Shown here in pieces: positions 1 through 64,000 of a stretch of DNA of 64,000 nucleotides; positions within the stretch are counted from its first letter, which is position 1, and every line of letters starts with the position of its first letter. The translations under genes were made by a program, and so were the position numbers. The notes under the pieces were generated by a model. It was not told the DNA's origin. It saw only the letters and a list, made by a program, of their open reading frames with translations, and searched no databases. The stretch is from the NCBI GenBank assembly GCA_026393115.1, contig JAPLAU010000026.1, forward strand, positions 62,001 through 126,000. The letters run 5' to 3'. The DNA is from Actinomycetota bacterium (lineage in GTDB: Bacteria; Actinomycetota; Actinomycetes; S36-B12; CAIYMF01).

Positions 1-8
1 GTAGTCAG

Positions 9-1379
9 GTGAACGACTCGGCTGTCGATCCGCTGGTCGATGTGCTCGCGAGGATCGTTGGTATCGACCACGTGGTAACTGATCCGGATGTGATGGCCGA
101 CTACGTCATCGACTGGTCGCGACGATTCACCGGCAGCGCGCGCATGGTGGTGCGACCGGCATCGACCGACGAAGTGGCGGCCGTCGTTCGTGCCTGTGTG
201 CAGGCGGGTGCACCACTTCACCCCCAAGGTGGAAACACGGGGCTGGTAGGCGGCTCAGTGCCGTCGATGCAGCACGGAGTGGCCGGCGCCCCGGTCGTTC
301 TGAGTACGCGTCGACTCCAGCGCTGTGATGCCGTAGATCAAACGGCGGGGCAAGTCACGGTGGGCGCAGGCGTCACTCTGGCGAATCTGCGTCGCCATGC
401 CAGCGACGCTGGCTGGGAGTACGGCGTTGATCTCGCCGGCCGCGACTCGGCCACGATCGGCGGCAACCTCGCCACGAACGCGGGCGGCATCCGGGTGTGT
501 TGTTACGGAATGACGCGGGCACAGGTCACCGGAGTCGAAGCGGTCATGCCGGACGGTTCGGTGATCTCGCATCTTGCCGGTCTAGATAAAGACAACACCG
601 GTTACGACCTCGCGTCACTGCTGGTTGGAAGTGAAGGGACGCTCGGTGTCATCACCGCGGCTCGCCTTCGCTTGCACCGACCTCCCGGTGAGTCGACCCT
701 GGTGATGATTGGTGTCACCAGCTTCGATCAGGCACTGGCTCTCGTGCGCGATGCGATCGTGCCCGGTGTGCGCATGCTCGCTGCCGAGATGATCGATGAT
801 GTCGGGATGCACGCGATCATGGCGCTTGACTCGTTGCCGTGGCCGCTCGAACAACCGTGGCCCTATGTCCTGCTGTTGGAAGTAGAAGACGGCGGATCAG
901 GTGAGGGGTTGATTCTCGACGACGCACTCGATGTGGTTGCCGCTGTTGATCCCGCCGACGTGCGTCGCATGTGGCGTTACCGCGAAGGTCAGGGTGAGGC
1001 CTTCGGTTCGCTAGGAGTTACGCATCGCCTCGATGTGTCCATCCCCTTCGAGCACCTGGCGCGCGTCGCCGACGCGGTGCGCGTTGCCTTCGACGATCGT
1101 GTTGACGTGACACATGTCGGAGTGTTCGGGCATCTGGCCGACGGCAATCTTCATATCGAAGTAATCGGCCCGGCCGAGGATGACAGTTCTGCAGATGAAC
1201 GGGTGCTGCGCCTCGTGACAGAGGTCGGTGGATCGATCTCCGCCGAACATGGTGTGGGTCGCCAGAAGGCGCCGTACTTGGGTTGGTGCCGCTCCCCTGC
1301 TGAATTGGCGGCCATGCGCGCGATCAAGAACGCCCTCGATCCCCAAGGACTATTCGCACCGGGAGTGATCTGGGAATGA
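9..1379 (+). CDS. FAD-linked D-2-hydroxyacid dehydrogenase (GlcD/LDHD type)
   Basis: 456-residue flavoprotein of the vanillyl-alcohol-oxidase fold. The FAD-binding domain (about residues 40-220) shows PQGGNTGLVGGS near residue 73 and ATIGGNLATNAGG near 146. The C-terminal FAD-oxidase domain has HLADGNLHIE near 375 and EHGVGRQK near 418, the metal/substrate signatures of D-lactate, glycolate and D-2-hydroxyglutarate dehydrogenases. It would oxidise a D-2-hydroxyacid to the 2-oxoacid and pass electrons to a flavoprotein or quinone; the substrate cannot be fixed from sequence. GTG at 9 matches the usual family N-terminus, but only 8 upstream bases are present. It overlaps the next gene by 4 bases (ATGA), so the two are translationally coupled. 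Confidence 0.9.
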   Translation: MNDSAVDPLVDVLARIVGIDHVVTDPDVMADYVIDWSRRFTGSARMVVRPASTDEVAAVVRACVQAGAPLHPQGGNTGLVGGSVPSMQHGVAGAPVVLSTRRLQRCDAVDQTAGQVTVGAGVTLANLRRHASDAGWEYGVDLAGRDSATIGGNLATNAGGIRVCCYGMTRAQVTGVEAVMPDGSVISHLAGLDKDNTGYDLASLLVGSEGTLGVITAARLRLHRPPGESTLVMIGVTSFDQALALVRDAIVPGVRMLAAEMIDDVGMHAIMALDSLPWPLEQPWPYVLLLEVEDGGSGEGLILDDALDVVAAVDPADVRRMWRYREGQGEAFGSLGVTHRLDVSIPFEHLARVADAVRVAFDDRVDVTHVGVFGHLADGNLHIEVIGPAEDDSSADERVLRLVTEVGGSISAEHGVGRQKAPYLGWCRSPAELAAMRAIKNALDPQGLFAPGVIWE

Positions 1380-2176
1380 CGCCACTGGTTGTTGCACATC
1401 GTGGTGCTAGTGCTGACTTTGCTGAACACACCGTGGCCGCCTACGAGAATGCGATTGCTGTGGGCGCTGATGCACTGGAATGCGATGTGCGGCTGACTGC
1501 TGACGGCGAGTTGGTGTGCGTACATGATGCGCGTATCGATCGCGTGTCGAACGGAACAGTGGCTGTCGACAGCAGCACTCTCGCCGAACTGCGGCAGTGG
1601 GATTTCACCTCGTGGAAGTCGGGCGCCGAACCGGTACCACGTGGTGAGGTCGAGGCGCGGGACTCGGTACTCACTCTTGACACTCTGCTCGAACTCGCAA
1701 CCTCAGCCGGGCGACCGGTCGGGTTATCGATTGAAACGAAGCACCCCACGCGGCAGTCACTTCGAGTTGAAGCCGTGCTCACGGTGGCGTTGAAGCGATT
1801 CGGGCTCATTCCTGCGGGAAGAGTGCCTGCCGATCCTCACGCGCCTGGTGCAGTGCGCATGATGTCGTTCTCCATGGCGGCGCTGCAACGCATGCGTGCA
1901 CTGGTACCCAGCCTGCCCACTGTCTTCTTGACTTCAGCCGTTCCTGATCGTTACAGCAACGGCACACTTCCTTACGGCGCGGTAGTGGCAGGTCCCTGGC
2001 TAGAACTCGTGCGACGCGATTGGCAGTACGTGGAACGAGTACATGAGCGTGGGCATCGCGCGCACGTGTGGACGGTCGATGAGCTCGACGATGTGAGGTG
2101 GTGTCGCGACAGTGGCGTCGATGCCATCATCACTAACCGTCCGGCCGCGGTGCTCAAGGAATTGGGCCGCGTCTAG
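1376..2176 (+). CDS. Glycerophosphodiester phosphodiesterase
   Basis: 266-residue GDPD-family TIM barrel that hydrolyses glycerophosphodiesters to glycerol-3-phosphate and an alcohol. The catalytic set is visible: His8-Arg9 (VAHRGAS), Glu35 and Asp37 (ECDVRL), and His50 (VCVHD). The C-terminus has the usual VDAIITNRP strand. No signal peptide is seen, so it is probably cytosolic, acting on recycled phospholipid head groups. Its start overlaps the stop of the flavoprotein gene, so the two form an operon. Confidence 0.92.
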   Translation: MTPLVVAHRGASADFAEHTVAAYENAIAVGADALECDVRLTADGELVCVHDARIDRVSNGTVAVDSSTLAELRQWDFTSWKSGAEPVPRGEVEARDSVLTLDTLLELATSAGRPVGLSIETKHPTRQSLRVEAVLTVALKRFGLIPAGRVPADPHAPGAVRMMSFSMAALQRMRALVPSLPTVFLTSAVPDRYSNGTLPYGAVVAGPWLELVRRDWQYVERVHERGHRAHVWTVDELDDVRWCRDSGVDAIITNRPAAVLKELGRV

Positions 2177-2181
2177 CGCGA

Positions 2182-2193
2182 TAGCCTGCGGGG
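2182..2193 (+). promoter_or_regulatory. -10 box of a leaderless promoter
   Basis: TAGCCT at 2182-2187, then six bases, then ATG at 2194. No Shine-Dalgarno is present. Transcription would start at the A of the ATG. Confidence 0.6.
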
Positions 2194-3156
2194 ATGGCTT
2201 CCAAATCTCGACGCACTGTTCCCACGCCCGAACCTTCGACGCAGGACGTCCCTGTTGTCGGACTGCGCGAACCTTGCCCCTGCGGTAGCGGTCGTCGGTA
2301 CAAGGCGTGTCACGGTCGCGCGGCAGCGCATCGTGGCGAAACTGTGGTGGCGCGCCCCTTCGAGGGCCTTCCTGGTGAGGCCGATTGGGTTGCCATGCGC
2401 GAACTCGTACCTTCGGCCACAGTGCCGCTCACGCTGGGCAAGGGTGCCGGCGAACACGCGGGTCGTGAGGTGTTGCTCGCCACGGTGCTGCCGCTGGCAT
2501 GGCCGGCTTTGCATCGAGCCGATGGGTCGATTCTGATGGGCTTGCAGGGACAAACTGGCTCAGGTGACCTGAGCCGTGACTTGGGCGATGCGTTGCTACG
2601 CGCGCTCGACGCCGAACCCGGAACTCCGATCCCGCCCTCGGGCCTTCCGGACGAGGGGCCACGGCTGCAAGACCTGCTCGATCTGTCGGCGCCGTTCGAG
2701 GTCAGTGTTCACCGCGATTTCAACTTCTGGATTGCGGGAGTCACCGATCCGGCGGATGTCGCTGACTCGTTGCGCGAAGCGAGCGAGGGCATCATTCCCA
2801 CCGAGCGACTGACCAGCGTTGACGCGGCCTACTGGTGCAGTGTCGGAACGAAGGAGCATCTTCGGTGGGTTCTCGACCGTGATGAGACGAAGGCGCTCGA
2901 TGCCTTGGCACGGCTGCACGCCAGCGGCGAAATTGCAGTGGGAGAGGGTAGCCGTTTCGTTGGATCCTTCCGCGCACTCGGTTTGATCATTCCTGTGTGG
3001 GATGTGCCGGTGGGTTCTGGCCGCCAGCCGTTGGAGTCTGAAGTGGGTCCGTGGCTGTTGCGATTTGAGGCGGCCTTCGCCAGTACCGATCCCCTGTCCC
3101 AAGCCGAACGAGGTGCACGGGCAGGTCTGCTGAATCGCCAACTGACTCTCAATTGA
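2194..3156 (+). CDS. DUF5926 family protein with N-terminal SEC-C motif
   Basis: 320-residue protein starting with a zinc-binding SEC-C motif, [14 protein letters not shown], Cys28-Cys30 and Cys39-His40. It is followed by a roughly 250-residue domain found as DUF5926 in Actinobacteria. In SecA the SEC-C motif binds SecB and ribosomes; whether that applies here is unknown, and no enzymatic motif is visible. The start follows a TAGCCT box by exactly six bases, so the mRNA is probably leaderless. Confidence 0.8.
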
Positions 3157-3309
3157 CCGGCCAATTGGCGGATCGTGGGTGTGCGGTCGTTGGCTTCAAC
3201 GGATTCAGTCACTGAACCGTCATTCCAGTAAAGGAATCCGTCAAGCATCCCTGCAATTGAGGGACCCCCCCGATTCTCTATTGCATACAAATCTGTTAAG
3301 TTGGAAGCC

Positions 3310-3357
3310 GTTCGGGCGCCGCTGCATCCCCCGTCGGCGGCGTCCGAACCCTTTTTT
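3310..3357 (+). terminator. Intrinsic terminator
   Basis: 13-bp stem with one G-T pair (GTTCGGGCGCCGC at 3310-3322 with GCGGCGTCCGAAC at 3337-3349), 14-base loop, then CC and six T. It probably ends the DUF5926 transcript 150 bases downstream of its stop, or a short RNA starting in the preceding AT-rich patch. Confidence 0.8.
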
Positions 3358-3515
3358 GTGTACGCCCTGAAATTAAGCGCAAATTTAGAATTCTTTGGCT
3401 TCCCGGCAACCGGATCTTCCGCGCATGCGTGTGTGGGTGGGGGGAATCGCGCCTCGCGAACTCTCGCAATCCACCGGGAACGGGCACAGGTGCTCATTGC
3501 ACGCACGTGGCCGGA

Positions 3516-3527
3516 TAGCCTGAACCG
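3516..3527 (+). promoter_or_regulatory. -10 box of a leaderless promoter
   Basis: TAGCCT at 3516-3521, six bases, then GTG at 3528. Same hexamer and spacing as in front of the DUF5926 gene at 2194. Confidence 0.6.
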
Positions 3528-4016
3528 GTGTCTGGCGATCTGAACTCTTCTGTGGTGCCTCTCCTCGCGCTCATCGTCGCGGTGGTGGCCCTAGGAATTG
3601 CGATCGCGCTGACCTTCCGACTTGCGAAGTTGAACCGCGGGTACTCGCTGCTCACCAGCCACGACGACACGGCGACCTTCGTGGAAGTGGTGGCAGGCAA
3701 TGTTCAGGCGATGGATGAACTCCGCGATGACGTCGGCGCCATGCGTTCGGAGATCAAACGACTGCGGTATGAACTCGGCGACGCGGTTCGTCACGTCTCG
3801 GTGGTCAGATACGACGCCTTCAATGACCTTGCTGGCCGCCTTTCGTTCTCCGCGGCGCTTCTCGATGACGGTGCCAACGGTCTGGTGATGACCTCGATTC
3901 ACGCTCGCACCGAAACGCGCTTGTACATCAAGGGAGTTCGGGCCGGTGAGAGTGACCACCAGCTGTCACCGGAGGAGCGTCAAGCGGTTGATGTGGCGAT
4001 GGGCCAGGGTCGATGA
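3528..4016 (+). CDS. DUF4446 family membrane protein
   Basis: 162 residues: one N-terminal membrane helix (about 8-30, hydrophobic VVPLLALIVAVVALGIAIAL), a charged helical stretch (about 55-85, likely coiled coil: DELRDDVGAMRSEIKRLRYE), then the conserved DUF4446 core with VVRYDAFNDLAGRLSFSAALLD. Function unknown. The GTG start is supported by a TAGCCT box six bases upstream. Its stop overlaps the pheA start (ATGA), a conserved type of actinobacterial pairing. Confidence 0.85.
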   Translation: MSGDLNSSVVPLLALIVAVVALGIAIALTFRLAKLNRGYSLLTSHDDTATFVEVVAGNVQAMDELRDDVGAMRSEIKRLRYELGDAVRHVSVVRYDAFNDLAGRLSFSAALLDDGANGLVMTSIHARTETRLYIKGVRAGESDHQLSPEERQAVDVAMGQGR

Positions 4017-4945
4017 CACAGCGCATTGGCTTCCTCGGCCCGCGCGGCACCTTCTCGGAAGCCGCATTGCGTGCAATGTCGGTCAGCGAAGGGGCTGAGC
4101 TGATTCCGGTCGGCTCTGTCACAGAGGCCCTCGCCGCGGTGCGCTCAGGTGAGCTACCGATGGCATTAGTGCCCATCGAGAATTCCTCCGAAGGCCAGGT
4201 GTCAACGACCCTGGATGAACTCGCGATGGGCGAACCGCTGTGCATCGTGGATGAGTACGCGCACCCGGTGCAGTTCGCACTGTTGGCACGGCCCGGAACC
4301 TCGCTGGCCGATGTACGCCGAGTGGCAACGCACCCTGCAGCTGAAGCGCAATGCCGATTGTGGATGCACGCCAATCTCGTCGGCCACACGGTGATTCCGG
4401 CAACGTCGACGGCTGGCGCGGCGGCCGCGCTCTCTGACGACGCTGCATTTGACGCTGCGATCGCGCCGGCGATTGCCGCTGAGTACTACGGACTTGAGGT
4501 GCTCGCCGACGATATCGGTGACAGTTCGCGCGGCACCACTCGCTTTGTGTTGGTGACACAACCGGGTCCACCGCCCGCACCGTCAGGTTCTGACAAGACC
4601 TCACTCGTGTTGTTCATGCGCGAAAACCATTCAGGTGCTTTGCTGGAAATCCTCACCGAACTCGCAGTCCGCGGCGTCAACCTCACCCGCATTGAGTCGC
4701 GTCCGACCAAGCGTGCCCTCGGTGACTACTTCTTCGTCGTCGACGCTGAGGGCCATGTGCTCGATGCACGACTCGGTGAGGCGATGACCGGCCTGCATCG
4801 GGTGTGTTCGGCCATTCGCTACCTCGGCTCGTACCCGCGTCACGATGGTGCGGCGCCGCAAACGAAGGCGTGGACTGAGAACACCGAGTTTCTGGCCGCG
4901 AACGAGTGGCTTGAGCGCGTGCGCGCAACAGGTGTCGCTGAATAG
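4013..4945 (+). CDS. pheA: Prephenate dehydratase
   Basis: 310 residues. Converts prephenate to phenylpyruvate, the penultimate step of phenylalanine synthesis. The catalytic prephenate dehydratase domain covers about residues 3-181 and contains the catalytic Thr176-Arg177-Phe178 (GTTRFVLV). A regulatory ACT domain follows (about 197-275) with GALLEIL at 208 and the phenylalanine-binding ESRP at 228-231, so feedback inhibition by phenylalanine is expected. There is no fused chorismate mutase. It is coupled to the DUF4446 gene, and its 3' end is only 11 bases from the convergent copA gene. Confidence 0.95.
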   Translation: MTQRIGFLGPRGTFSEAALRAMSVSEGAELIPVGSVTEALAAVRSGELPMALVPIENSSEGQVSTTLDELAMGEPLCIVDEYAHPVQFALLARPGTSLADVRRVATHPAAEAQCRLWMHANLVGHTVIPATSTAGAAAALSDDAAFDAAIAPAIAAEYYGLEVLADDIGDSSRGTTRFVLVTQPGPPPAPSGSDKTSLVLFMRENHSGALLEILTELAVRGVNLTRIESRPTKRALGDYFFVVDAEGHVLDARLGEAMTGLHRVCSAIRYLGSYPRHDGAAPQTKAWTENTEFLAANEWLERVRATGVAE

Positions 4946-4956
4946 CAACGTGCAGG

Positions 4957-7245
4957 TCAGCGAAACGTTCGTAGCCGCAGTGAATTGCTCACCACGAACA
5001 CACTCGACAGCGCCATGGCAGCGCCGGCCAGTAGCGGCGTGAGCAGCCCAGCCATAGCGAGCGGGATCATCGCGACGTTGTAGCCGAATGCCCACCAGAG
5101 GTTTCCGCGAATGGTGCGCAGGGTGCGACGCGACAAGCGGATAGCCGTTGCTGCCGAACGTAAATCGCCGCTGACCAACGTGAGGTCTGATGCTTCGATG
5201 GCGGCGTCGGTTCCGGTACCCATCGCCAATCCCAGATCGGCGATGGCGAGCGCGGCAGCGTCGTTGACCCCATCGCCCACCATGGCAACTACGGCACCCT
5301 CGCGCTGAAGGCGCTGCACCTCGTCGACTTTGCCTTCGGGTAGCACTCCGGCGATGACGTCGCTGGCCGCGATTCCGACGCGTGCGGCCACCGATTCAGC
5401 GGCGGCACGGTTGTCACCGGTGATGAGCACAGGACGCAGTCCGAGTGCGCGCAGATCAGCGATAGCTTCGGCTGACGTGGGTTTGATGGTGTCGGAGACG
5501 GTGACGACGGCAGCGGCGATTCCATCGATCGACACAGCGACGATGGTTGCTCCTTGATTCGCTGCTTCTGCAGTGGCCGCCGCCAAGGCCGACACGTCAG
5601 AGACGTTCACGCCCCATTCGTCGGCCAACCATTCGGGACGACCAGCTGCAACGGCGTGCCCTTCGACCACGCCGGTAACGCCGAGTCCGGCAGTTGACGC
5701 AAAGCTCTCGACGGCGGCGAGTTCAGCACTGCTCGTGAGGTGCAGACGCGCCATGGCGCCTTCCACGATTGCCCGGGCAACGGGGTGTTCGGAGGCGTGC
5801 TCGAGCGCGGCCACCAGCGACAGCACCGTTACCTCGTCGCCGACAGCCGTGACGCCAACGAGTTGCATCCGACCGCTTGTGATTGTGCCGGTCTTGTCGA
5901 GCGCGATGGTGTTGACACGTCGTGTGTCTTCGAGAACCTCGGGACCTCGAATCACGATGCCCAGTTGTGCACCTCGACCCGTTCCGACGAGGAGCGCTGT
6001 AGGTGTGGCCAGACCCAAGGCGCACGGACACGCGATGATCAGCACTGCCACAGCGGCGGTGAATGCCGACTGGACGTCACCCGTGACGATCCACCAACCG
6101 GCCAGCGTCAGCAGCGAAAGGCCAATGACAATCGGAACGAAGACAGCCGAGATACGGTCGGCCAACCGCTGCACAGGAGCCTTGCCATTCTGGGCAGCGG
6201 TGATCAGTCGGCCCATCTGGGCCAGACGAGTATCAGCGCCAACTCGAGTGGCACGTACGACCAGGCGACCGCTGACGTTGACGGTGGCTCCGGTGACGGC
6301 TGAACCTGGCACTACCTCGATCGGAACGGACTCACCGGTGAGCATCGATTCGTCGACCGCACCCGAGCCGAAGAGTATGACGCCGTCGGTGGCGATGGTT
6401 TCGCCAGGGCGCACCACGAAGACGTCGTCGACTCGCAGTGCCGACGCTGTGACTGCCACTTCGCGCCCGCCTTCGCCGGTGACGGGATCGGCGCCGTCGA
6501 GCAGCATGGCGTCCTTGGCACCCATGGCAAGCAACGCACGCAGCGCCGCACTTCCATTGCGCTTGGCGCGCAGTTCGAACCAGCGGCCGGCAAGAATGAA
6601 CACTGGAACTGTGGCGGCGACCTCGAGGTAGAGGTGTGGCATAGCGGCGCTGTCGTCCATCGTGCCGCGCGGGACAAACCATTCCATCGACATCGTGTAG
6701 TCGATGCCACCCGCGCCACCAAGAAGCAATGCCCACGTACTCCACAGCCACGCGGCGAGCACGCCCAGGCTGATGAGGGTGTCCATGGTGGCCGCGCGGT
6801 GTCGTGCGTTGAGCCAGGCAGCGCGATGAAACGGCCACGCCCCCCACCACACCACCGGCGTGGCGAGAGCGAAGGCAACCCACTGCCAGTAAGGGAACTG
6901 CAGCGGCGGCACCATCGAGAGCAGCAGCACGGGAAGGGCGAGTGCGGCCGACACGAACAGTCGTAGGCGGATGGAGCGCTCTTCAGCGCGCTCGATCTCG
7001 TCGACAACCTCACCATGTGTCTCGGTTGGAGCGATTGCTCGGTAACCGGTGGCCTCGATTGTCGTGACGAGTTCGTCGATCGACACCGATGGGTTGTGCT
7101 CAACATGCGCGGTGGCTGTCGCGTAGTTCACGGTGGCCTGTACGCCGGGCATCTTGTTGAGTCGGCGTTCGATGCGAGCTGAGCACGAGGTGCACGTCAT
7201 CCCGGTGACTGTCAGATCGATCGACAGGTCGGTGGCGGTGTCCAT
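4957..7245 (-). CDS. copA: Copper-exporting P1B-type ATPase
   Basis: 762-residue heavy-metal P-type ATPase. It has one N-terminal metal-binding domain (GMTCTSC, Cys18 and Cys21), membrane helices, the transport motif CPC (IACPCALGLATPTAL), the phosphorylation site DKTGT, the P1B-specific SEHP motif and hinge GDGVNDAAAL. CPC with an HMA domain marks Cu(I)/Ag(I) specificity. It exports cytosolic copper across the plasma membrane. It is last in a csoR-copZ-copA operon, 44 bases after copZ, so induction by copper through CsoR is expected. Confidence 0.93.
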   Translation of the reverse strand: MDTATDLSIDLTVTGMTCTSCSARIERRLNKMPGVQATVNYATATAHVEHNPSVSIDELVTTIEATGYRAIAPTETHGEVVDEIERAEERSIRLRLFVSAALALPVLLLSMVPPLQFPYWQWVAFALATPVVWWGAWPFHRAAWLNARHRAATMDTLISLGVLAAWLWSTWALLLGGAGGIDYTMSMEWFVPRGTMDDSAAMPHLYLEVAATVPVFILAGRWFELRAKRNGSAALRALLAMGAKDAMLLDGADPVTGEGGREVAVTASALRVDDVFVVRPGETIATDGVILFGSGAVDESMLTGESVPIEVVPGSAVTGATVNVSGRLVVRATRVGADTRLAQMGRLITAAQNGKAPVQRLADRISAVFVPIVIGLSLLTLAGWWIVTGDVQSAFTAAVAVLIIACPCALGLATPTALLVGTGRGAQLGIVIRGPEVLEDTRRVNTIALDKTGTITSGRMQLVGVTAVGDEVTVLSLVAALEHASEHPVARAIVEGAMARLHLTSSAELAAVESFASTAGLGVTGVVEGHAVAAGRPEWLADEWGVNVSDVSALAAATAEAANQGATIVAVSIDGIAAAVVTVSDTIKPTSAEAIADLRALGLRPVLITGDNRAAAESVAARVGIAASDVIAGVLPEGKVDEVQRLQREGAVVAMVGDGVNDAAALAIADLGLAMGTGTDAAIEASDLTLVSGDLRSAATAIRLSRRTLRTIRGNLWWAFGYNVAMIPLAMAGLLTPLLAGAAMALSSVFVVSNSLRLRTFR

Positions 7246-7289
7246 GCGTCCTCGATTCGTGTGCAGTGCAGTGTGATGCGTGCCGGGGC

Positions 7290-7496
7290 CTACGCCACTG
7301 AGTAGCCAGCCTCGGCGATCGCGGCTTCAACCTCGTCGAGATCGAGCGATGTGTCACTGGTGATCGTGACCTGGCCGCTTTCGAGATCGACGTTCACCGA
7401 ATCGACTCCGGCGACGGCCGAAACCTCTTCGGTGACGGCGTTCACGCAGTGACCGCAGGTCATTCCGACAACTTTCACTTCAACGGTGATGCTCAT
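7290..7496 (-). CDS. copZ: Copper chaperone (HMA domain)
   Basis: 68-residue single HMA domain with GMTCGHC (Cys14, Cys17). It has the size and fold of CopZ, the cytosolic Cu(I) carrier that delivers copper to CopA and CsoR. It lies between csoR (28 bases upstream) and copA on the same strand. A Shine-Dalgarno-like AGGAG is visible just upstream of the ATG on the minus strand. Confidence 0.9.
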   Translation of the reverse strand: MSITVEVKVVGMTCGHCVNAVTEEVSAVAGVDSVNVDLESGQVTITSDTSLDLDEVEAAIAEAGYSVA

Positions 7497-7524
7497 GGCT
7501 CTCCTTCGTCTCCTGAGGTAGGTG

Positions 7525-7818
7525 TTATCGCTTCACGAGGCGACCGACTGCGGTGATGGCCTCGCGCATTTTCTCGTCAGCTTCGGGTCCCCCACGGCGC
7601 GCGGCATCGGCGACGCAGTGCGAGAGATGGTCTTCGAGCAACAGCAGCGCGACACCTTCGAGCGCGCGCGTTGCGGCCGACACTTGAGTGAGCACATCGA
7701 TGCAATAGGTGTCGGACTCAACCATGCGTTGAAGTCCGCGCACCTGGCCTTCGACTCGACGCAAGCGGCTGAGTACGGCATCTTTGTCGGCGCTGTACCC
7801 GGGGTGCTCGTGGGTCAT
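7525..7818 (-). CDS. csoR: Copper-sensing repressor CsoR
   Basis: 97-residue all-helical DUF156 repressor. The Cu(I) ligands have the family spacing: Cys39 (DTYCID), then His64 and Cys68 (EDHLSHC), equivalent to the Cys-His-Cys set of Mycobacterium CsoR. The apo-protein should bind the GC-rich palindrome 29 bases upstream of its own start and release it with copper. The ATG is preceded by AAGGAGG. Confidence 0.93.
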   Translation of the reverse strand: MTHEHPGYSADKDAVLSRLRRVEGQVRGLQRMVESDTYCIDVLTQVSAATRALEGVALLLLEDHLSHCVADAARRGGPEADEKMREAITAVGRLVKR

Positions 7819-7847
7819 GGAGCCTCCTTTCCACTGTCCTAACCATA

Positions 7848-7862
7848 TACCCCCCCGGGGTA
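7848..7862. promoter_or_regulatory. CsoR operator
   Basis: TACCCCCCCGGGGTA, a near-perfect palindrome of the known CsoR-box type (TACCC flanking a G/C tract). It sits directly upstream of csoR on the minus strand, in the 145-base gap before the divergent permease start. Confidence 0.8.
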
Positions 7863-7926
7863 TTCCTCAGAGTCGAAAGTCCCTCCCGCTCACGGGGCAT
7901 GGTGCTGGAATTCGGAATTCAGCGGT

Positions 7927-7942
7927 AGTGTCCGGTGACACT
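7927..7942. promoter_or_regulatory. Inverted repeat in the permease promoter
   Basis: AGTGTC-CGGT-GACACT, perfect 6-base arms, overlapping a possible TAGTGT -10 box, 22 bases before the permease start. The same half-sites recur before the secreted-protein gene at 15244. Confidence 0.45.
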
Positions 7943-7963
7943 TTCAAAGCAAAGGTTGGCAAT

Positions 7964-9576
7964 GTGACCGTTCCGAACACCCAGGCCGAGCCCGACGGCA
8001 CTGTTGTCACCGACGTGCGCTCGATGCGCCACGGATTCTCCATGGGGGGAGCATCCGCGCTGGCGTTCTCGGTGATACGGCCTTTGGGTTCGTTCACTAA
8101 CGTGCCGTTGATGATCGCGGCCGCCGGACTCGCGGGTTGGCTTGCTGCCCTGTTGATCCTCGTGGTCATGCTCGTCGTGACCGCGGTGTTCGGGTCCTTG
8201 CCTCGCGTTGGCCGCTTGAAGGTTCAGTAGCCGCCTGGTCAAGGCAGTTGCTCGGTGCCCGCGTAGGTCTCATGACCGGCTGGCTCTATCTCTGCACCTA
8301 CGTGTTCTACATGGGCCTGCTGGCCTACTTCGACGCCCAGCGGTTGCTCTTCCTGGTGGGCGCCTCCGCTCCCACCTGGCTCCAAGGTGCAGGTGCGGCG
8401 CTCGTGGTCATCGCGGTGTCCACAATGGTCAACGGTCTGGGCCGCCGAGTTCTGAGCGTGCTGTTGATTGTGTGTGTCGCGATCTCTGTGATCGCCTGCG
8501 CCGTGTACTCGACCCTGTTGCTGGGCCACGCGCAGCGCGGGTTCTTCGATCTCTTCCAGACCCCCCTCGGCGGGAGTCTGGACTGGAATTGGCTGGTCGG
8601 TCCCTTCCTGATCGCACTGGCGTGGGCCACCGCCAACACCATGCGTGGATTCGAACTTCCAGCTGACGTCGCTGAGGAGATCCGCGAACCCCGCGTCAAC
8701 GTGAGGCGGGCGATGGTGTGGGCGCTCATTGTGGGCGGTGCACTGGTGCTGTACTCGATGATTGCGCTGGCGCTAGCCGTTCCCGCCGCGTCGTCGGTGT
8801 CGACATCGATGACCCAGAACCCCTATGCCGCCGCGATTGGCACCGTCATGCAGTCGGCGCTCGGCGAGGGCTCAGCGCGACCATTTGCCGCCTTGCAGAT
8901 CATCGCTACCTTCGTGGCCATCGCCGTGTGCCAGCTCGCAGCATCACGCACGCTGTGGACCATGGCTCGCGATCGCGAGGTACCGTGCCACCACTGGCTC
9001 GGGGGTCTCACCAGCCGCAATCGGATGCCGATGCGCGCCCTCACCCTGATTGGCATCGCCACCTTCGTGCTGATTCTGATCGCTCCAGACTTCACGGCTT
9101 TCGTGCTCGGTGGGGCATCAGGGCTGGCATTCCTGCTCGCATTTATTGTGACTTTGGTGGGACTTCTCGTTGCCCTTCGACGGGGCACCTGGCAAACCGG
9201 CTCGTGGTCGACGGGGCGCTGGCTCGGACCAGTGACGGTCGTCGGCGTGGTCGTGCTGGCGGCACTGGCCATCAACCTCGCGTGGCCGCGCCAGCAACTG
9301 TTCGGAGCAGGGTTACAGGCTTGGCGACCACTGATCATCCTCGCTGCCATTATCGTCGTGGGCTTGATCCTGATGGTGTGGGCGTTCCGCGATGACGGCG
9401 TGCACGTGCGCAATCACGGTCACGTCGATCGTGATCTGCACGAGCGCATCCTGCTCGCCCACACCGGTACCTGCAGTGTGTGCCATCGCGCGCTCGCTGA
9501 GGGCGAGGAAGTGTTCTGGAATCCCGAAGCGCACGTCACTATCTGTGTGGCGTGCGACGTCGACGTCGTTGTCTAG
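7964..9576 (+). pseudogene. APC-family amino acid permease, frameshifted, with C-terminal CxxC tail
   Basis: Two overlapping reading frames together make one permease of about 537 residues. The first runs from GTG 7964 (AAAGG 8 bases upstream) through the first membrane helices to VVTAVFGSL, then shifts and stops at 8230. The second frame resumes exactly in register with SRWPLEGS, ARVGLMTGWLYLC and about ten more helices to 9576. One missing base after TTG at 8198-8200 (expected TTG-GCC-TCG) explains it. The family takes up amino acids or polyamines by H+ symport. The cytosolic C-terminus adds CSVCHRA and ICVACDV, a zinc-ribbon-like CxxC pair unusual for permeases. It may be a sequencing error rather than a true pseudogene. 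Confidence 0.85.
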
Positions 9577-9596
9577 GACCGCTTCGTTCCAATGAC

Positions 9597-9632
9597 ACAA
9601 CCGGCCGGCCCCATGAGGGACCGACCGGTTGT
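9597..9632. terminator. Hairpin between convergent genes
   Basis: 16-base arms around ATGA (ACAACCGGCCGGCCCC with GGGACCGACCGGTTGT). Fully paired with G-U wobbles when read on the minus strand, so it best fits the end of the NlpC/P60 transcript, though it can also serve the permease. Confidence 0.6.
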
Positions 9633-9689
9633 TGGTATGGGTGTTGGTACGTGTGTTGGTGTGGGTTCTGGTAACTGTTGGTAACTGTA
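9629..9689. repeat. G/T-rich degenerate microsatellite
   Basis: About eight imperfect copies of GTTGGT/GTGTTGG between the hairpin and the stop codon of the NlpC/P60 gene. No coding or binding-site role is evident. Confidence 0.5.
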
Positions 9690-10331
9690 TTAAACGACTG
9701 AGCGGAATCCTGAGATGCGCTCGCCGTACCAAGGGTCGTCGACGCTGGAGATGATGACGCCCGAACCGTAGTTGGCCGCGTGAATCATCTTGCCGTGACC
9801 GAGGTAGAAGGCCGCGTGGTGTGCTCCGTTGCCGAAGAAGAACACCAGGTCACCGGGCTTGGCCTTAGCGCGCGACACCGGCTTGAGAGTCGCGAACTGA
9901 TCCCATGACGTGCGCTCGATGGTCTTACCGGCAGTACGCCACACGTAACTGGTGAAACCCGAGCAGTCGAATCGAGTGGGTCCAGAAGATCCGGCCGAAT
10001 ACGACATGCCCTTGCGGCTCAGCGCGATGGAGACCGCCTTGGTGCGCATTGCCGCGGTGCGGACAACGAGCGCCTTGCGTGCCTGCGCTGCCTTTGCCTT
10101 GACGGTGGCCGCGGCGACCTGAGTCTGTGCGACCGCTGCTTCACGGTGGATTTCTGCGACGGCGATGCGGTCGGCAGTGAAACTGGCAGCACTGTCGACG
10201 GCAACGATTGCTGCCGGGTTGGCGGGGGGAAGATTCGCGGAATGGGCAGCCGGAACGCCGATGATGCCGGCGACCAGAGCCGTTCCGATAATCGTGGTAG
10301 CAAGCGTGCGCTTGCTGCGGGTGGACAGCAC
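9690..10331 (-). CDS. Secreted NlpC/P60 peptidoglycan hydrolase
   Basis: 213 residues: signal peptide (about 1-32, ending VPAAHSA), an Ala/Lys-rich helical spacer (about 45-105), then an NlpC/P60 cysteine peptidase domain with Cys123 (FDCSGFTSYV), His172 (HHAAFYLG) and third residue His184 (KMIHAANYG). It would cut peptide stems of peptidoglycan during growth or resuscitation. The GTG start lies 5 bases after AGGAGG. The 5' leader is a c-di-AMP riboswitch, as often seen for actinobacterial cell-wall hydrolases, so its synthesis should fall when c-di-AMP is high. Confidence 0.92.
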   Translation of the reverse strand: MLSTRSKRTLATTIIGTALVAGIIGVPAAHSANLPPANPAAIVAVDSAASFTADRIAVAEIHREAAVAQTQVAAATVKAKAAQARKALVVRTAAMRTKAVSIALSRKGMSYSAGSSGPTRFDCSGFTSYVWRTAGKTIERTSWDQFATLKPVSRAKAKPGDLVFFFGNGAHHAAFYLGHGKMIHAANYGSGVIISSVDDPWYGERISGFRSVV

Positions 10332-10332
10332 A

Positions 10333-10495
10333 GGTTCCTCCTGGAACCGCCTACCGGGTTAGCTGACGGGCTCGGGCTCAGAAGGTGCTGCCCTACTGAG
10401 GGTCACTCGCATCTCTGCGAGCCCTCCCTCGGATTCGCCCCGGGACCTTTCGTACTGTGGGTCCCCGGTCCTGCATGAGGTTCGGCGGTGCGCTC
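10333..10495 (-). promoter_or_regulatory. ydaO/yuaA-type c-di-AMP riboswitch
   Basis: On the minus strand the leader contains the class hallmarks in order: CGCCGAACC, a GGACCGGGGACCC segment, GGGGCGAATCC, AGGGCAGCACCTTC, GAGCCCGAGCCCGTCAGC and TAACCCGGTAGGCGG. The 3' end folds into GGTTCC-AGGA-GGAACC (10348-10333), which contains the AGGAGG ribosome site of the NlpC/P60 gene. A translational expression platform is therefore visible. Boundaries are approximate. Confidence 0.9.
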
Positions 10496-10663
10496 GCACA
10501 CGTGAGGATCACGTGTAGGTAACGGGCACGATTCTGAGGTTAGGACGAATGGGTGACATTGGCCCAACACCGTCTAGGCGTGATGTGACGTGGATCACGA
10601 GCGTTACGAGGGGACTTACGTCCTGAACAGGGGTCTCATTCCCGAATTACGGAAATCTGTTGC

Positions 10664-10701
10664 AAAAACGAACGGCCGAGGCGGTGTGCCTCGGCCGTTC
10701 G
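10664..10701 (-). terminator. Intrinsic terminator
   Basis: Perfect 14-bp stem (CGAACGGCCGAGGC, loop of 5, GCCTCGGCCGTTCG) followed on the minus strand by GTTTTTGC... It ends the transcript of the VOC/HAD genes. Confidence 0.85.
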
Positions 10702-10790
10702 CTGTGGACTACCTGTGGATAACCAATTGCCTCTGTCTACGGCGGGCGCCTGATCCCCTTCCCTCTCCCTTCCCTTCCCTTTCCCGGCTC

Positions 10791-10850
10791 TTGGTCACCT
10801 ATTGACCAAAGAAACCCGGGACGGTCTTCGATTGACCAAAAATGCCCAGG
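10791..10850 (-). repeat. Dispersed ~50-bp intergenic element, copy A
   Basis: Minus strand reads GGGCATTTTTGGTCA, then GACCGTCCCGGGT, then TTCTTTGGTCAA. It contains the palindrome TTGGTCA-CCTAT-TGACCAA (10791-10809). A clear relative lies at 37034-37087. Confidence 0.55.
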
Positions 10851-10926
10851 GCGGGGGCAGGGCGGGGGCAGGGCGGGGGCGGGGGACGAGCGGGGGTAGG
10901 GGACGGGGGATCGGAAGGACGGGAGC

Positions 10927-11439
10927 TCACTCGTCGAGCTGGTGGCCACCGAAGTACATGAGTGGGTCGCTGAGTAACTCGATGCCGATTCCGTCGGGGT
11001 CGCGCAGGTACATCGACTCAGGGATTCCAACGTCGGGGCCGACGTACGCGACGCCTGCTTCATCAAGCCGGGCCTGCAGCCTCTCCCAGGTCGAGCGCTC
11101 GACGGAGATTGCGATGTGCTGCACTCCACCGATGGCCTCGATGCCGGGTTCGAGGCCGAGGCCCGGAAAGTCGAAGAAGCCGAGCAGGGTGCGGTTACCC
11201 ACGTCGAAGAACAGGTGCGATGAACCGGCGTAGTCGCGATTCTCAACCAGTTCGACGAGTGGAAATCCGAGCAGGCCTTGGTAGAAGGCGATCGTTTGTT
11301 CCACGTCAGAACAAATCAAGGCGGCGTGGTGAATTCCGCGGCCGTTGCTGGCGGGGCGATCGGCAGTGGGCGTTAGGTACTGCTCGCGCAATTGCTCGCG
11401 GCGCGCTTCGAGTTCAACGAGTTCGGAATCAGAGGGCAT
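10927..11439 (-). CDS. VOC (glyoxalase-fold) family protein
   Basis: 170 residues. A helical N-terminus (about 1-30) precedes one vicinal-oxygen-chelate domain with typical strands: IHHAALICSDVEQTIAFYQ, HLFFDVGNRTLLGFFDFPG, QHIAISVE and YLRDPDGIGIELL. Likely metal ligands are the His of IHHAAL, the His of QHIAI and the Glu of GIELL. It could be a lyase, dioxygenase or resistance protein; the substrate is unknown. TAGGGT lies 7 bases before the ATG without a Shine-Dalgarno sequence, so the mRNA may be leaderless. The HAD gene lies just upstream on the same strand. Confidence 0.85.
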   Translation of the reverse strand: MPSDSELVELEARREQLREQYLTPTADRPASNGRGIHHAALICSDVEQTIAFYQGLLGFPLVELVENRDYAGSSHLFFDVGNRTLLGFFDFPGLGLEPGIEAIGGVQHIAISVERSTWERLQARLDEAGVAYVGPDVGIPESMYLRDPDGIGIELLSDPLMYFGGHQLDE

Positions 11440-11475
11440 GAAATCGACCCTAGAGCACAGCCGAAGTAACGAGCC

Positions 11476-12327
11476 TTATGTGTTGAGGATTGCCTGCATC
11501 ACGTCGGCCACTGCTTCGTGGGCATTGGAACCGATGCTGGCCTTGGCTGCCTCACGCGCAGTGGGGTGAGCCCCGTCAACGGCGAATGAGGAGCCTGCCC
11601 ACGCGAGCATTGACGCGTCGTTGGGCATGTCACCTGCCGCCACTACCTCGTGTGCTTCGATTCCGAGTTCGGCGGCGACTTCGCGCAAGGTTGAACCCTT
11701 GGTAACACCGAGGGCGCTCATTTCGAGCAGCACGTCATCGGAATTGGAATGCGTGACTTCAACGAGGTCGGCAACCGCGCGATCGGCGGCGTCGAGCAAG
11801 GTGTCGGCATCGTGGCCGTGGTTTCCGTGCGGGCGGGCCAGCAGTTTGGTGATGCCAGGGCGCGCGAAGAGCACGTCGGGTTCGAGAATCTCGGTGCCTC
11901 GCGGTATTTCCCAGCGTGCAACGTAGCCCGTGCTCAATGCGAACGATGAACCTTCGAGACCGAGGCCTTCTTGCGCGTATTCAACGGCAAAGGTGATGTC
12001 GGGTGTTACTGCGCGCAGGCGGTCGGCCGTTGCGCGCGCACTAGCCGGGCCGATGGAGTGCACGCGCCGAATGATTTCGGCTTCCATGTCAATGACGAGC
12101 GCACCATTGGCTCCGATAGCAGTGCCGTGGTGGCCCGTCATCTCGGCGATGGGTCGAATCCAACGCGGCGGACGTCCAGTGACGAAGACGACCACGATGC
12201 CACGCTCGATCAGGGCGTCGATGGCCTCGCGCGTGCGCTGGCCGATCGAGCCGTCGGGTAGCAGCAGGGTTCCGTCGAGATCGGTGGCAAATAGTCGAAT
12301 GCCGCTGGGAACCTCGATGGTCGTCAC
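11476..12327 (-). CDS. Cof-type HAD-IIB phosphatase
   Basis: 283-residue HAD hydrolase. Motif I is FATDLDGTLLLPDG (nucleophile Asp near 16), motif II FVTGR, motif III a Lys near 215 (GVTKGSTLREV), motif IV GDMPNDASML. The C2-type cap between motifs II and III marks Cof-like sugar-phosphate or flavin-phosphate phosphatases. The GTG start is preceded by TAGCGT with a 6-base gap, and this promoter lies inside a 34-bp palindrome. A decayed copy of this 5' end lies about 950 bases upstream. Confidence 0.92.
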   Translation of the reverse strand: MTTIEVPSGIRLFATDLDGTLLLPDGSIGQRTREAIDALIERGIVVVFVTGRPPRWIRPIAEMTGHHGTAIGANGALVIDMEAEIIRRVHSIGPASARATADRLRAVTPDITFAVEYAQEGLGLEGSSFALSTGYVARWEIPRGTEILEPDVLFARPGITKLLARPHGNHGHDADTLLDAADRAVADLVEVTHSNSDDVLLEMSALGVTKGSTLREVAAELGIEAHEVVAAGDMPNDASMLAWAGSSFAVDGAHPTAREAAKASIGSNAHEAVADVMQAILNT

Positions 12328-12355
12328 TCCTCCACGCTAGCGAGGAGGAGTGACG
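12322..12355. promoter_or_regulatory. 34-bp palindrome over the HAD start codon
   Basis: CGTCACTCCTCC-A-CGCTAGCG-A-GGAGGAGTGACG. It is symmetric except for the two A bases. On the minus strand it holds TAGCGT (12339-12334), six bases, then the GTG start (12327). It may be an operator, a terminator for the upstream membrane-protein gene, or both. Confidence 0.6.
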
Positions 12356-12364
12356 TGCCGCGAG

Positions 12365-13177
12365 TCAGGCTGTTGTGGCCTTGCGTGCCTTGCCCCGTCG
12401 GTTGAGCGCTCCCGACACCACCGCACCACCGACGATGAGGATGACTCCCACGGTGGTACCGATGCTGTCGGTGATGAGCCCGGCTGCTCCGCAAACCAGG
12501 GCGAACGGTGCGATCCATTCGAAGAAGCCGACGGCCGACGGGTTTTCGCCGCGTGCCTTCCCGCGCGCGTAGTCGGGGTACACCTCGGTGAACACGATGG
12601 CGGCAATCATTGGTGCAAAGGGAAGTGCCCAGCCCCACCAGAATTCGTTGCTATCGCCCAGAATCGCGCCGGCGTAGTAGCCCATGGCCGTTTGGATCGC
12701 GAATGAGATGAACCAAGCCCACGAAATCACGTAGTTGATGTGACGGAATCCCGGCGTGTCCCAGTACTGAGGATCGGTCGACTCTTTGGCGTACGGCATG
12801 GTGAACGGCTGCTTCACCAGAATCGTGATCAACACGAACAGCATCAGAACGACGTTGCTGATTTCGCCGCCCCAGCTCTCAAGCCAGGTGCGACCGCTGT
12901 GCCCGACGAAGTACCCGAGGACGAAGAACAGCGCGAAGAAAATGAGGTCGAACACTTCCATTGGCTTGAGATGACTACTGTGCCGGTGCGAGATCAGCAG
13001 GAAGCCAAGAGAGAGTGCAAAGGCGATTGCGACTGACAATTCGAACCGGCCCGGTCCGGAGAAGAGCGACATCACGATCCACGGGAGGATGCCGGCAAAT
13101 GGTGACCCGACGACGGTGTCGACGAGCTTGCCCAAGCCGCGGTGAGCGCCGCCATTCTCCGGGGTGGTGTCGGTCAT
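12365..13177 (-). CDS. Multi-pass membrane protein of unknown function
   Basis: 270 residues with about seven hydrophobic segments (near 28-45, 48-65, 75-95, 103-122, 148-170, 185-200, 220-255) and a basic C-terminus. No transport, enzymatic or known family motif is recognised. Conserved-looking polar patches are SHRHSSHLKPMEVFD and FTEVYPDYARGKARGE. The ATG is preceded by AAGGGCGAGGAC, a normal ribosome site. The gene is bracketed by two related ~115-bp sequences (12249-12366 and 13202-13317), suggesting a past duplication or insertion. It is probably expressed ahead of the HAD gene. Confidence 0.75.
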   Translation of the reverse strand: MTDTTPENGGAHRGLGKLVDTVVGSPFAGILPWIVMSLFSGPGRFELSVAIAFALSLGFLLISHRHSSHLKPMEVFDLIFFALFFVLGYFVGHSGRTWLESWGGEISNVVLMLFVLITILVKQPFTMPYAKESTDPQYWDTPGFRHINYVISWAWFISFAIQTAMGYYAGAILGDSNEFWWGWALPFAPMIAAIVFTEVYPDYARGKARGENPSAVGFFEWIAPFALVCGAAGLITDSIGTTVGVILIVGGAVVSGALNRRGKARKATTA

Positions 13178-13201
13178 GTCCTCGCCCTTTCGCTCGGTGT
13201 G

Positions 13202-13317
13202 AGCCTTCGGGAAGCAACAGGTTTCCGAACAGGTCGGTGGCGAACAGTCGAATACCGCGGGGAACCTCGTCTACCGTTACCCCCACGCTAGCGAGGAGAA
13301 GCGACTTGGTGCGAGTT
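13202..13317 (-). pseudogene. Decayed duplicate of the HAD gene 5' end
   Basis: Aligns over its whole length with 12249-12366, the promoter and first codons of the HAD gene. The copy keeps TAGCGT and encodes GIRLFATDLFGNLLLPEGS where the intact gene has GIRLFATDLDGTLLLPDGS. The GTG start has become GTA with two bases lost, the catalytic Asp of motif I has become Phe, and the rest of the gene is absent. It is a remnant, not a gene. Confidence 0.8.
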
Positions 13318-13476
13318 AATCATTCAAGTGGCCTATGCGACGGAGAACGAATGGCAGCCTCGTAGCCCTCACTTTCCGAACCACTCGCGTCAGGCCGTGT
13401 AGGGGAGTAGTTTGCACCTACCCCAACCGGAGGATTCCCTGCCGGTTTCCGTCCCAGCACCGCGAGGAGATCACCG

Positions 13477-14850
13477 ATGGCCGTTGACGAGACTGTGCGT
13501 CAGCACAAGTACCTGCTGGACGAGAGCCAGATGCCCACAGCGTGGTACAACATCATTCCCGACCTACCCGAGCCCCCGCCGCCGCCCCTTCACCCCGGTA
13601 CCCACGAGCCGGTGGGTCCTGAAGACTTGATGCCGCTGTTCCCGATGGCGCTGATCATGCAGGAGGTTTCGCAGGATCGCTACATCGAAATTCCTGGCGC
13701 GGTGCAAGATATCTACCGCCAGTGGAGGCCGTCACCGTTGTTCCGTGCGCACCGATTGGAGAAGTTGCTCGACACCCCCGCGCGCATCTACTACAAGTAC
13801 GAGGGTGTCTCACCGGCCGGTTCGCACAAGCCCAACACCTCTGTTCCGCAGGCGTACTACAACGCCGTCGAAGGAATCCGCAAGCTCACCACTGAGACCG
13901 GTGCGGGTCAGTGGGGAACGGCGCTCGCTTTCGCGTGCGCGCTGTTTGGGCTTGAGTGCGAGGTGTGGCAGGTGGGTGCGTCGTACGACGCCAAGCCCTA
14001 CCGCCGCCTCATGATCGAAGCCTTCGGTGGTGAAGTGCACCGCTCGCCTTCTGACCTCACCAACGCCGGTCGCATGCTCGGTGCGAACCCCGCGAACCAG
14101 AGTGGATCGCTGGGCATCGCGATTTCCGAAGCAGTCGAGGCCGCCGTTGCCGACCCGACCGTGCGTTACGCGCTTGGTTCGGTGCTCAACCACGTGCTGC
14201 TGCACCAGACGATCATTGGCGAAGAGGCGCTCAAGCAAATGGCGATGGCGGGTGACACTCCGTCGTTGATCGTGGGCTGCACCGGTGGCGGTTCGAACTT
14301 CGCGGGTCTGTCGTTCCCGTTCTTGCGTGAGAAGTTGGCCGGCAACATCAACCCGCGCATTCTCGCGGCCGAGCCGGCGTCATGCCCGTCGCTGACTCGC
14401 GGCGTGTACGCGTACGACTTCGGTGACACTGCCGGAATGACCCCGCTCATGAAGATGCACACCCTGGGCCACGACTTCGTGCCCGATCCCATTCACGCGG
14501 GTGGTCTGCGTTACCACGGCATGGCGCCGCTGATTTCGCACATCTACGAACTCGGACTCATGGATGCAGAGGCTGTTCCGCAGACCGAGTGCTTCTCGGC
14601 TGCCGTGAAGTTCGCCCGTACCGAGGGAATCGTTCCGGCACCCGAGCCCACCCACGCGATCGCCCTGGCGGTGCGTGAAGCGCTCAAGGCCAAGGAGACC
14701 GGCGAGGAGACCGTCATCCTCACCGCGCTGTGCGGCCACGGTCACTTCGACCTTCCCGCGTACGACGCGTACCTCAACGGACGCATGGAAGACGAGGCCG
14801 TGAGCGACGAGCGATTTGCCTCAGCGCTGTCGACCATTCCTGTGATGTAG
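13477..14850 (+). CDS. TrpB-like PLP-dependent enzyme (TrpB2 type)
   Basis: 457 residues, longer than canonical TrpB (about 400). It has the TrpB2-specific N-terminal extension ([20 protein letters not shown]) and the PLP lysine in [10 protein letters not shown] (near 115). The phosphate-binding glycine run is [11 protein letters not shown]. TrpB2 enzymes make tryptophan from indole and serine, or act in serine deamination, without obligate TrpA. No other trp gene is nearby. ATG follows GAGGAG by 8 bases. The leader has an AACCGG/CCGGTT hairpin (13427-13450) with a G/A-rich loop. Confidence 0.9.
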
Positions 14851-14864
14851 CGGTTCATACGCAT

Positions 14865-14923
14865 CGAGACCCCACTCCGGCGTCACTTCAGTGCACCTGA
14901 AGTAGCGCTGGGGTGGGGTCTCG
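14865..14923 (+). terminator. Long hairpin downstream of trpB2
   Basis: CGAGACCCCAC at 14865 pairs with GTGGGGTCTCG ending at 14923. An inner arm (CACTTCAG with CTGAAGT) closes on the loop, giving a nearly continuous stem of more than 20 bp. No T run follows, so termination strength is uncertain. Confidence 0.6.
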
Positions 14924-14930
14924 GCGTGTG

Positions 14931-15030
14931 TGGCGCGGGTCGGGTCGTGGCGCCGGTTGCGAGTGGCGCGGGTCGGGTCGTGGCGCCGGTTGCGAGGAGC
15001 TGCGGGTCGGGTCGTGGCGCCGGTTGCGAG
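14931..15030. repeat. Three tandem 33/34-bp repeats
   Basis: Units at 14931-14963 and 14964-14996 are identical. The third (14997-15030) differs at its left end. The shared core reads CGGGTCGGGTCGTGGCGCCG then GTTGCGAG. No unique spacer separates the units. Confidence 0.85.
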
Positions 15031-15042
15031 GAGCTGAGCGAC

Positions 15043-15100
15043 TTCATCCATACGTTTGCGTCATAAATCAGGCGTTGATTGACGCAAACGTATGGATGAA
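15043..15100. repeat. Perfect 21-bp inverted repeat
   Basis: Left arm 15043-15063 (begins TTCATCCATACG, ends TTTGCGTCA) and right arm 15080-15100 are exact reverse complements around a 16-base loop that itself contains ATCA/TGAT. No T run and no open reading frame. It could be a protein-binding cruciform, a terminator or a small mobile element end. Confidence 0.8.
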
Positions 15101-15160
15101 CGTGAGGGTGGCTCGTGAACGGGTCAGGCCTTCCCGGTGTGCTCGCCTGGGCTCAACCGC

Positions 15161-15182
15161 AAGTGTCATGAACGTGACACTT
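15161..15182. promoter_or_regulatory. Operator-like palindrome
   Basis: AAGTGTCA-TGAACG-TGACACTT, perfect 8-base arms, 62 bases before the ATG of the secreted-protein gene. A possible -10 TATGCT follows at 15210. Half-sites match those at 7927-7942. Confidence 0.5.
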
Positions 15183-15243
15183 TGTGTGGGTTTGCTGAGT
15201 CCGCCGACGTATGCTCGGGAAAACGACGGACAAAGGAGTCACC

Positions 15244-16353
15244 ATGCGGTTTGGACGAGTGCAGCGGAATCTGGTCGCGGCGTGCGCTGGCGCAGTGTTG
15301 CTCGCGGTGGGGCTGGCGGGACCTGCGAGTGCCTCGCCGACGTACCTCGACAACGCCAACTTCCAGGAACTGTCGGTTGCCATTGCGAACAGTCAGACCG
15401 TGTACATCCCGGGTGCGTGCATCGACGCCTCACAGGAGTTCTTCACCCTGGTGTCTATCCCGGTGCGTGCCGACACCAGTTCTCTGTGCTTCGACTCCGG
15501 TCATACCTACCTCACCTTCGAACGGCAGGTGTGGTCTTCGGGGTCACCGGTCACCACGGAGTCAACACTCGACGGCTTCGACGGAACCGTGGGGTACTCA
15601 CGGCTCGTGACGGGCGCAGGCGGTGTGCGCTTCCAAACCGCGGCGCTTGCGCGACTCGGCAAGCCCACCGCGACATTCCAGACGTCTGTCAACACTGAGG
15701 GTGCGTGGCTCGCAGACCTTCTGCCGAACGGCATCGGGCAGCGCGTGGTCGCCTACGGATTTCCTGGCGCCTTTTTGAGCGCGTTCGTGCTTTCGGTGGG
15801 AGCTGGTGAATCAGTCGACAGCACGGTCACTCGCCTTCCCGGTACTGATCTCGGAACCTACGACTACTTCATCGGGATCGTGCCCGGGGCCAGCAGCAGC
15901 TTCACGAATAGGCAGATCGTGTTCACGGTCGACTCCGCGGCGCATCTCGTTCGCAAGGTGGTCGAAACCACGGCCAACGGTGGCGACATCGAGACTCGCC
16001 AATTTGTGTACAGCCTCGACCAGGCGTCGCCCGGCTTCTGGGACAGTCGTACCTTGCCGTCGGGTGCGGTCACGGTTGATCACGACGCGCTCATTCGAAT
16101 GAGTCGACGCATCTCCGCCGAAGCTGTGGCGGCTCCGAAGGCGCGCAGCATCGTCTCGAAAGCGACGACTCTCTCATCGCCGAACGGGGTGACGGCCGCG
16201 CGCATTCGGCAGGCGACTGCGGCGGTAGGCCCGCGAGGAGTGAGGATCTCTTATGTGACAGGCGGCGTGAAACTCACCGCCACTTACCAAGGAGTGACGG
16301 GCTCCCAGTGCGTGCGTGCGGTGCGCGGACGAGCGGTGCGTAGCTCCTGCTGA
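15244..16353 (+). CDS. Secreted protein of unknown function
   Basis: 369 residues. Clear signal peptide: basic MRFGRVQR, hydrophobic core AACAGAVLLAVGLAGPA and an ASA-S cleavage site near 31. The mature part is rich in Thr, Ser and Val with no recognised catalytic motif or sorting signal. Two cysteines lie near the start (GACIDA, SLCFD) and two at the C-terminus (SQCVRAV, SSC), suggesting disulfides. ATG 15244 is chosen over upstream starts because AAAGGAG lies 6 bases before it and the signal peptide begins there. A palindromic operator candidate lies upstream. Confidence 0.8.
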   Translation: MRFGRVQRNLVAACAGAVLLAVGLAGPASASPTYLDNANFQELSVAIANSQTVYIPGACIDASQEFFTLVSIPVRADTSSLCFDSGHTYLTFERQVWSSGSPVTTESTLDGFDGTVGYSRLVTGAGGVRFQTAALARLGKPTATFQTSVNTEGAWLADLLPNGIGQRVVAYGFPGAFLSAFVLSVGAGESVDSTVTRLPGTDLGTYDYFIGIVPGASSSFTNRQIVFTVDSAAHLVRKVVETTANGGDIETRQFVYSLDQASPGFWDSRTLPSGAVTVDHDALIRMSRRISAEAVAAPKARSIVSKATTLSSPNGVTAARIRQATAAVGPRGVRISYVTGGVKLTATYQGVTGSQCVRAVRGRAVRSSC

Positions 16354-16362
16354 TCGGCCGCG

Positions 16363-17634
16363 CTACTTGGGCGGAATGACGTCCATGCCGAGGTAGGGGC
16401 GCAGCGCGGCGGGAACCTTGACCGAACCGTCTGCTTGCTGGTGATTCTCGAGAATCGCGACGATGATGCGCGGAATCGCCACGAGAGTTCCGTTGAGTGT
16501 GGCAACGGGCGTGGGATTTCCGTCGGCACCGCGCATGCGAATGCGCAGGCGGCGTGACTGGAACTCGGTGCAGTTCGACGTGGAGGTCACTTCGCGGTAG
16601 CGGTCCTGCGTCGGAATCCACGCCTCGCAGTCGAACTTGCGCGCAGCACTCGAACCGAGGTCGCCGGTTGCCACGTCGATGATGCGATACGGAACTTCGA
16701 TGGCGTCGAGGAACTCACGCTCCCAACCCAGGAGCCGCTTGTGCTCATCGTATGAATCGGCTGGGTCGCAGTAACTGAACATCTCGACCTTGTCGAACCA
16801 GTGCACACGCACGATGCCGCGGGTGTCCTTGCCGTGCGATCCGGCCTCACGACGGAAGCACGGTGAGAAGCCCGCGTAGCGCAGGGGAAGTGATGACTGA
16901 TCGAGAATCTCGTCCATGTGAAATGCGGCGAGTGGAACTTCGGCAGTTCCGACCAGATACATATCGTCTGCCTCAAGCCGGTACACGTTCTCAGCAGCTT
17001 GACCGAGGAAGCCGGTACCTTCCATCGCGGCGGGCTTCACGAGCGCCGGCGGGATGATGGGCGTGAACCCGTTGCCCACGGCCTGCGCCATCGCGAGGTT
17101 CACCAGCGCGAACTCGAGCAATGCCCCTGGTCCGGTGAGGTAGTAGAAGCGTGAGCCGCTGACCTTCGCGCCGCGCTCGACGTCAATCGCACCCAACAGT
17201 TCGCCCAGTTCAAGGTGATCGCGCGGGCTGAAACCTTCGGCCGCGAAGTCGCGCGGAGTTCCGATGTGCTCAAGCACGGTGTAGTCGTCTTCACCGCCGA
17301 TGGGTGCGGCGGGATCAACAACATTCGATAGTCCGAGTAGCGCAGTGTTGAAGCGCTCGTCGGCATCGCGCACGGTCGCTTCGGCTTCTTTCACAGAAAC
17401 CGACAGTTCCTTGGTGTGCGTGAGCAACTCGGCCTTCGCGTCTCCTGTTGCCGACGCCACCTGCTTACCGAGTGTCTTCTGCTCGGCGCGTTGTGTTTCG
17501 AATGACAAGAGGGCTTGACGTCGCGCGGTATCGGCGGCCAGTACCTCGTCGACCAGTGCGGGGTCTTCGCCACGCGCCGTCGCTGAGGCGCGGACGATGT
17601 CGGGTGTATCGCGCAGGACGTTGACGTCGATCAC
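16363..17634 (-). CDS. serS: Seryl-tRNA synthetase
   Basis: 423 residues, class II synthetase that charges tRNA-Ser. The N-terminal coiled-coil arm (about 25-105) grips the tRNA. Motif 2 is seen as [19 protein letters not shown], and motif 3 includes [19 protein letters not shown]. The start overlaps the stop of bpa by 4 bases, so the two are co-transcribed. A tRNA-Ser(UGA) gene lies 30 kb away. Confidence 0.96.
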
Positions 17635-18176
17635 AGGTACTGCCCTCCGCCTATGTGGGGTGGTTCGCCGGTGATTTCGGGACCAGGGCCGGGCCCGATC
17701 GCTCCGCGGCGCATTTCTTCGAGTTGTGCACGAGCTGCCATTTGCTGAGCGAAGAGGGCGGTTTGAATTCCGTGGAACAAACCCTCAAGCCACCCAACGA
17801 GTTGGGCCTGAGCGATACGCAGTTCGGCATCGCTGGGCGTTGAATCGTCGGTGAACGGAAGGGAGAGGCGCCGCAACTCGTCGACGAGCTCGGGCGCGAG
17901 GCCGGCTTCGAGTTCGGCGACCGACCGCGCATGGATTTCCTTCAACCGCACGCGTGCTCTTTCATCAAGCGGCGCCGACTTCACTTCCTCGAGCAACTGC
18001 TTGATCATGCTGCCAATGCGCATCACCTTGGCGGGTTGTTCGACCAGATCGGTGAGCACGCGGGGAGCGTCGCCTTCGACCGTTTCGTGCGGCTCGAGTG
18101 CTCCGATGGGCTGTCCGTCAGGTCCGAGCACAAGAACGCGCGAGGCGTCGATCGGTGTCTGTTCCTCCTCGTTCAT
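17631..18176 (-). CDS. bpa: Bacterial proteasome activator
   Basis: 181 residues matching the DUF2587/Bpa family (Mycobacterium Rv3780). It is an acidic N-terminus, a helical core (about 38-165 including [16 protein letters not shown] and [20 protein letters not shown]), then a flexible Gly/Pro tail ending in GGGQYL. The C-terminal GQYL inserts between 20S alpha subunits to open the gate for ATP-independent degradation of disordered proteins. The family is restricted to Actinobacteria with proteasomes, so a 20S core should exist elsewhere in the genome. CAGGAT lies six bases before the ATG, a weak leaderless pattern. Confidence 0.95.
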
Positions 18177-18367
18177 AGGCCCATCCTGTCATCGACCGCC
18201 AGGCGTTCGCAGTGACCACTCAGTGCGCGTGGTGCGAGGCCACGGGCGAGGGCAAATATTGAACGCCGATTCAACTGCAGCCCAACTGTTTGCAACGAAA
18301 GAACGCGATTTGTACGGCACCGAAGTATGTGGGAATCTGTTGGACCTGTGCCCGAGGCGGTACCCAT

Positions 18368-18379
18368 TATCATCGTGCA
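18368..18379 (+). promoter_or_regulatory. -10 box of a leaderless promoter
   Basis: TATCAT at 18368-18373, six bases, then GTG at 18380. TTGGAC at about 18339 is a possible but poorly spaced -35. Confidence 0.5.
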
Positions 18380-18898
18380 GTGAATGGAGTGGATGTGGAC
18401 TACAACTGGCTGACACCGAAGGCCGTCGCCACTCCCGCTGGTGGCAAGGGCTGGGGATCATTCGCCCTTGAACCCATTCGTGCAGGCGAGTCAGTTGCTG
18501 CTTTCGGCGGGCACATCGTGACGCTCGCTGAGTTGCACACCTTCGACCACGATCGTCAATCGCGGTCGATTCAGATCGATGAAGACCTCTACCTCATTTC
18601 CGGTGAAACGCCTGAGCCCGGCGACATGCTGAACCACTCGTGCGAACCGTCGTGCGGCTTGGTGGGCGCACAATTGCTCGTGGCAATGCGCGACATCGAA
18701 ATCGGCGAAGAGCTCACCTTCGACTACGCGACGTGCGATTGCTCGGACTACGACGAGTTCGAGTGTCTCTGCGCCGAGCTGACCTGTCGCGGTGTGGTGA
18801 CGGGGTCTGATTGGCGTCGAGCCGATCTGCATGAGAAGTACGCAGGCTGGTTCTCGCCGTACATCACCCGCAAGATTGCCGCGCTGCCTGCGATCTGA
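18380..18898 (+). CDS. SET domain protein
   Basis: 172 residues from GTG 18380. SET fold: GKGWGSFALEPIRAGESV (N-terminal strand pair), GDMLNHSCEPSCG (the NHSCxPN-like pseudoknot motif), GEELTFDYATCD (the catalytic ELxxDY motif), then a cysteine-rich tail ECLC...LTCRG like a post-SET zinc site. It is a predicted S-adenosylmethionine-dependent lysine methyltransferase; bacterial targets are mostly unknown. The start is chosen by the TATCAT box six bases upstream. GTG 18395, 7 bases after GGAG, is an alternative that shortens the protein by five residues. Confidence 0.85.
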   Translation: MNGVDVDYNWLTPKAVATPAGGKGWGSFALEPIRAGESVAAFGGHIVTLAELHTFDHDRQSRSIQIDEDLYLISGETPEPGDMLNHSCEPSCGLVGAQLLVAMRDIEIGEELTFDYATCDCSDYDEFECLCAELTCRGVVTGSDWRRADLHEKYAGWFSPYITRKIAALPAI

Positions 18899-19057
18899 CA
18901 GCGCACTCACACAGAGTGAGTGAGTTGTCGCTCTTCGTGGTGCTATGCCCTCTTTCGGGACGTTGGTCCTTGTTGAGCGGGATCTTGTGCTCATAGTGCC
19001 TGCACCAGTGTGAATCACGTTCCTTCCGACGCGGAGTGAACGCGCTGTCTCGCTGTG

Positions 19058-19103
19058 CCGGCGGGTCCCGAGTGCTCGCCGGCGCCTAACCCCCTGCGGG
19101 GGT
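19058..19103 (+). promoter_or_regulatory. Structured 5' leader with two hairpins
   Basis: GCCGGCG (19058-19064) pairs with CGCCGGC (19078-19084), and CCCCC-TGC-GGGGG follows at 19091-19103, just before the GAGGAG ribosome site of the surface-protein gene. No known riboswitch class is recognised. The rest of 18899-19057 holds an ACTCAC/GTGAGT hairpin after the SET gene and nothing else evident. Confidence 0.45.
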
Positions 19104-19122
19104 GTGAGCGAGGAGTAGGCCC

Positions 19123-21783
19123 GTGAGTCGGTTCAGTGGTGTGCGTCGGTTCGTGGCGGGTGCGGCAGCAGTAACATTGCTGGCTGCGGGCGTGGTGGCG
19201 GCGGGAGTTACGCCAGTATCGGCGGCTGCCGTCAGTTCCCAGACGTTCTCTACACCTGGTGACTTCACCTTTACTGTCCCCGACGGAGTGACAGCTGTGC
19301 GAATCAGTGCGGTAGGGGCTGGGGGAGCGACGCACGTGGAGCGTCTGAATTGCGTCGACTACGGCTTTTTCGGCGGCGTTATCTGCTCCAGTACTCAGTA
19401 CTACTACGGCGGTCGGGGTCGTTCGATCACGACGTACCAGCAAGTGCAGGGTCAGGACCAATTGAGCGTGCATGTCGCGGCTGTTTCTGAATCTGCCACA
19501 ACCGTTGCCGGTGGTCGCATCAGTGTGAGTGCCCCGAATGGTGGTAACGTCCATGATCAGCAGATTTGCACCTACTTCGGCTGCACTTCTTTTGGATGGG
19601 TGGGGGGCTCCGACGCGGGTGGGGCAACGGTCTCGACCTCGGCGCCCGGGTATCCCGCGGATGTGTCCGCGTTGGTTAGCAATAGGGACTCTTCTGGCTC
19701 GCTCGTGATTGAGTGGGCAAAGTCAATGATTGTGACCTCAGCCTCCGATTCCGGGGCTGGATCGCTGCGGGAGGCGATCACAGCCGCCAACGACACGGGA
19801 AATGTCGACGCTACCCTCCCGGACGTGATCACCTTCGACCCGTCGGTGACTGACCCGATCGTGCTGGCCAGCGACTTGCCGGCGATTACGGGTGCGGTGA
19901 ATATTGTGGGGCCGGGGGCACGAGTGCTGACGGTCAGCGGCGACGACAAGTTTCGACCGTTCTCGTTCGCGGCGGGGTCGACAGTGCGGCTGAGCGGACT
20001 GGGGATCGCGCATGGCCATGGGGGCGAGCAATTCGCCCCTTCTGGTGGCAACGTTCAGGTGGCGCAGGGGGCGACTGCGTTCATTGACGGTGTGTCGCTA
20101 ACGGGTGGGTCTGCTCATGACGGGGGCGGTGTCACGACGAGTGGAGACCTGACGCTGACGAACTCGGTGGTGTCCGGCAACAGCGCTAGTCAGTGGGGCG
20201 GTGGCGTGATGGTGGTGAAGTACCCGTCAGCCCCGGCGCCGGCCGTGACAATCGTGAACTCAACGATTACTGGTAATTCCGGCCGGTACAGCGGGGGCGG
20301 TGTGATGACCCAAGGCGGCGGTGTGGTCACGGTGACAGCGTCAACAATTGCGGGCAACTCTGGGAACGACGGTTATGGCGGCGGAGTATTGACGTACAAC
20401 GGAGGCAGTCTGTCGCTGCGCTCGACTGTGCTGTCGGCCAATTATGCGGCGACTGGCGGTACGTGTGGCACGGTGTATGGCGGATCGGTGACCGACTCCG
20501 GCTACAACGTGTCGTCGGACTCAGCGAACAGCGGGGTTTACAACTCGTGCGGCCTGTCGACGGATAACCATTCGGTGTTCGACGCTGATGGTTCGCCGGT
20601 GGATGTCAATCTCGGGCCGTTGCAAAACAATGGTGGGCCGACTGACACGTTGATGCCGTTGGGTGATTCGCCGGTATTGGACGTGATCCCGCCGGAATTC
20701 TGTACCGATCTGGGCGGGTCTCCTGCGGCGATCACGACCGATCAGCGGGGACAGTCGCGTCCGCAGGGCGCGGGTTGTGAGATTGGCGCGGTGGAGGTGC
20801 CGGCGATCACGGTGACCCCCGACGCCAAGTCCGTGGCCTACAACGACTCGGCGCCTGAGTACACGTTCACGCTGTCGCCGCTGACCCCGTCGACGAACTA
20901 CACCGCGCCCACGTGCACGAGTGGCTACAACGTGGGTGCGGCGAAGGGCTCGACGTTCACGATCTCCTGCGCGGGCGGGAAGGCCGACGGGTACTCATTC
21001 GTGCAGACCGCAACTGCGGACCTTGACGTGACGAAGGCGACCCCAACGGTAGCGATCAACAACATACCCACATCCCCCGTAGTGGGTGACTCGTTCACGC
21101 CGACGTTGACGACGAGTAGTGATGGTGTCACGTCGGTAACGAGTTCGGACACGAACGTGTGCACGGTGGACGCGGCCACCGGACTGGTGTCGTTCATTGG
21201 TGCTGGCACGTGCCCGCTGAAAGCACATGTGGCGGTATCGGCGAACTGGCTGAAGGGGGATGGGCAGGTGCAGCAGGTGAGTGTTGCGAAGGCCAGCACG
21301 TCGGTTTCGATTTCGAATATGCCGGGTTCGGCAGTGGTGGGCGACTCGTTCACGCCGACGTTGACGACGACCAGTGATGGTACGAAGTCGGTGACGAGTT
21401 CGGACACGAACGTGTGCACGGTGAACGTTGGCACGGGCGCGGTGTCGTTCATTGCTGCTGGCTCGTGCACGCTGGTGGCGCACGTGGCGTCGTCGGCGAA
21501 CTGGTTGGCCGCTGATGGTTCGGCGCAACAGGTGAGCGTCGCGAAGGCCAGCACCTCGGTTTCGATTTCGAACCTGCCAGCTTCGGCAGTGGTGAATGCG
21601 TCGTTCACGCCGACGTTCACGACGAGTAGTGATGGTACGAAGTCGGTGACGAGTTCGACCACGAGCGTGTGCACGGTGAACGCAGGCACGGGCGCGGTGT
21701 CGTTCATTGCTGCTGGCACGTGCACGCTGGTGGCGCACGTGGCGTCGTCGACGATCTGGGCGGCCGCCGTTGGGCAGGCGTAG
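19123..21783 (+). CDS. Large secreted beta-helix/repeat protein, ends at an in-frame TAG
   Basis: 886 residues up to TAG at 21781. Signal peptide about 1-36 (SRFSGVRRF, hydrophobic core, PVSAAA). A Gly-rich domain with FTVPDGVTAVRISAVGAGG is followed by SDSGAGSLREAITAANDTG, the usual entry to a right-handed beta-helix (about 210-540, with repeated NSTITGNS, ASTIAGNS, RSTVLSANY turns and a QNNGGPTDT cap). Next comes an MBG-like domain (about 565-640), then three 85-residue Ig-like repeats. The third repeat breaks at GQA-stop-QVSV where its siblings read QQVSV, so a CAG-to-TAG change has cut off the C-terminal fibronectin-like part, still intact in the same frame. Likely a cell-surface adhesin or polysaccharide-binding protein. 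GTG follows GAGGAG. Confidence 0.85.
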   Translation: MSRFSGVRRFVAGAAAVTLLAAGVVAAGVTPVSAAAVSSQTFSTPGDFTFTVPDGVTAVRISAVGAGGATHVERLNCVDYGFFGGVICSSTQYYYGGRGRSITTYQQVQGQDQLSVHVAAVSESATTVAGGRISVSAPNGGNVHDQQICTYFGCTSFGWVGGSDAGGATVSTSAPGYPADVSALVSNRDSSGSLVIEWAKSMIVTSASDSGAGSLREAITAANDTGNVDATLPDVITFDPSVTDPIVLASDLPAITGAVNIVGPGARVLTVSGDDKFRPFSFAAGSTVRLSGLGIAHGHGGEQFAPSGGNVQVAQGATAFIDGVSLTGGSAHDGGGVTTSGDLTLTNSVVSGNSASQWGGGVMVVKYPSAPAPAVTIVNSTITGNSGRYSGGGVMTQGGGVVTVTASTIAGNSGNDGYGGGVLTYNGGSLSLRSTVLSANYAATGGTCGTVYGGSVTDSGYNVSSDSANSGVYNSCGLSTDNHSVFDADGSPVDVNLGPLQNNGGPTDTLMPLGDSPVLDVIPPEFCTDLGGSPAAITTDQRGQSRPQGAGCEIGAVEVPAITVTPDAKSVAYNDSAPEYTFTLSPLTPSTNYTAPTCTSGYNVGAAKGSTFTISCAGGKADGYSFVQTATADLDVTKATPTVAINNIPTSPVVGDSFTPTLTTSSDGVTSVTSSDTNVCTVDAATGLVSFIGAGTCPLKAHVAVSANWLKGDGQVQQVSVAKASTSVSISNMPGSAVVGDSFTPTLTTTSDGTKSVTSSDTNVCTVNVGTGAVSFIAAGSCTLVAHVASSANWLAADGSAQQVSVAKASTSVSISNLPASAVVNASFTPTFTTSSDGTKSVTSSTTSVCTVNAGTGAVSFIAAGTCTLVAHVASSTIWAAAVGQA

Positions 21784-21789
21784 CAGGTG
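21031..21789 (+). repeat. Three 255-bp coding repeats
   Basis: Units begin at 21031, 21286 and 21541 with ACGAAGGC/GCGAAGGCC and encode KA(S/T)xSVSISN...DTNVCTV...GTCxLxAHVA. Units 2 and 3 are closest, pointing to recent duplication. The nonsense codon falls at the end of unit 3. Confidence 0.85.
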
Positions 21790-22404
21790 AGCGTTTCTGC
21801 GGCGCCGGTGGTGGTGACAGCTCCCTCGGTGGCGCGGTCGGTGGCTGGTTCGCCGCGTAATAAGTCGGTGGTGGTGTCGTGGCTGGCTCCGTCTTCGACT
21901 GGTGGTGCCGCGATCAAGGAGTACAAGGTGACGGCGTCGCCGAAGGTGGGTTCGGTGTTCAAGTCGTGTTCGTGGATTCTGACGACGCCGGCGAAACCAC
22001 TTACCTGTGAGGTCAAGAACTTGACCAATGGAGTGTCGTACACGTTCACGGTGAGGGCGACGAACCGAGGTAGCAAGTCGAGCACGACGGCGAAGTCGGT
22101 TGCGGTGATTGCGGGTGCACCGACGGCTCCTCGTTCGTTGGTGGTTTCGACCTCGGTCGCTCACAAAGCGACGGTGTGGTGGACTGCTCCGCAGTACACC
22201 AATTCGGGTGCCGTGACCGGTTACCAAGTGCGCTGGTGCACGGTGGGTGGCTCGTGTTCGGTGTGGTCGACGCTGCCGGCCAGTCCGCGGTCGGCGTCGG
22301 TGACCGGCCGAGTCACGGGTACGAAGTATCGGGTGGAGATCCAGGCCAAGAACGGATCGGGTTACGGTCCGGTGGCCGCTAAGACGTTCACGCAGGCAAA
22401 GTAG
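21787..22404 (+). CDS. Severed C-terminal part of the surface protein (two FN3-like domains)
   Basis: 205 residues in the same frame as the preceding gene, separated only by TAG-CAG. It contains two fibronectin type III-like domains (PSVARSVAGSPRNKSVVVSW...; APTAPRSLVVSTSVAHKATVWW...) ending SGYGPVAAKTFTQAK. These match the two C-terminal domains of the neighbouring 953-residue protein. GTG at 21787 gives a formal start, but there is no ribosome site and no signal peptide. It is therefore either dead sequence or made only by readthrough. Confidence 0.7.
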   Translation: MSVSAAPVVVTAPSVARSVAGSPRNKSVVVSWLAPSSTGGAAIKEYKVTASPKVGSVFKSCSWILTTPAKPLTCEVKNLTNGVSYTFTVRATNRGSKSSTTAKSVAVIAGAPTAPRSLVVSTSVAHKATVWWTAPQYTNSGAVTGYQVRWCTVGGSCSVWSTLPASPRSASVTGRVTGTKYRVEIQAKNGSGYGPVAAKTFTQAK

Positions 22405-22505
22405 GGTCCGCTATACGCCCGGCTAGGCCTCCCGTCGGTTAGTTTGGCCTGAGTGCCGGTAAGCGCTGTGCCGAGTTCCCTCAGTGATCCTCGGAGTTTG
22501 ACCTC

Positions 22506-25367
22506 GTGAGGGCTTCGAGTAAGGGCGGGGTTGTGGGTCGGTTCAGTGGAGTGAAGCGGATGGCGGCAAGTGCCGCGACGCTCGCTTTGCTGATTGGCGG
22601 AATCGCAGTCACAGGTGCCACGCCGGTCTCGGCAGCTGTTCCCAGCGAGGTCGCGATCTCAGTCGTTTCGGATTCGCCCTCGATCACGTACGGCGACGCC
22701 GGTCCGGCGACAATCGGCTATACGACTGTCCCCGTCACGACTGCCGATGACTGGACGACTGAACCGACATGTGCGGTGTACGCATTGGTTGATACGGGCT
22801 TCACCGCCGCGCTGAGTGCCCCTTACGCGATCGGCTTGTATGTCACGCACTGTTCTGGCGGTGTCGCGAGTGCCGTCAACTTGCTTTCGTATGTTGAGGG
22901 CACGCTGACCGTCAACAAAGAGACGCTGTACGTCGTGCCCGACGGCAAGTCGGTGACCTACGGAGACGCGGCACCGACTTACACATTCACTTTCCATTCG
23001 ACGTCCGTCGACGGCGGTGTCGTGACGCCGACGGTCGACAGTTCTCCCTCGTGTGGCAGCGTCTACACCTCGTCGGCTTCGGCGTCTCTGTCTCCGGTCA
23101 CCATCGAGTGCTCGGGCGGCTCTGACTCGATCTACTCGCTTGATACAAGTGCCACCGGCCAACTGACGATCGCTAAGGCTGCGTCGTCAACGGTGGTCAC
23201 GTGCACTGCGGGGCCGTTTACCTACACCGGCTTGTCGCAGAGGCCCTGTTCTGCGGGTGTGACCGGGGCGGGCGGGTTGTCGCAGTCGAAGACTCCTACG
23301 TACGCGAACAACACCAATGCGGGTAGCTCGGCGTCGGCGTCGTACAACTACGTCGGCGATGCGAATCACAACTCATCCTCGGACAGCACGACCTTCACTA
23401 TCGGTAAGGCGACGTCGTCAACGGTGGTGTCGTGCACACCTTCGGTGACCTATACCGGTATAGCGCAGACGCCGTGTTCGGTGAGTGTGTGGGGAGTCGG
23501 AGGTTTGTCGTCGACGCCCTCACCGACCTACGCGAACAACACCAATGCCGGTGATCCGGCGTCGGCGTCGTATAGCTACGTCGGCGATGCGAATCACAAC
23601 TCATCGTCGGACAGTGCGAACTTCACTATCGGTAAGGCGTCGTCGTCAACAGTGGTGTCGTGTAGCGCTGGGCCCTTTACCTATACGGGCTCAGCGCAGA
23701 CGCCGTGTTCGGTGGATGTGTCGGGAGTGGGAGGTTTATCGTCAACGCCCTCACCGACATATCTGAGCAACACCAATGCCGGTAGCTCGGCGTCGGCGTC
23801 GTACAGCTTCGGTGGCGATGCGAATCACAACTCATCGTCGGATAGTGCGACCTTCACTATCTTGAAGGCTGCGTCGTCGACGGTGGTGACGTGCACACCT
23901 TCGGTGACCTATACGGGTATAGCGCAGGAACCGTGCTCGGTGGGTGTGGAGGGGGCAGCTCTGTCGCGGTCCGACCTGCCTGCCGACTATGTGAACAACA
24001 CCAATGCCGGCGATCCGGCGTCGGCAACGAATAACTTCGGTGGCGATGCGAATCACAACTCATCGTCGGACAGTGCGACCTTCACAATCCGTAAGGCGAC
24101 GTCGTCGACAGTGGTGTCGTGTCTGCCTGTGACGTACACGAGTTTTGCGGTGGCTCCGTGTTCGGCGAGTGTGACGGGAGCGGGCATTCTTCCGGCGCTT
24201 ACTTTCTCGCCGACGTCGTATTCCAACAACATCAATGCGGGTAGCTCGGCGTCAGTGTCGTACAATTTCGTTGGCGATTCGAATCACGACTCATCGTCGG
24301 ACAGCACGACCTTCACCATCGCAAAGGCAACGTCGCAGACGGTGGTTTCGTGCGGCCGACTCGAGTTCACGTACACGAGTTTTGCGGTGACGCCGTGCAT
24401 CGCAACTGTCGGTGGTGCCGGTTGGCCCCTACCCGTCTATGTCACCCCGACCTACGCGGACAATACGTATGTTGGCACCAACGTTGCGTCGGCCACATAC
24501 GAGTACGTCGGGGATGGCAACCACACGCCGTCGTCGTACATCAAGCACTTCAGCATTCTCAAGGCGCCGTCGACGACGGTAGTCACCTGCCCCGCGTCGG
24601 TGCCATACACGAGTTACGCGGTGACGCCGTGTTCGGTGAGTGTGACGGGAGTTGGCGGCCTCGCGCTGACCCCAACCCTGAACCCGACGGAGAACTACGC
24701 GCACAATATTGCGGTAGGCCTGAACACTGCGTCGGCGAGGTACACGTTCGACGGCGATGAAAACCACAGCGGCTCAACGACAAGTAAGTTGTTCTCGATC
24801 ACGTCGGCGCCATCGGTAGCGCGATCAGTCACTGGGTCGCCGCGTATTCGGGCTGTTCTGGTCTCGTGGGCGGCACCATCGAGTCCAGGCGGTGCGACCA
24901 TCACTGGTTATGTCGCAACCGTCGTGGGTTCGACTAAGAAATGCACCGCGACTGGATCACAGCGATCGTGCACGGTGTCGGGATTGACCAGTGGCACGTC
25001 GTACAAGTTCACTGTGAAGGCGACCAACTCGGTGGTCAAGTCGAGCACCTCGCCTGCTTCCGGTGCGGTGATTGCTGGCGCGCCGACCGACCCGCGTTCG
25101 TTGGTAGCTTCATTCCCAGCGAAGAAGTGGGCAAAGGTGACGTGGGTGAAACCCTCGTACAGCAACGCGGGCGCAGTCACCGGGTATCGCGTGCGTTGGT
25201 GCAAGGTCGGTAGCACCTGCACTGCGTGGTCGAGGCAGCCATCGTCGCCGTTGGTGTCGGCGATCGGCGGCCGCCAGAAGAACGCGCAGTACCGCGTGGA
25301 ACTGCAGGCGAAGAACTCATCGGGCTACGGTCCGACTGCGAGCAAGACCTTCGCACAGACGCTCTAG
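22506..25367 (+). CDS. Large secreted Ig-like repeat protein with two FN3 domains
   Basis: 953 residues. Signal peptide (RFSGVKRM, hydrophobic core, TPVSAAV) closely matches that of the upstream paralogue. MBG-like segments lie at about 45-220, then seven Ig-like repeats of about 77 residues (ASSTVV(T/S)C..TYT...PCS...NNTNAG..SASYN(Y/F)xGDANHNSSSDS), then two FN3-like domains (about 765-953) ending SGYGPTASKTFAQTL. There is no LPXTG or membrane anchor, so it is released or held non-covalently. GTG 22506 has GGAG 9 bases upstream; GTG 22533 aligns with the paralogue's start and is an alternative. It probably acts in adhesion or aggregation. Confidence 0.85.
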   Translation: MRASSKGGVVGRFSGVKRMAASAATLALLIGGIAVTGATPVSAAVPSEVAISVVSDSPSITYGDAGPATIGYTTVPVTTADDWTTEPTCAVYALVDTGFTAALSAPYAIGLYVTHCSGGVASAVNLLSYVEGTLTVNKETLYVVPDGKSVTYGDAAPTYTFTFHSTSVDGGVVTPTVDSSPSCGSVYTSSASASLSPVTIECSGGSDSIYSLDTSATGQLTIAKAASSTVVTCTAGPFTYTGLSQRPCSAGVTGAGGLSQSKTPTYANNTNAGSSASASYNYVGDANHNSSSDSTTFTIGKATSSTVVSCTPSVTYTGIAQTPCSVSVWGVGGLSSTPSPTYANNTNAGDPASASYSYVGDANHNSSSDSANFTIGKASSSTVVSCSAGPFTYTGSAQTPCSVDVSGVGGLSSTPSPTYLSNTNAGSSASASYSFGGDANHNSSSDSATFTILKAASSTVVTCTPSVTYTGIAQEPCSVGVEGAALSRSDLPADYVNNTNAGDPASATNNFGGDANHNSSSDSATFTIRKATSSTVVSCLPVTYTSFAVAPCSASVTGAGILPALTFSPTSYSNNINAGSSASVSYNFVGDSNHDSSSDSTTFTIAKATSQTVVSCGRLEFTYTSFAVTPCIATVGGAGWPLPVYVTPTYADNTYVGTNVASATYEYVGDGNHTPSSYIKHFSILKAPSTTVVTCPASVPYTSYAVTPCSVSVTGVGGLALTPTLNPTENYAHNIAVGLNTASARYTFDGDENHSGSTTSKLFSITSAPSVARSVTGSPRIRAVLVSWAAPSSPGGATITGYVATVVGSTKKCTATGSQRSCTVSGLTSGTSYKFTVKATNSVVKSSTSPASGAVIAGAPTDPRSLVASFPAKKWAKVTWVKPSYSNAGAVTGYRVRWCKVGSTCTAWSRQPSSPLVSAIGGRQKNAQYRVELQAKNSSGYGPTASKTFAQTL
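23175..24800 (+). repeat. Seven coding repeats of 228-237 bp
   Basis: Repeat units start at 23175, 23406, 23634, 23865, 24093, 24324 and 24561, each with AAGGC(T/G). Lengths of 231 and 228 alternate, then 237. Units 1-4 are most alike, while 6 and 7 have diverged. Two sub-types alternate (CTAGPFTYTG versus CTPSVTYTG), suggesting duplication of a two-unit block. Confidence 0.9.
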
Positions 25368-25370
25368 CCA

Positions 25371-25417
25371 TTCTGTGGGCAAAACGGTGCGCTTTACGTA
25401 TCGATTTGCCCAGAGAA
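25371..25417. terminator. Bidirectional hairpin between convergent genes
   Basis: TTCTGTGGGCAAA (25371-25383) pairs with TTTGCCCAGAGAA (25405-25417), one mismatch, 21-base loop. It lies between the surface protein and quinone oxidoreductase stops. Confidence 0.65.
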
Positions 25418-25422
25418 TGCGT

Positions 25423-26400
25423 TCAGACAGTCAGCAAGATCTTGCCGACGTGCGTGCTGGCTTCCATCAATACGTGTGCTTGCGTGGCATCGGCCATCGC
25501 AAACGTCGAGTCGACAATGGGCTGCACGCGACCAGCCTCAACCAACGGCCACACCACTTCACGGGTGCGGCGAACGATCTCGGCCTTCTCGGCGAGCGGT
25601 CGCGCCCGCAGCGTGGTGGCATGTACCGCGCCGCGCTTTCCGAGTAACGCGCCGAGATTGATCTCGGCGGTCGCCCCACCCATGAGCCCGATGATGACGA
25701 TGCGGCCGTTGATAGCGAGCGCCGAAATGTTGCGAGCCAAGTACGACGCCCCCATGACATCGAGAATGACGTCGGCACCGTGTCCGTCAGTGGCAGCCAT
25801 GATGCGCTCAACGAAGTCGTCGCTGCGGTAGTTGATCAGGATCGTTGCACCGAGTTCGGCACAACGCTCGAGCTTGTAATCACTTCCGGCAGTCACGGCA
25901 ACGCGCGCACCGAGTGCGGTGGCAATCTGTATCGCCATCGTGCCGATTCCACTACTTCCACCATGAACTAGCAGCGTTTCACCAGCCTGCAAACCGGCAG
26001 TCATGAAGACGTTCGACCACACCGTGCACGCAACTTCCGGAAGCGCGGCTGCGGTGATGAGGTCTACGCCCGCAGGAACCGGAAAGACCTGACCTGCAGG
26101 CACCGCGACTTTCTCGGCGTACCCACCACCGGACAACAGAGCGCATACTTCATCGCCTACCGACCAGCCAAGAACATCGGGCCCGACGGACTCGATCACG
26201 CCACTGCACTCAAGGCCGGGCCACGTCGGCGAACCAGGAGGAGGGTTGTAATTACCCATACGCTGCAACACATCGGCGCGGTTGACGCCGGCGGCCGCAA
26301 CGCGAATCACGACCTCTCCGGAGGCAGCGATGGGGTCGTCGACCTCTGTCCAGGTGAGAACGTCGGGTCCGCCCGGGGCAGAGACAGTGACGGCGCGCAT
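25423..26400 (-). CDS. NADPH:quinone oxidoreductase (zinc-free MDR family)
   Basis: 325-residue medium-chain dehydrogenase/reductase of the quinone reductase (QOR) type. N-terminal GroES-like fold with NRADVLQRMGNYNPPPGSP. Nucleotide-binding motif GGSSGIGTMAIQIA near 148, and LINYRSDDF. There are no structural or catalytic zinc cysteines. It reduces quinones or enones with NADPH. The start lies one base after the stop of the potassium-channel gene on the same strand, so the two are co-transcribed. Confidence 0.92.
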   Translation of the reverse strand: MRAVTVSAPGGPDVLTWTEVDDPIAASGEVVIRVAAAGVNRADVLQRMGNYNPPPGSPTWPGLECSGVIESVGPDVLGWSVGDEVCALLSGGGYAEKVAVPAGQVFPVPAGVDLITAAALPEVACTVWSNVFMTAGLQAGETLLVHGGSSGIGTMAIQIATALGARVAVTAGSDYKLERCAELGATILINYRSDDFVERIMAATDGHGADVILDVMGASYLARNISALAINGRIVIIGLMGGATAEINLGALLGKRGAVHATTLRARPLAEKAEIVRRTREVVWPLVEAGRVQPIVDSTFAMADATQAHVLMEASTHVGKILLTV

Positions 26401-26401
26401 A

Positions 26402-27454
26402 TCAGGCCTTCGGGGTGTTGTCGCGATTGCGAATCAGAACAACTCGATCGCCAGTCTGCAGCACCTTGATGTCTGTTTCGTCGAACCGGTGTGTCACTCC
26501 ATCGCGAATGATGGCGAGCACGAGTGACCCTTGTTCGGTGAGCTTGGTAGGAGCCATACCGAGCTCACCGGGTGAGATTGCGCGTTCGACTACTTCGAGG
26601 CCATCCAGCGGATCGATGAGATCGGCAATCACCGCACCAGCGGTGGGAGACAACTGACTGATGGCGAGAAGCTGTCCGGCTGACTCGGCGGTCATGATCA
26701 CCGACGTAGCGCCCGACTGACGCATCAACTGGGCATTGGAACTCTCGCGCGCTGCGACTGTGATGGAGAGATTCGGGTTGAGTTGCTTCGCGGTGAGCGT
26801 GATGAGCACCGTGACGTCGTCGCTACTTGCCGCCACGATCAGTGTCGTGGCTGTAGCGATCAAGGCCTCTCGCAGCACATCCTCGCGGCGAGCGTCGCCG
26901 CGTACCGTTACGAGGCCGAGGGTGTTCGCTTCTTGACATGAATGAGTGTCTTCAGCAATGACGACAATCTCGGCCGGATTGATTCCGCTGTCGAGCAGCG
27001 TGGCAATCGCGGCGCGGCCCTTCACTCCGTAACCGACGACGATGGTGTGATCGTGCACTCGGTTCCTCCAGTGCTTGCGGCGGTACTCATCACGGCCCCG
27101 GCTAGTGAGCACCTCGACGGTGGTTCCAACCAGGGTGATGAGGAAGATAAAACGTAGGGGCGTGACGATAACGACATTCATCATGCGCGCAAAAGGCGTG
27201 ACCGGAGTGATGTCGCCGTAGCCGGTTGTCGAGAGCGAGACGGTCGCGTAGTAAATGCACGACAGGAAGTCGTTGAGCTTGCCGTCAAGGTCGCGATAGC
27301 CGGCCCGACCCCACCACACCACGAGTGTGGTGATGACCAGACAGGCGCAGGCGATGGCAACTCGCGACCACAGCGAAGCCCACGGACCTCGGTTGCGAGA
27401 TGGCAAGCTGAGGAAGCCGCCCCTGCTCTCGGGAGTCTTGGTCGACGAAGCCAC
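26402..27454 (-). CDS. Two-helix potassium channel with RCK domain
   Basis: 350 residues from GTG 27454. Helix 1 about 30-48, pore loop with selectivity filter TTGYGD (76-81), helix 2 about 92-115. A cytosolic TrkA-N/RCK domain follows with GYGVKGRAAI (141-150), then a TrkA-C domain (about 270-345). This is the MthK/Kch layout: a tetrameric K+ channel gated by ligand or nucleotide binding. GTG 27454 is preferred over the farther TTG because TACGGT stands six bases upstream. Its promoter is divergent from that of the Atu-like operon. Confidence 0.9.
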   Translation of the reverse strand: MASSTKTPESRGGFLSLPSRNRGPWASLWSRVAIACACLVITTLVVWWGRAGYRDLDGKLNDFLSCIYYATVSLSTTGYGDITPVTPFARMMNVVIVTPLRFIFLITLVGTTVEVLTSRGRDEYRRKHWRNRVHDHTIVVGYGVKGRAAIATLLDSGINPAEIVVIAEDTHSCQEANTLGLVTVRGDARREDVLREALIATATTLIVAASSDDVTVLITLTAKQLNPNLSITVAARESSNAQLMRQSGATSVIMTAESAGQLLAISQLSPTAGAVIADLIDPLDGLEVVERAISPGELGMAPTKLTEQGSLVLAIIRDGVTHRFDETDIKVLQTGDRVVLIRNRDNTPKA

Positions 27455-27466
27455 AGACGAACCGTA
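27455..27466 (-). promoter_or_regulatory. -10 box of a leaderless promoter
   Basis: On the minus strand TACGGT (27466-27461), six bases, then GTG at 27454. It fixes the start of the channel gene. Confidence 0.55.
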
Positions 27467-27480
27467 GCAATGTGCGCTAC

Positions 27481-27516
27481 TTGACGTGAGCGTCAACTTG
27501 ACACTAGCGTCAAGTC
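27481..27516 (+). promoter_or_regulatory. Promoter and double operator of the acyl-CoA carboxylase operon
   Basis: -35 TTGACG (27481-27486), 18-base spacer, -10 TAGCGT (27505-27510), six bases, then ATG 27517. Two adjacent palindromes cover it: TTGACG-TGAG-CGTCAA (27481-27496) and CTTGAC-ACTAGC-GTCAAG (27497-27514). A bound repressor would block both promoter elements. The TetR encoded within the operon is the obvious candidate, while MerR-family LiuR sites in other bacteria look similar. Confidence 0.7.
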
Positions 27517-29127
27517 ATGGCTGCGACGAGGGTTGACCCACGCAGTGAGCAGTACCTTGCCAATCGTGAGGCGATGCTCGCTGCGCTCTCTGAGATCGAT
27601 CAATTACAGCGCCAGGTGGTAGTGGGAGGTGGCTCCACCGACCCGGAAAAAACGGCCCGCACGCTGGCGCGTCACCGTTCGCGCGGCAAGTTGCTCCCGC
27701 GCGAACGTATCGCCCTGCTGCTCGACCGCGATGCCCCCTTCCTCGAACTCAGCCCCCTGGCCGGATACGACACCGATGACTCGCTGGGTGGCGGCAGCGT
27801 CACCGGAATCGGCACGGTCAGCGGAGTTGAGTGCATGATCGCTGCGAACGATCCGACAGTGAAGGGCGGTGCACAGTCACCGACGAGTGTCACCAAGGGC
27901 CTGCGCGCCATGGAGATCGCGCGCGTGAATCGTCTGCCGTTGCTGAGCCTGACTGAGTCGGCGGGGGCTGACCTCGCCAAGCAGAGTGAAATCTTCGTTC
28001 ACGGCGGCGCGAGTTTCAAGCAGCTCACGCAGTTGTCGAAGGCGGGCATTCCGACCGTGACGATGGTGTTCGGAAGTAGTACTGCCGGTGGTGCGTACAT
28101 GCCGGGTATGAGCGACTACGTGGTGATGCAGCAGGGCGCGGCGCAGGTGTTTCTGGGTGGCCCGCCACTAGTGAAAATGGCCATCGACGAAGATGCTGAT
28201 GAGGAAACACTGGGCGGTGCTGAAATGCATGCGCGTACCAGCGGATTGGCCGACTACCTCGCGCGTGATGAAGCAGACGCGGTGCGCATCGGTCGTCGCA
28301 TCGTGTCGCACCTCAACTGGCGCAAGCTCGGTGCTGCGCCGGCGCGGGCAGCGGTTGATCCGCTGTTTGATCCCGACGAGTTGATCGGAATCGCGAGTTC
28401 GGATGTGCGCATTCCGTTTGATGTGCGCGAAGTCATCGCGCGCATTGTTGATGCCAGCGAGTTCGAAGAGTTCAAGCCGCTCTACGGTTCGACGCTCGTC
28501 ACCGGGTTCGCGCACCTCGCGGGATACCCCGTGGGCATCCTCGGCAACAACGGCATCTTGTTCAGTGAGGAAAGCGAGAAGGGTGCGCAGTTCATTCAAT
28601 TGTGCAATCGGCTCGACATTCCGTTGATCTTTATGCAGAACATCACCGGCTTCATGGTCGGAACGCGCTACGAACAAGGCGGCATCATCAAGGACGGCGC
28701 GAAGCTGATCAACGCGGTGTCGAACTCAACGGTGCCTCACCTGACGTTGATGATCGGTGCCTCGTATGGCGCTGGTAACTACGGAATGAGCGGCCGCGCG
28801 TACGATCCGCGGTTCGTGTTCTCGTGGCCCAACCACCGCATTGCGGTGATGGGGCCCAAGCAACTCGCAGGTGTGCTCACTATCGTCGCGAGGCGCAAGA
28901 CCGAAGCCGCCGGTCAGGTATTCGACGAAACCGCGTTTGCACCAATGCGCGATGCATTTGAAGCGCAGGTTGAGAAGGAATCAACAGCACTCCATGCCAC
29001 CGGACGATTGTGGGATGACGGCATCATCGATCCGCGCGACTCGCGCACAGTGTTAGGGCTTGCACTCTCAGCCTGCCACTCGGCTCCGGTGCGCGGCACC
29101 GGCGAGTTCGGCGTCTTCCGGATGTGA
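27517..29127 (+). CDS. Acyl-CoA carboxylase carboxyltransferase subunit (MCC/GCC type)
   Basis: 536 residues, the size of methylcrotonyl- or geranyl-CoA carboxylase beta subunits. Two crotonase-like halves are seen: the N-terminal CoA-binding half has [16 protein letters not shown] and [11 protein letters not shown]; the C-terminal carboxybiotin half has [19 protein letters not shown] and [16 protein letters not shown]. It transfers CO2 from biotin to an unsaturated acyl-CoA. First gene of a seven-gene overlapping operon; the stop overlaps the biotin carboxylase start. Context with AtuA, acyl-CoA dehydrogenase and hydratase favours branched substrates over propionyl-CoA. Confidence 0.92.
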
Positions 29128-31196
29128 TGGCGATGACTTCTCCAGTGACCGAGCGACCAATTCGCACGCTGCTCATCGCCAATCGCGGCGAAATTGCAGT
29201 GCGTATCGCCGAGGTGTGTCGTGAGCTCGGCATTCGAAGTGTGGCCATCTACTCCGAGCCCGATCGCGAGATGCCGCACGTGCGCGCTGCCGATGTGGCG
29301 ATTCCGATTGGTGGGCGAACACCCACTGAGTCGTACCTCGATGCAGCGAAAGTGCTGGCGGCCGCGGTGCGTTCGGGTGCAGACGCGGTGCACCCTGGCT
29401 ACGGCTTCTTGTCGGAAAACCCTGACTTCGCGCAGGCTGTGAGCGAGGCGGGTTTGGTGTGGGTCGGACCTACTCCTGAGTCGATGCGCGCGATGGCACT
29501 GAAAGTGCAGGCACGTCGAATCGCTGAGTCGGCGGGTGTTCCCATCGTTCCGGGCGCTGAACTCGACGGTCACGTGAGCGATAGCGCGCTGTTGGCGGCG
29601 GGTGAGAGCGTCGGATTCCCGTTGCTGGTGAAGGCATCCGCTGGTGGTGGAGGCCGCGGAATGCGCATCGTGTCGACCGCAGGCGAACTCGTTGAGGCAG
29701 TTGAATCGGCTCAACGCGAGGCGGGGTCTGCGTTCGGTGATTCCACGGTGTTCCTCGAGCGCTATCTCACCGGTGCGCGTCACATTGAGGTGCAGGTATT
29801 CGGCGACCAACAGGGCAACGTGCTGCACGTCGGCGAGCGCGAGTGTTCGGTGCAGCGACGTCACCAGAAAGTGATCGAAGAGTCTCCCTCGCCGGGTGTC
29901 ACCGAAGCGGTGCGCGAACACATGCTTGAGGCAGCAGTCTCGTTGGCGAAGTCGATTGGGTATGTCGGCGCTGGCACGGTCGAGTTCGTGGTGATTGGCG
30001 AGGGTGGAAGCCAGGACTTCTACTTCCTTGAAATGAACACGCGACTTCAGGTCGAGCACCCCGTTACTGAACTCACCTATGACGTGCCGTTGATTGAGTG
30101 GCAGTTGCGAGTAGCGGCGGGCGAAGCGTTGCTGGTTGAGCAGGCCGAACTGCAGCCCGACGGGTATTCGCTCGAAGCGCGGCTCTATGCCGAAGACCCG
30201 TCACAGGGGCACGCACCAGGGTCAGGTCGCGTCACGCGCATGGAGATTCCGGAAGTACGCGTCGACGCGGGTGTTGAGTCGGGCAGTGAGATCAGTACCT
30301 ACTACGACCCGATGATTGCGAAGGTCATTTGGTCGGCACCCACGCGCGATGCGGCGGCGTTGGGGTTGGCGCGCGCATTGCGGGCGGCGGTGCTGCACGG
30401 TCCGGTGACCAACCGCGACATGGTGGTGGCAGTGCTCGAAAGCGACGACTTCCTCGCCGGTCACACGACGACCGCGTTCCTTGACGAACACCCCGAGTTG
30501 CTCGATCCGCAGGTTCCTGCAGCGCGTCGTGCATTGCACCTCTGCGCAGTAGTGATTGCCGCTGCGCACGAAGCACGTGAGTTAGTGGCTGACGAACCCG
30601 CTGCATCGACAGCGTTTGCGCCGTCGGGGTGGCGCAACGTGCGCGCAGTACCGGAGGCGCGAACCTTCGCAGGGGGCGACGAGCAGGTGACCGTGGCCTA
30701 CGAGCGCCTGCGCGATGGGGTTTGGCGCGTGGGGACGACGTCGTCACCAGTGGAGTTGATTGGTGCGGCCGAGATCGAGTGGCTCGAGGTTCCGGTACGC
30801 GCGTCAGCCGCGCGTGATGCTCAAGGTGATGTGGTGGTTGATCTCGAATCGGGTGAGCGCATCTTCGCTCGCGTCATCCGTTCTGATGACGGTCTGATCA
30901 CCGTGCACGACGGGTTATGGAATAGCCGCTTGCATGATGTGTCGCGCTTTGCAGGCGAGGCGGCTGATGACGTCGCTGATGGGTCGGCGACTCCGGTGCC
31001 CGGCACGATCACCGTGGTGGCCGTGGCCGTGGGCGATCACGTGACTGCAGGGCAGACGCTCGTCGTGCTTGAGGCGATGAAGATGGAGCACCGCATTGTC
31101 GCGGCCATCGACGGTGTCGTCACGGCAGTGCGAGTCGAGGTCGGCCAGGCCGTTGATGCGCATGAAGTCGTCGTGACGGTTGAGGGGGAGACATGA
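29124..31196 (+). CDS. Biotin carboxylase/biotin carrier subunit of acyl-CoA carboxylase
   Basis: 690 residues. Biotin carboxylase domain (about 10-455): [16 protein letters not shown]-grasp loop [14 protein letters not shown], and active-site [15 protein letters not shown] less conserved linker domain follows (about 470-610). The C-terminal biotinyl domain carries EAMKMEH with the biotin Lys near 653. It carboxylates biotin from bicarbonate and ATP for the preceding beta subunit, forming an alpha6beta6-type enzyme. GTG 29124 overlaps the upstream stop; ATG 29127 is possible. Confidence 0.93.
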
Positions 31197-33094
31197 CCGA
31201 AGGTGTGCGCGTTCAGCGTGCCGTGCGCATTGCCAACTGCTCGGGATTCTTTGGCGATCGCCTTGCTGCGGCACGCGAGATGATCGATGGCGGACCGATC
31301 GATGTACTCACTGGCGACTGGCTCGCTGAACTGACCATGCTCATTCTTGCGCGTCAACGTATGAAGCACGGCGAAGGTTCGGGCTACGCGCGCACCTTCC
31401 TGACCCAGATGGCCGACGTGCTTGGCGATTGCCTCGAACGCGGAATTCGCGTGGTGTCGAACGCGGGCGGGCTTGATCCGGCGGGGTGTGCGGCGGCGCT
31501 GCGCGTGCAGGCCGATGAGGCGGGATTCGGTCACGTGCGCATCGCGTACGTCGACGGCGATGACCTGATGCCGCGCATGGCGGAGCTCAGCGATGCGGGC
31601 GAAACGTGGGTCAACCTTGACACTGGAGTCGCGCTGGCCGACGCTGGTATTCATCCGCTCACCGCGAATGCGTACATCGGTGGACGCGCTATTGCTCTGG
31701 CACTCGCCGAGGGTGCAGATGTCGTGATCACCGGACGCTGCACTGATGCCGCGCTCGTTGTCGGGCCGGCGGCCTGGTGGCATGGCTGGTCGTTCGATTG
31801 CGACGACCAGGCCGATCTCGATCGACTCGCAGGTGCCGTGGTGGCGGGGCACATCATCGAATGTGGTGCTCAGGCCACCGGTGGCAACTACTCGTTCTTC
31901 TCCGAGGTTCCGGGCATTGAGCACGTGGGCTTTCCCATTGCCGAGGTGGAGGCCGACGGTTCCAGTGTGATCACCAAGCACGACGGCACGGGCGGCCTGG
32001 TGTCGGTCGGAACGGTGACTGCGCAGTTGTTGTACGAGATCGGTGGACCGCAGTACGCGAACCCCGATGTCGTTGCCAGGTTCGACTCGATCGCATTGGA
32101 AGAGGTCGGCCCCGATCGCGTGCGAGTGAGTGGGGTTGTGGGTGAGCCGGCGCCAACGCGACTCAAGGTGGCACTCAACTACCTCGGTGGTTTCCGCAAT
32201 TCCATGACGCTTGTGCTCACCGGTCTCGACGTCGACGCCAAGGCCGATGTGGCGTTGCGTCAGGTGACGGGGCTCGGACTAGAGCAGTGCCTCGCGGCAA
32301 CGTCGCCGCGTGAGTTGGCCGCGCAGAGTTCACTCGGTGTGCAAGAACTGCTGGTGCGCTTCAACAAAGTGGGGTCACCCGATCCGACCTCGGTGCGCGA
32401 CGCGCAGTCGCTGCTGCAGATATCGGTCAAGGACCTCGACCCCACGCGCGCAGGCCGGGTGTTCACCAGCGGGGTGGTTGAGGCGGCACTGGGGTCGTAC
32501 CCCGGTATGTTCCCGACGACACCGCCGGGGCAGGCCACGCCGTTCGGAATCTATTGGCCCACCACCGTCGATGCTGCGGCCGTCACTCCGCGCATCACCC
32601 ACGACCCCGTCCCCACCCCCACCGCCACCCCCACCCCCACCCCCTCTCCCCATCGGGGGCACCCAAGCGCGCACCTAGCGCGCTCAGACGCCCCAACGTC
32701 GACCGGAAATCGGACGCCTGCCACCGCGCCCGCGACCTCACCCACGGTTGATGTTGCACTCGGTGCGCTCGTCGGTGCTCGCTCGGGTGACAAGGGCGGC
32801 AATGCCAACATCGGAGTGTGGGTTCCGCTGAACCGCCCCAATGACGCCGTCGACTGGCTCGCGTCATGGCTCACACCCGACCGTGTTCGTGAACTGCTAC
32901 CCGAGACGGCTGAGTGTGAGATCGAATGCCACCCACTTGCGAATCTGCGCGCAGTCAACGTCGTCATTCACGCAATTCTCGGCCGAGGGGTTGCCGATTC
33001 CGATTCACTCGATCCGCAAGCCAAAGGGCTCGGTGAGCAGTTGCGTGCGCGCATCGTTTCGATACCGAGTGCACTGCTCGTGACGCCTTCATGA
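31193..33094 (+). CDS. AtuA family protein (acyclic terpene utilisation) with repeat-derived linker
   Basis: 633 residues. N-terminal DUF1446/AtuA domain (about 8-455), with IANCSGFFGDRLAAA, ITGRCTDAALVVGP and ALNYLGGFRNS. The C-terminal AtuA-like domain (about 515-625) has ALVGARSGDKGGNANIGVW. Known AtuA proteins are needed for citronellol/geraniol breakdown with geranyl-CoA carboxylase, but their biochemistry is unsettled. The two domains are joined by a Pro/Thr-rich stretch (about 468-508) that is partly encoded by a 43-bp dispersed repeat and a CCCCCAC tract, unlike the surrounding coding sequence. Overlaps both neighbours by 4 bases. Confidence 0.88.
   Translation: MTEGVRVQRAVRIANCSGFFGDRLAAAREMIDGGPIDVLTGDWLAELTMLILARQRMKHGEGSGYARTFLTQMADVLGDCLERGIRVVSNAGGLDPAGCAAALRVQADEAGFGHVRIAYVDGDDLMPRMAELSDAGETWVNLDTGVALADAGIHPLTANAYIGGRAIALALAEGADVVITGRCTDAALVVGPAAWWHGWSFDCDDQADLDRLAGAVVAGHIIECGAQATGGNYSFFSEVPGIEHVGFPIAEVEADGSSVITKHDGTGGLVSVGTVTAQLLYEIGGPQYANPDVVARFDSIALEEVGPDRVRVSGVVGEPAPTRLKVALNYLGGFRNSMTLVLTGLDVDAKADVALRQVTGLGLEQCLAATSPRELAAQSSLGVQELLVRFNKVGSPDPTSVRDAQSLLQISVKDLDPTRAGRVFTSGVVEAALGSYPGMFPTTPPGQATPFGIYWPTTVDAAAVTPRITHDPVPTPTATPTPTPSPHRGHPSAHLARSDAPTSTGNRTPATAPATSPTVDVALGALVGARSGDKGGNANIGVWVPLNRPNDAVDWLASWLTPDRVRELLPETAECEIECHPLANLRAVNVVIHAILGRGVADSDSLDPQAKGLGEQLRARIVSIPSALLVTPS
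32652..32694 (+). repeat. 43-bp dispersed element, copy 1 (inside a gene)
   Basis: Starts ATCGGGGGCACCC, continues CACCTAGCGCGC, ends ACGCCCC. It lies in frame inside the AtuA linker and is preceded by a pyrimidine-rich C/A tract (32607-32650). Three further copies lie at 47947-48218. Confidence 0.9.
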
Positions 33095-33720
33095 CGGCCG
33101 AGCCGCTCACTGACCGAGGTCGCCGAACACGCGACACCTTGCTCGTCGCTGCGCGCAGCACCTTCGAGGAACGCGGCTTCACCGGTACTCGCATGGGAGA
33201 CGTCGCGGCTGCCGCGGGTGTCAGCCATGGAACGGTCTACACCTGGTTCGATTCCAAGGAAGCGATGCTGCGCGCCCTCGTCGACGACCTGGTCGACGAA
33301 CTGCGGCACCTGCTGCGTTCCAACCACGACTCGCCAACTGTCTCGCGCATCGAAATCGCGAACCGCGCGTACGTTGAGGCGTACCAGGCAAACGCGCGCC
33401 TGCTCGAAGTCGCTGAAGAAGTCGCAACCACCGACCCCCACTTCCGCGAACAGCTTGCGGAGATTAGAACCTTTCACGTCGAACGCGTTGCGCGCGACAT
33501 TGCGCGACTTCAGGCCGAAGGACGAGCGAACACCGATCTCGACCCGCACGCTGCAGCGGCGGCGCTGTGCGGAATGGTGGAATCGTTCGCCCGTCAATGG
33601 TTCGGCCGCGACGATGCATTCAACGCTGACGCTGCTGTCACCACTCTCACCATCCTCTGGACTCGATCATTGGGACTGACCGACAACACCGCACGCGATT
33701 CAAAGGAGTTAACGCCATGA
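33091..33720 (+). CDS. TetR family transcriptional regulator
   Basis: 209 residues. N-terminal TetR helix-turn-helix (about 10-58) with RDTLLVAARSTFEERGF, TRMGDVAAAAGVSHGTVYTWF and DSKEAMLRAL. The C-terminal ligand domain is divergent. It is embedded in the middle of the carboxylase operon with 4-base overlaps on both sides, so it is made with the operon and probably represses it by binding the TTGAC-N-GTCAA palindromes at 27481-27514, as AtuR does for the Pseudomonas atu cluster. Confidence 0.9.
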   Translation: MTAEPLTDRGRRTRDTLLVAARSTFEERGFTGTRMGDVAAAAGVSHGTVYTWFDSKEAMLRALVDDLVDELRHLLRSNHDSPTVSRIEIANRAYVEAYQANARLLEVAEEVATTDPHFREQLAEIRTFHVERVARDIARLQAEGRANTDLDPHAAAAALCGMVESFARQWFGRDDAFNADAAVTTLTILWTRSLGLTDNTARDSKELTP

Positions 33721-34880
33721 AGTTCACCGCCGAACACGATCAATTCCGCAGAGTCGTGCGCGACGTCGTCGAGAACGAGATCAATCCCTACGTCGATGAA
33801 TGGGAAGACGCGGGCATCTTCCCAGCTCACGAACTCTTCCCGAAGTTGGCGGCCGTGGGCGCACTTGGCCTTGAGTACTCCGAGGAAATGGGTGGTCAGG
33901 GTGCTGATCACTCCTTCACTGTCGTACTCGGTGAGGAACTCGGCCGGGCCGACTGTGCCGGTATTCCGATGGCAATCGCCGTGCAGACCTCGATGGCGAC
34001 CCCCGCAATCGCGGAGTTTGGCAGCACCGACCTTCAGCAGCGTTACCTCGCCCCTGCGCTACGTGGCGAGATGGTCTCGGCGATTGCGGTGAGCGAGCCC
34101 GATGCCGGTAGCGACGTTGCGGGTATTCGCACCAAGGCTGTTCGCGACGGTGACTCGTGGGTCATCACCGGCCGAAAGATGTGGATTACCAACGGAACTC
34201 AGGCTGATTGGCTGTGCCTGCTGGCCCGCACCGTGGAGCCAGGGCAAGAGCCCGAGGGCGGCTACGCAGGTATGTCGCTCATCGTCGTTCCCACGAACAC
34301 GCCCGGATTCAGTGTGGGGCGCAAGATCGAGAAAATGGGAAATCGCTCGAGCGATACCGCTGAGCTCGTATTTGACGAAGTGCGAGTTCCGGTGGGAAAT
34401 GTCATCGGCGAAGCAGGTCGTGGTTTCCAACAGCAGATGGCGCAATTCCAAATCGAACGCCTGATGGGCGCGTACATGGCGGTGTCGGGTGCCCGGCGCG
34501 CAATCGATCGCACCATCGACTACCTGCGGGTGCGCGAGGCTTTCGGTAAGCCGCTACTCGCAAACCAGGTGATTCAGTACCGACTCGCCGAACTCATCGC
34601 TGACGTCGACGTCGTGCGCGAGTTCTGCTACGCCGCGGCCGACAAGGTGGTAGCCGGAGAAGACGCCACTCGCATGGCAACCGTCGCGAAGTTAAAGGCT
34701 GGCCGTCTCGTACGCGAGGTCGCCGACGCTGCCGTTCAGTATCACGGCGGAATGGGCTATGCCGAGGACTTGTGGGTCGCGCGCTACTACCGTGACGCGC
34801 GTTTGGTGTCCGTGGGCGGCGGCGCCGATGAAGTGATGCTGCGCATCATCACCGTGATGGAAGGAATGGGGAAGCGATGA
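33717..34880 (+). CDS. Acyl-CoA dehydrogenase (branched/citronellyl-CoA-like)
   Basis: 387 residues. Three-domain flavin dehydrogenase: AVSEPDAGSDVAGI and KMWITNGTQADWL line the FAD and substrate site, and QYHGGMGYAEDLWVARYYRDAR carries a Glu at the usual catalytic position (YAED). It desaturates an acyl-CoA at C2-C3, passing electrons to ETF. Position next to the carboxylase, AtuA and hydratase suggests isovaleryl-, citronellyl- or a related branched acyl-CoA. Start overlaps the TetR stop by 4 bases. Confidence 0.92.
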   Translation: MKFTAEHDQFRRVVRDVVENEINPYVDEWEDAGIFPAHELFPKLAAVGALGLEYSEEMGGQGADHSFTVVLGEELGRADCAGIPMAIAVQTSMATPAIAEFGSTDLQQRYLAPALRGEMVSAIAVSEPDAGSDVAGIRTKAVRDGDSWVITGRKMWITNGTQADWLCLLARTVEPGQEPEGGYAGMSLIVVPTNTPGFSVGRKIEKMGNRSSDTAELVFDEVRVPVGNVIGEAGRGFQQQMAQFQIERLMGAYMAVSGARRAIDRTIDYLRVREAFGKPLLANQVIQYRLAELIADVDVVREFCYAAADKVVAGEDATRMATVAKLKAGRLVREVADAAVQYHGGMGYAEDLWVARYYRDARLVSVGGGADEVMLRIITVMEGMGKR

Positions 34881-35665
34881 GTGACGAGACTGTTCTCTAC
34901 GAGGTTTCCGATGGAGTGGCAACGCTCACTCTCAATCGCCCGGATGCGCGCAATGCACTTGACGTGCCCATGATGCAGCTAGCCACCGCGCTGGTCGAAC
35001 AAGCGGGAGCCGACCCCGCCGTACGCGTCATCGTGCTGACAGGCGAGGGGACAGTCTTCTGTGCGGGCGCCGATCTACGCGGCGCAACTAGCGGCGGCGA
35101 CACCACGTTCCAAGGAAATGCCACGGAAGTGTTGGCGCACCTGCTCACTGCACTTCAAGACAGCCCCAAGCCGACCATCGCACGCGTTCAAGGCCACGTG
35201 GCAGGCGGCGGAAACGGACTCGTCGCCGCATGTGATCTTGCGGTCGCTGTCGACACCGCACGCTTCGCGTTCTCGGAAGTACGCGTCGGCGTTGCGCCTG
35301 CTGTGATTTCGGTGGTGTGTCTGCCTCGCATGCGTCCGCGCGATGCTGCTGAGTTGCTACTAACCGGTGAGCGTGTGAGCGCCGCGCGCGTGCGCGAAGC
35401 GGGACTCATCAACGCAGTCATTCCTGCGGATGGCCTTGATGGCTACGTGCACGGCTGGGTTCAGCAGTTGACTGCTGGCGGCCCGAACGCTGTGGCGGCG
35501 ACCAAGCGGCTGCTGCGCGAGGTGCCCACACAGACCCGCGACGATGCATTCGCCTCAACGGCAGTGTTGTCGGCAGCGCTCTTTGCCTCGGATGAGGCAC
35601 GCGAAGGAATGACCGCCTTTCTCGAACGCCGACCTGCCGTATGGCCAGAGAGCACGACGTCATGA
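34877..35665 (+). CDS. Enoyl-CoA hydratase/isomerase family protein
   Basis: 262-residue crotonase. CoA-binding oxyanion-hole segments VFCAGADLRG and HVAGGGNGLVAACDLAVA are seen, and FSEVRVGVAPAVISVV precedes the catalytic region. In Atu/Liu pathways this step hydrates the carboxylated product (methylglutaconyl- or isohexenylglutaconyl-CoA). Overlaps the preceding dehydrogenase and the following peptidase by 4 bases each. Confidence 0.92.
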   Translation: MSDETVLYEVSDGVATLTLNRPDARNALDVPMMQLATALVEQAGADPAVRVIVLTGEGTVFCAGADLRGATSGGDTTFQGNATEVLAHLLTALQDSPKPTIARVQGHVAGGGNGLVAACDLAVAVDTARFAFSEVRVGVAPAVISVVCLPRMRPRDAAELLLTGERVSAARVREAGLINAVIPADGLDGYVHGWVQQLTAGGPNAVAATKRLLREVPTQTRDDAFASTAVLSAALFASDEAREGMTAFLERRPAVWPESTTS

Positions 35666-37029
35666 CGCTCAACGAACAGAGCGCCACTGCGATCACCGCG
35701 GCGGTGACCGCTGACATGCCCACGGTGCTGCGCGAACTCGAGACTCTTGTACGCATTCCTGGTATCGCGTTTCCGGGATTCCCCGAAAATGACGTCGATC
35801 GCGCGCGGGAAGAGACTGTGCGCGTTTTGCGCGACGCGGGATTTCCGGAGGTACGGGTTCTTCCTATCGACGGCGGATCTGATGCGGTGCTTGCGGAGAT
35901 CGCGGGTCCGGTCGGTTCACCCACGGTGTTGCTCTACGCGCACTTCGACGTTCAACCCGCAGGTGATGAGCAGGCGTGGCAGTCGCCGCCGTTCGAGCCG
36001 ACTGTGCGCAACGGACGCCTCTACGGTCGTGGTGCCGCTGACGACAAGAGCGGTGTGGTGATTCACGCAGGTGTGCTGCGCGCGCTGCTAACTGCGGGTG
36101 ACGGCATACCACCGTGCACGATCCGTGTCATCGTCGAAGGTGATGAGGAATCTGGTGGATCGCTGGAAACCATTGTGGCTGCGCATCGTGACGAACTCGC
36201 GGCCGATGCGATTGTTGTCGCCGATGTTGGCAACCTGCGCATCGGAGAGCCGACGTTCACGACGGCTCTCCGTGGGCTGGCAGAAGTATTCGTCGAGATA
36301 CGCACGCTCGAGCAGCAAGTGCATTCCGGATTGTTCGGCGGACCTGCACCCGATGCATTGATGGCTCTCATCACGACGTTGGCATCACTGCGCGATGCGA
36401 ACGGTGACACGGTCGTCGACGGACTTTCCGGGTTTGATTGGGACGGCCCCGAGTACCCGGCAGATCTCTACCGCGACTTGGCGGGAGTCGTCGACGAGCA
36501 ACCGCTCATCGGAACCGGCGCCGTGTCGAGTCGCCTGTTCTCGCGTCCCGTTGCGAATGTCATTGGAATCGATGCACCACGCGTTGAGGGCGCGATCAAC
36601 GCCGTCATTCCGTTCGCGCGGGCGAAGGTGTCACTGCGCGTACCTCCGGGCGTTGACCCGACTCAGGCGCAGGTGGTGCTGATCGCGCACCTTGAGCGAG
36701 CGGTGCCGTGGGGTGTTCACGCCGAGATCACGGGTGGTGCAGTCGGACGCGGTGTGCGTGTTTCCACCGACGGCCCTGCCTACGAGGCCGCGAGGCGCGC
36801 CATGAAGCGGGCCTACGAGCGCGATGCCCAGGAGATCGGCTCGGGCGGATCGATTCCACTCATCGATGAACTGCGCTCGCAACTTCCCGACGCCGAGATT
36901 CTGCTCTTCGGAGCCCAAGATCCGGCGGCCCGTATTCACGCCCCCAACGAGTCGGTCGACCTCGCCGAACTCCAGCGCGCGGTGCTCGCCGAGGCGCTGT
37001 TCATTGCCGAGTTCGCCTCTGACAGCTAA
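35662..37029 (+). CDS. M20 family dipeptidase
   Basis: 455 residues, zinc peptidase. Metal and catalytic motifs: LYAHFDVQP (His and catalytic Asp), GRGAADDKSG (bridging Asp), EGDEESGGS (general base and ligand Glu), and a late HAPNES. The lid domain lies at about 200-325. It hydrolyses dipeptides or N-acyl amino acids in the cytosol. ATG 35662 is chosen because it overlaps the hydratase stop (ATGA), the rule in this operon. It is the last gene of the operon, with no obvious place in acyl-CoA breakdown. Confidence 0.9.
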   Translation: MTLNEQSATAITAAVTADMPTVLRELETLVRIPGIAFPGFPENDVDRAREETVRVLRDAGFPEVRVLPIDGGSDAVLAEIAGPVGSPTVLLYAHFDVQPAGDEQAWQSPPFEPTVRNGRLYGRGAADDKSGVVIHAGVLRALLTAGDGIPPCTIRVIVEGDEESGGSLETIVAAHRDELAADAIVVADVGNLRIGEPTFTTALRGLAEVFVEIRTLEQQVHSGLFGGPAPDALMALITTLASLRDANGDTVVDGLSGFDWDGPEYPADLYRDLAGVVDEQPLIGTGAVSSRLFSRPVANVIGIDAPRVEGAINAVIPFARAKVSLRVPPGVDPTQAQVVLIAHLERAVPWGVHAEITGGAVGRGVRVSTDGPAYEAARRAMKRAYERDAQEIGSGGSIPLIDELRSQLPDAEILLFGAQDPAARIHAPNESVDLAELQRAVLAEALFIAEFASDS

Positions 37030-37033
37030 TTCC

Positions 37034-37087
37034 GGGCATCTTTTGTCAGGAAGTGACCGTCCGGGTCTTCTCTGGTCAAGAGATGCC
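37034..37087 (+). repeat. Dispersed ~50-bp intergenic element, copy B
   Basis: GGGCATCTTTTGTCA, then GACCGTCCGGGT, then CTTCTCTGGTCAA, matching copy A at 10791-10850. Here the ends pair (GGCATCTTTTG with CAAGAGATGCC), giving an 11-bp stem that may terminate the operon ending at 37029. Confidence 0.55.
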
Positions 37088-37177
37088 TTGGTGCGGCTGG
37101 GCGAGAGCCGGACGCTAGCCGGGCTCGCGCCTCGCTGAGTTCGGCCGATAGGTTCTGATCACCATCGAGGAGGACCC

Positions 37178-38032
37178 ATGAGCAGCACGGTCAGTGTGAG
37201 ATCAGCAGTCGGACGGCTCGATCGAGTAGCCGTGCGGCCGCCGAGCCAGGTGGGCGACTACGCGGGCGCCCACTGGATTGCCCCCGACCTCGACCTTGAT
37301 CTGCTCGAAACCCAACACCGTGACTTCGTTGCGCTGCTGCGCTCACTCGGCGCCGGCGTTGAGGAACTCCCCGCTGTCGATGACATGCCCGATGGCATCT
37401 TCGTGTACGACCCCGTCTTTATCGCGGGCGATGGCGCGATCGTGCTGCGCGGCGCGAAAGCCGCGCGCGTGTTGGAAAACGACCGTCTCGCTGCCGACCT
37501 CGAAGCGATCGGTGTTCCGATCATCGGGCGGTTGACCGAGCCTGCTTACGCAGATGGCGGCGACATGCTCTTCCTCGACAGCGACACATTGGCGATCGGC
37601 TACACCTACCGCACCAACGAGGCCGCGGCCGAACAAATTCGTGCGATTGTCGAACCGCAAGGAATCAACGTCGTCACGTTCGACATGCCGCACGACCTCG
37701 GTCCCGAATACTGCCTGCACCTGATGAGCGTCATCTCGCCGGTAAGCGAGAAGCTCGTCGTGCTGTACCCCAAACTCGCTCCCACGCGACTAGTGCAGGC
37801 GCTCGAATCACGTGGAATTGGCTGGGTTGAGGTTCCCGACGACGAATACCTCACCCTCGGGTGCAACGTGCTGGCCGTTGCTCCGGGAGTTGCTGTGCTA
37901 CCCGCCGGCAATGTTGTGACCGGTGCGCGACTTCGCAATGCCGGCGTCGACGTGCATTTCTACAACGCCAGTGAAACCAATAAGGGTGAGGGTGGCCCGA
38001 CCTGCCTTACCCGGCCGATTCTTCGGGGGTAA
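37178..38032 (+). CDS. ddaH: Dimethylarginine dimethylaminohydrolase
   Basis: 284 residues of the guanidine-modifying (GME) superfamily. Catalytic His181 (EYCLHLMSV) and Cys276 (GGPTCLTRP), with substrate-binding residues in LTEPAYADGGD (118-129). It hydrolyses N-methylated arginine to citrulline and methylamines in the cytosol; arginine deiminase or other amidinohydrolase activity cannot be excluded. ATG follows GAGGAGG by 6 bases. Only 3 bases separate it from the oxygenase gene, so they form an operon. Confidence 0.88.
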   Translation: MSSTVSVRSAVGRLDRVAVRPPSQVGDYAGAHWIAPDLDLDLLETQHRDFVALLRSLGAGVEELPAVDDMPDGIFVYDPVFIAGDGAIVLRGAKAARVLENDRLAADLEAIGVPIIGRLTEPAYADGGDMLFLDSDTLAIGYTYRTNEAAAEQIRAIVEPQGINVVTFDMPHDLGPEYCLHLMSVISPVSEKLVVLYPKLAPTRLVQALESRGIGWVEVPDDEYLTLGCNVLAVAPGVAVLPAGNVVTGARLRNAGVDVHFYNASETNKGEGGPTCLTRPILRG

Positions 38033-38035
38033 GCG

Positions 38036-38851
38036 ATGACCGAGTACGCCGATGTGGTCGATCTCGATCGCTACCCGATTCACGACCTCGATAGTGAAGC
38101 GGGCCGCGCGCTCGTCGCGCAGTCGCGCGCGGCGCTGCTCGACACGGGTATCTGCCAGTTGCCGGGGTTTGTGCGTGCCGCCGCCGTAGAGCTCACGCTG
38201 ACCCAAGCCGCCGCGCACGCGGAGCAGGAATGGTCGTCGGAGAGTACGCACACCGTGTACTTCATCAAGCCTGATGAGTCACTTGACGCTGATCATCCGC
38301 TGCGACGTCAGGTGCGTTCGGCCAAGAAGGCCTTGGCCTACGACCTCATCCCCGACGGCGCTCCGCTCAAGCGGTTGTATGAGAGCGATGACATGACCCG
38401 CTTCATCGGCGCAGTGCTAGAAATCGACCCCCTGTACCGCAGCGACGATCCACTTGATTGTCTCGAGATTGCGTCGTTCCACCCCGGTGATGAACTCGGT
38501 TGGCATTTCGACAACAGCGAATTCTCAGTGACCCTGATGTTGCAAGAACCCGCGAGCGGCGGCGAGTTCGACTACTACCCCGCCCTGCGTACCGTTGACG
38601 ATGAAAACTTCGATGGCGTTGCTCATGCGATTGAGAGCGATGGTGAAGGAAGTATCCGCATCACGACGGCACCTGGCACTCTCGCGGTGTTCCACGGACA
38701 TCGCGCATTGCACCGCGTGACTCTCGTCGAAGGTAACCTCACCCGCATCAACGCGGTTCTCACCTTCGGCGATCGACCAGGAATGCGATTGTCCGAACTC
38801 ACGCAGAAGTTGTTCTACGGGCGGAATGTCCAGTCGGCCGACGCTGGCTGA
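38036..38851 (+). CDS. 2-oxoglutarate/Fe(II)-dependent oxygenase
   Basis: 271 residues. Double-stranded beta-helix with iron ligands His157-x-Asp159 (GWHFDNSEFS) and His226 (LHRVTLVEGN), and a likely 2-oxoglutarate Arg237 (NLTRINAVLTF). The HxD indicates hydroxylation rather than halogenation. The shape resembles ArpA/HalD-type free amino-acid hydroxylases. Being coupled to ddaH, arginine, citrulline or methylarginine are reasonable substrate guesses. Its last 37 bases overlap the 3' end of the VOC gene on the other strand. Confidence 0.85.
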   Translation: MTEYADVVDLDRYPIHDLDSEAGRALVAQSRAALLDTGICQLPGFVRAAAVELTLTQAAAHAEQEWSSESTHTVYFIKPDESLDADHPLRRQVRSAKKALAYDLIPDGAPLKRLYESDDMTRFIGAVLEIDPLYRSDDPLDCLEIASFHPGDELGWHFDNSEFSVTLMLQEPASGGEFDYYPALRTVDDENFDGVAHAIESDGEGSIRITTAPGTLAVFHGHRALHRVTLVEGNLTRINAVLTFGDRPGMRLSELTQKLFYGRNVQSADAG

Positions 38852-39603
38852 AGGAGCCCAAACATCGCCCCCTCGGAGTCGGTGAGGTACGCAATGCGCC
38901 CGGTGTGCATCGTTTCCGGTCCCATCAACACCGACGCGCCGGCTGCTGTGGCGGCCGCAATCGCAGCATCGGTGTCGTCGACGTTGAAGTAGACACTCCA
39001 CGCTGAGGGCACGCCCTCGGGTGCTCCGGCAAACACCGGCATCGTTCCGGCCAAGTCGCCGTCTGCTGTGCGCAGAGTCGCGTAGTCCATCGGAGCAACT
39101 TCCGGTACGGGGTGCACGGTGGCGCCGAGCAGCTCGGCGTAGAACGTGCGCGCAGCGGCTACATCATGTGATGCCAGCTCGAACCACGCTGCCGAACCGT
39201 GACCACGGTGTGTCATTCCGGGATTCGCAGCCTGCTGGGCGAGACCGAACGCGGCACCCGTGGGGTCGAGCACAATCGCGATCGTGGTCATCAACACGCC
39301 ATCGATAACTATGGGAATCGGCGGCATCATGGTGGTGGCGCCGAGTTCGACAGCGCGTGCGATGGCCGCCTCGATGTCGTCGGTGGCGAAGAAGACCGTC
39401 CAGAACGACATTGGCATTTGCTCTGGCCGTGGCGACATGCCACCCGCCATAGCGTCGCCTACGATCGCTGGGCGCCAACCGCCCGCGTCGGGATGCTGTT
39501 CGGGGTAGTTCCAGCCGAAGACGCCCGAGTAAAAGGCCTGCTCGGCCGCCGTGTCACCGGCGTTGAGGTCGATCCAGCAGGGGACAGTCACAAGTGCAGT
39601 CAT
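38815..39603 (-). CDS. Two-domain VOC protein
   Basis: 262 residues, two tandem glyoxalase-fold domains (about 5-120 and 130-255), each with the PCWIDLNAGD/AWFELASHD start, a Phe-Tyr helix (AFYSGVFGW, TFYAELLGA) and closing DPTGAAFGL/DSEGAMFGL. It resembles the CFP30B/27-kDa antigen group of actinobacteria, whose function is not established. ATG 39603 is supported by TACCTT six bases upstream. Confidence 0.85.
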   Translation of the reverse strand: MTALVTVPCWIDLNAGDTAAEQAFYSGVFGWNYPEQHPDAGGWRPAIVGDAMAGGMSPRPEQMPMSFWTVFFATDDIEAAIARAVELGATTMMPPIPIVIDGVLMTTIAIVLDPTGAAFGLAQQAANPGMTHRGHGSAAWFELASHDVAAARTFYAELLGATVHPVPEVAPMDYATLRTADGDLAGTMPVFAGAPEGVPSAWSVYFNVDDTDAAIAAATAAGASVLMGPETMHTGRIAYLTDSEGAMFGLLQPASADWTFRP

Positions 39604-39615
39604 GCGCCGAAGGTA
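39604..39615 (-). promoter_or_regulatory. -10 box of a leaderless promoter
   Basis: TACCTT (39615-39610 on the minus strand), six bases, then ATG at 39603. No Shine-Dalgarno. Confidence 0.55.
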
Positions 39616-39645
39616 CACAACACGTGGGGCGTTCGCCAGACCCGC

Positions 39646-42320
<2,675 letters not shown>

Positions 42321-42323
42321 CCC

Positions 42324-43244
42324 TCAGCGGGGCAGTACCACCACGAAATCCTTCTTGTTGGGTGTCTTGCCCGAGTAACGCGATGGCTCATCGCGCACCA
42401 ACGGATCGATGCGCTTTCCGGTTCCGTCGCTGTAGGTGTACGCGCTGGGCCACCAATTGTTGATGTCGAGTTCCATGGCTCGCACCGCGCCCGCGTGCTT
42501 CAACGCCGTGGCGAGGTCACCCGCTTTCGACTCGTAACTGAACGCGTAGATGACGGTGCCATCTTTGGTGACTCCGAGTGCACTGCGTTCGCCCGGGCAC
42601 CGTCGATGAGCTTCGGGGTTGGTACCCAACAGCCCCCAGTCGTCGCATCCGTTGTGACCGTCGGTGCGGTCGTTGCCGTTGTCGATCAGCAAGGTGAGGT
42701 TTTGTCGGATGACGCGGTATTGCGAAGGATCCTGGCCGTTCCACTTGATGACATCGAGTTGCCCATCGGGTGTGATCACCATCGTGGCTGCGCCATCGAC
42801 GAGGTCGGCGTACGTTTTGTCGCGGAAGGTGTAGCCGCCCTCGGCGTGCTGCAGCATGAAGGCGCCGTTGAACGCCGCCAGCATCTTCTTGCGGTACGTG
42901 TCCGGAGCGTCTTTGGATGCGACGTAACCCCCGGGACTTTCGGTACCCGGTACGTAGCGGAACGACACCTTGCTGGGGTTCATCGTCAGCAAACTCACGT
43001 CGCGCCCGTTTGCGGTGACGTGGGTGACCTTGACGGCCGGGCCGCTGCTTTCAGCGGGTTTCGTCGGCGTGCTGTGGGGTGTGGCGCTTGCGGATTCGCT
43101 CGCGGTGACTGGTTTGGCGCCGTCGTCGGTGGCAGTGGCTTTGGGCTTCGCTGTGGTCGAGGCAGCGGGAGCGGAATCGCTGCTGCACGCTGCGAGGAAG
43201 AAAGCGGGCGCAGCAATCAGGGCGATTGCCGCAATCTTCCGCAT
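42324..43244 (-). CDS. Phosphodiester-glycosidase-like (NAGPA) lipoprotein
   Basis: 306 residues. Lipoprotein signal peptide with lipobox LAAC (Cys near 20), a Ser/Thr/Pro/Ala-rich tether (about 22-72), then a NAGPA/DUF2233-type domain: FNGAFMLQHAEGGYTFRDKTY, ALGVTKDGTVIYAFSYES, MELDINNWWPSAYTY. The fold is shared with phosphodiester glycosidases acting on exopolysaccharides or wall sugars. It is anchored to the outer face of the membrane. Start placed by TACTCT six bases upstream. Confidence 0.8.
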   Translation of the reverse strand: MRKIAAIALIAAPAFFLAACSSDSAPAASTTAKPKATATDDGAKPVTASESASATPHSTPTKPAESSGPAVKVTHVTANGRDVSLLTMNPSKVSFRYVPGTESPGGYVASKDAPDTYRKKMLAAFNGAFMLQHAEGGYTFRDKTYADLVDGAATMVITPDGQLDVIKWNGQDPSQYRVIRQNLTLLIDNGNDRTDGHNGCDDWGLLGTNPEAHRRCPGERSALGVTKDGTVIYAFSYESKAGDLATALKHAGAVRAMELDINNWWPSAYTYSDGTGKRIDPLVRDEPSRYSGKTPNKKDFVVVLPR

Positions 43245-43256
43245 GAGTCAAGAGTA
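43245..43256 (-). promoter_or_regulatory. -10 box of a leaderless promoter
   Basis: TACTCT (43256-43251 on the minus strand), six bases, then ATG at 43244. Confidence 0.55.
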
Positions 43257-43287
43257 CGTTGCCGGGTACGGGCCTTGAGCCAGCGGC

Positions 43288-44799
43288 CTAGGCGGATCCG
43301 GTGGTGTTGGTCGACGGAAGGTTCAGCGAGGCGAGGTTGGGCTCGGCGGGGTGCTGCTCGCCCATCGGCCCCTTCGCCATTTCGGTGAGCACATTGTTGG
43401 TGACAGTACCCACGAATTTCGCGCTACTGGTGGGGACATTGAGTGACATGCCCTTCAAGATCCAGCCCATGCTCCCGGTGGTGAAAACTCCGGCGCCGGA
43501 AGGCACGGTGTAGTACGACGACGTCGACCACGTGCTTTCCTTACCGCACTTCGTGGCCGATTTCGCGACTACCTGAAGGGTGGCAGGAGTGCCTTTGACG
43601 GGGTAAGCGCGATCGACCTCGACGGCTACGATTCCGTCGTAGGTGGAACCCTTCTTGGCCCCAGTGTTGGCGAAGAGAAAGAACGATGGATCAAGCACGG
43701 TGTAGGTGCCCTTGGCGGGGTAGCACTCGTACATTTGCCCGGTCATCAGCCGCTCGGGCCGACCGATGTCGCGGAAGTGCACGGTGGCTTCCTTACCCTT
43801 GACTGGATCCTTGGCCTGCGACTTGTAGATGTCGATGAGGCGGTTAGGCCCGGTCGGTGATTCGCGAAGACGCACCTGCCAGTAACTGATGTTGGCGCCC
43901 AGGAACGCGAGGTTGGTGCCGGCGTCGCGTGCGGTCTCGACAGCATCGCGTTCGGATGCGGTCCAGTATTCGTCGTGGCCGAGTGACACGTAGCCCAGTG
44001 CTCCGTCGAGCAGGCCGGGGCGCGTGGCAACGTCGAGTGTGGTGACATACGAAAGTGGAATGCCGAGGCGCTCGGCACGCAGTACCACCGGGTTCTCGTA
44101 ACTCAGATACTTCCCGGTGCCTTTACCCATCACGTAGGGACGGTCAAAACTCACGGCGTATTCGCGATTCTTGAGGCCGCCTTGCTCATCGTCGGTGTAG
44201 GCCGACTTTCCACCCCAGGTGTTGTACGCCTGCCACGTGAGGTTCGACATTGCGAGTACGACCGTGCCCTTGGTCGACTCCGACCGCACGATGAGTGGAA
44301 TGTACGAGGCGCTTCCGTCAGTTGCCGCGAGTTTGAACAGGTAGACGCCCGGCGTCCATCCATCGGTGGATACTTTCGTGCTCGGCTTCCACGTGGCCGA
44401 CGTGCTGCGCGTCTTGGAATCAGTGGTGGTGGCCTGTTGACGCGTGCCGGTGAGCGTGCCCGACTTCCAGACGCGTAGTGCGCCTGACTTTGCCTTGCCG
44501 CTCATGCGGTAGGCCTTCACGGTGTAGGTCTTCGTGGGGCTGCTGACATAGAGGGTTACGGGTTCGCCGGGCAGCACGCTGTCGGTGTTGGCGAATCCTT
44601 CGATGCCTTTGCGACCTCGGTACTGGACCTTCGACACTTTCCACGTGGCGTCGTCGACGGCCTTCACCGGGCTGCCGGTGGGGCCGACTGTCGTCACGCT
44701 TTCGGACGTTACTGGCGTTGGACTCGACCCTGAGCACGCGGCGAGACTCACGGCGAGCAGCATGCTCGCGGTGAGGGCAGGGAGAGATCGCACGCGCAT
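43288..44799 (-). CDS. Lipoprotein with N,N-dimethylformamidase-beta-like domain
   Basis: 503 residues from ATG 44799. Lipoprotein signal MRVRSLPALTASMLLAVSLAACS (lipobox LAAC). An Ig-like region (about 55-155, TLYVSSPTKTYTVKAYRM) is followed by a DMFase-large-subunit-like domain: SNLTWQAYNTWGGKSAY, SFDRPY, GYVSLGHDEYWTASERDAVETARDAGTNLAFLGAN. Family members include formamidase subunits and unknown extracellular proteins, so enzymatic activity is unproven. The reading frame continues far upstream, but 44799 is chosen because the lipobox signal begins there and TACCGT stands six bases before it. Confidence 0.8.
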   Translation of the reverse strand: MRVRSLPALTASMLLAVSLAACSGSSPTPVTSESVTTVGPTGSPVKAVDDATWKVSKVQYRGRKGIEGFANTDSVLPGEPVTLYVSSPTKTYTVKAYRMSGKAKSGALRVWKSGTLTGTRQQATTTDSKTRSTSATWKPSTKVSTDGWTPGVYLFKLAATDGSASYIPLIVRSESTKGTVVLAMSNLTWQAYNTWGGKSAYTDDEQGGLKNREYAVSFDRPYVMGKGTGKYLSYENPVVLRAERLGIPLSYVTTLDVATRPGLLDGALGYVSLGHDEYWTASERDAVETARDAGTNLAFLGANISYWQVRLRESPTGPNRLIDIYKSQAKDPVKGKEATVHFRDIGRPERLMTGQMYECYPAKGTYTVLDPSFFLFANTGAKKGSTYDGIVAVEVDRAYPVKGTPATLQVVAKSATKCGKESTWSTSSYYTVPSGAGVFTTGSMGWILKGMSLNVPTSSAKFVGTVTNNVLTEMAKGPMGEQHPAEPNLASLNLPSTNTTGSA

Positions 44800-44811
44800 G
44801 AGTCCACGGTA
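44800..44811 (-). promoter_or_regulatory. -10 box of a leaderless promoter
   Basis: TACCGT (44811-44806 on the minus strand), six bases, then ATG at 44799. Divergent from the box at 44863. Confidence 0.6.
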
Positions 44812-44862
44812 CGGTGCGCACTGTTGCGCCGATGGAAGTGCCCGCCGCGACGGCGATTCGCC

Positions 44863-44874
44863 TAGGGTGACGGC
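44863..44874 (+). promoter_or_regulatory. -10 box of a leaderless promoter
   Basis: TAGGGT at 44863-44868, six bases, then ATG at 44875. Confidence 0.6.
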
Positions 44875-45948
44875 ATGACCTCGCAGAAGCCGATTCGTAC
44901 TGTCCTGTTTGGCTATGGGTTGGGCGGCCGACTGTTTCATGCACCGTTCTTGAGTGCCTTGCCTGAGTTCAGCCTCGATGCTGTGGTGACGGCTAACGCT
45001 GAGCGTGCTGCTGCGGCGGTTGACGACCACGGAGCACGTGTGCTCGGGTCGGCCGACGACGTGCGGTCGCGAGCCGGTGAGTTTGACCTGGCAGTCATCA
45101 GTACCGGAAACGCGGCGCACGTCGAGTTGGCGACGGCCGCGCTTGAGCAGGGCCTTGACGTGGTGGTCGACAAGCCGCTCTGCGGTGATGCCGCAACCGG
45201 CCGAGTTCTCGCTGAATTGGCGCGTGAGCGCGGACGGTTGTTGGTGACTTTCCAAAACCGCCGGTGGGATGGCGACTTCCTGACGTTGCAGCAACTCATC
45301 GCCGAGGGTGATTTGGGAGACGTACATCGTTTCGAATCACGTTTCGAACGCTTTCGACCAGTGCCGAAGGCCGGATTCCGAGAGTCGGCAGACCCGGCAG
45401 ATCTTGGCGGTTTGTTGTACGACCTTGGCAGTCACCTGCTCGATCAGGCCTTGGTGCTGTTGGGTCCTGCGACCCATGTGTACACCGAACTTGCTGCACG
45501 TCGGCCTGGTGTCGTGGTTGACGATGATGTGTTCGTGGCAGTCACACACACAAACGGTGCGGTGAGTCATCACTGGATGTCAGTGATGGCCGCGGCGTTG
45601 GGCCCGCGCCTGCGGGCGCTGGGTTCGCGGGGAGCCTACGTCATCAACAGCCTCGACCCGCAGGAAGAGGCGCTGCGCATGAATCCGCGCGGTGTGCCTG
45701 CGCCCGGCAACGGGCTTCCGTGGGGAGTTCGTGAAGACGAAGAGAACGGTTGGCTCTATACGCACCATGCCGGTCGCATCATCGAAACTCTTCCGGGCGA
45801 CTACCGAAAGTTCTGGACCGGCCTTGCGGCGGCTCTCACCGAGGGAGCACCATCGCCAGTTCCGATCGAGCAGACGATCTCATTGCTCGAACTCATTGAT
45901 GCCGTGCGCGAATCAGCGCGGCTCGGTGAGGTAGTTGCGCTGGGTTGA
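44875..45948 (+). CDS. Gfo/Idh/MocA family oxidoreductase
   Basis: 357 residues. Rossmann domain (about 1-125) with VLFGYGLGGRLFHAPF, AVISTGNAAHVELATAAL and VDKPLCGDAATG (the conserved EKP-like lysine). The C-terminal alpha/beta domain includes NRRWDGDFLTLQQLI and DLGGLLYDLGSHLLDQAL with the usual catalytic Asp/His region. It oxidises or reduces a sugar or cyclitol with NAD(P); YdgJ/scyllo-inositol-like. Monocistronic, probably leaderless. Confidence 0.9.
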   Translation: MTSQKPIRTVLFGYGLGGRLFHAPFLSALPEFSLDAVVTANAERAAAAVDDHGARVLGSADDVRSRAGEFDLAVISTGNAAHVELATAALEQGLDVVVDKPLCGDAATGRVLAELARERGRLLVTFQNRRWDGDFLTLQQLIAEGDLGDVHRFESRFERFRPVPKAGFRESADPADLGGLLYDLGSHLLDQALVLLGPATHVYTELAARRPGVVVDDDVFVAVTHTNGAVSHHWMSVMAAALGPRLRALGSRGAYVINSLDPQEEALRMNPRGVPAPGNGLPWGVREDEENGWLYTHHAGRIIETLPGDYRKFWTGLAAALTEGAPSPVPIEQTISLLELIDAVRESARLGEVVALG

Positions 45949-45954
45949 TGTCGC

Positions 45955-46995
45955 TCAGGCGAAGGTCGCGGCGTCGATCACGAAGCGGTAGCGCACGTCG
46001 CCCCGCACGACTCGGTTCCACGCGTCGTCGATCTGGTCGGAACCGATGAGTTCAATGTCGGCCCCGAGCGAGCGTGATGCTGCGAAGTCGAGCATCTCCT
46101 GAGTTTGCGCAATTCCGCCGATGTTCGAACCAGCAAGTGATCGGCGAGCCGTCGCCAGCATGCCGAGGTTCAAACTCACCTCTCCTTCGGGCAAGCCGAC
46201 ATTCACCATGGTGCCATCGACATCGAGCAGACCAAGGTAGGCGTTGAGGTCGCTGACCTCAGACATGGTGTTGAGGATGAGGTCAAAGCTTCCGCGCAAC
46301 TTCTTGAACGCGGTGCCATCGGCCATGGCTGATGACTGATCGGCGCCGAGCCGGAGGGCGTCTTCGGCCTTGGCGTCAGTGCGGGTGAGGGCCGTGACTT
46401 CGCAGCCCATGGCGTGGGCGAGCTTGAGTGCCATGTGACCGAGTCCGCCGATTCCTGCGACAGCGACGCGTGTGCCCGGGCCGGCGTTCCAGTGCTTCAA
46501 CGGCGAGTACATCGTGATTCCGGCGCAGAGCAGAGGTGCGGCGACATCGAGAGCGAGGGCATCAGGGATGCGGAGCACGAAGCCCTCGGTGACGACGATG
46601 TGGGTGCTGTATCCGCCCTGGGTGATGATGCCGTCTTTGCCACGCGAGTTGTACGTGAACACACCCTTGCGGCAGTACTGCTGCTTGTCGGCGAGGCAGT
46701 GGCGGCACTCACCGCACGAATCGACCATGCATCCGACTCCGACGCGATCGCCTACCGCGAACTTGGTGACCTCGGCTCCGACTGCTTCCACCACTCCGGC
46801 GATTTCATGGCCGGGAACGAAGGGGTATTCGATCGTGCCCCACTCCTCGCGCGCGGTGTGAATGTCGGAGTGGCAGATTCCGGTGTACGCGATAGCGATG
46901 CGCACATCGAGGGGACCCACGTCGCGACGTTCGATCGTGGTGGGTGCGAAGGGATCGCGAGGGCCAGCGGTGGCGTACGCAGAGACGGTAGGCAT
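45955..46995 (-). CDS. Zinc-dependent NAD(P)H alcohol dehydrogenase (CAD/YahK type)
   Basis: 346 residues. Catalytic zinc ligands in GICHSDIH and [12 protein letters not shown], structural zinc cysteines in [21 protein letters not shown], nucleotide motif [13 protein letters not shown]. It is the broad aldehyde reductase/cinnamyl alcohol dehydrogenase group. The C-terminal part has the usual [17 protein letters not shown]. Divergent from the TIGR03085 gene across a 35-base gap. TACAGT lies seven bases before the ATG. Confidence 0.93.
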
Positions 46996-47030
46996 GCCTC
47001 TTACTGTAGGGGGGCCTTAGTGTGGAGCGC
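46996..47030. promoter_or_regulatory. Divergent leaderless promoter pair
   Basis: Minus strand TACAGT (47008-47003) lies 7 bases before ATG 46995. Plus strand TAGTGT (47018-47023) lies 7 bases before ATG 47031. The whole gap is only 35 bases, too short for two conventional leaders. Confidence 0.5.
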
Positions 47031-47666
47031 ATGACGACCTTGGCTCGCACCGAACGCATCGCATTGGCCGATCTCATGTTGGAGGTGGGCCCAGATGCTC
47101 CGACCTTGAGCGGTGACTGGACCACGCGCGATTTGGCGGCTCACTTGATCCTTCGCGAGGGCCGCCCCGATGCCGCGGTGGGCATCGTGGCCGGTCCTTT
47201 CGCTTCGTATACCGCGAAGGTGCAGACGCAGATTGCAGCGAAGCCGTGGGGCGACATGGTGGAGACGTTGCGCAACGGTCCGCCTCGATGGTCGCCGCAA
47301 TCAATTGGGCGACTCGACGCTGAAAGCAACACCGTCGAGTACTTCGTGCATCACGAGGATGTGCGTCGTTGCATTGACGGGTGGCAGGTGCGCGAGTTGA
47401 CGAGTGACGAGATTGTGCAGTTGTGGCCGCGGATGAAGCGCATGGCCAAGCTGGTGGTGCGCAAGTCACCGGTTGGCATCGTGGTGGTTCCGAGCGATGG
47501 ACCCGATGCGGGCGCCAACATTCGGCTCAAGGACGGTGACCGCGACGTGGTGGTTTCGGGGCCATCGAGTGAGTTGTCTCTCGCCATTTTCGGGCGGGTG
47601 ACGCAGGGGCTGACCTTCGAGGGATCAGTGGCCGATATCGAGGCGTTTGGGTCCTTCCCGCGGTAA
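47031..47666 (+). CDS. TIGR03085 family metal-binding protein
   Basis: 211 residues of the DinB/mycothiol maleylpyruvate isomerase fold. LSGDWTTRDLAAHLILREGRPD supplies the first His, and EYFVHHEDVRRC supplies the His-His-Glu pair of the usual metal site. The C-terminus carries an SCP2-like strand region (VVVSGPSSELSLAIFGR). Actinobacteria-specific, function not established, possibly mycothiol-dependent. ATG 47031 is preferred over GTG 47022 because TAGTGT precedes it. Confidence 0.85.
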   Translation: MTTLARTERIALADLMLEVGPDAPTLSGDWTTRDLAAHLILREGRPDAAVGIVAGPFASYTAKVQTQIAAKPWGDMVETLRNGPPRWSPQSIGRLDAESNTVEYFVHHEDVRRCIDGWQVRELTSDEIVQLWPRMKRMAKLVVRKSPVGIVVVPSDGPDAGANIRLKDGDRDVVVSGPSSELSLAIFGRVTQGLTFEGSVADIEAFGSFPR

Positions 47667-47757
47667 CTTCCCGGCTGTTTTCGCGGCCGGCAGGCGAGGA
47701 TGGGATAGTAAGTGTCGGCAGCGGTGAGGAGTATCGATCCGCGGCCGAGTACCACCA

Positions 47758-47845
47758 GGAGGGCTCGCATAGTGGCCTAGTGCGGCGGTCTTGAAAACCG
47801 CTGTTGGGTGATCCCCAACCGAGAGTTCGAATCTCTCGCCCTCCG
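47758..47845 (+). tRNA. tRNA-Ser (UGA)
   Basis: 88 bases. Acceptor GGAGGGC pairs with GCCCTCC. Anticodon arm GCGGT-CTTGAAA-ACCGC has anticodon TGA. The long variable arm (TGTTGGGTGATCCCCAACC region) is diagnostic of serine, and the T arm is GAGAG-TTCGAAT-CTCTC. Discriminator G, CCA not encoded. Confidence 0.96.
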
Positions 47846-47860
47846 CCCCGCGCACCCCCC

Positions 47861-47930
47861 TTTCCCGCCTTCCTTTCCCGCCTCCCTTTCCCGCCTCCCT
47901 TTCCCGCCTCCCTTTCCCGCCTCCCTTTCC
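47861..47930. repeat. 12-bp pyrimidine tandem repeat
   Basis: About six copies of TTTCCCGCCTCC directly after tRNA-Ser. Similar C/T tracts precede other repeat elements here (10757-10785; 32607-32650). Confidence 0.8.
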
Positions 47931-47946
47931 CCAACCCCCCATTCGC

Positions 47947-47989
47947 ATCGGGGGCACCCAAGCGCGCACCTAGCGCGTTTACGCGCCCC
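47947..47989 (+). repeat. 43-bp dispersed element, copy 2
   Basis: Begins ATCGGGGGCACCC, ends TTTACGCGCCCC. Identical to copy 3. Contains GCGC-ACCTA-GCGC and outer GGGG/CCCC arms. Confidence 0.9.
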
Positions 47990-48001
47990 ACCCCCTTCCG
48001 C

Positions 48002-48044
48002 ATCGGGGGCACCCAAGCGCGCACCTAGCGCGTTTACGCGCCCC
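48002..48044 (+). repeat. 43-bp dispersed element, copy 3
   Basis: Identical to copy 2 and 55 bases downstream of it in the same orientation, separated by CACCCCCTTCCGC. Confidence 0.9.
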
Positions 48045-48175
48045 ACAGTTGGCGTGGTGGGCCAGTCGAATCTGAGAAACAAGTGGACACGGTGGTTTCC
48101 TAGCCTCAAAGAGCAGCAAACAGCGAAGATCGCAGAACCTGAGGTGCTGCACCGGCGCGCGGCGCACTGCGCGTT

Positions 48176-48218
48176 GGGGCGTCTGGGCGCGCTAGGTGCG
48201 CGCTTGGGTGCCCCCGAT
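48176..48218 (-). repeat. 43-bp dispersed element, copy 4 (inverted)
   Basis: Read on the minus strand it matches copy 1 (ATCGGGGGCACCC...AGACGCCCC) except for one base. Together with copies 2 and 3 it makes a long-range inverted pair. Confidence 0.9.
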
Positions 48219-48276
48219 GGCAAAAGGAGTCGGGCGTCGAGGGAGGGGGGTAGAGGAGGGGTTCGAGGAGGAGGGG

Positions 48277-50310
48277 TTAGAGGAGGCGGGCGTCCAGAGC
48301 GAGGGCTCCGACAGGCCTCACCAGCAGAGGGTTCACTTCGACGTCGGTCAATTCCGGATGCGCCGCTGCCACTTCGGTAATGGTCGAGATCACGGCCGCG
48401 GCAGCCGCCACATCAACCGGGGGTCGCCCACGAGCACCGGCCAGCAGTGCCGCGCCGCGCAGTGAACGCAGCAGGCGCTCGGCGTGCGTGGCCGATACGG
48501 GAGCCAGCGCGGTAGCCACGTCGTGAATGACCTCGGTGTACACGCCGCCGAGCCCGACCATCGCCACCGGACCAAATCGCAGATCACGCCGTACCCCAAC
48601 AATGATCTCAACTCCATCGGTGAGGTCGGCCATCTCGTCAATCGAACATGCGGGCGGCGCAAGTCGCGCCATGACGTCGTCGTAGGCGGCAAGAAGTTCG
48701 TCAGCGTTCGCAATTGCAAGAATCACGCCACCGGAGTCTGACTTGTGCAGCAATCCGAGGGATTTCAACACAAGTGGAAAGGACAGTTCGCGTGCGGCGA
48801 CAAGTACCTCGTCACGCGACCGCACAGTTCGTGCTGTCGGAAATGGCACGCCAGCGGCGGCGAGTAGTACGCGCGCACTCGCGTAATCGGTGTCGGTGAC
48901 GGGAGGTGCTGGCGCCGGAATCACGGGAAGTGGGTCGAGAGCGCGTGGGGGGAGTGAGGCAGCGAGAGAACGTACTGCTCCCTCGATCGTGCGGTAGACG
49001 GCAATTCCGCCACGTCGCAGTTCGGTTGCCACTGCCGATTGCGGAAACATCGAGTGCACGGTCACTGCGCGGTCGAGACGACGCGCGATCTCGCCGAGCC
49101 GACGTGCGGTTGCGAGTTCCCGTTCATCAATTGCCTCGCTGTAGGCACCGTACCCACCGAAGTAGCCCGTCACCACCAGCGCATCGACTTCACCTGACGC
49201 CAACACTGCTTCGGCCACACTCGCGAAACAGGTGATGTCTTGCTCGCCGCCACCTGCAACGTCGATGGGATTCACCGTCGACGCCGAAGTTGGAAGGAAG
49301 GCCGCGGCGGCCGCGGCCACCTGCGCTGAAAGGTGCGGCACGGTGAGCCCCGCATGCTCAGCAACGTCGGCGGCAATTGATGCGTGGCCGCCACCGTCGG
49401 TGAGCACTGCCAGTCGTGGTCCTTGGGGGCGAGCCACTGCGCACAGTTGTGCCAGCACGTCGGCCATCTCAGTAGGAGTATGCACTCGTACGATGCCGGC
49501 TTCATGACACGCGGCGTCCACAACGTCAGACGACGAGACCATCGATCCGGTGTGCGACTGGGCCTGCCGTGCCGACGCTTCGCCAGCACCCACGGTCAGC
49601 AACACGACGGGCTTCCCTGCGTCGGTTGCCTGACGCGCCGCGTTGACAAATCGACGCCCATCGCGGAAGTCCTCGGCGTACACAGCGATGACGTCGGTGC
49701 CATCGTGACCGATACAGCCCAGTACTAAGTCAGCAGCCTCGAGATGTGCTTGATTACCCAGGGATGCAAAACGCGAGAACCCCATGCCGTGCTCGACCAG
49801 ATGAGCGGCTAGTTCCAACGACAAGTTGCCGCTCTGCGAAACGAACGCAACACGTCCGCTAGGAAGTGGGTTCGACGAAAGTTCGAGAACTGACCCCGCG
49901 TCGAAGACGCCGAGGCAGTTGGGTCCGAGAAGTACTGCGCCGGCATCGCGTACCCGTCGCGCCAGCGCTTCTTCGCGGCGTCGTCCGTCTGGACCGGATT
50001 CACCCAGACCAGTACTAATTCCGACGATAGCTGTGGCACCCATCGCGAGCGCATCGTCGACGGCCTGATCGATGGCGTCGGCCGGCACGGCGATGGCGGC
50101 CAAACCGACGGGTCCGGGAACATCGCGCACCGATCGGTAGGCAGGCTGGCCCAGGACCGTGTCAGCGCGTGCATTCACGAGGTAGACCGGCCGCGATCCC
50201 TTCAGTGCACCGACGGACAGCCAGTTGCCCCACTTCGCCGGATTGTCGCTGGCCCCGACGACGACGACCGACACTGGGTCGAAGAGAACGGTGAGATCGT
50301 GGTCGCTCAC
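48277..50310 (-). CDS. ADP-forming acetate/acyl-CoA ligase (fused subunits)
   Basis: 677 residues. CoA-binding domain (about 5-130, VVVVGASDNPAKWGN), succinyl-CoA-synthetase-like flavodoxin domains (about 140-440) with LLGPNCLGVFD and the probable phospho-His SHTGSMV, then an ATP-grasp domain (about 465-677, FPLVLKSLGLLHKSDSGGV). It interconverts acyl-CoA + ADP + Pi with acid + CoA + ATP. In this operon, probably the energy-conserving last step of amino-acid or keto-acid breakdown. The start overlaps the amino-acid dehydrogenase stop. Confidence 0.9.
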   Translation of the reverse strand: MSDHDLTVLFDPVSVVVVGASDNPAKWGNWLSVGALKGSRPVYLVNARADTVLGQPAYRSVRDVPGPVGLAAIAVPADAIDQAVDDALAMGATAIVGISTGLGESGPDGRRREEALARRVRDAGAVLLGPNCLGVFDAGSVLELSSNPLPSGRVAFVSQSGNLSLELAAHLVEHGMGFSRFASLGNQAHLEAADLVLGCIGHDGTDVIAVYAEDFRDGRRFVNAARQATDAGKPVVLLTVGAGEASARQAQSHTGSMVSSSDVVDAACHEAGIVRVHTPTEMADVLAQLCAVARPQGPRLAVLTDGGGHASIAADVAEHAGLTVPHLSAQVAAAAAAFLPTSASTVNPIDVAGGGEQDITCFASVAEAVLASGEVDALVVTGYFGGYGAYSEAIDERELATARRLGEIARRLDRAVTVHSMFPQSAVATELRRGGIAVYRTIEGAVRSLAASLPPRALDPLPVIPAPAPPVTDTDYASARVLLAAAGVPFPTARTVRSRDEVLVAARELSFPLVLKSLGLLHKSDSGGVILAIANADELLAAYDDVMARLAPPACSIDEMADLTDGVEIIVGVRRDLRFGPVAMVGLGGVYTEVIHDVATALAPVSATHAERLLRSLRGAALLAGARGRPPVDVAAAAAVISTITEVAAAHPELTDVEVNPLLVRPVGALALDARLL

Positions 50311-51503
50311 TCGACCAACTCCACGGCGTTGATGGTGCGTGGGTAACGCAAATCCAACTCGGCTCGCTTGGAAAGCGACAAACGCGTTGCCGCTTCGCGT
50401 GGGGAAATTCCATCGCGGTCGGCACTGGCCAGAATGGTGCGCACTGTCGGACGCATTCGCGACGAGAGCATCGTGAAGGCGGACTGCGCAGTGGGCTCAA
50501 TATCGCCGAAGCACACCCACCACCACCACTGATTCGTTCCGGTGTTCGCAACGAAATCGGGAACGACGGTGATGCCGCGGGCACGAAGGGCCTCTTCGGC
50601 ATCGAGTGACGTCGACACATTCGCGGCTTCAACGATGATCGTCGCGTTGATATTCGCCACGTCGTCGACATCGATGACGTACGACATCGCTGCAGGCACG
50701 AGAATCTCCGCATCACAACTTAGCCACTGCGCACTGGGAAGTTGCAGGTCGTCGGCGTGCAACTGGGCGCGATCGACCACTCCGTGCGAATCGCGCGTCA
50801 GCAGCAGCGTCTCGACTTCAAGGCCGTTCGGGTTGTAGATGACGCCCTCGCGATCAGCAATTCCGACAATGCGTACTCCGGCGAGAGCGAGATAGCGCGC
50901 AGTTGCTCCGCCCATTGAACCGAATCCCTGCACCACGGCGCGTGATTCTGACGGCTTCATTCCACGGTGATCGAGTGCGGCAAGAGCAGCCTCGGCTACA
51001 CCGAAGCCACCGACGAGTTCGCCAAGGCCCACGCCGTCGACGCGCACTGCAAAGGCCGCATCCTGACGCGCCAACGCTGCCTCAACGCCGCCAGGAGCGA
51101 GGCGGTACCCCGCTTCAGCAGAAGAACGGATTCCTTCTTCAGCAAAGACTTCGTCGATCAGATCCTGACGGACTCCGAAATCCTCGCCGGTTGCGAAACA
51201 CAGGTCGATCACGGGCTTCATCGCGCGAGCCCAACGGCGCAACACGTCTCGAGCACGCGGATCGTATGGATCGCAGTCGATTCCACCCTTGCCGCCGCCG
51301 AAGGGGACGTAGAGGTCACCCTCTTGCCACAGCACGGGATCCTTCAACGTCATGCCACGCGCAAGATCACGCACTTCCTCGATCGTCACGCCTTGGCGCA
51401 TGCGTAGACCGCCGCCGGCAACGCCACGACTCAACCGATCAACCACGATGTACCCGTTGATGCCGGTTTCATCGTCGGTCCAGGTGACTTCTAGATAGCT
51501 CAC
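50307..51503 (-). CDS. Glu/Leu/Phe/Val dehydrogenase family protein
   Basis: 398 residues. The N-terminal catalytic domain has GGLRMRQGVTIEEVRDLARGMT and the reactive Lys in PFGGGKGGIDCDP; the C-terminal Rossmann domain has VQGFGSMGGATARYLA. It oxidatively deaminates an amino acid to its 2-oxoacid with NAD(P). Hydrophobic substrate preference (Leu/Val/Phe) or glutamate cannot be decided by eye. It abuts the TPP-enzyme gene with a one-base overlap, so deamination and decarboxylation are likely successive. Confidence 0.9.
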   Translation of the reverse strand: MSYLEVTWTDDETGINGYIVVDRLSRGVAGGGLRMRQGVTIEEVRDLARGMTLKDPVLWQEGDLYVPFGGGKGGIDCDPYDPRARDVLRRWARAMKPVIDLCFATGEDFGVRQDLIDEVFAEEGIRSSAEAGYRLAPGGVEAALARQDAAFAVRVDGVGLGELVGGFGVAEAALAALDHRGMKPSESRAVVQGFGSMGGATARYLALAGVRIVGIADREGVIYNPNGLEVETLLLTRDSHGVVDRAQLHADDLQLPSAQWLSCDAEILVPAAMSYVIDVDDVANINATIIVEAANVSTSLDAEEALRARGITVVPDFVANTGTNQWWWWVCFGDIEPTAQSAFTMLSSRMRPTVRTILASADRDGISPREAATRLSLSKRAELDLRYPRTINAVELVE

Positions 51504-53152
51504 TACTTCTCCTCGCGGGGTGGTTCTGGAACAACCACAACGGTTGGTCCGGAACGGGTGCGGGCTGCCGTGAGCTCGGTCGGCAGTTGATCGGGTGTGC
51601 TGATGCGCACGGCGTACGCACCGAGTGACTGGGCAAGCGCAACGAGGTCGCGCGGTGGTGCGTCGACGGCAATCGGTTGCTCGCCGCGATCGAGCATTTC
51701 ATTGCGTATCTCGCCGTATCCACTGTTGTCGAACACCACGAATGCGATGGGAAGTTGCTCGGCAGCTGCTGTCGCAAGTTCAGTAACGGTGAACAGCAAA
51801 CCGCCATCGCCGCTGATTCCGACGACCTGTCGATCAGGTGCGGCAAGTGCCGAGCCAATCGCCACCGGCACGGTGAAACCTAGAGTGCCGAATCCCGTGG
51901 GGAAGTGCAGTGAGGCGGGGTGCCGAACAACAAGTTGGGGAATGACTCCGTAGTACACACACATGGCATTGTCAGTCGCCAGAATCGCGTCGGTATCGAG
52001 TGCACTCGCCAGTGCTTCAACCCACGGAGCCCAGATCGCTCCCGCACCCGCAACCTCAACGCGAATCTGGGTGAGCAAGTCGTCGACCCACTGTGGGCTG
52101 CCTGATCGATCGTCAGTGACGAGAGGAACAAGCGCGTCGTGTAGACCACGCAGCGAACGCTCGGAATCTCCGGAGATGAAAACGTCTGAGTTCACGTTGA
52201 CTCCAGCCATCCGCTCATCGATGTCGATGCGGATGACCGTGCCTGTGGGTGACAGTGCACCAAGGTAGAGGTCGGACTGGCCGAGCTCGGAGCCAACGAT
52301 GAGCAGCACGTCGGCCGCTTCCACTGCATTCACGACCGCTCGCGTGCCCAAACGTGAGCCCAGCGAGAGTTCGTGATCGCCGGATAGAGCGCCGGTACCG
52401 TTGATAGTGGTGGCAACGGGTGCGGCGAGGAGTTCGGCAAGCTCGCGCAACGAATGGGTGGCACCCACTGCCCCGCCTCCGGCAACAATCATCACGCGCT
52501 CGGCGTTGGCGAGTATGCCCGCTGCGTGATCGATCGCTGTCGCGTCGAGTGGGGGCAGTACTGGTTCGGGCGCAACAGTGATCGCCGCATCGCCGCGCTC
52601 TTCGAGCAGGTCGAGCGGAATCTCGATATGCACTGGCCGTGGCCGACCGTGGGTCATCACGGTGAAGGCTTCGGCGACGGCGTCAGCGATCTGTTGATGT
52701 GTTGCGGGGCGCAGGCTGCACTCAACGATGAGTGCCATCGCCCCACCCTGATCCTTCGCTTCGTGCAGGTACCCGGAACCGGTGGCGGTGGGCGCCAGAT
52801 GACGAGGCATTGCGGGCGATATCAGCAGTACCGGTGATGAATCGGAATACGCCTGTGCCAGTGCCGTGGCAGCGTTGTAGACAGCCGGACCTCCCGTCAC
52901 GACGGCAACGCCCGGACGTCGGCTCGTACGCGCGTACCCGTCCGCGGCGTAGCCTGCACCCTGCTCGTGTGTGGTGGCGACAACATGCACGTGATAGCGC
53001 CGCATCGCATCAAAGATGCTCAGGTTATGGGTGCCGGGGATCCCGAACACGACATCGACCCCGTGTGCGCGAAGCGATGCCACGACAACCTCGCCACCGG
53101 TGACACCCACAAGGTGGCGAGACGTAGCGTCGGAAACTTCAGGAGTGCTCAC
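51503..53152 (-). CDS. TPP-dependent 2-oxoacid decarboxylase-like enzyme
   Basis: 549 residues with three domains of the acetolactate synthase/decarboxylase family. The N-terminal PYR domain has GIPGTHNLSIFD and the TPP-activating Glu in THEQGAGYAADGYAR. The central domain lies at about 205-335, and the C-terminal PP domain has the GDGG-N TPP motif (GISGDGGLLFTV...FDNSGYGEIRNEM). The THNL and GYGEIR features recall 5-guanidino-2-oxopentanoate decarboxylase (AruI) rather than true acetolactate synthase. It is flanked by an amino-acid dehydrogenase and an acyl-CoA dehydrogenase, and no small ALS subunit is present. Confidence 0.85.
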   Translation of the reverse strand: MSTPEVSDATSRHLVGVTGGEVVVASLRAHGVDVVFGIPGTHNLSIFDAMRRYHVHVVATTHEQGAGYAADGYARTSRRPGVAVVTGGPAVYNAATALAQAYSDSSPVLLISPAMPRHLAPTATGSGYLHEAKDQGGAMALIVECSLRPATHQQIADAVAEAFTVMTHGRPRPVHIEIPLDLLEERGDAAITVAPEPVLPPLDATAIDHAAGILANAERVMIVAGGGAVGATHSLRELAELLAAPVATTINGTGALSGDHELSLGSRLGTRAVVNAVEAADVLLIVGSELGQSDLYLGALSPTGTVIRIDIDERMAGVNVNSDVFISGDSERSLRGLHDALVPLVTDDRSGSPQWVDDLLTQIRVEVAGAGAIWAPWVEALASALDTDAILATDNAMCVYYGVIPQLVVRHPASLHFPTGFGTLGFTVPVAIGSALAAPDRQVVGISGDGGLLFTVTELATAAAEQLPIAFVVFDNSGYGEIRNEMLDRGEQPIAVDAPPRDLVALAQSLGAYAVRISTPDQLPTELTAARTRSGPTVVVVPEPPREEK

Positions 53153-54321
53153 GGTCGGGCAAGCACTCGCGAGATCACCAGACGCTGAATATCAGATGTC
53201 CCTTCCTCGATCTCCTCGAGTTTGGCATCGCGCATCCACTTCTCGGCAAGGAACTCGCGTGAGTACCCCCACCCGCCAAGTGTTTGCACTGCCCCCCAGG
53301 TGCAGAACATCGCATTTTCCGAAGCGACCAACTTCGCTTGGGCACACGCCATCGGTGCCTTGGGGCTTCCCGCGTCGAGCAACTTCGCCGCGCGCCAGGT
53401 GAGGAGTCGTGACTCTTCAACGCGCGTCACCATGTCAGCGAGTCGGAAACCGACAGCCTGATGGTCGATGATGCGCTTGCCAAACTGCTGGCGCTCGCGC
53501 GCGTAGTCGAGGGCGAGTTCGGTAGCCGCCCGTGCGGTTCCCGTTGCGGCGGCCCCGAGGATCGCGCGCGATGAATCAAACGTGTGCATGAGTCCGTAAA
53601 AGCCCTGGCCTTCATCGCCGAGACGGTCTTCGTCGGGAACAAAGACGCCATCCATGAACACCTCGCAGTTGACCATCGCACGCTGGCCCATCTTCTTCAT
53701 GGGTGCACCGAAACTCAAACCTTCAGCTTCCTTGTGCACCAAGAACGCGGTGACGCCGCGGGCGCGCTGCGTCGGATCGGTCTTGGCAAAGATTCCGTAG
53801 AACTCGGCAGCGCCGCCGTTACTGATCCACGTCTTCTGTCCGTAGAGGCGATACCCACCGGGTACTTTCTCGGCGCGCGTGGTCATTGCGGCGGCATCAG
53901 AACCGACACCGGGTTCAGTGATGCACAACGCCGAAAGGGGTGGCGTGGAACCAGACAATGGTCGCAGCCAACGCTCTTTCTGGTCATCGGTGCCAAGTTC
54001 CATCAGTGGGTGTGCGAAGAAGCCACTTGCCCCGATGAAGTTGCCCAATCCTGAGTCGCCGGCGCACAGTTCTTCCTGAACGAGGCACTGACTGAAGGCA
54101 TCGATGAAGCCGCCGCCGCCGTATTCCTCGGGCAGCATGAACGACGTGATGCCCACTTCCGAGGCGCGGTTCCAGATTTCCCACGGAACCTCAATGTCGG
54201 CCTCATCGACCGCGCGTGCGATGGGTCGAATCTCGCGGTCTGCGAATGATCGCACCATGTCAACGACGGCGATCTGCTCGTCGGTGAGTGGGACAAGTTC
54301 GGTCGGTAGGTCGCGCAGCAC
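53149..54321 (-). CDS. Acyl-CoA dehydrogenase
   Basis: 390 residues from GTG 54321, which has AAGGAG 6 bases upstream; longer in-frame starts lack a ribosome site. Short-chain-type signature CITEPGVGSDAAAM and KTWISNGGAAEFYGIF. The C-terminal QTLGGWGYSREF...MRDAKLEEIEEGTSDIQR is the usual FAD/substrate-binding end. First gene of the four-gene operon reaching to 48277; overlaps the TPP-enzyme gene by 4 bases. Confidence 0.92.
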   Translation of the reverse strand: MLRDLPTELVPLTDEQIAVVDMVRSFADREIRPIARAVDEADIEVPWEIWNRASEVGITSFMLPEEYGGGGFIDAFSQCLVQEELCAGDSGLGNFIGASGFFAHPLMELGTDDQKERWLRPLSGSTPPLSALCITEPGVGSDAAAMTTRAEKVPGGYRLYGQKTWISNGGAAEFYGIFAKTDPTQRARGVTAFLVHKEAEGLSFGAPMKKMGQRAMVNCEVFMDGVFVPDEDRLGDEGQGFYGLMHTFDSSRAILGAAATGTARAATELALDYARERQQFGKRIIDHQAVGFRLADMVTRVEESRLLTWRAAKLLDAGSPKAPMACAQAKLVASENAMFCTWGAVQTLGGWGYSREFLAEKWMRDAKLEEIEEGTSDIQRLVISRVLARP

Positions 54322-54408
54322 GGAGTTCTCCTTGTCAACGACCGCCTTGCGCGATCTGAATTTCAGGTTAGCGCTCCACATCGGTCGTGAAACGGGCCGA
54401 AAGTCGCA

Positions 54409-55617
54409 TCAGGTGCGTGCGGCCAGCGCGCTTGCGAGGCCCGGTGCCAGCGGAAGCCGAGGAATGAGGGTGGTTTGAACAATGTGGTACAGATCGGGCT
54501 TACCGGGCCATACCGTGTCGATCGGAAGGTTATGGCGATCGAGTTGGTGGTGCCACGATCCGAGTTCGTGATCGATGAGGTACCCGTTGATGTACACCCA
54601 CCACTGGTGCGCGAGCTCGGCGAAACGGGCCTCACCAGTGCGCGCGTGCAGCGCGGCCGCCGAGTTGGCACCTTCAGCCGCAACCCAATGCATGCGGTCA
54701 TGCACGACTGCCTGGCCGTTCCAGTCGGTGGTGTAAACGAAGCCTTCGGCGCCGTCGACGTTCCAACCATCGGCGGCGGCTCGGTCGAACAGCGCAATGG
54801 CAGCGGGCAGCATCCAGTCGGGTGCGTCGCTTCCCAGAGACGCCTCGACGTGAAGGAGCAGGCGCGCCCATTCAAGACCGTGTCCGACGGTCGCGCCGTA
54901 GGGCTTGAACGGATCGGCGGGTTGGTCGCGATTGAGTTCGAGTTGAGGATTCCACTGTGGATCAAAATGCTCAGGGATGCGCCAGCCATGCGGTTCGGCA
55001 AAATCAAGGGCAACGCGTTCGCAGATTCCGAGGGCTCGCTCGAGCCACAGACGATTGCCCGTGGCGTCGAACGCGGCTAGCAGCGCTTCGACTGAGTGCA
55101 TGTTGCCGTTCACGCCGCGGTACGAATCGCACTGGGTGAAGTCGCGGTTCCAGAGATCGACGAACATACGTTGTTCGGCGTCAAAGAATCGGTCGTTCCA
55201 TTCGGCGAGTGCCTGGTCAAGCAACTCGCGTGCACCGGCTCGCCCCGCAAACGACCCCGACGCGGCAGCGAGCACGACAAACGCCTGCGCGTAACACGCC
55301 TTCTCATCTGGTGTGGTGCCGTTGTCGTTGATCGACGAGTACCACCCGCCATTGATGGTGTCGCGAAGTCGACCCCTCAGCGCGTCGAGCATGGCGTCGG
55401 CGATCGGTGCCGATTCGCAGTCGCCGAGCAGGTGACCGAGCGCATAGACGTGAGCCATGCGTCCGGTGATCCAGGTATGCACTGGGTGGGTGAGGTCGGG
55501 AAGCCCAGCGTCGTCGAGCCACGCTGCTCCACCGAGCGGGTGCTCAACACGTCGACCGAAGTCGAGCAGCGACTGACAGTGGTGAGTGAGCCACGCGTCG
55601 CTTCCGATGTCAGTCAT
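54409..55617 (-). CDS. N-acylglucosamine 2-epimerase (AGE) family isomerase
   Basis: 402 residues, (alpha/alpha)6 barrel. Conserved pocket residues are in HTWITGRMAHVYALG, NGGWYSSINDNG, GVNGNMHSVEALLA, GATVGHGLEWARLLL and HWVAAEGANSAAAL, with catalytic His pair near 250 and 380 (ELGSWHHQLD). The family includes GlcNAc epimerase, mannose isomerase and sulfoquinovose isomerase (YihS). Co-directional with the sialidase 40 bases upstream, which favours an amino-sugar or glycan role. GAGAGGT precedes the ATG. Confidence 0.88.
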   Translation of the reverse strand: MTDIGSDAWLTHHCQSLLDFGRRVEHPLGGAAWLDDAGLPDLTHPVHTWITGRMAHVYALGHLLGDCESAPIADAMLDALRGRLRDTINGGWYSSINDNGTTPDEKACYAQAFVVLAAASGSFAGRAGARELLDQALAEWNDRFFDAEQRMFVDLWNRDFTQCDSYRGVNGNMHSVEALLAAFDATGNRLWLERALGICERVALDFAEPHGWRIPEHFDPQWNPQLELNRDQPADPFKPYGATVGHGLEWARLLLHVEASLGSDAPDWMLPAAIALFDRAAADGWNVDGAEGFVYTTDWNGQAVVHDRMHWVAAEGANSAAALHARTGEARFAELAHQWWVYINGYLIDHELGSWHHQLDRHNLPIDTVWPGKPDLYHIVQTTLIPRLPLAPGLASALAART

Positions 55618-55657
55618 CGCTCGACCTCTCGCTATCGCGCCTCGTAGGAAACGCTGA

Positions 55658-57232
55658 TCAGGAATCCGTGCCTTGAGTGAGCCAGCCGAGATCGACGCGG
55701 GCTAAGGTGAGCGACTCGCGCAGGTCGTAACGCCCGGTTTCAAAGAGCACGAGAATCGTATGGTCTGACAGCACTCCGATTTGCGAATACCCGGCAGCTC
55801 CTTGGTACATCAACCGTGACACCGGCCAATTCACTCCATCGTCGTAACTCAGACGCAGGGTCATCTCACCGCGATACGGAGCCCCCGGGTTGGCAAAGAG
55901 CACGCGGTTCCGTTGCTGATCGCCAGCTCCGCTGTAGCGCATGATCGATCCCTGCGTTCCGGCATCAGGAAGTTGCTCGTCGAGGTGCCACGGATCCCAG
56001 GTGAGCGCCCCGTCGTGGCTACACGTGACGATGCGCTGGGCGCCGAGAGCGTTGCGTAGATTGGCACACACGCGATCGTCGAGAGTGGCGAACACCTGCG
56101 GCTCCTCGCCTGCGCCCATGGAACTTCCGAGCCGCCACGTTGCTCCGTGGTCGTCACTCACCAGCGCGCGCGGATCATCCTGCATCGTTGGAATGACAAG
56201 GCGTCCCGAGGTGAGTTGGATTCCGTTACCAGGACCGTTGTGACACCACGTTCCCGCAGGAATCGCGAGCTCGGCTGAGAGGTTCCGCGGCTCACTCCAC
56301 GTCGCCCCGTGGTCGCGACTGCTCGCGATGTACAACGTTTGGTAATTGACGCAGAACGGCAGCCACACGGTGTCGGTGGACGTGTCGTAGACCGGTGCGG
56401 GGCTGTGCACGGTGTCAGTGCCGCGGTCTTCGACGACTTGAATCGGCGTAAACGTGCGACCGCCGTCGGTACTGCGTCGAAGCACGACGTCAATGTCGAG
56501 TAGGTCGGCCATCGCCTCCTGACGTGACTCGGCGAATGCGAGCACGGTGTCGTCGGGAAGAACGAGCATCGCCGGGATGCGGTAGGCGCGGCCGGGTTGA
56601 TCATTGGGTGCGTACACAACCGTGTGCTCGACTCCGTCGGTCCACTGCGGATTCCAGTTGGCAGCAATGGCGGCGAATGAGGCAAACAACAGGAAGAACG
56701 GCATTCCGACCAACACCGAACCACGCAGCATGCGAGTGGGTCGTCGACGCGCGAGACCCAGCAGCGTTGTGATTCCGTTGGCGAGGAAGAAGGCTGCGTA
56801 ACCGACATACGGAAGAGCCGCGAGCACGAGCACCGGAGCCGGAATGGCGCCCAAGGCTCCGAGGCCTAACGTGCGGCCCATGCTTAGAATCGGAAGTGCC
56901 ATCGCGATGGTGATCAACGACCACACGATCAGCCAGGCGATATGAAGGCCGCGCGGAAGTCGTGAGGACACGTTTGCGAGAAAGACGCCGCGTCGACGAC
57001 TTCGCAATGCGAGAACGAATGCGGTGATCGTCGTGAGGACCACCGCAGCGACGAAGACTGGCAGCAGCGTCATTCCCTTGACGACGATGAGGAATTCCCC
57101 AGCGAATGAGGTAGTGAACACCGCGAAGATCGCGAGCAGAAGCACTGCCAGCACGATGAGGCCCACAGCAAGCCAGACATCGCGACGCAGCCCTCGCTCT
57201 GGCGCCGGGCTCGCGTGGATATCTGTGGCCAT
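55658..57232 (-). CDS. Membrane-anchored exo-alpha-sialidase
   Basis: 524 residues from ATG 57232. The first ~195 residues carry about six hydrophobic helices (near 18-40, 46-76, 98-118, 125-143, 145-162, 172-192). An extracellular six-bladed sialidase domain follows, with the Arg-Ile-Pro motif (RAYRIPAMLV, 218-220) and Asp boxes STDGGRTF (254), SRDHGATW, SDDHGATW, SHDGALTW and SYDDGVNW. It releases terminal sialic acids at the cell surface. Multi-helix anchoring is unusual for the family. TATCGT six bases upstream sets the start. Confidence 0.85.
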   Translation of the reverse strand: MATDIHASPAPERGLRRDVWLAVGLIVLAVLLLAIFAVFTTSFAGEFLIVVKGMTLLPVFVAAVVLTTITAFVLALRSRRRGVFLANVSSRLPRGLHIAWLIVWSLITIAMALPILSMGRTLGLGALGAIPAPVLVLAALPYVGYAAFFLANGITTLLGLARRRPTRMLRGSVLVGMPFFLLFASFAAIAANWNPQWTDGVEHTVVYAPNDQPGRAYRIPAMLVLPDDTVLAFAESRQEAMADLLDIDVVLRRSTDGGRTFTPIQVVEDRGTDTVHSPAPVYDTSTDTVWLPFCVNYQTLYIASSRDHGATWSEPRNLSAELAIPAGTWCHNGPGNGIQLTSGRLVIPTMQDDPRALVSDDHGATWRLGSSMGAGEEPQVFATLDDRVCANLRNALGAQRIVTCSHDGALTWDPWHLDEQLPDAGTQGSIMRYSGAGDQQRNRVLFANPGAPYRGEMTLRLSYDDGVNWPVSRLMYQGAAGYSQIGVLSDHTILVLFETGRYDLRESLTLARVDLGWLTQGTDS

Positions 57233-57244
57233 GTGCTCACGATA
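57233..57244 (-). promoter_or_regulatory. -10 box of a leaderless promoter
   Basis: TATCGT (57244-57239 on the minus strand), six bases, then ATG at 57232. Confidence 0.55.
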
Positions 57245-57332
57245 GGTCTCGTGCCATCGAAAGGCCGACTGTTGTCGTAGAGGCACGCTAGGTTCGAGGT
57301 GACAGGCAAGGTCGCAGTTAACGGGGGATTTC

Positions 57333-58247
57333 ATGAGCGAGCAGCCGTACCAGATCGGTCAGATCGTCAACGGACACCGCTGGACCGGAGTGGTGTGGGA
57401 GCCAGTGACTCTGCCACCGCCTACGGGGTCACCTTTCACCGCACCGCCGCCTCCTCCATCGGGTCAACCCTTCTGGAAGAAGTGGTGGGTGTGGGTCATC
57501 GTCGCGGTGGTACTTCTTGCACTCATCGGCGCCATCGGTGCCGGTGGAGGAAGTAAGACCAACTCGACGTCTTCAAGTAGCGCGGCGGCGGTCGTTCCTT
57601 CTACGGAACCCTCGTCGCTGGTGCCCACCGAGCAGCCCACCATTGAGCCGACATCGCAGGCTCCCACCCCAGAGCCGACGACTGAAGCCCCGACGCCCAC
57701 ACCAACCGAGAAGGCGGCCTCCGACTGGACACCGATTGTGGTGAAGGGTTCGGGGTCGAAGGTCGTGAAGATTGACAAGCCCACTGATCGCGCGGCCATC
57801 GTCACGCTCACGCACGACGGTGAGAGCAACTTCGTAGTGTGGGCTCTTGACTCCGATCTCAAGGAAAGCCAGCTGTTGGTCAACACCATTGGCACCTACA
57901 AAGGAACAACCTTGCTCGACCCCAACACCGAGGATGTCACGGCCCGATTGAAGATTGAGGCTGACGGCAACTGGACGCTGAAGGTGCAAGATGTCACCAA
58001 GGCGCGCGACGTCAACGAGAGAATTGTCGGAACGGGCGACGATGTGGTGATTTACAGCGGACCAGCGGGGGTTATCGCAGCCGAGGCTCCTTCAGAGGAT
58101 AACTTCGTGGTCTGGTCGTATAGCGACGGCAGTGATCTGTTGTTCAACGAGATTGGTCCGTACAAGGGCGAGAACACGATTTCGGGTGGCCCACTCGTGT
58201 TATCAATTCAAGCCGTGGGTCCGTGGTCGATGAAAGTGGCGCCATAA
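57333..58247 (+). CDS. Membrane-anchored protein of unknown function
   Basis: 304 residues. N-terminal cytosolic part with GQIVNGHRWTGVVWEPV (a Trp-rich DUF2510-like segment), a Pro-rich patch, one membrane helix (about 52-70, WVWVIVAVVLLALIGAIGA), an extracellular Ser/Thr/Pro/Glu tether (about 75-130), then a beta-rich domain made of two similar halves (each with NFVVWxxDxxLLxNxIGxYKGxxxL; about 170-200 and 255-290). Function unknown, perhaps sensing or binding outside the cell. GGGGGAT precedes the ATG. Confidence 0.75.
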   Translation: MSEQPYQIGQIVNGHRWTGVVWEPVTLPPPTGSPFTAPPPPPSGQPFWKKWWVWVIVAVVLLALIGAIGAGGGSKTNSTSSSSAAAVVPSTEPSSLVPTEQPTIEPTSQAPTPEPTTEAPTPTPTEKAASDWTPIVVKGSGSKVVKIDKPTDRAAIVTLTHDGESNFVVWALDSDLKESQLLVNTIGTYKGTTLLDPNTEDVTARLKIEADGNWTLKVQDVTKARDVNERIVGTGDDVVIYSGPAGVIAAEAPSEDNFVVWSYSDGSDLLFNEIGPYKGENTISGGPLVLSIQAVGPWSMKVAP

Positions 58248-58302
58248 CCCACGGGGACCTACGACAGTGGCGTTGCGCGCCCGTTAGGGGCACGATAGGC
58301 GC

Positions 58303-59823
58303 GTGGCCACTTCACCGATGAGTGCACAGGACTCCTTGTGGCTGACCATGGATCGGCCGAACAACCTCATGGTGATCGACGGGGCGATGGTGCTGTCCGA
58401 ACAGGTCAGTCTTGCCAGTGTCAAAGGGGTGCTGGGTGACGCCGGCGATCGGTTCCCCGTGTTCGGTCGACGAGCGATTCACACGGGTCAGTCATGGCTG
58501 TGGGAAGACGATCCGCACTTCGACATTGACCAGCACGTGCACGACATCCTGCTCGGCGGCACGGCCGATATGAAGGCGTTGCAGGAGTTTGTTGCCGAGC
58601 AACGCAGTAAGCCACTTGATCGCGAGCGGCCGCTGTGGCATGTCTATCTGGTCAATGGGGTGATATTTGATGACGGTTCGGTGGGCTGCGCGATTGTGTC
58701 GCGGTTCCACCACGCCATTGCCGACGGAGTGCGGATTACTCAGGTAATGCTCGGAATGTGCGAGGTGGCCGACGGAGCGACAGTTCCGACCGTGGGTCGT
58801 CGCCAGGGCGACGGGGGTGGTGGGTTCAATCCAGTGTCAGCCGCAACCGATGCTGCCGCAGAGGCCGCCCGCGTTTCGCTGACGGTGGCCGGCACGGCAA
58901 CGGGTGTCGCAGTTAACGCGGCGGGCGCAGCGGTTGATGCCGCTAAGTCACCTTCTCGTTTGCTGGGCGCGATGGCCGGCTTGGTGCGCAGCGGAGTGGG
59001 CGGCGTCGAAGATGGCGTCGAGATGATCCGTCATCCCGATCGTCTCCTTGATGCATTGGAACTACTAGGGGCGGCTGAGCACCGCAGTGTGAATGACCTC
59101 GCCTCCGTGACCAAGTTACTTCTCACCGACAGCGGCAGCACGGTGTGGACAGGAATTCCCGGCACCCGAAAGGCCGTAGCGTGGTCGGCGCCGATTTCTC
59201 TCGCGCAGATCAAGTCCATCGGCCGCGCCCACAATGCGACGGTGAACGACGTGCTACTCACCGCCGTTGCAGGTGGGCTGCGTCGCTATCTCGCGAACTA
59301 CGGCGAATCACTCGACGAGGTCGTGTGGATGGTGCCGGTGAATCTCAAACCATTCGAGGACAACCTGCCCGAAGACTTGGGAAACTACTTCGCACTCGTC
59401 ATGCTTCCCATGCCCCTGCATCACGAATCCCATGACGAGGCTCTGGCCGACATGCACCACCGCATGTCGCGTATTAAGAACTCCGACGAGGCAGCGTTGA
59501 CGTTTGGGGTGCAGCAGGCGGTGTCAATGTCACCGGGGTCGCTCGCGTCGTTCCTCACCAACTTCTTCGCCAACAAAGCGGTCGGTGTCCTCACCAACGT
59601 GCCTGGCCCCAGCGGTCCGATGACATTCGCAGGTGCGCCGGTGGTGCAGATTGTGGGATTCGCCCCATGTTCGGGTGAACAGCCGATGACGGCGACGATC
59701 TTCAGCTACGACGGTGCAGTCACCGTGGGATTCGCGACCGATGCCGGATTGGTGCCCAATCCTGACGTGCTGGCTGAACTTGTTGTCGATGTGATCGAGC
59801 AGATGGCTCAACCGGACTCCTAA
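58303..59823 (+). CDS. WS/DGAT family O-acyltransferase
   Basis: 506 residues, wax-ester synthase/diacylglycerol acyltransferase. Catalytic HHxxxDG is seen as His136-His137-Ala-Ile-Ala-Asp141-Gly142. The C-terminal domain has VNDVLLTAVAGGLRRYL, MVPVNLKP and NVPGPSGPMTFAGAPV (the PLW/ND-type conserved segment). It esterifies acyl-CoA to diacylglycerol or alcohols, pointing to neutral-lipid storage. The start codon is GTG with CACGAT six bases upstream, a weak leaderless pattern. A methyltransferase gene follows after 6 bases. Confidence 0.92.
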   Translation: MATSPMSAQDSLWLTMDRPNNLMVIDGAMVLSEQVSLASVKGVLGDAGDRFPVFGRRAIHTGQSWLWEDDPHFDIDQHVHDILLGGTADMKALQEFVAEQRSKPLDRERPLWHVYLVNGVIFDDGSVGCAIVSRFHHAIADGVRITQVMLGMCEVADGATVPTVGRRQGDGGGGFNPVSAATDAAAEAARVSLTVAGTATGVAVNAAGAAVDAAKSPSRLLGAMAGLVRSGVGGVEDGVEMIRHPDRLLDALELLGAAEHRSVNDLASVTKLLLTDSGSTVWTGIPGTRKAVAWSAPISLAQIKSIGRAHNATVNDVLLTAVAGGLRRYLANYGESLDEVVWMVPVNLKPFEDNLPEDLGNYFALVMLPMPLHHESHDEALADMHHRMSRIKNSDEAALTFGVQQAVSMSPGSLASFLTNFFANKAVGVLTNVPGPSGPMTFAGAPVVQIVGFAPCSGEQPMTATIFSYDGAVTVGFATDAGLVPNPDVLAELVVDVIEQMAQPDS

Positions 59824-59829
59824 ACAGGC

Positions 59830-60567
59830 GTGAGTCGCCGTTATCGGGCACCATGGGGGGGTGCGGAAATGTGGCGGGAACCACCGGTGAATCCTCGTGA
59901 CTATTGGCAGATGTTTTGCGCACGGGGGTGGCGGCTGCCGTACACGCACTTTCGTGAGGCGCACGCATTCGACCTTCGCCGGGGCACAGACACCGCAACT
60001 CGATTGGCGCGCGAGCAGTACGACGCCGAAGGCGACACCTTCGAACACTCCACGTTTTACGGAGCTGCGTGGACGTCGGTGATTGAACAATGGTTCGACT
60101 GGGTCGCTGAGCGGGTCGGTCCTGAGCTGAGCAGTCGCACATTCGTCGACATTGGGTGCGGCAAGGGGAAGGTGCTCATCGTGTGGGCAGAGAAGGCAGC
60201 CCGCTCGGGCGCCTCAATGCCCATCTGCGGCATTGAGTATTACGCGCCGCTTGCCGATATTGCTCGCTCGAACATCGAACACGTCGGTTTGGCTGAGCGA
60301 ATCGAGGTGATCACCGCCGATGCGCTCAACGTCGATCCGGAGGTCTACGGCCGGCGCCCCGTGGTGTTTCTCTTCAATCCCTTCGATGCCGACGTGATGC
60401 GACCGTTCATCGAGCGCGTGGCTGCACTCGATCCGCTCGTCATCTATGCGAACCCGGTTCATGGCGATGTGTTCGAGCAACGTGGATTCAACTGCCTGCA
60501 CGAAACCTCGGGCTGGCACAACGGACTGTTGGTGCGCGCCTATGAACGCACCGCAACTTCCGACTAG
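59830..60567 (+). CDS. Class I SAM-dependent methyltransferase
   Basis: 245 residues. Motif I FVDIGCGKGKVLIVWA (105-120), acidic residue of motif II in GIEYYAPLAD, then ITADALN and VVFLFNPFDADVM. The N-terminus (DYWQMFCARGWRLPYTHFREA, HSTFYGAAW) resembles DOT1-like/tRNA-type uncharacterised methyltransferases. Substrate unknown. It probably follows the WS/DGAT gene in one transcript. The last 4 bases overlap the 3' end of the convergent SRPBCC gene. Confidence 0.85.
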   Translation: MSRRYRAPWGGAEMWREPPVNPRDYWQMFCARGWRLPYTHFREAHAFDLRRGTDTATRLAREQYDAEGDTFEHSTFYGAAWTSVIEQWFDWVAERVGPELSSRTFVDIGCGKGKVLIVWAEKAARSGASMPICGIEYYAPLADIARSNIEHVGLAERIEVITADALNVDPEVYGRRPVVFLFNPFDADVMRPFIERVAALDPLVIYANPVHGDVFEQRGFNCLHETSGWHNGLLVRAYERTATSD

Positions 60568-61043
60568 CGCGCACCAAACTCGGTCGTGAGCTTTGCCAGC
60601 GTCTGTTCCATCGTGGCGCGATTGCGTTCGGCGGCATCGACGCCGCGTCCCACGAAGAGCCCAGAGGGTTTGACCAGCGCGCCCTGCACACCGTCGCGAA
60701 GATCGGTCCAGGTCTCAGTGACGCGCGTGCCACCGTCGGGCAGCGCTTCAACCGAGTAGGCCCATCGGCTCAGGGTCACCGGCCCAAGTTTCACTTCGAA
60801 CGCGAACTCGCGCTCAGGGTCGGCAGTGACCACCCGACATGAGGTCGACCACGGAATCCACAGTCGGTTGCGGCCGGTGAAACGATCACCCACTTGCCAC
60901 GCACCGGTGCCACTGCGACGCACAGCGCCTGCTGCCTCGGGACTCCAACGCGCGTACGCGGTGGGGTCGCTGACCGCGGCCCACACGTCAGCGACCGACG
61001 CCGCTACGGTCGTGCTGACCACCACCGTGGCTGAACTGGTCAT
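60564..61043 (-). CDS. SRPBCC family protein
   Basis: 159 residues, START/polyketide-cyclase-like hydrophobic-ligand fold: VSTTVAASVADVWAAVSDPTAYARWSPE at the N-terminus, central strands WQVGDRFTGRNRLW and FAFEVKLGPVTLSRWAYSVE, and a long C-terminal helix (NRATMEQTLAKLTTEF). It binds a lipid or similar ligand; enzymatic activity is not implied. Last gene of the tmsA-tmsB-like operon, 3 bases after tmsB. Confidence 0.85.
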   Translation of the reverse strand: MTSSATVVVSTTVAASVADVWAAVSDPTAYARWSPEAAGAVRRSGTGAWQVGDRFTGRNRLWIPWSTSCRVVTADPEREFAFEVKLGPVTLSRWAYSVEALPDGGTRVTETWTDLRDGVQGALVKPSGLFVGRGVDAAERNRATMEQTLAKLTTEFGAR

Positions 61044-61046
61044 GCC

Positions 61047-62306
61047 TTAGACGACCGGAGTCACGGTGCGCGTTTCAAGCTGCGGGCGAAGCGGCATTCC
61101 GCTGTCACCCTCGTTGTCGGTACGCGTGGCGAGAACCTGGTGCAACTGAATGACGTTCCTGTCGAAGCCCACGCGACTCGCGGCCATGTAGAGACGCCAC
61201 ACGCGCGCCTTACCCGGGCCAACTTCGGCGACCGCTTCGTCCCAGTGGTCTTCAAGGTTCTGACACCAGTCGCGCAACGTCATTGCGTAGTGCTCACGCA
61301 GGTTCTCTGTGTGCTGAAGCTCGAGTTGTTCCTGCTCGATTGCCTCGGTGATTTGACTCACAGGAACCAACTCGCCGTCTGGGAACACGTAGCGGTTGAT
61401 GAATCCGTTGATGTTCTGCGTGCGCTGCTTCGTGTCGGAGCGCGTGATGCAGTGATTGAGTAGCCGGCCCCCTGGCTTCAACCGTGTACGAATGAAGGAG
61501 AAGTACGACGGGTAATTCTTGGAACCAATGTGCTCGGTGAGACCGATCGACGCGACGGCATCGAAGCCGCTTTCTTGCACGGCGCGGTAGTCGGAGAAAC
61601 GAATTTGCGCGCGGTCGCTCAGGCCGAGGGCTTCAATGCGGCGCTGACCGTATTCGGCCTGCTGCGCAGAGAGTGTGGCACCGATGGTGGTGACGCCGTA
61701 GTACTGCGCGGCGTGAAGACTGAAGCCACCCCAGCCACACCCGATATCGAGAACGCGCATGCCCGGCTCGAGTCCGAGCTTGCGGCACACGAGATCGAAC
61801 TTCTCTTCCTGTGCCTGTTCCAAGGTCGAGTCGAGGGTGGGGTAGACGGCGCATGTGTACGCCATTGACGGGCCGAGTACCCACTCGTAGAACGTGTTCG
61901 ACACGTCGTAGTGGTGGCTGATGACCTCGGCATCACGCTTGCGCGAGTGTTGGCGCCGGGTGACTCGGGCTTCCTCCTGCGGAGGCTCAGGACGTTTCAA
62001 GGCGAAGGGGGCGAGTTCGCGCACGATCTTGGCTTTGTCGGCCACACTCACTTGAGGCTTACGTACATCCCACAGGCGGCTGAGGGCCGTGTAGGCATCA
62101 CCGACAATCTCAACGTCGCCCGCGACGTAGGCACGGGCAAGACCTAACTGCCCTGGTGACGAGGCGAAGTACGACACCGCGCGTGGATTGCGCAACTCAA
62201 TACGCACATCGGCACCCGGCTGACCAGCGCGGCTTCCGTCATAGGCAATGAACTCGACGTCGGAGTCGTTGCCCGCGACAAGTGCAAAAATATCTGCCAA
62301 CTTCAT
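61047..62306 (-). CDS. tmsB: Fatty-acid 10-methylene synthase (cyclopropane synthase family)
   Basis: 419 residues, cyclopropane-fatty-acyl-phospholipid synthase family. The N-terminal domain (about 1-120) precedes the SAM fold with VLDIGCGWGGFSLHAA, YGVTTIGATLSAQQ and ASIGLTEHIGSKNY; SHHYDVSNTFYEWVLGPSM is the conserved lipid-site entry. Together with the adjacent FAD oxidoreductase it matches the TmsB/BfaB partner that adds a methylene to C10 of oleoyl phospholipid using SAM. Plain cyclopropanation is the alternative if taken alone. 39 bases after tmsA. Confidence 0.85.
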   Translation of the reverse strand: MKLADIFALVAGNDSDVEFIAYDGSRAGQPGADVRIELRNPRAVSYFASSPGQLGLARAYVAGDVEIVGDAYTALSRLWDVRKPQVSVADKAKIVRELAPFALKRPEPPQEEARVTRRQHSRKRDAEVISHHYDVSNTFYEWVLGPSMAYTCAVYPTLDSTLEQAQEEKFDLVCRKLGLEPGMRVLDIGCGWGGFSLHAAQYYGVTTIGATLSAQQAEYGQRRIEALGLSDRAQIRFSDYRAVQESGFDAVASIGLTEHIGSKNYPSYFSFIRTRLKPGGRLLNHCITRSDTKQRTQNINGFINRYVFPDGELVPVSQITEAIEQEQLELQHTENLREHYAMTLRDWCQNLEDHWDEAVAEVGPGKARVWRLYMAASRVGFDRNVIQLHQVLATRTDNEGDSGMPLRPQLETRTVTPVV

Positions 62307-62345
62307 TCGAGAACTCCCTGCTGCTCGATGCCTGATTCCGAGTGG

Positions 62346-63737
62346 TCAGGCCCGTCTGACGCACTTTTCGTACATTCCTGCAAACCGTCCGGATGGATCG
62401 TACTTCTCCTTGAGCATGTCGTACGTCGGACCACCGTATAACTGCGCGAACGTGTCGCGGTCGTAGTACGACGTGGAATAGAGCGACTTGCGGCCACCCA
62501 GTTCGGTAACGACTTCTTCGATGCGGCGATTGATCAGGCCATCGGCCGGGTCACCGCCGTCGGGACGCGGCACCGTCGACCAAAAACCGACGTTGATGTA
62601 GGTCGTGGCGGGGTTCAATTCGTACAAGGGCCACACCACATTGGGGTTGCGCTGCTTGAGGGGGCAGAGCCACACCGGCTCGATGCCGACCTCGCGGTGG
62701 AAGAACTCGAGGAACGCAGGCAGTACCTCGACCGGAACTTCAATGTCTTGCACTACGGGCTCGCGTTGAGGTTGACGCTTGAGCGTGGCCATCTTTCCAG
62801 AGACGTTTGTTTTGCGGTCGAAGGCCACTAACTTCCAGTACACGTCGCTGCGCAATTTCTCTTTCGGCCAGAACCTGCGGATGCGGGGGTTCTGCGCACC
62901 GAAGGCGCGCGAGCACCAGAACCAGTCGGTGTCCCAGCGCCAGAGGTAATCGTGAGTGGTGAGCAGGTCAGTCTTGCGCTGCTGAATCGAGCGGTAGTAG
63001 ATCTGCATGCCGGTGTAGTCACTCGGAATCTGTCCGATCGGGGGTGCGTCGTCATAACGACCGAGGGTCAGGTAGTGCTCGGTGTCAGAGAACACGGTGC
63101 CGTCGACGTAATCGACGTGCTCACCTTCCCACTGGTGACTGGCAACGACCTGAGCGAGTGCGTCGGCGATTGCTTGCGCCGATTCGAATCGAATGTGGCG
63201 CAGCGCGACGAAAGGTGCTGCCTGTTCGAGTTCAATGCGCAGGCGGGTGGCGTAGCCGAGTGAGCCGTACGAATTGGGAAAGCCATAGAACAGGTCTCGG
63301 TGCTCGTTGTCGGGTCGAGCGGTGACGATCTCGCCGTTGCCGGTGAGGATGTCCATCTCGACGACTGACTCGTGCGGGCAGCCGTTGCGGAAGGAAGCCG
63401 ACTCAATTCCCATGCCAGTAACGGCGCCGCCGAGGGTGATGGTGCGTAGTTGCGGCACGCACAAGGGTGCGAGACCGAAGGGCAGGGTGGCTGCCGTGAG
63501 GTGTTCGTAGGTGGTCATGCCCAGTACGTCGGCGGTGCGGGCCTCGCGGTCGATGCTCAGAACACCGTCGAGAGCCGCGACATCAAGTCCGGCGACAGGT
63601 GATTCATCGCGAGCGCGAAAGAGATTGGACGTGCGTTTCGCCAGGCGAACCCGCTCGTGTGCGGGGATCGCACGGAACTGACTCTGCAGACTCTCGACGA
63701 TGGCGTCGTAGTCGGAGAATGAGGTGGTCGCGGGCAC
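62346..63737 (-). CDS. tmsA: FAD-dependent 10-methylene-stearoyl reductase-like oxidoreductase
   Basis: 463 residues, FAD_binding_4 family of the DHCR24/TmsA group. The FAD site is LCVPQLRTITLGGAVTGMGI (about 92-111) with ASFRNGCPHESV, and the C-terminal half contains VEVLPAFLEFFHREVGIEPVWLCPL. Next to the methyltransferase it fits TmsA/BfaA, which reduces the 10-methylene group with NADPH to give 10-methyl fatty acids such as tuberculostearate. No tmsC is seen. GTG start placed by TAACCT six bases upstream. Confidence 0.85.
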   Translation of the reverse strand: MPATTSFSDYDAIVESLQSQFRAIPAHERVRLAKRTSNLFRARDESPVAGLDVAALDGVLSIDREARTADVLGMTTYEHLTAATLPFGLAPLCVPQLRTITLGGAVTGMGIESASFRNGCPHESVVEMDILTGNGEIVTARPDNEHRDLFYGFPNSYGSLGYATRLRIELEQAAPFVALRHIRFESAQAIADALAQVVASHQWEGEHVDYVDGTVFSDTEHYLTLGRYDDAPPIGQIPSDYTGMQIYYRSIQQRKTDLLTTHDYLWRWDTDWFWCSRAFGAQNPRIRRFWPKEKLRSDVYWKLVAFDRKTNVSGKMATLKRQPQREPVVQDIEVPVEVLPAFLEFFHREVGIEPVWLCPLKQRNPNVVWPLYELNPATTYINVGFWSTVPRPDGGDPADGLINRRIEEVVTELGGRKSLYSTSYYDRDTFAQLYGGPTYDMLKEKYDPSGRFAGMYEKCVRRA

Positions 63738-63749
63738 CTGCTTAGGTTA
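63738..63749 (-). promoter_or_regulatory. -10 box of a leaderless promoter
   Basis: TAACCT (63749-63744 on the minus strand), six bases, then GTG at 63737. Confidence 0.55.
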
Positions 63750-63815
63750 GTGGTGGCGATGCGTCCGCGTGCCAGTACCCGCACACTGAGCGGCCACTGA
63801 CTGATGCGTCGGCCG

Positions 63816-64000
63816 TTATCGCTCGTCGACCGCGTGGCCACCGTGTAGTTGCCATGCGCGCACACCGCCCACAATTCCTGCGGTATTCGGAACGATGACG
63901 ACGTCGTCACCGAGTCGGGTGAGTTGGCTCGCCACGATCTTGCGACCGTTTCCGCCACCGATGTAGAGGCGATCCCACAGGAACATGGGACGTAGTGCTT
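63816..64000 (-). CDS. ROK family kinase, 3' part only
   Basis: The last 60 codons of a gene that begins beyond the window; the stop is TAA at 63818-63816. The visible residues read LYIGGGNGRKIVASQLTRL then VVIVPNTAGIVGGVRAWQL, the C-terminal strand-Gly-Gly-Gly and NxAGIxGG pattern of ROK sugar kinases, including polyphosphate glucokinase-like proteins. Substrate not decidable from this piece. Confidence 0.65.
   Translation of the reverse strand, partial: ALRPMFLWDRLYIGGGNGRKIVASQLTRLGDDVVIVPNTAGIVGGVRAWQLHGGHAVDER

Follow-up and report, generated by a model that had tools for sequence, protein, structure and literature searches.

An intergenic palindrome of an actinobacterial genome and its suggested link to AbiEi-DUF559 nuclease genes

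Introduction

The intergenic region considered here raises a simple question: what is a perfect 21-bp inverted repeat that stands beside a short tandem array, and to which gene, if any, does it belong? The window, a 64,000-nucleotide stretch of contig JAPLAU010000026.1 (positions 62,001 to 126,000; assembly GCA_026393115.1), comes from an Actinomycetota genome of 3.51 Mb in 34 contigs (G000), which was compared with a sister genome (G001). The initial annotation of this window described three head-to-tail 33/34-bp units followed by perfect 21-base arms, and likened the arrangement to iterons beside a recombination or binding site rather than to a terminator.

The window locus

The tandem units and the arms were both confirmed by inspection of the sequence, by a repeat search and by TRF. 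The units occupy 14931-15035, where the repeat search places three 34-nt direct copies (14935-14968, 14968-15001 and 15002-15035) and TRF calls a tandem array (14930-15036). The arms of the inverted repeat lie at 15043-15063 and 15080-15100, separated by a 16-nt loop (15064-15079), and the partial symmetry attributed to this loop is borne out by four more pairs in the DNA fold. The inverted repeat is not a product of chance, since two matches to the 21-mer arm (up to 3 mismatches) occur in the window compared with 0.00 expected from 100 shuffles. The folding energy of the hairpin as DNA is -26.9 kcal/mol compared with a shuffled mean of -7.99 (z = -9.65), and the element forms a strong hairpin as RNA too. 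Inspection of the sequence found no T run after either arm, in agreement with the initial annotation.

A second palindrome, absent from the features listed initially, is located at 14856-14932 on the plus strand (CATCGAGACCCC...GGGGTCTCGGCG). This palindrome has 36-nt arms that are 78% complementary and a 5-nt loop, begins 6 bp past the stop codon of the upstream gene, and is found at the orthologous site in G001 as well; the tandem array starts where it ends. The two palindromes are referred to below as solo copies of family A (14856-14932) and family B (15043-15100), the latter matching the family consensus CTTCATCCATGCGTATCCGTCA-N16-TGACGGATAGCGATGGATGAAG on its minus strand. The flanking genes encode a PLP-dependent enzyme (13477-14850, plus strand; Pfam PALP), which we take to be TrpB-like, and seryl-tRNA synthetase (16363-17634, minus strand; Pfam scan of the neighbours). 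Between them is a 369-aa ORF (15244-16353, plus strand; alternative longer start at 15211) that has a signal-peptide-like N-terminus by eye, no Pfam family and no match in G001. The five neighbour proteins compared with Pfam comprise these three, a proteasome activator and one protein without a family.

The comparison to iterons did not hold. The 33-mers have no other match in G000 (blastn) and no similarity to palindromes A or B, and no replication or partition protein was found among the five neighbours by the Pfam scan, the last point having been made initially as well. An iteron array or plasmid-type origin, from which the locus differs in that no replication initiator is encoded among the scanned neighbours, was rejected on these grounds. 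We regard the 33-mers as a local tandem duplication unrelated to the palindrome system, in which they would play no role.

Palindrome families A and B in the source and sister genomes

A search of G000 with the 21-base arm identified further copies. By covariance model, family B is a dispersed palindrome of ~60 bp found at 8 places in G000, a count that leaves out a ninth, weak match (E 0.197), and at 7 places in G001, two of which are contig-end halves of one site. The window copy is unusually perfectly paired, differing from the paired form of other copies (e.g. the G001 copy on C255) at five positions per arm, all of them compensated. Covariation among 14 aligned B copies is modestly above that of shuffles (25 to 182 of 500 shuffles reach the observed value, depending on the measure), and the compensatory changes come largely from the window copy. 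Family A is found at 4 places in G000 and 5 in G001, with the pair that flanks a nuclease gene counted in each; the G001 pair is on two contigs.

Searching for copies beside other genes revealed that both families bracket DUF559 genes elsewhere. Two B copies 1,022 bp apart bracket such a gene on C5 of G000, two orthologous B copies bracket the orthologous gene in G001 (C349), and two A copies bracket a different DUF559 gene on C25 of G000. Each of the five AbiEi-DUF559 genes scored in G000 (C25, C5, C7, C10 and C27) lies between homologous palindromes, some of which are degenerate, and a matching pair of another family, C, surrounds a gene on C224 of G001. The B-unit gene has an in-frame stop in G000 and none in its G001 copy. 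Two other DUF559 genes of G000, which belong to a second subgroup (C7:72091 and C23:166696), have no palindrome pair. Palindromes A and B of the window are solo copies of two different nuclease-palindrome units, ~110 bp apart. The initial preference for a recombination or binding site over a terminator is supported to the extent that the palindrome belongs to a dispersed family tied to a nuclease gene.

Several other arrangements were observed at these loci. In G000 and G001 a single long palindrome lies near genes of the second DUF559 subgroup (L068 2487-2543; L071 1383-1429; L072 1405-1453). By sequence, units with different palindromes adjoin groEL in G000 and G001 (L009/L046) and in a further genome, G282 (L117). 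On C139 of G001 (L030 1503-2891), two A palindromes at a distance of 1.3 kb enclose an S58 peptidase gene (PF03576), and the flanks of this locus have no match in G000. The peptidase gene is possibly cargo carried between palindromes.

Recurrence across Actinomycetes

An alignment of five unit proteins gave matches in 268 of 393 Actinomycetes genomes, with at most five candidates per genome scored. A scan of named genomes yielded eight loci, three of them from G001. Among the other five, two are two-sided, L081 (Actinomycetales MAG RI_321) and L086 (Phycicoccus sp. Soil802). At each of them a single palindrome sequence flanks the gene left and right, and the two loci share this sequence neither with one another nor with families A and B. 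A palindrome was found on one side at L085, and none near the gene at L083 and L084. Named plasmid records contained two weak relatives by tblastn (Tsukamurella, Collinsella).

The distribution of palindromes was then counted at 80 of the listed loci, taken from other Actinomycetes genomes with up to 3.5 kb of flank each (L117 and L081 being the same locus), using 250-bp flank bins and a hairpin score of 12 or more. Within 250 bp of the gene there are 80 palindromes in 159 bins, a count in which some hairpins are surely ordinary terminators, compared with 9 in the next 157 bins (250-500 bp) and 29 in the 1,789 bins farther out (500-3,500 bp). The 80 nuclease genes themselves contain 3. At this threshold, palindromes occur within 400 bp on both sides of the gene at 25 loci, on one side at 31 and on neither at 24. 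Both edges of the gene are enriched, with counts of 42 upstream and 45 downstream. Most palindromes are 45-80 bp long with ~20-bp arms.

The 25 two-sided loci span 18 genera and 12 families. Measured against 594 between-genome pairs, the similarity of left and right palindromes lies above the 99th percentile at 24 of these loci and above the maximum at 20. A weaker partner copy (score 21 or more) is also found at 21 of the 31 one-sided loci, compared with 1 of 61 distant control stretches. Measured between inner edges, the flanking copies are 972-1,154 bp apart (median 1,063). Over all 25 loci the copies are direct at 12 and inverted at 10, with 3 ties, while direct copies account for 9 of the 12 loci with an orientation score difference of 8 or more. 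The motif CTGTGGA occurs upstream of the gene at 37 of the 80 loci, compared with a single downstream occurrence among the 80 and with 3 among 80 distant stretches. Units of the form palindrome - promoter region - nuclease gene - matching palindrome are widespread in Actinomycetes.

In some of the loci L117-L196 the upstream motif, as CTGTGGA(T/C), is present in 2-3 copies 11 bp apart. We take it to resemble either a DnaA box or an AbiEi-type operator.

Private palindromes and single nuclease genes

The specificity of the palindromes was probed by joining ten palindromes from eight genomes as one query and searching the same eight genomes with it. In all eight, the listed matches fall on the genome's own palindromes and none on foreign ones. 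The number of places per family ranges from 2 in G339, the flanking pair alone, to at least 41 in G413; the other seven genomes were counted by hand, and the counts for the richest genomes refer to the candidates scored. Three palindrome families coexist in G282, at 6-7 places each.

A corresponding search, which scored 40 of the 66 first-look candidates in G000 and 40 of the 69 in G001, showed families J, H, H', I, A and B to be dispersed in these genomes, with J at 21 and 19 places, respectively. Among the candidates scored, three foreign palindromes gave no match in either genome, and palindrome C was found only in G001, the holder of the C unit. The nuclease gene does not share this dispersal. 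Among 31 palindrome loci of G413, a DUF559 relative is encoded at the unit alone, and among 64 palindrome loci of G000 and G001 relatives are found only at the J unit and at the split end of the A unit.

Orthologous units of the two genomes were also compared. The units on C7 of G000 and C93 of G001 are orthologous and have different palindromes, H and H'. With the two flanking copies included, G000 contains six H and one H', and G001 six H' and one H; solo copies follow the palindrome version of the resident nuclease. The H and H' proteins are 60% identical in the AbiEi half and 85% in the nuclease half. Between the two genomes, identity is 92-97% in either half for units I and J and 92% over the whole protein for unit B, and the palindromes of all three are conserved. 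A strongly diverged AbiEi half was thus seen in one (H/H') of the four ortholog pairs of G000 and G001. In other genera, palindrome sequence and protein N-terminus diverge in parallel, and overall divergence increases with them.

The gene contexts of these copies bear on the reading that they are ordinary bidirectional terminators or RNA hairpins spread by gene conversion. According to a rough gene caller, 9 of 32 copies of own-genome families lie between convergent genes, 6 between tandem and 4 between divergent genes, with 13 undetermined. The initial annotation would have given up its interpretation had the inverted repeat simply marked transcript ends at many genes. Several solo copies do lie just past stop codons, and the strong RNA hairpin also favors this reading, but the contexts are mixed and a B copy at C5:72198 sits between divergent genes. 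In addition, the window copy differs from an intrinsic terminator in having no T run, and palindromes are enriched at both edges of one gene family, its 5' side included, with a private sequence for each nuclease gene. A terminator-only reading was rejected given the mixed contexts and the missing T run at the window copy, and the broader version that includes gene conversion is very unlikely.

Two G413 pairs with copies 1.2-1.3 kb apart (L233 1501-2810 and L215 201-1568) bracket genes other than DUF559, which by eye are esterase-like and lipoprotein dehydrogenase-like ORFs.

The AbiEi-DUF559 protein

The unit protein has ~300 amino acids. Residues 1-200 form an AbiEi-like half that is of a DNA-binding kind, and residues 204-303 form a nuclease half of the Vsr/DUF559 type. 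In an AlphaFold2 model made from six rows (mean pLDDT 89), residues 2-200 resemble the antitoxin AbiEi of the type IV toxin-antitoxin system AbiE (6y8q; Z 10.9, rmsd 8.0 over 170 residues). Residues 204-303 of the model are similar to 3hrl (Z 11.9), to the homing endonuclease I-Bth0305I (3r3p; Z 11.8, rmsd 2.1 over 90 residues) and to the very-short-patch-repair endonuclease Vsr (1cw0; Z 10.1 over 96 residues), and less clearly to TnsA (Z 7.4). Sequence profiles likewise identify DUF559 (Pfam) and 3hrl (E 4.4e-5), and PADLOC AbiEi models match four of five proteins, while NCBIfam and PHROGs hold no family for the unit protein. The combination distinguishes the protein from each of its relatives, as an AbiEi antitoxin does not carry the C-terminal nuclease found here, and what sets the nuclease apart from Vsr is its fusion to a DNA-binding half and its association with palindromes. 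Because E208, D239, E250, G253 and R269 are identical in all 80 loci, catalysis is presumably retained. AbiEi-DUF559 proteins, which are frequent among actinobacteria, have to our knowledge no assigned role.

The AbiEi-like half raises the question of whether the palindromes are operators. An AbiEi-like transcription factor could autoregulate at the flanking palindromes and control other genes through the dispersed copies, with the nuclease half being ancillary. AbiEi antitoxins are described in PMC7319586 as autoregulating by binding inverted repeats, and none of the 32 copies lies inside a called gene (rough gene caller), as would suit such a regulon. Copies are also located 3' of genes and between convergent genes, however, and the invariance of the nuclease residues in 80 loci is not what an ancillary domain would suggest. 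CTGTGGA, in the promoter region, looks like a better operator candidate (37/80 upstream, 1/80 downstream), and a change of sequence throughout a whole family would be odd for a regulon. Taken together, these observations make operators a decidedly unlikely explanation.

A role in defence or addiction, in which the nuclease would be a restriction or abortive-infection effector and the palindromes would mark self DNA or sequester the protein, is most improbable. The PADLOC matches and the restriction-like Vsr fold are what such an effector would show, whereas palindromes that are private in sequence and range in number from 2 to at least 41 are not readily accommodated.

Presence and absence of palindromes and units

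Sites at which a palindrome or unit is present in one genome and absent from another provide a view of turnover. In G001 the C unit is flanked by a DUF2017 gene and by a gene that, by eye, is metalloprotease-like. The corresponding junction in G000 lacks a C palindrome and is occupied by a rhodopsin gene; in G040 only 12 bp separate the two flanking genes. A solo H' copy in G001 (L321) forms an insert of ~77 bp relative to G000 (L299), and the 7-bp direct repeat CGCGCGG is present on both sides of this insert (L321 1193-1281). The repeat is a candidate target-site duplication, a feature of IS elements and MITEs, and was observed at one site. In the window, ~1.4 kb of G000 (14933-16360), comprising the 33-mers, the B copy and the secreted-protein ORF, is missing at the trpB-serS junction of G001, where palindrome A closely precedes serS. 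Presence/absence sites thus exist for the C unit, a solo H' and the window B copy, and their polarity may be either gain or loss. Most of the G000 sites compared, 6 of 8 in family B and at least 12 of 19 solo sites in family J, are matched by an orthologous copy in G001, and turnover therefore appears to be slow, with movement either rare or old.

A solo palindrome adjoins each of three gene-sized indels that distinguish G000 from G001, namely window 14933-16360, L341 ~558-1193 and L335 ~1285-1886. Each indel carries an exported-looking ORF with a signal peptide, lipobox or membrane anchor, as judged by eye.

The C unit is also relevant to a homing scenario, in which the DUF559 gene would be a free-standing homing endonuclease able to invade an old intergenic hairpin such as a terminator and to duplicate it, leaving solo copies as uninvaded targets or as scars of recombination between two copies. 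The resemblance of the nuclease half to I-Bth0305I and Vsr, the direct orientation of flanking copies in 9 of 12 clear loci (among all 25, 12 are direct, 10 inverted and 3 tied) and the lack of the C unit at its junction in G000 and G040 are all in line with homing. Homing should multiply the gene, however, and a single gene accompanies each palindrome family despite as many as 41 or more copies; no multiplication at cognate targets is seen among the 31 G413 and 64 G000/G001 loci. Furthermore, the palindrome appears to follow the unit rather than to precede it, as C was found, among the candidates scored, only with its unit and the H and H' copies track the resident unit. The unit protein differs from I-Bth0305I, too, in its fusion to an AbiEi-like domain and in being bracketed by private palindromes. 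Homing is consequently regarded as unlikely.

Proposed mechanism and comparison with REP/RAYT systems

The explanation that we favor, and consider rather probable, is that the dispersed palindromes are non-autonomous mobile repeats served by a resident AbiEi-DUF559 nuclease; that this protein binds the palindromes and spreads them is what we infer. First, the AbiEi-like half would recognize its cognate palindrome as a dimer or as an extruded hairpin, a step suggested by the binding of inverted repeats reported for AbiEi proteins in PMC7319586. Next, the nuclease half would nick or cut the palindrome. Repair or copying of the cut ends could then seed new solo copies at intergenic sites or re-write existing ones, such that the palindromes behave as non-autonomous mobile repeats that depend in trans on one resident nuclease gene, much as has been proposed for REPs and RAYTs. 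The window B copy would be one such product, either inert or incidentally used, for example as an RNA hairpin. A supplementary terminator function of the copies would fit this model. Some observations speak against this model. No palindrome reached the threshold at 24 of 80 loci, an in-frame stop interrupts the B-unit gene in G000, and palindrome pairs also bracket genes other than DUF559.

The arrangement is reminiscent of REP sequences and their RAYT genes. According to PMC2817692, RAYTs evolve fast, coevolve with the REPs on their flanks and correlate with the abundance of REPs. Similarly, the DUF559 gene lies between two copies of its own palindrome (two-sided at 25 of 80 loci), and the cognate palindrome is dispersed in the same genome, with the exception of G339, where only the flanking two are found. 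Coevolution of gene and repeat, and repeat abundance that tracks the gene, are further points of resemblance to RAYTs as PMC2817692 presents them. In contrast to the Y1 (HUH) tyrosine transposase of RAYTs, the enzyme here is an AbiEi-Vsr (DUF559) fusion, and a search for the Y1 family (PF01797) gave no match in G000 while being positive in 5 of 14 control genomes; membership in the RAYTs was rejected on this result. REPs are given in PMC3733652 as 20-40 bp long and tagged with GTAG or CGTC, whereas the palindromes here are mostly 45-80 bp with ~20-bp arms. By eye, no GTAG end was noted in them, and in several families CGTC(A) lies within the stem, close to the loop. The flanking copies are direct in most clear cases, unlike the inverted REPs of RAYTs. 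Because the enzyme and the palindrome length differ and no Y1 transposase match exists in G000, the system appears to work by analogy with REP/RAYT without being a member.

We know of no repeat system to which either the enzyme or the repeat is homologous. That many of these nuclease genes have a private palindrome on either side suggests a mobile repeat system of a kind not linked before. Among the papers listed in searches of the open-access literature, none was seen to link DUF559 or AbiEi fusions to palindromic repeats. A broader proposal, offered tentatively and with somewhat less than an even chance of being correct, is that Actinomycetes hold a large, unrecognized class of nuclease-palindrome systems in which an AbiEi-Vsr fusion spreads a private palindrome and re-writes its copies along with the recognition domain. 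Such a class would represent an independent, non-homologous origin of a REP-type system, and its palindrome pairs may bound cargo. If so, a whole repeat family would change sequence when the specificity of the protein changes.

If each protein carries a private palindrome, the protein family would gain a testable substrate, and a class of intergenic palindromes in high-GC genomes would be explained. A second, chemically different system would also become available for studying the spread of extragenic palindromes and the reasons for their tolerance by hosts. Finally, the many natural protein-palindrome pairs could be used to derive a recognition code and possibly new site-specific nucleases.

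Other features of the window

An Rfam scan of the window returned a c-di-AMP riboswitch and tRNA only. The riboswitch (10333-10497, minus strand) is directly upstream of an ORF (9690-10331) that by eye is NlpC/P60-type hydrolase-like. Long tandem repeats (255 and 231 bp) are present at 21082-21794 and 23304-24353, the first of them inside a large ORF that starts at 19123. A 55-bp tandem unit adjoins tRNA-Ser at 47936-48046, and part of this unit recurs by eye, reverse-complemented, beside the B copy at C2:90714 (L017 ~1543-1590), marking it as a further dispersed repeat.

Follow-up and report, generated by a model that had tools for sequence, protein, structure and literature searches.

Repeat unit and copies in the window

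Short repeats tend to be interpreted as leftovers of mobile DNA. The window, a stretch of 64,000 nucleotides from the draft genome of an actinobacterium (G000; 3.51 Mb, 34 contigs), contains four copies of a short hairpin-forming repeat, which raises the question whether these are such remnants or are held in place for another reason. All four copies were found at the predicted positions and on the predicted strands with an identical 31-base core (Table 1), and four exact copies of this length within 64 kb are far above chance. The unit, originally given as 43 bp, was corrected to 44 nt with CCCCA at its end. It consists of ATCGGGGGCACCCAAGCGCGCACCTAGCGCG (positions 1-31), a variable stretch (32-39, referred to as the arm) and CCCCA (40-44). 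The variable last 12 bases were confirmed as CTCAGACGCCCC in copy 1, TTTACGCGCCCC in copies 2 and 3 and CCCAGACGCCCC in copy 4 (minus strand). Likewise, a pyrimidine-rich tract is present on the left side of each window copy. Copies 2 and 3 result from a single 55-bp tandem duplication, which is missing from the sister species and leaves three independent sites in the window. One of these, copy 1, is intragenic and not intergenic: it lies in the linker that joins the AtuA domain to the AtuA_ferredoxin domain. Its orthologue on contig C60 of the same-genus relative (G001) differs by one synonymous change, in the arm.

Table 1. Repeat copies and neighbouring features in the window, and copies split by insertion elsewhere in the genome.
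Feature	Position	Strand	Remarks
Copy 1	32652..32695	+	44 nt in AtuA-family ORF 31193-33094, about codons 487-501
Copy 2	47947..47990	+	tandem duplicate (55-bp unit) of copy 3; missing in sister species
Copy 3	48002..48045	+	orthologue is the copy on G001 contig C135
Copy 4	48175..48218	-	inverted partner; orthologue is the copy on G001 contig C135
CoA-binding/ATP-grasp gene	48277-50310	-	copy 4 lies downstream
tRNA-Ser(TGA)	47758..47847	+	copies 2 and 3 at the 3' end of the gene
C-rich tract, CCCCAC repeats	32600..32651	+	left of copy 1; encodes Pro-Thr-rich linker
C-rich 13-bp tandem tract	47851..47946	+	between tRNA-Ser and copy 2
C-rich tract	48219..48276	-	between stop codon of gene 48277-50310 and copy 4
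Copies split by IS481-family element (L018, L199, L027, L201)	G000 C19:46707 / C8:70397 and C31:75418 / C24:45461

Distribution and sequence constraint

A covariance model found about 47 copies in G000 and about 49 in G001, the two draft assemblies by which the genus is sampled. The 18-base head gave 33 exact and 14 near matches in G000, compared with 0 for the reversed control, and the 28-base core with up to 2 mismatches occurred in 40 copies in G000, in 45 copies in G001 and in none of 58 other relatives. The core is thus not confined to the four places in the window, and tandem duplication, which accounts for one of the four window copies, does not explain the family. Outside the genus, the covariance model gave no convincing hit among 146 further genomes of the order; matches in six of the order's genomes were single, weak and coding-looking and were taken as chance. 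An exact scan of public bacterial and archaeal genomes yielded the G001 relative, the uncultured MAG LJ_bin-5001, as its sole match, in a collection from which records close to the genome of the window may have been withheld. The element was not found in IMG/VR (exact scan) or in phages and plasmids (BLAST) at the sensitivity used, Rfam gave no match at gathering and a single sub-threshold match taken as chance, and a literature search gave no relevant account of such a family from freshwater or other actinobacteria. Best high-GC BLAST neighbours of the surrounding genes belong to Rhodococcus, Tsukamurella, Streptomyces and Nocardia, which points to an actinobacterial host. A subfamily with the head GGGGGTCCCC in place of GGGGGCACCC was observed on contigs C30 of G000 and C329 of G001 (L177, L178, L170, L171) and is likewise orthologous in both species.

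By flank matching, about 43 copies pair one to one at orthologous loci of G000 and G001, a number that includes one copy decayed in G000, one pair with single-flank support and two copies that are intact in G001 and split by an IS481-family element in G000. In the 38 cleanest pairs, substitutions between the species affect 21 of 1178 core sites (1.8%), 37 of 304 arm sites (12.2%) and 1 of 190 sites of the closing CCCCA, with 12-13% divergence in the downstream flanks. The core is therefore kept about seven times more strictly than arm and surroundings. Some G001 copies were found by an exact 21-base pattern, a possible bias at positions 1-21, and model-found copies were added to the set of pairs; positions 22-31, outside the search pattern, show 5 changes in 380 sites (p = 2e-9 versus the arm). 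Similarly, the indel rate of the downstream flanks predicts about 43 indels for the 44-nt elements in 39 pairs, and about one was seen. Between paralogues within one genome, cores differ by 5% and arms by 48%. This comparison suggests that multiplication of the copies probably preceded the species split by a long time and that the core stayed held throughout.

Judged from these substitution patterns, there is strong sequence-specific constraint at fixed positions (1-31 and 40-44) around an unconstrained 8-nt spacer of fixed length. The family is real, genome-wide, old, vertically inherited and fixed in place. Since the copies stayed put and the core was kept so strictly, the repeat probably has some job.

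Next to elements at several loci, identity between the species changes abruptly: over a distance of about 0-300 nt it climbs from about 85-90% to 98-100%, as seen at window positions 47847-51600 and at loci L005, L012 and L031. Several G001 contigs stop in or beside an element. These jumps and contig ends would reflect either recombination ends or chimeric assembly.

Hairpin and gene context

The proposed hairpin arms correspond to a real palindrome with folding z values of about -3 to -5. Both strands of the element are foldable, and the most continuous hairpin is formed by the strand complementary to the one first described, where G-U pairs make the helix continuous (88% paired cells versus 75%). 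Two-sided covariation is absent because one side of the hairpin is invariant. Selection on arm pairing was initially suggested by 84% pairing on the complementary strand in comparison to 50% for shuffled arms; this idea was dropped, as neutral drift from a paired ancestor explains the changes between orthologues. There, 18 of 31 arm changes preserve pairing, which is not above the transition bias of the flanks (p = 0.2). Arm pairing being no better than neutral weakens the case that the whole hairpin matters. The features that are demonstrably conserved are, in sequence, one side of the hairpin together with its inner stem and loop as well as the closing CCCC, and in addition the spacing.

Gene calls came from a simple finder based on coding potential. 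By these calls, 33 copies are sense to their left gene or to their host ORF, compared with 11 of the 44 that are not (p = 0.001). Converging genes surround 18 of 40 intergenic copies versus 2 of 16 intergenic gaps in the window (p = 0.03), and inverted pairs recur at the ends of converging genes. A few copies are found between divergent genes and two are placed 17 nt ahead of a start codon; with 11 of 44 lacking a same-strand gene on the left, and with three copies read through within proteins, a pure 3'-end role leaves some copies unexplained. The neighbouring genes are functionally mixed and encode a sigma-70 factor, a BRCT-ended (ligase-like) protein, ATP synthase epsilon, HflX, a cobalamin adenosyltransferase, an acyl-CoA synthetase, a sugar transferase and tRNA-Ser. 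Four copies (L010, L019, L020, L176) are followed by a second motif, GAAAACTGCGTCTATGCGTGCTTA, at a fixed distance of 31-32 nt downstream, and other copies are trailed by a different motif like GAAATCTGCCGTGTTTGCTGTTTC.

Three copies are read in-frame as HRGHPSAHLARSDAP, at the C-terminus of HflX, in the AtuA linker and in the linker of an OleBC-like hydrolase/AMP-ligase, so that a single palindrome yields an identical peptide in three proteins unrelated to each other. All three use one reading frame and the changes between the species are synonymous. The arm CTCAGACG occurs in these three and in no other of the 44 G000 copies (p = 8e-5), which points towards either protein-level constraint or recent common descent. 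The same OleBC-like fusion in relatives from other families carries neither tract nor element; both were therefore probably gained in this lineage.

Proposed role and alternatives

We consider it about an even chance that the repeat is an old REP-like family that became fixed as a gene-end hairpin read by a putative factor, a mechanism that we infer from conservation and placement. A 44-nt hairpin element would have spread through the genome of the genus ancestor and then become fixed. Each copy would work at a gene end: just behind the stop codon it would form a hairpin, mainly in the transcript (or in the DNA), which would be read by a putative sequence-specific factor and would help to set or protect the 3' end. 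More tentatively, and with a distinctly lower probability, the copies may form a genus-wide gene-end signal in which one putative RNA- or DNA-binding factor recognizes a 36-base bipartite hairpin motif at the ends of some 45 genes, including housekeeping genes such as those of the sigma-70 factor, the DNA ligase-like BRCT-ended protein, ATP synthase epsilon and HflX. If true, such a signal would be an element class without a described relative.

Ranked next after the gene-end hairpin, and rather doubtful in our view, is a site in double-stranded DNA. The 31-nt core and CCCCA would then be a long operator for a chromosome-organising or regulatory protein, and the hairpin potential would reflect the dyad only. 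Conserved sequence, spacing and loop with a free arm are what a bipartite site would show, and the inverted pairs in converging regions and the conservation of the core inside coding copies fit as well. However, the orientation tracks the left gene in 33 of 44 copies, for which a pure DNA site has no need. For a single protein, moreover, 31 near-invariant positions make a very long site, and the hairpin-closing ends GGGG and CCCC are conserved together.

The C-rich tract raises a further alternative. It often begins directly at the left gene's stop codon, or close to it, and runs up to the element, with a median gap of 78 nt in G000. A left gene of the same strand goes with a longer tract (p = 0.005 and 0.015). 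In the 60 nt that precede sense copies, C and G make up fractions of 0.51 and 0.15, whereas 0.34 and 0.28 were obtained after control genes; among the window genes checked, C-rich tracts are not general at gene ends. In a Rho-dependent terminator module, this C-rich, G-poor stretch would be the Rho loading site, and the stable hairpin that follows would serve as pause and exonuclease block. Composition and frequent position directly after a stop codon resemble such terminators, and an untranslated tract could serve for Rho loading. In the genes of the OleBC-like and AtuA proteins, however, tract and element are translated in-frame ahead of a conserved domain, so transcription does not stop there, and these copies argue against a general role of this kind. 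At least one left gene has its own hairpin ahead of the tract, and a terminator has no need of 31 invariant bases. The element also differs from a Rho-dependent terminator by its near invariance and by being tolerated within translated genes. We regard this alternative as unlikely.

Under the gene-end hairpin reading, the tract would be a by-product of the element. The polymerase may stall at the hairpin and slip back while copying the folding strand, and tandem units would thereby grow to the edge of the hairpin, sometimes including the first 13-22 bases of the element. Slippage fits two observations: between orthologues the tract is rebuilt, with element and right flank still aligning well, and some tandem units take in those first 13-22 bases. 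The family also provides an example of a hairpin beside which tandem repeats re-form again and again. C-rich tracts also flank both sides of a GGTCACCTATTGACCAAAGAA repeat at window positions 10746-10905, where no element is present; G000 contig C17 has this repeat again at its end, within IS-like sequence.

Mobility and comparison with known systems

The repeat had been described as REP/MITE-like and mobilised in trans. The first part holds with respect to REPs: the element is a palindrome of comparable size and copy number, is dispersed, prefers gene ends and converging genes, forms inverted pairs, occasionally lies inside genes and is used as an IS target. Mobilisation in trans found no support as a current process, since a Y1/RAYT transposase is missing, the same loci are occupied in both species and the core is under selection. 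The search for Y1 transposases (Pfam PF01797) was negative in G000 and G001, with control genomes positive, and no IS110 (PF02371) was found. Nor did the check for target-site duplications yield a clean empty site in the genus or a direct repeat common to the flanks; the outgroup OleBC-like linker is too different to serve as an empty site. L023 is occupied in G000, and in G001 this site has a transporter gene in its place; the L070 and L173 sites in G000 coincide with contig ends that carry IS-like sequence and with a synteny break. An element still mobilised by a transposase encoded elsewhere in the genome would be dispersed, palindromic, genus-restricted and present in inverted pairs and within genes, as observed, and L023 could be counted in its favour. 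With positions orthologous nearly throughout, selection on the core, no Y1_Tnp match and no empty site with a target duplication, we judge it very unlikely. The insertions probably date from an ancient burst that preceded the separation of the two species, as the OleBC-like linker has tract and element only in this genus, and the mobile-element reading describes at most the origin of the family.

The repeat seems to be the target of an IS481-family element: two copies carry this element at exactly the same base (CCTAG^C), and 6 bases, CCTAGC, are duplicated there. Apparent 3'-truncated copies at two contig ends are in fact elements split by this insertion (Table 1).

REP and BIME sequences with GTAG or CGTC tags are short dispersed palindromes near 3' ends, enriched between converging genes (PMC3733652, PMC2817692), and REPs serve as IS targets (PMC1525189). 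The present element shares G-T stem pairs, inverted pairs, some intragenic copies and the role of IS target with them. It differs by ends of ATCGGGG and CCCCA without a GTAG or CGTC tag, a host genome without the RAYT expected for GTAG families, 31 near-invariant bases combined with a free arm, a one-sided C-rich tract that rebuilds itself, and retention at the same loci under strong core constraint. The host is an actinobacterium, a phylum missing from the host list of PMC3733652. Because the tag and, for GTAG families, the RAYT are missing, we name the element REP-like and not REP. Rickettsia palindromic elements are in-frame palindromic insertions in unrelated proteins (PMC3733652), which resembles the three coding loci with their one frame, a minority of the copies; compared by description only, they differ from a 44-nt element plus tract that is mostly non-coding. 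Similar to MITEs, the element is small, dispersed and without a gene of its own, but terminal inverted repeats of a known IS, a target duplication or signs of current mobility were not seen among the copies.

Gene conversion among copies, acting in place of selection, would also make cores similar in paralogues and orthologues alike, but this explanation is hardly credible, since the 8-nt arm is locus-specific and common to orthologues and conversion would have to halt at base 31 and restart at base 40 at some 40 loci.

Other features of the window

A c-di-AMP riboswitch (Rfam RF00379, 73 bits) was detected at 10333-10497 on the minus strand, upstream of the gene at 9690-10331. Large genes with long tandem repeats at 21082-21794 and 23304-24353 (255- and 231-bp units) probably encode repetitive surface proteins.
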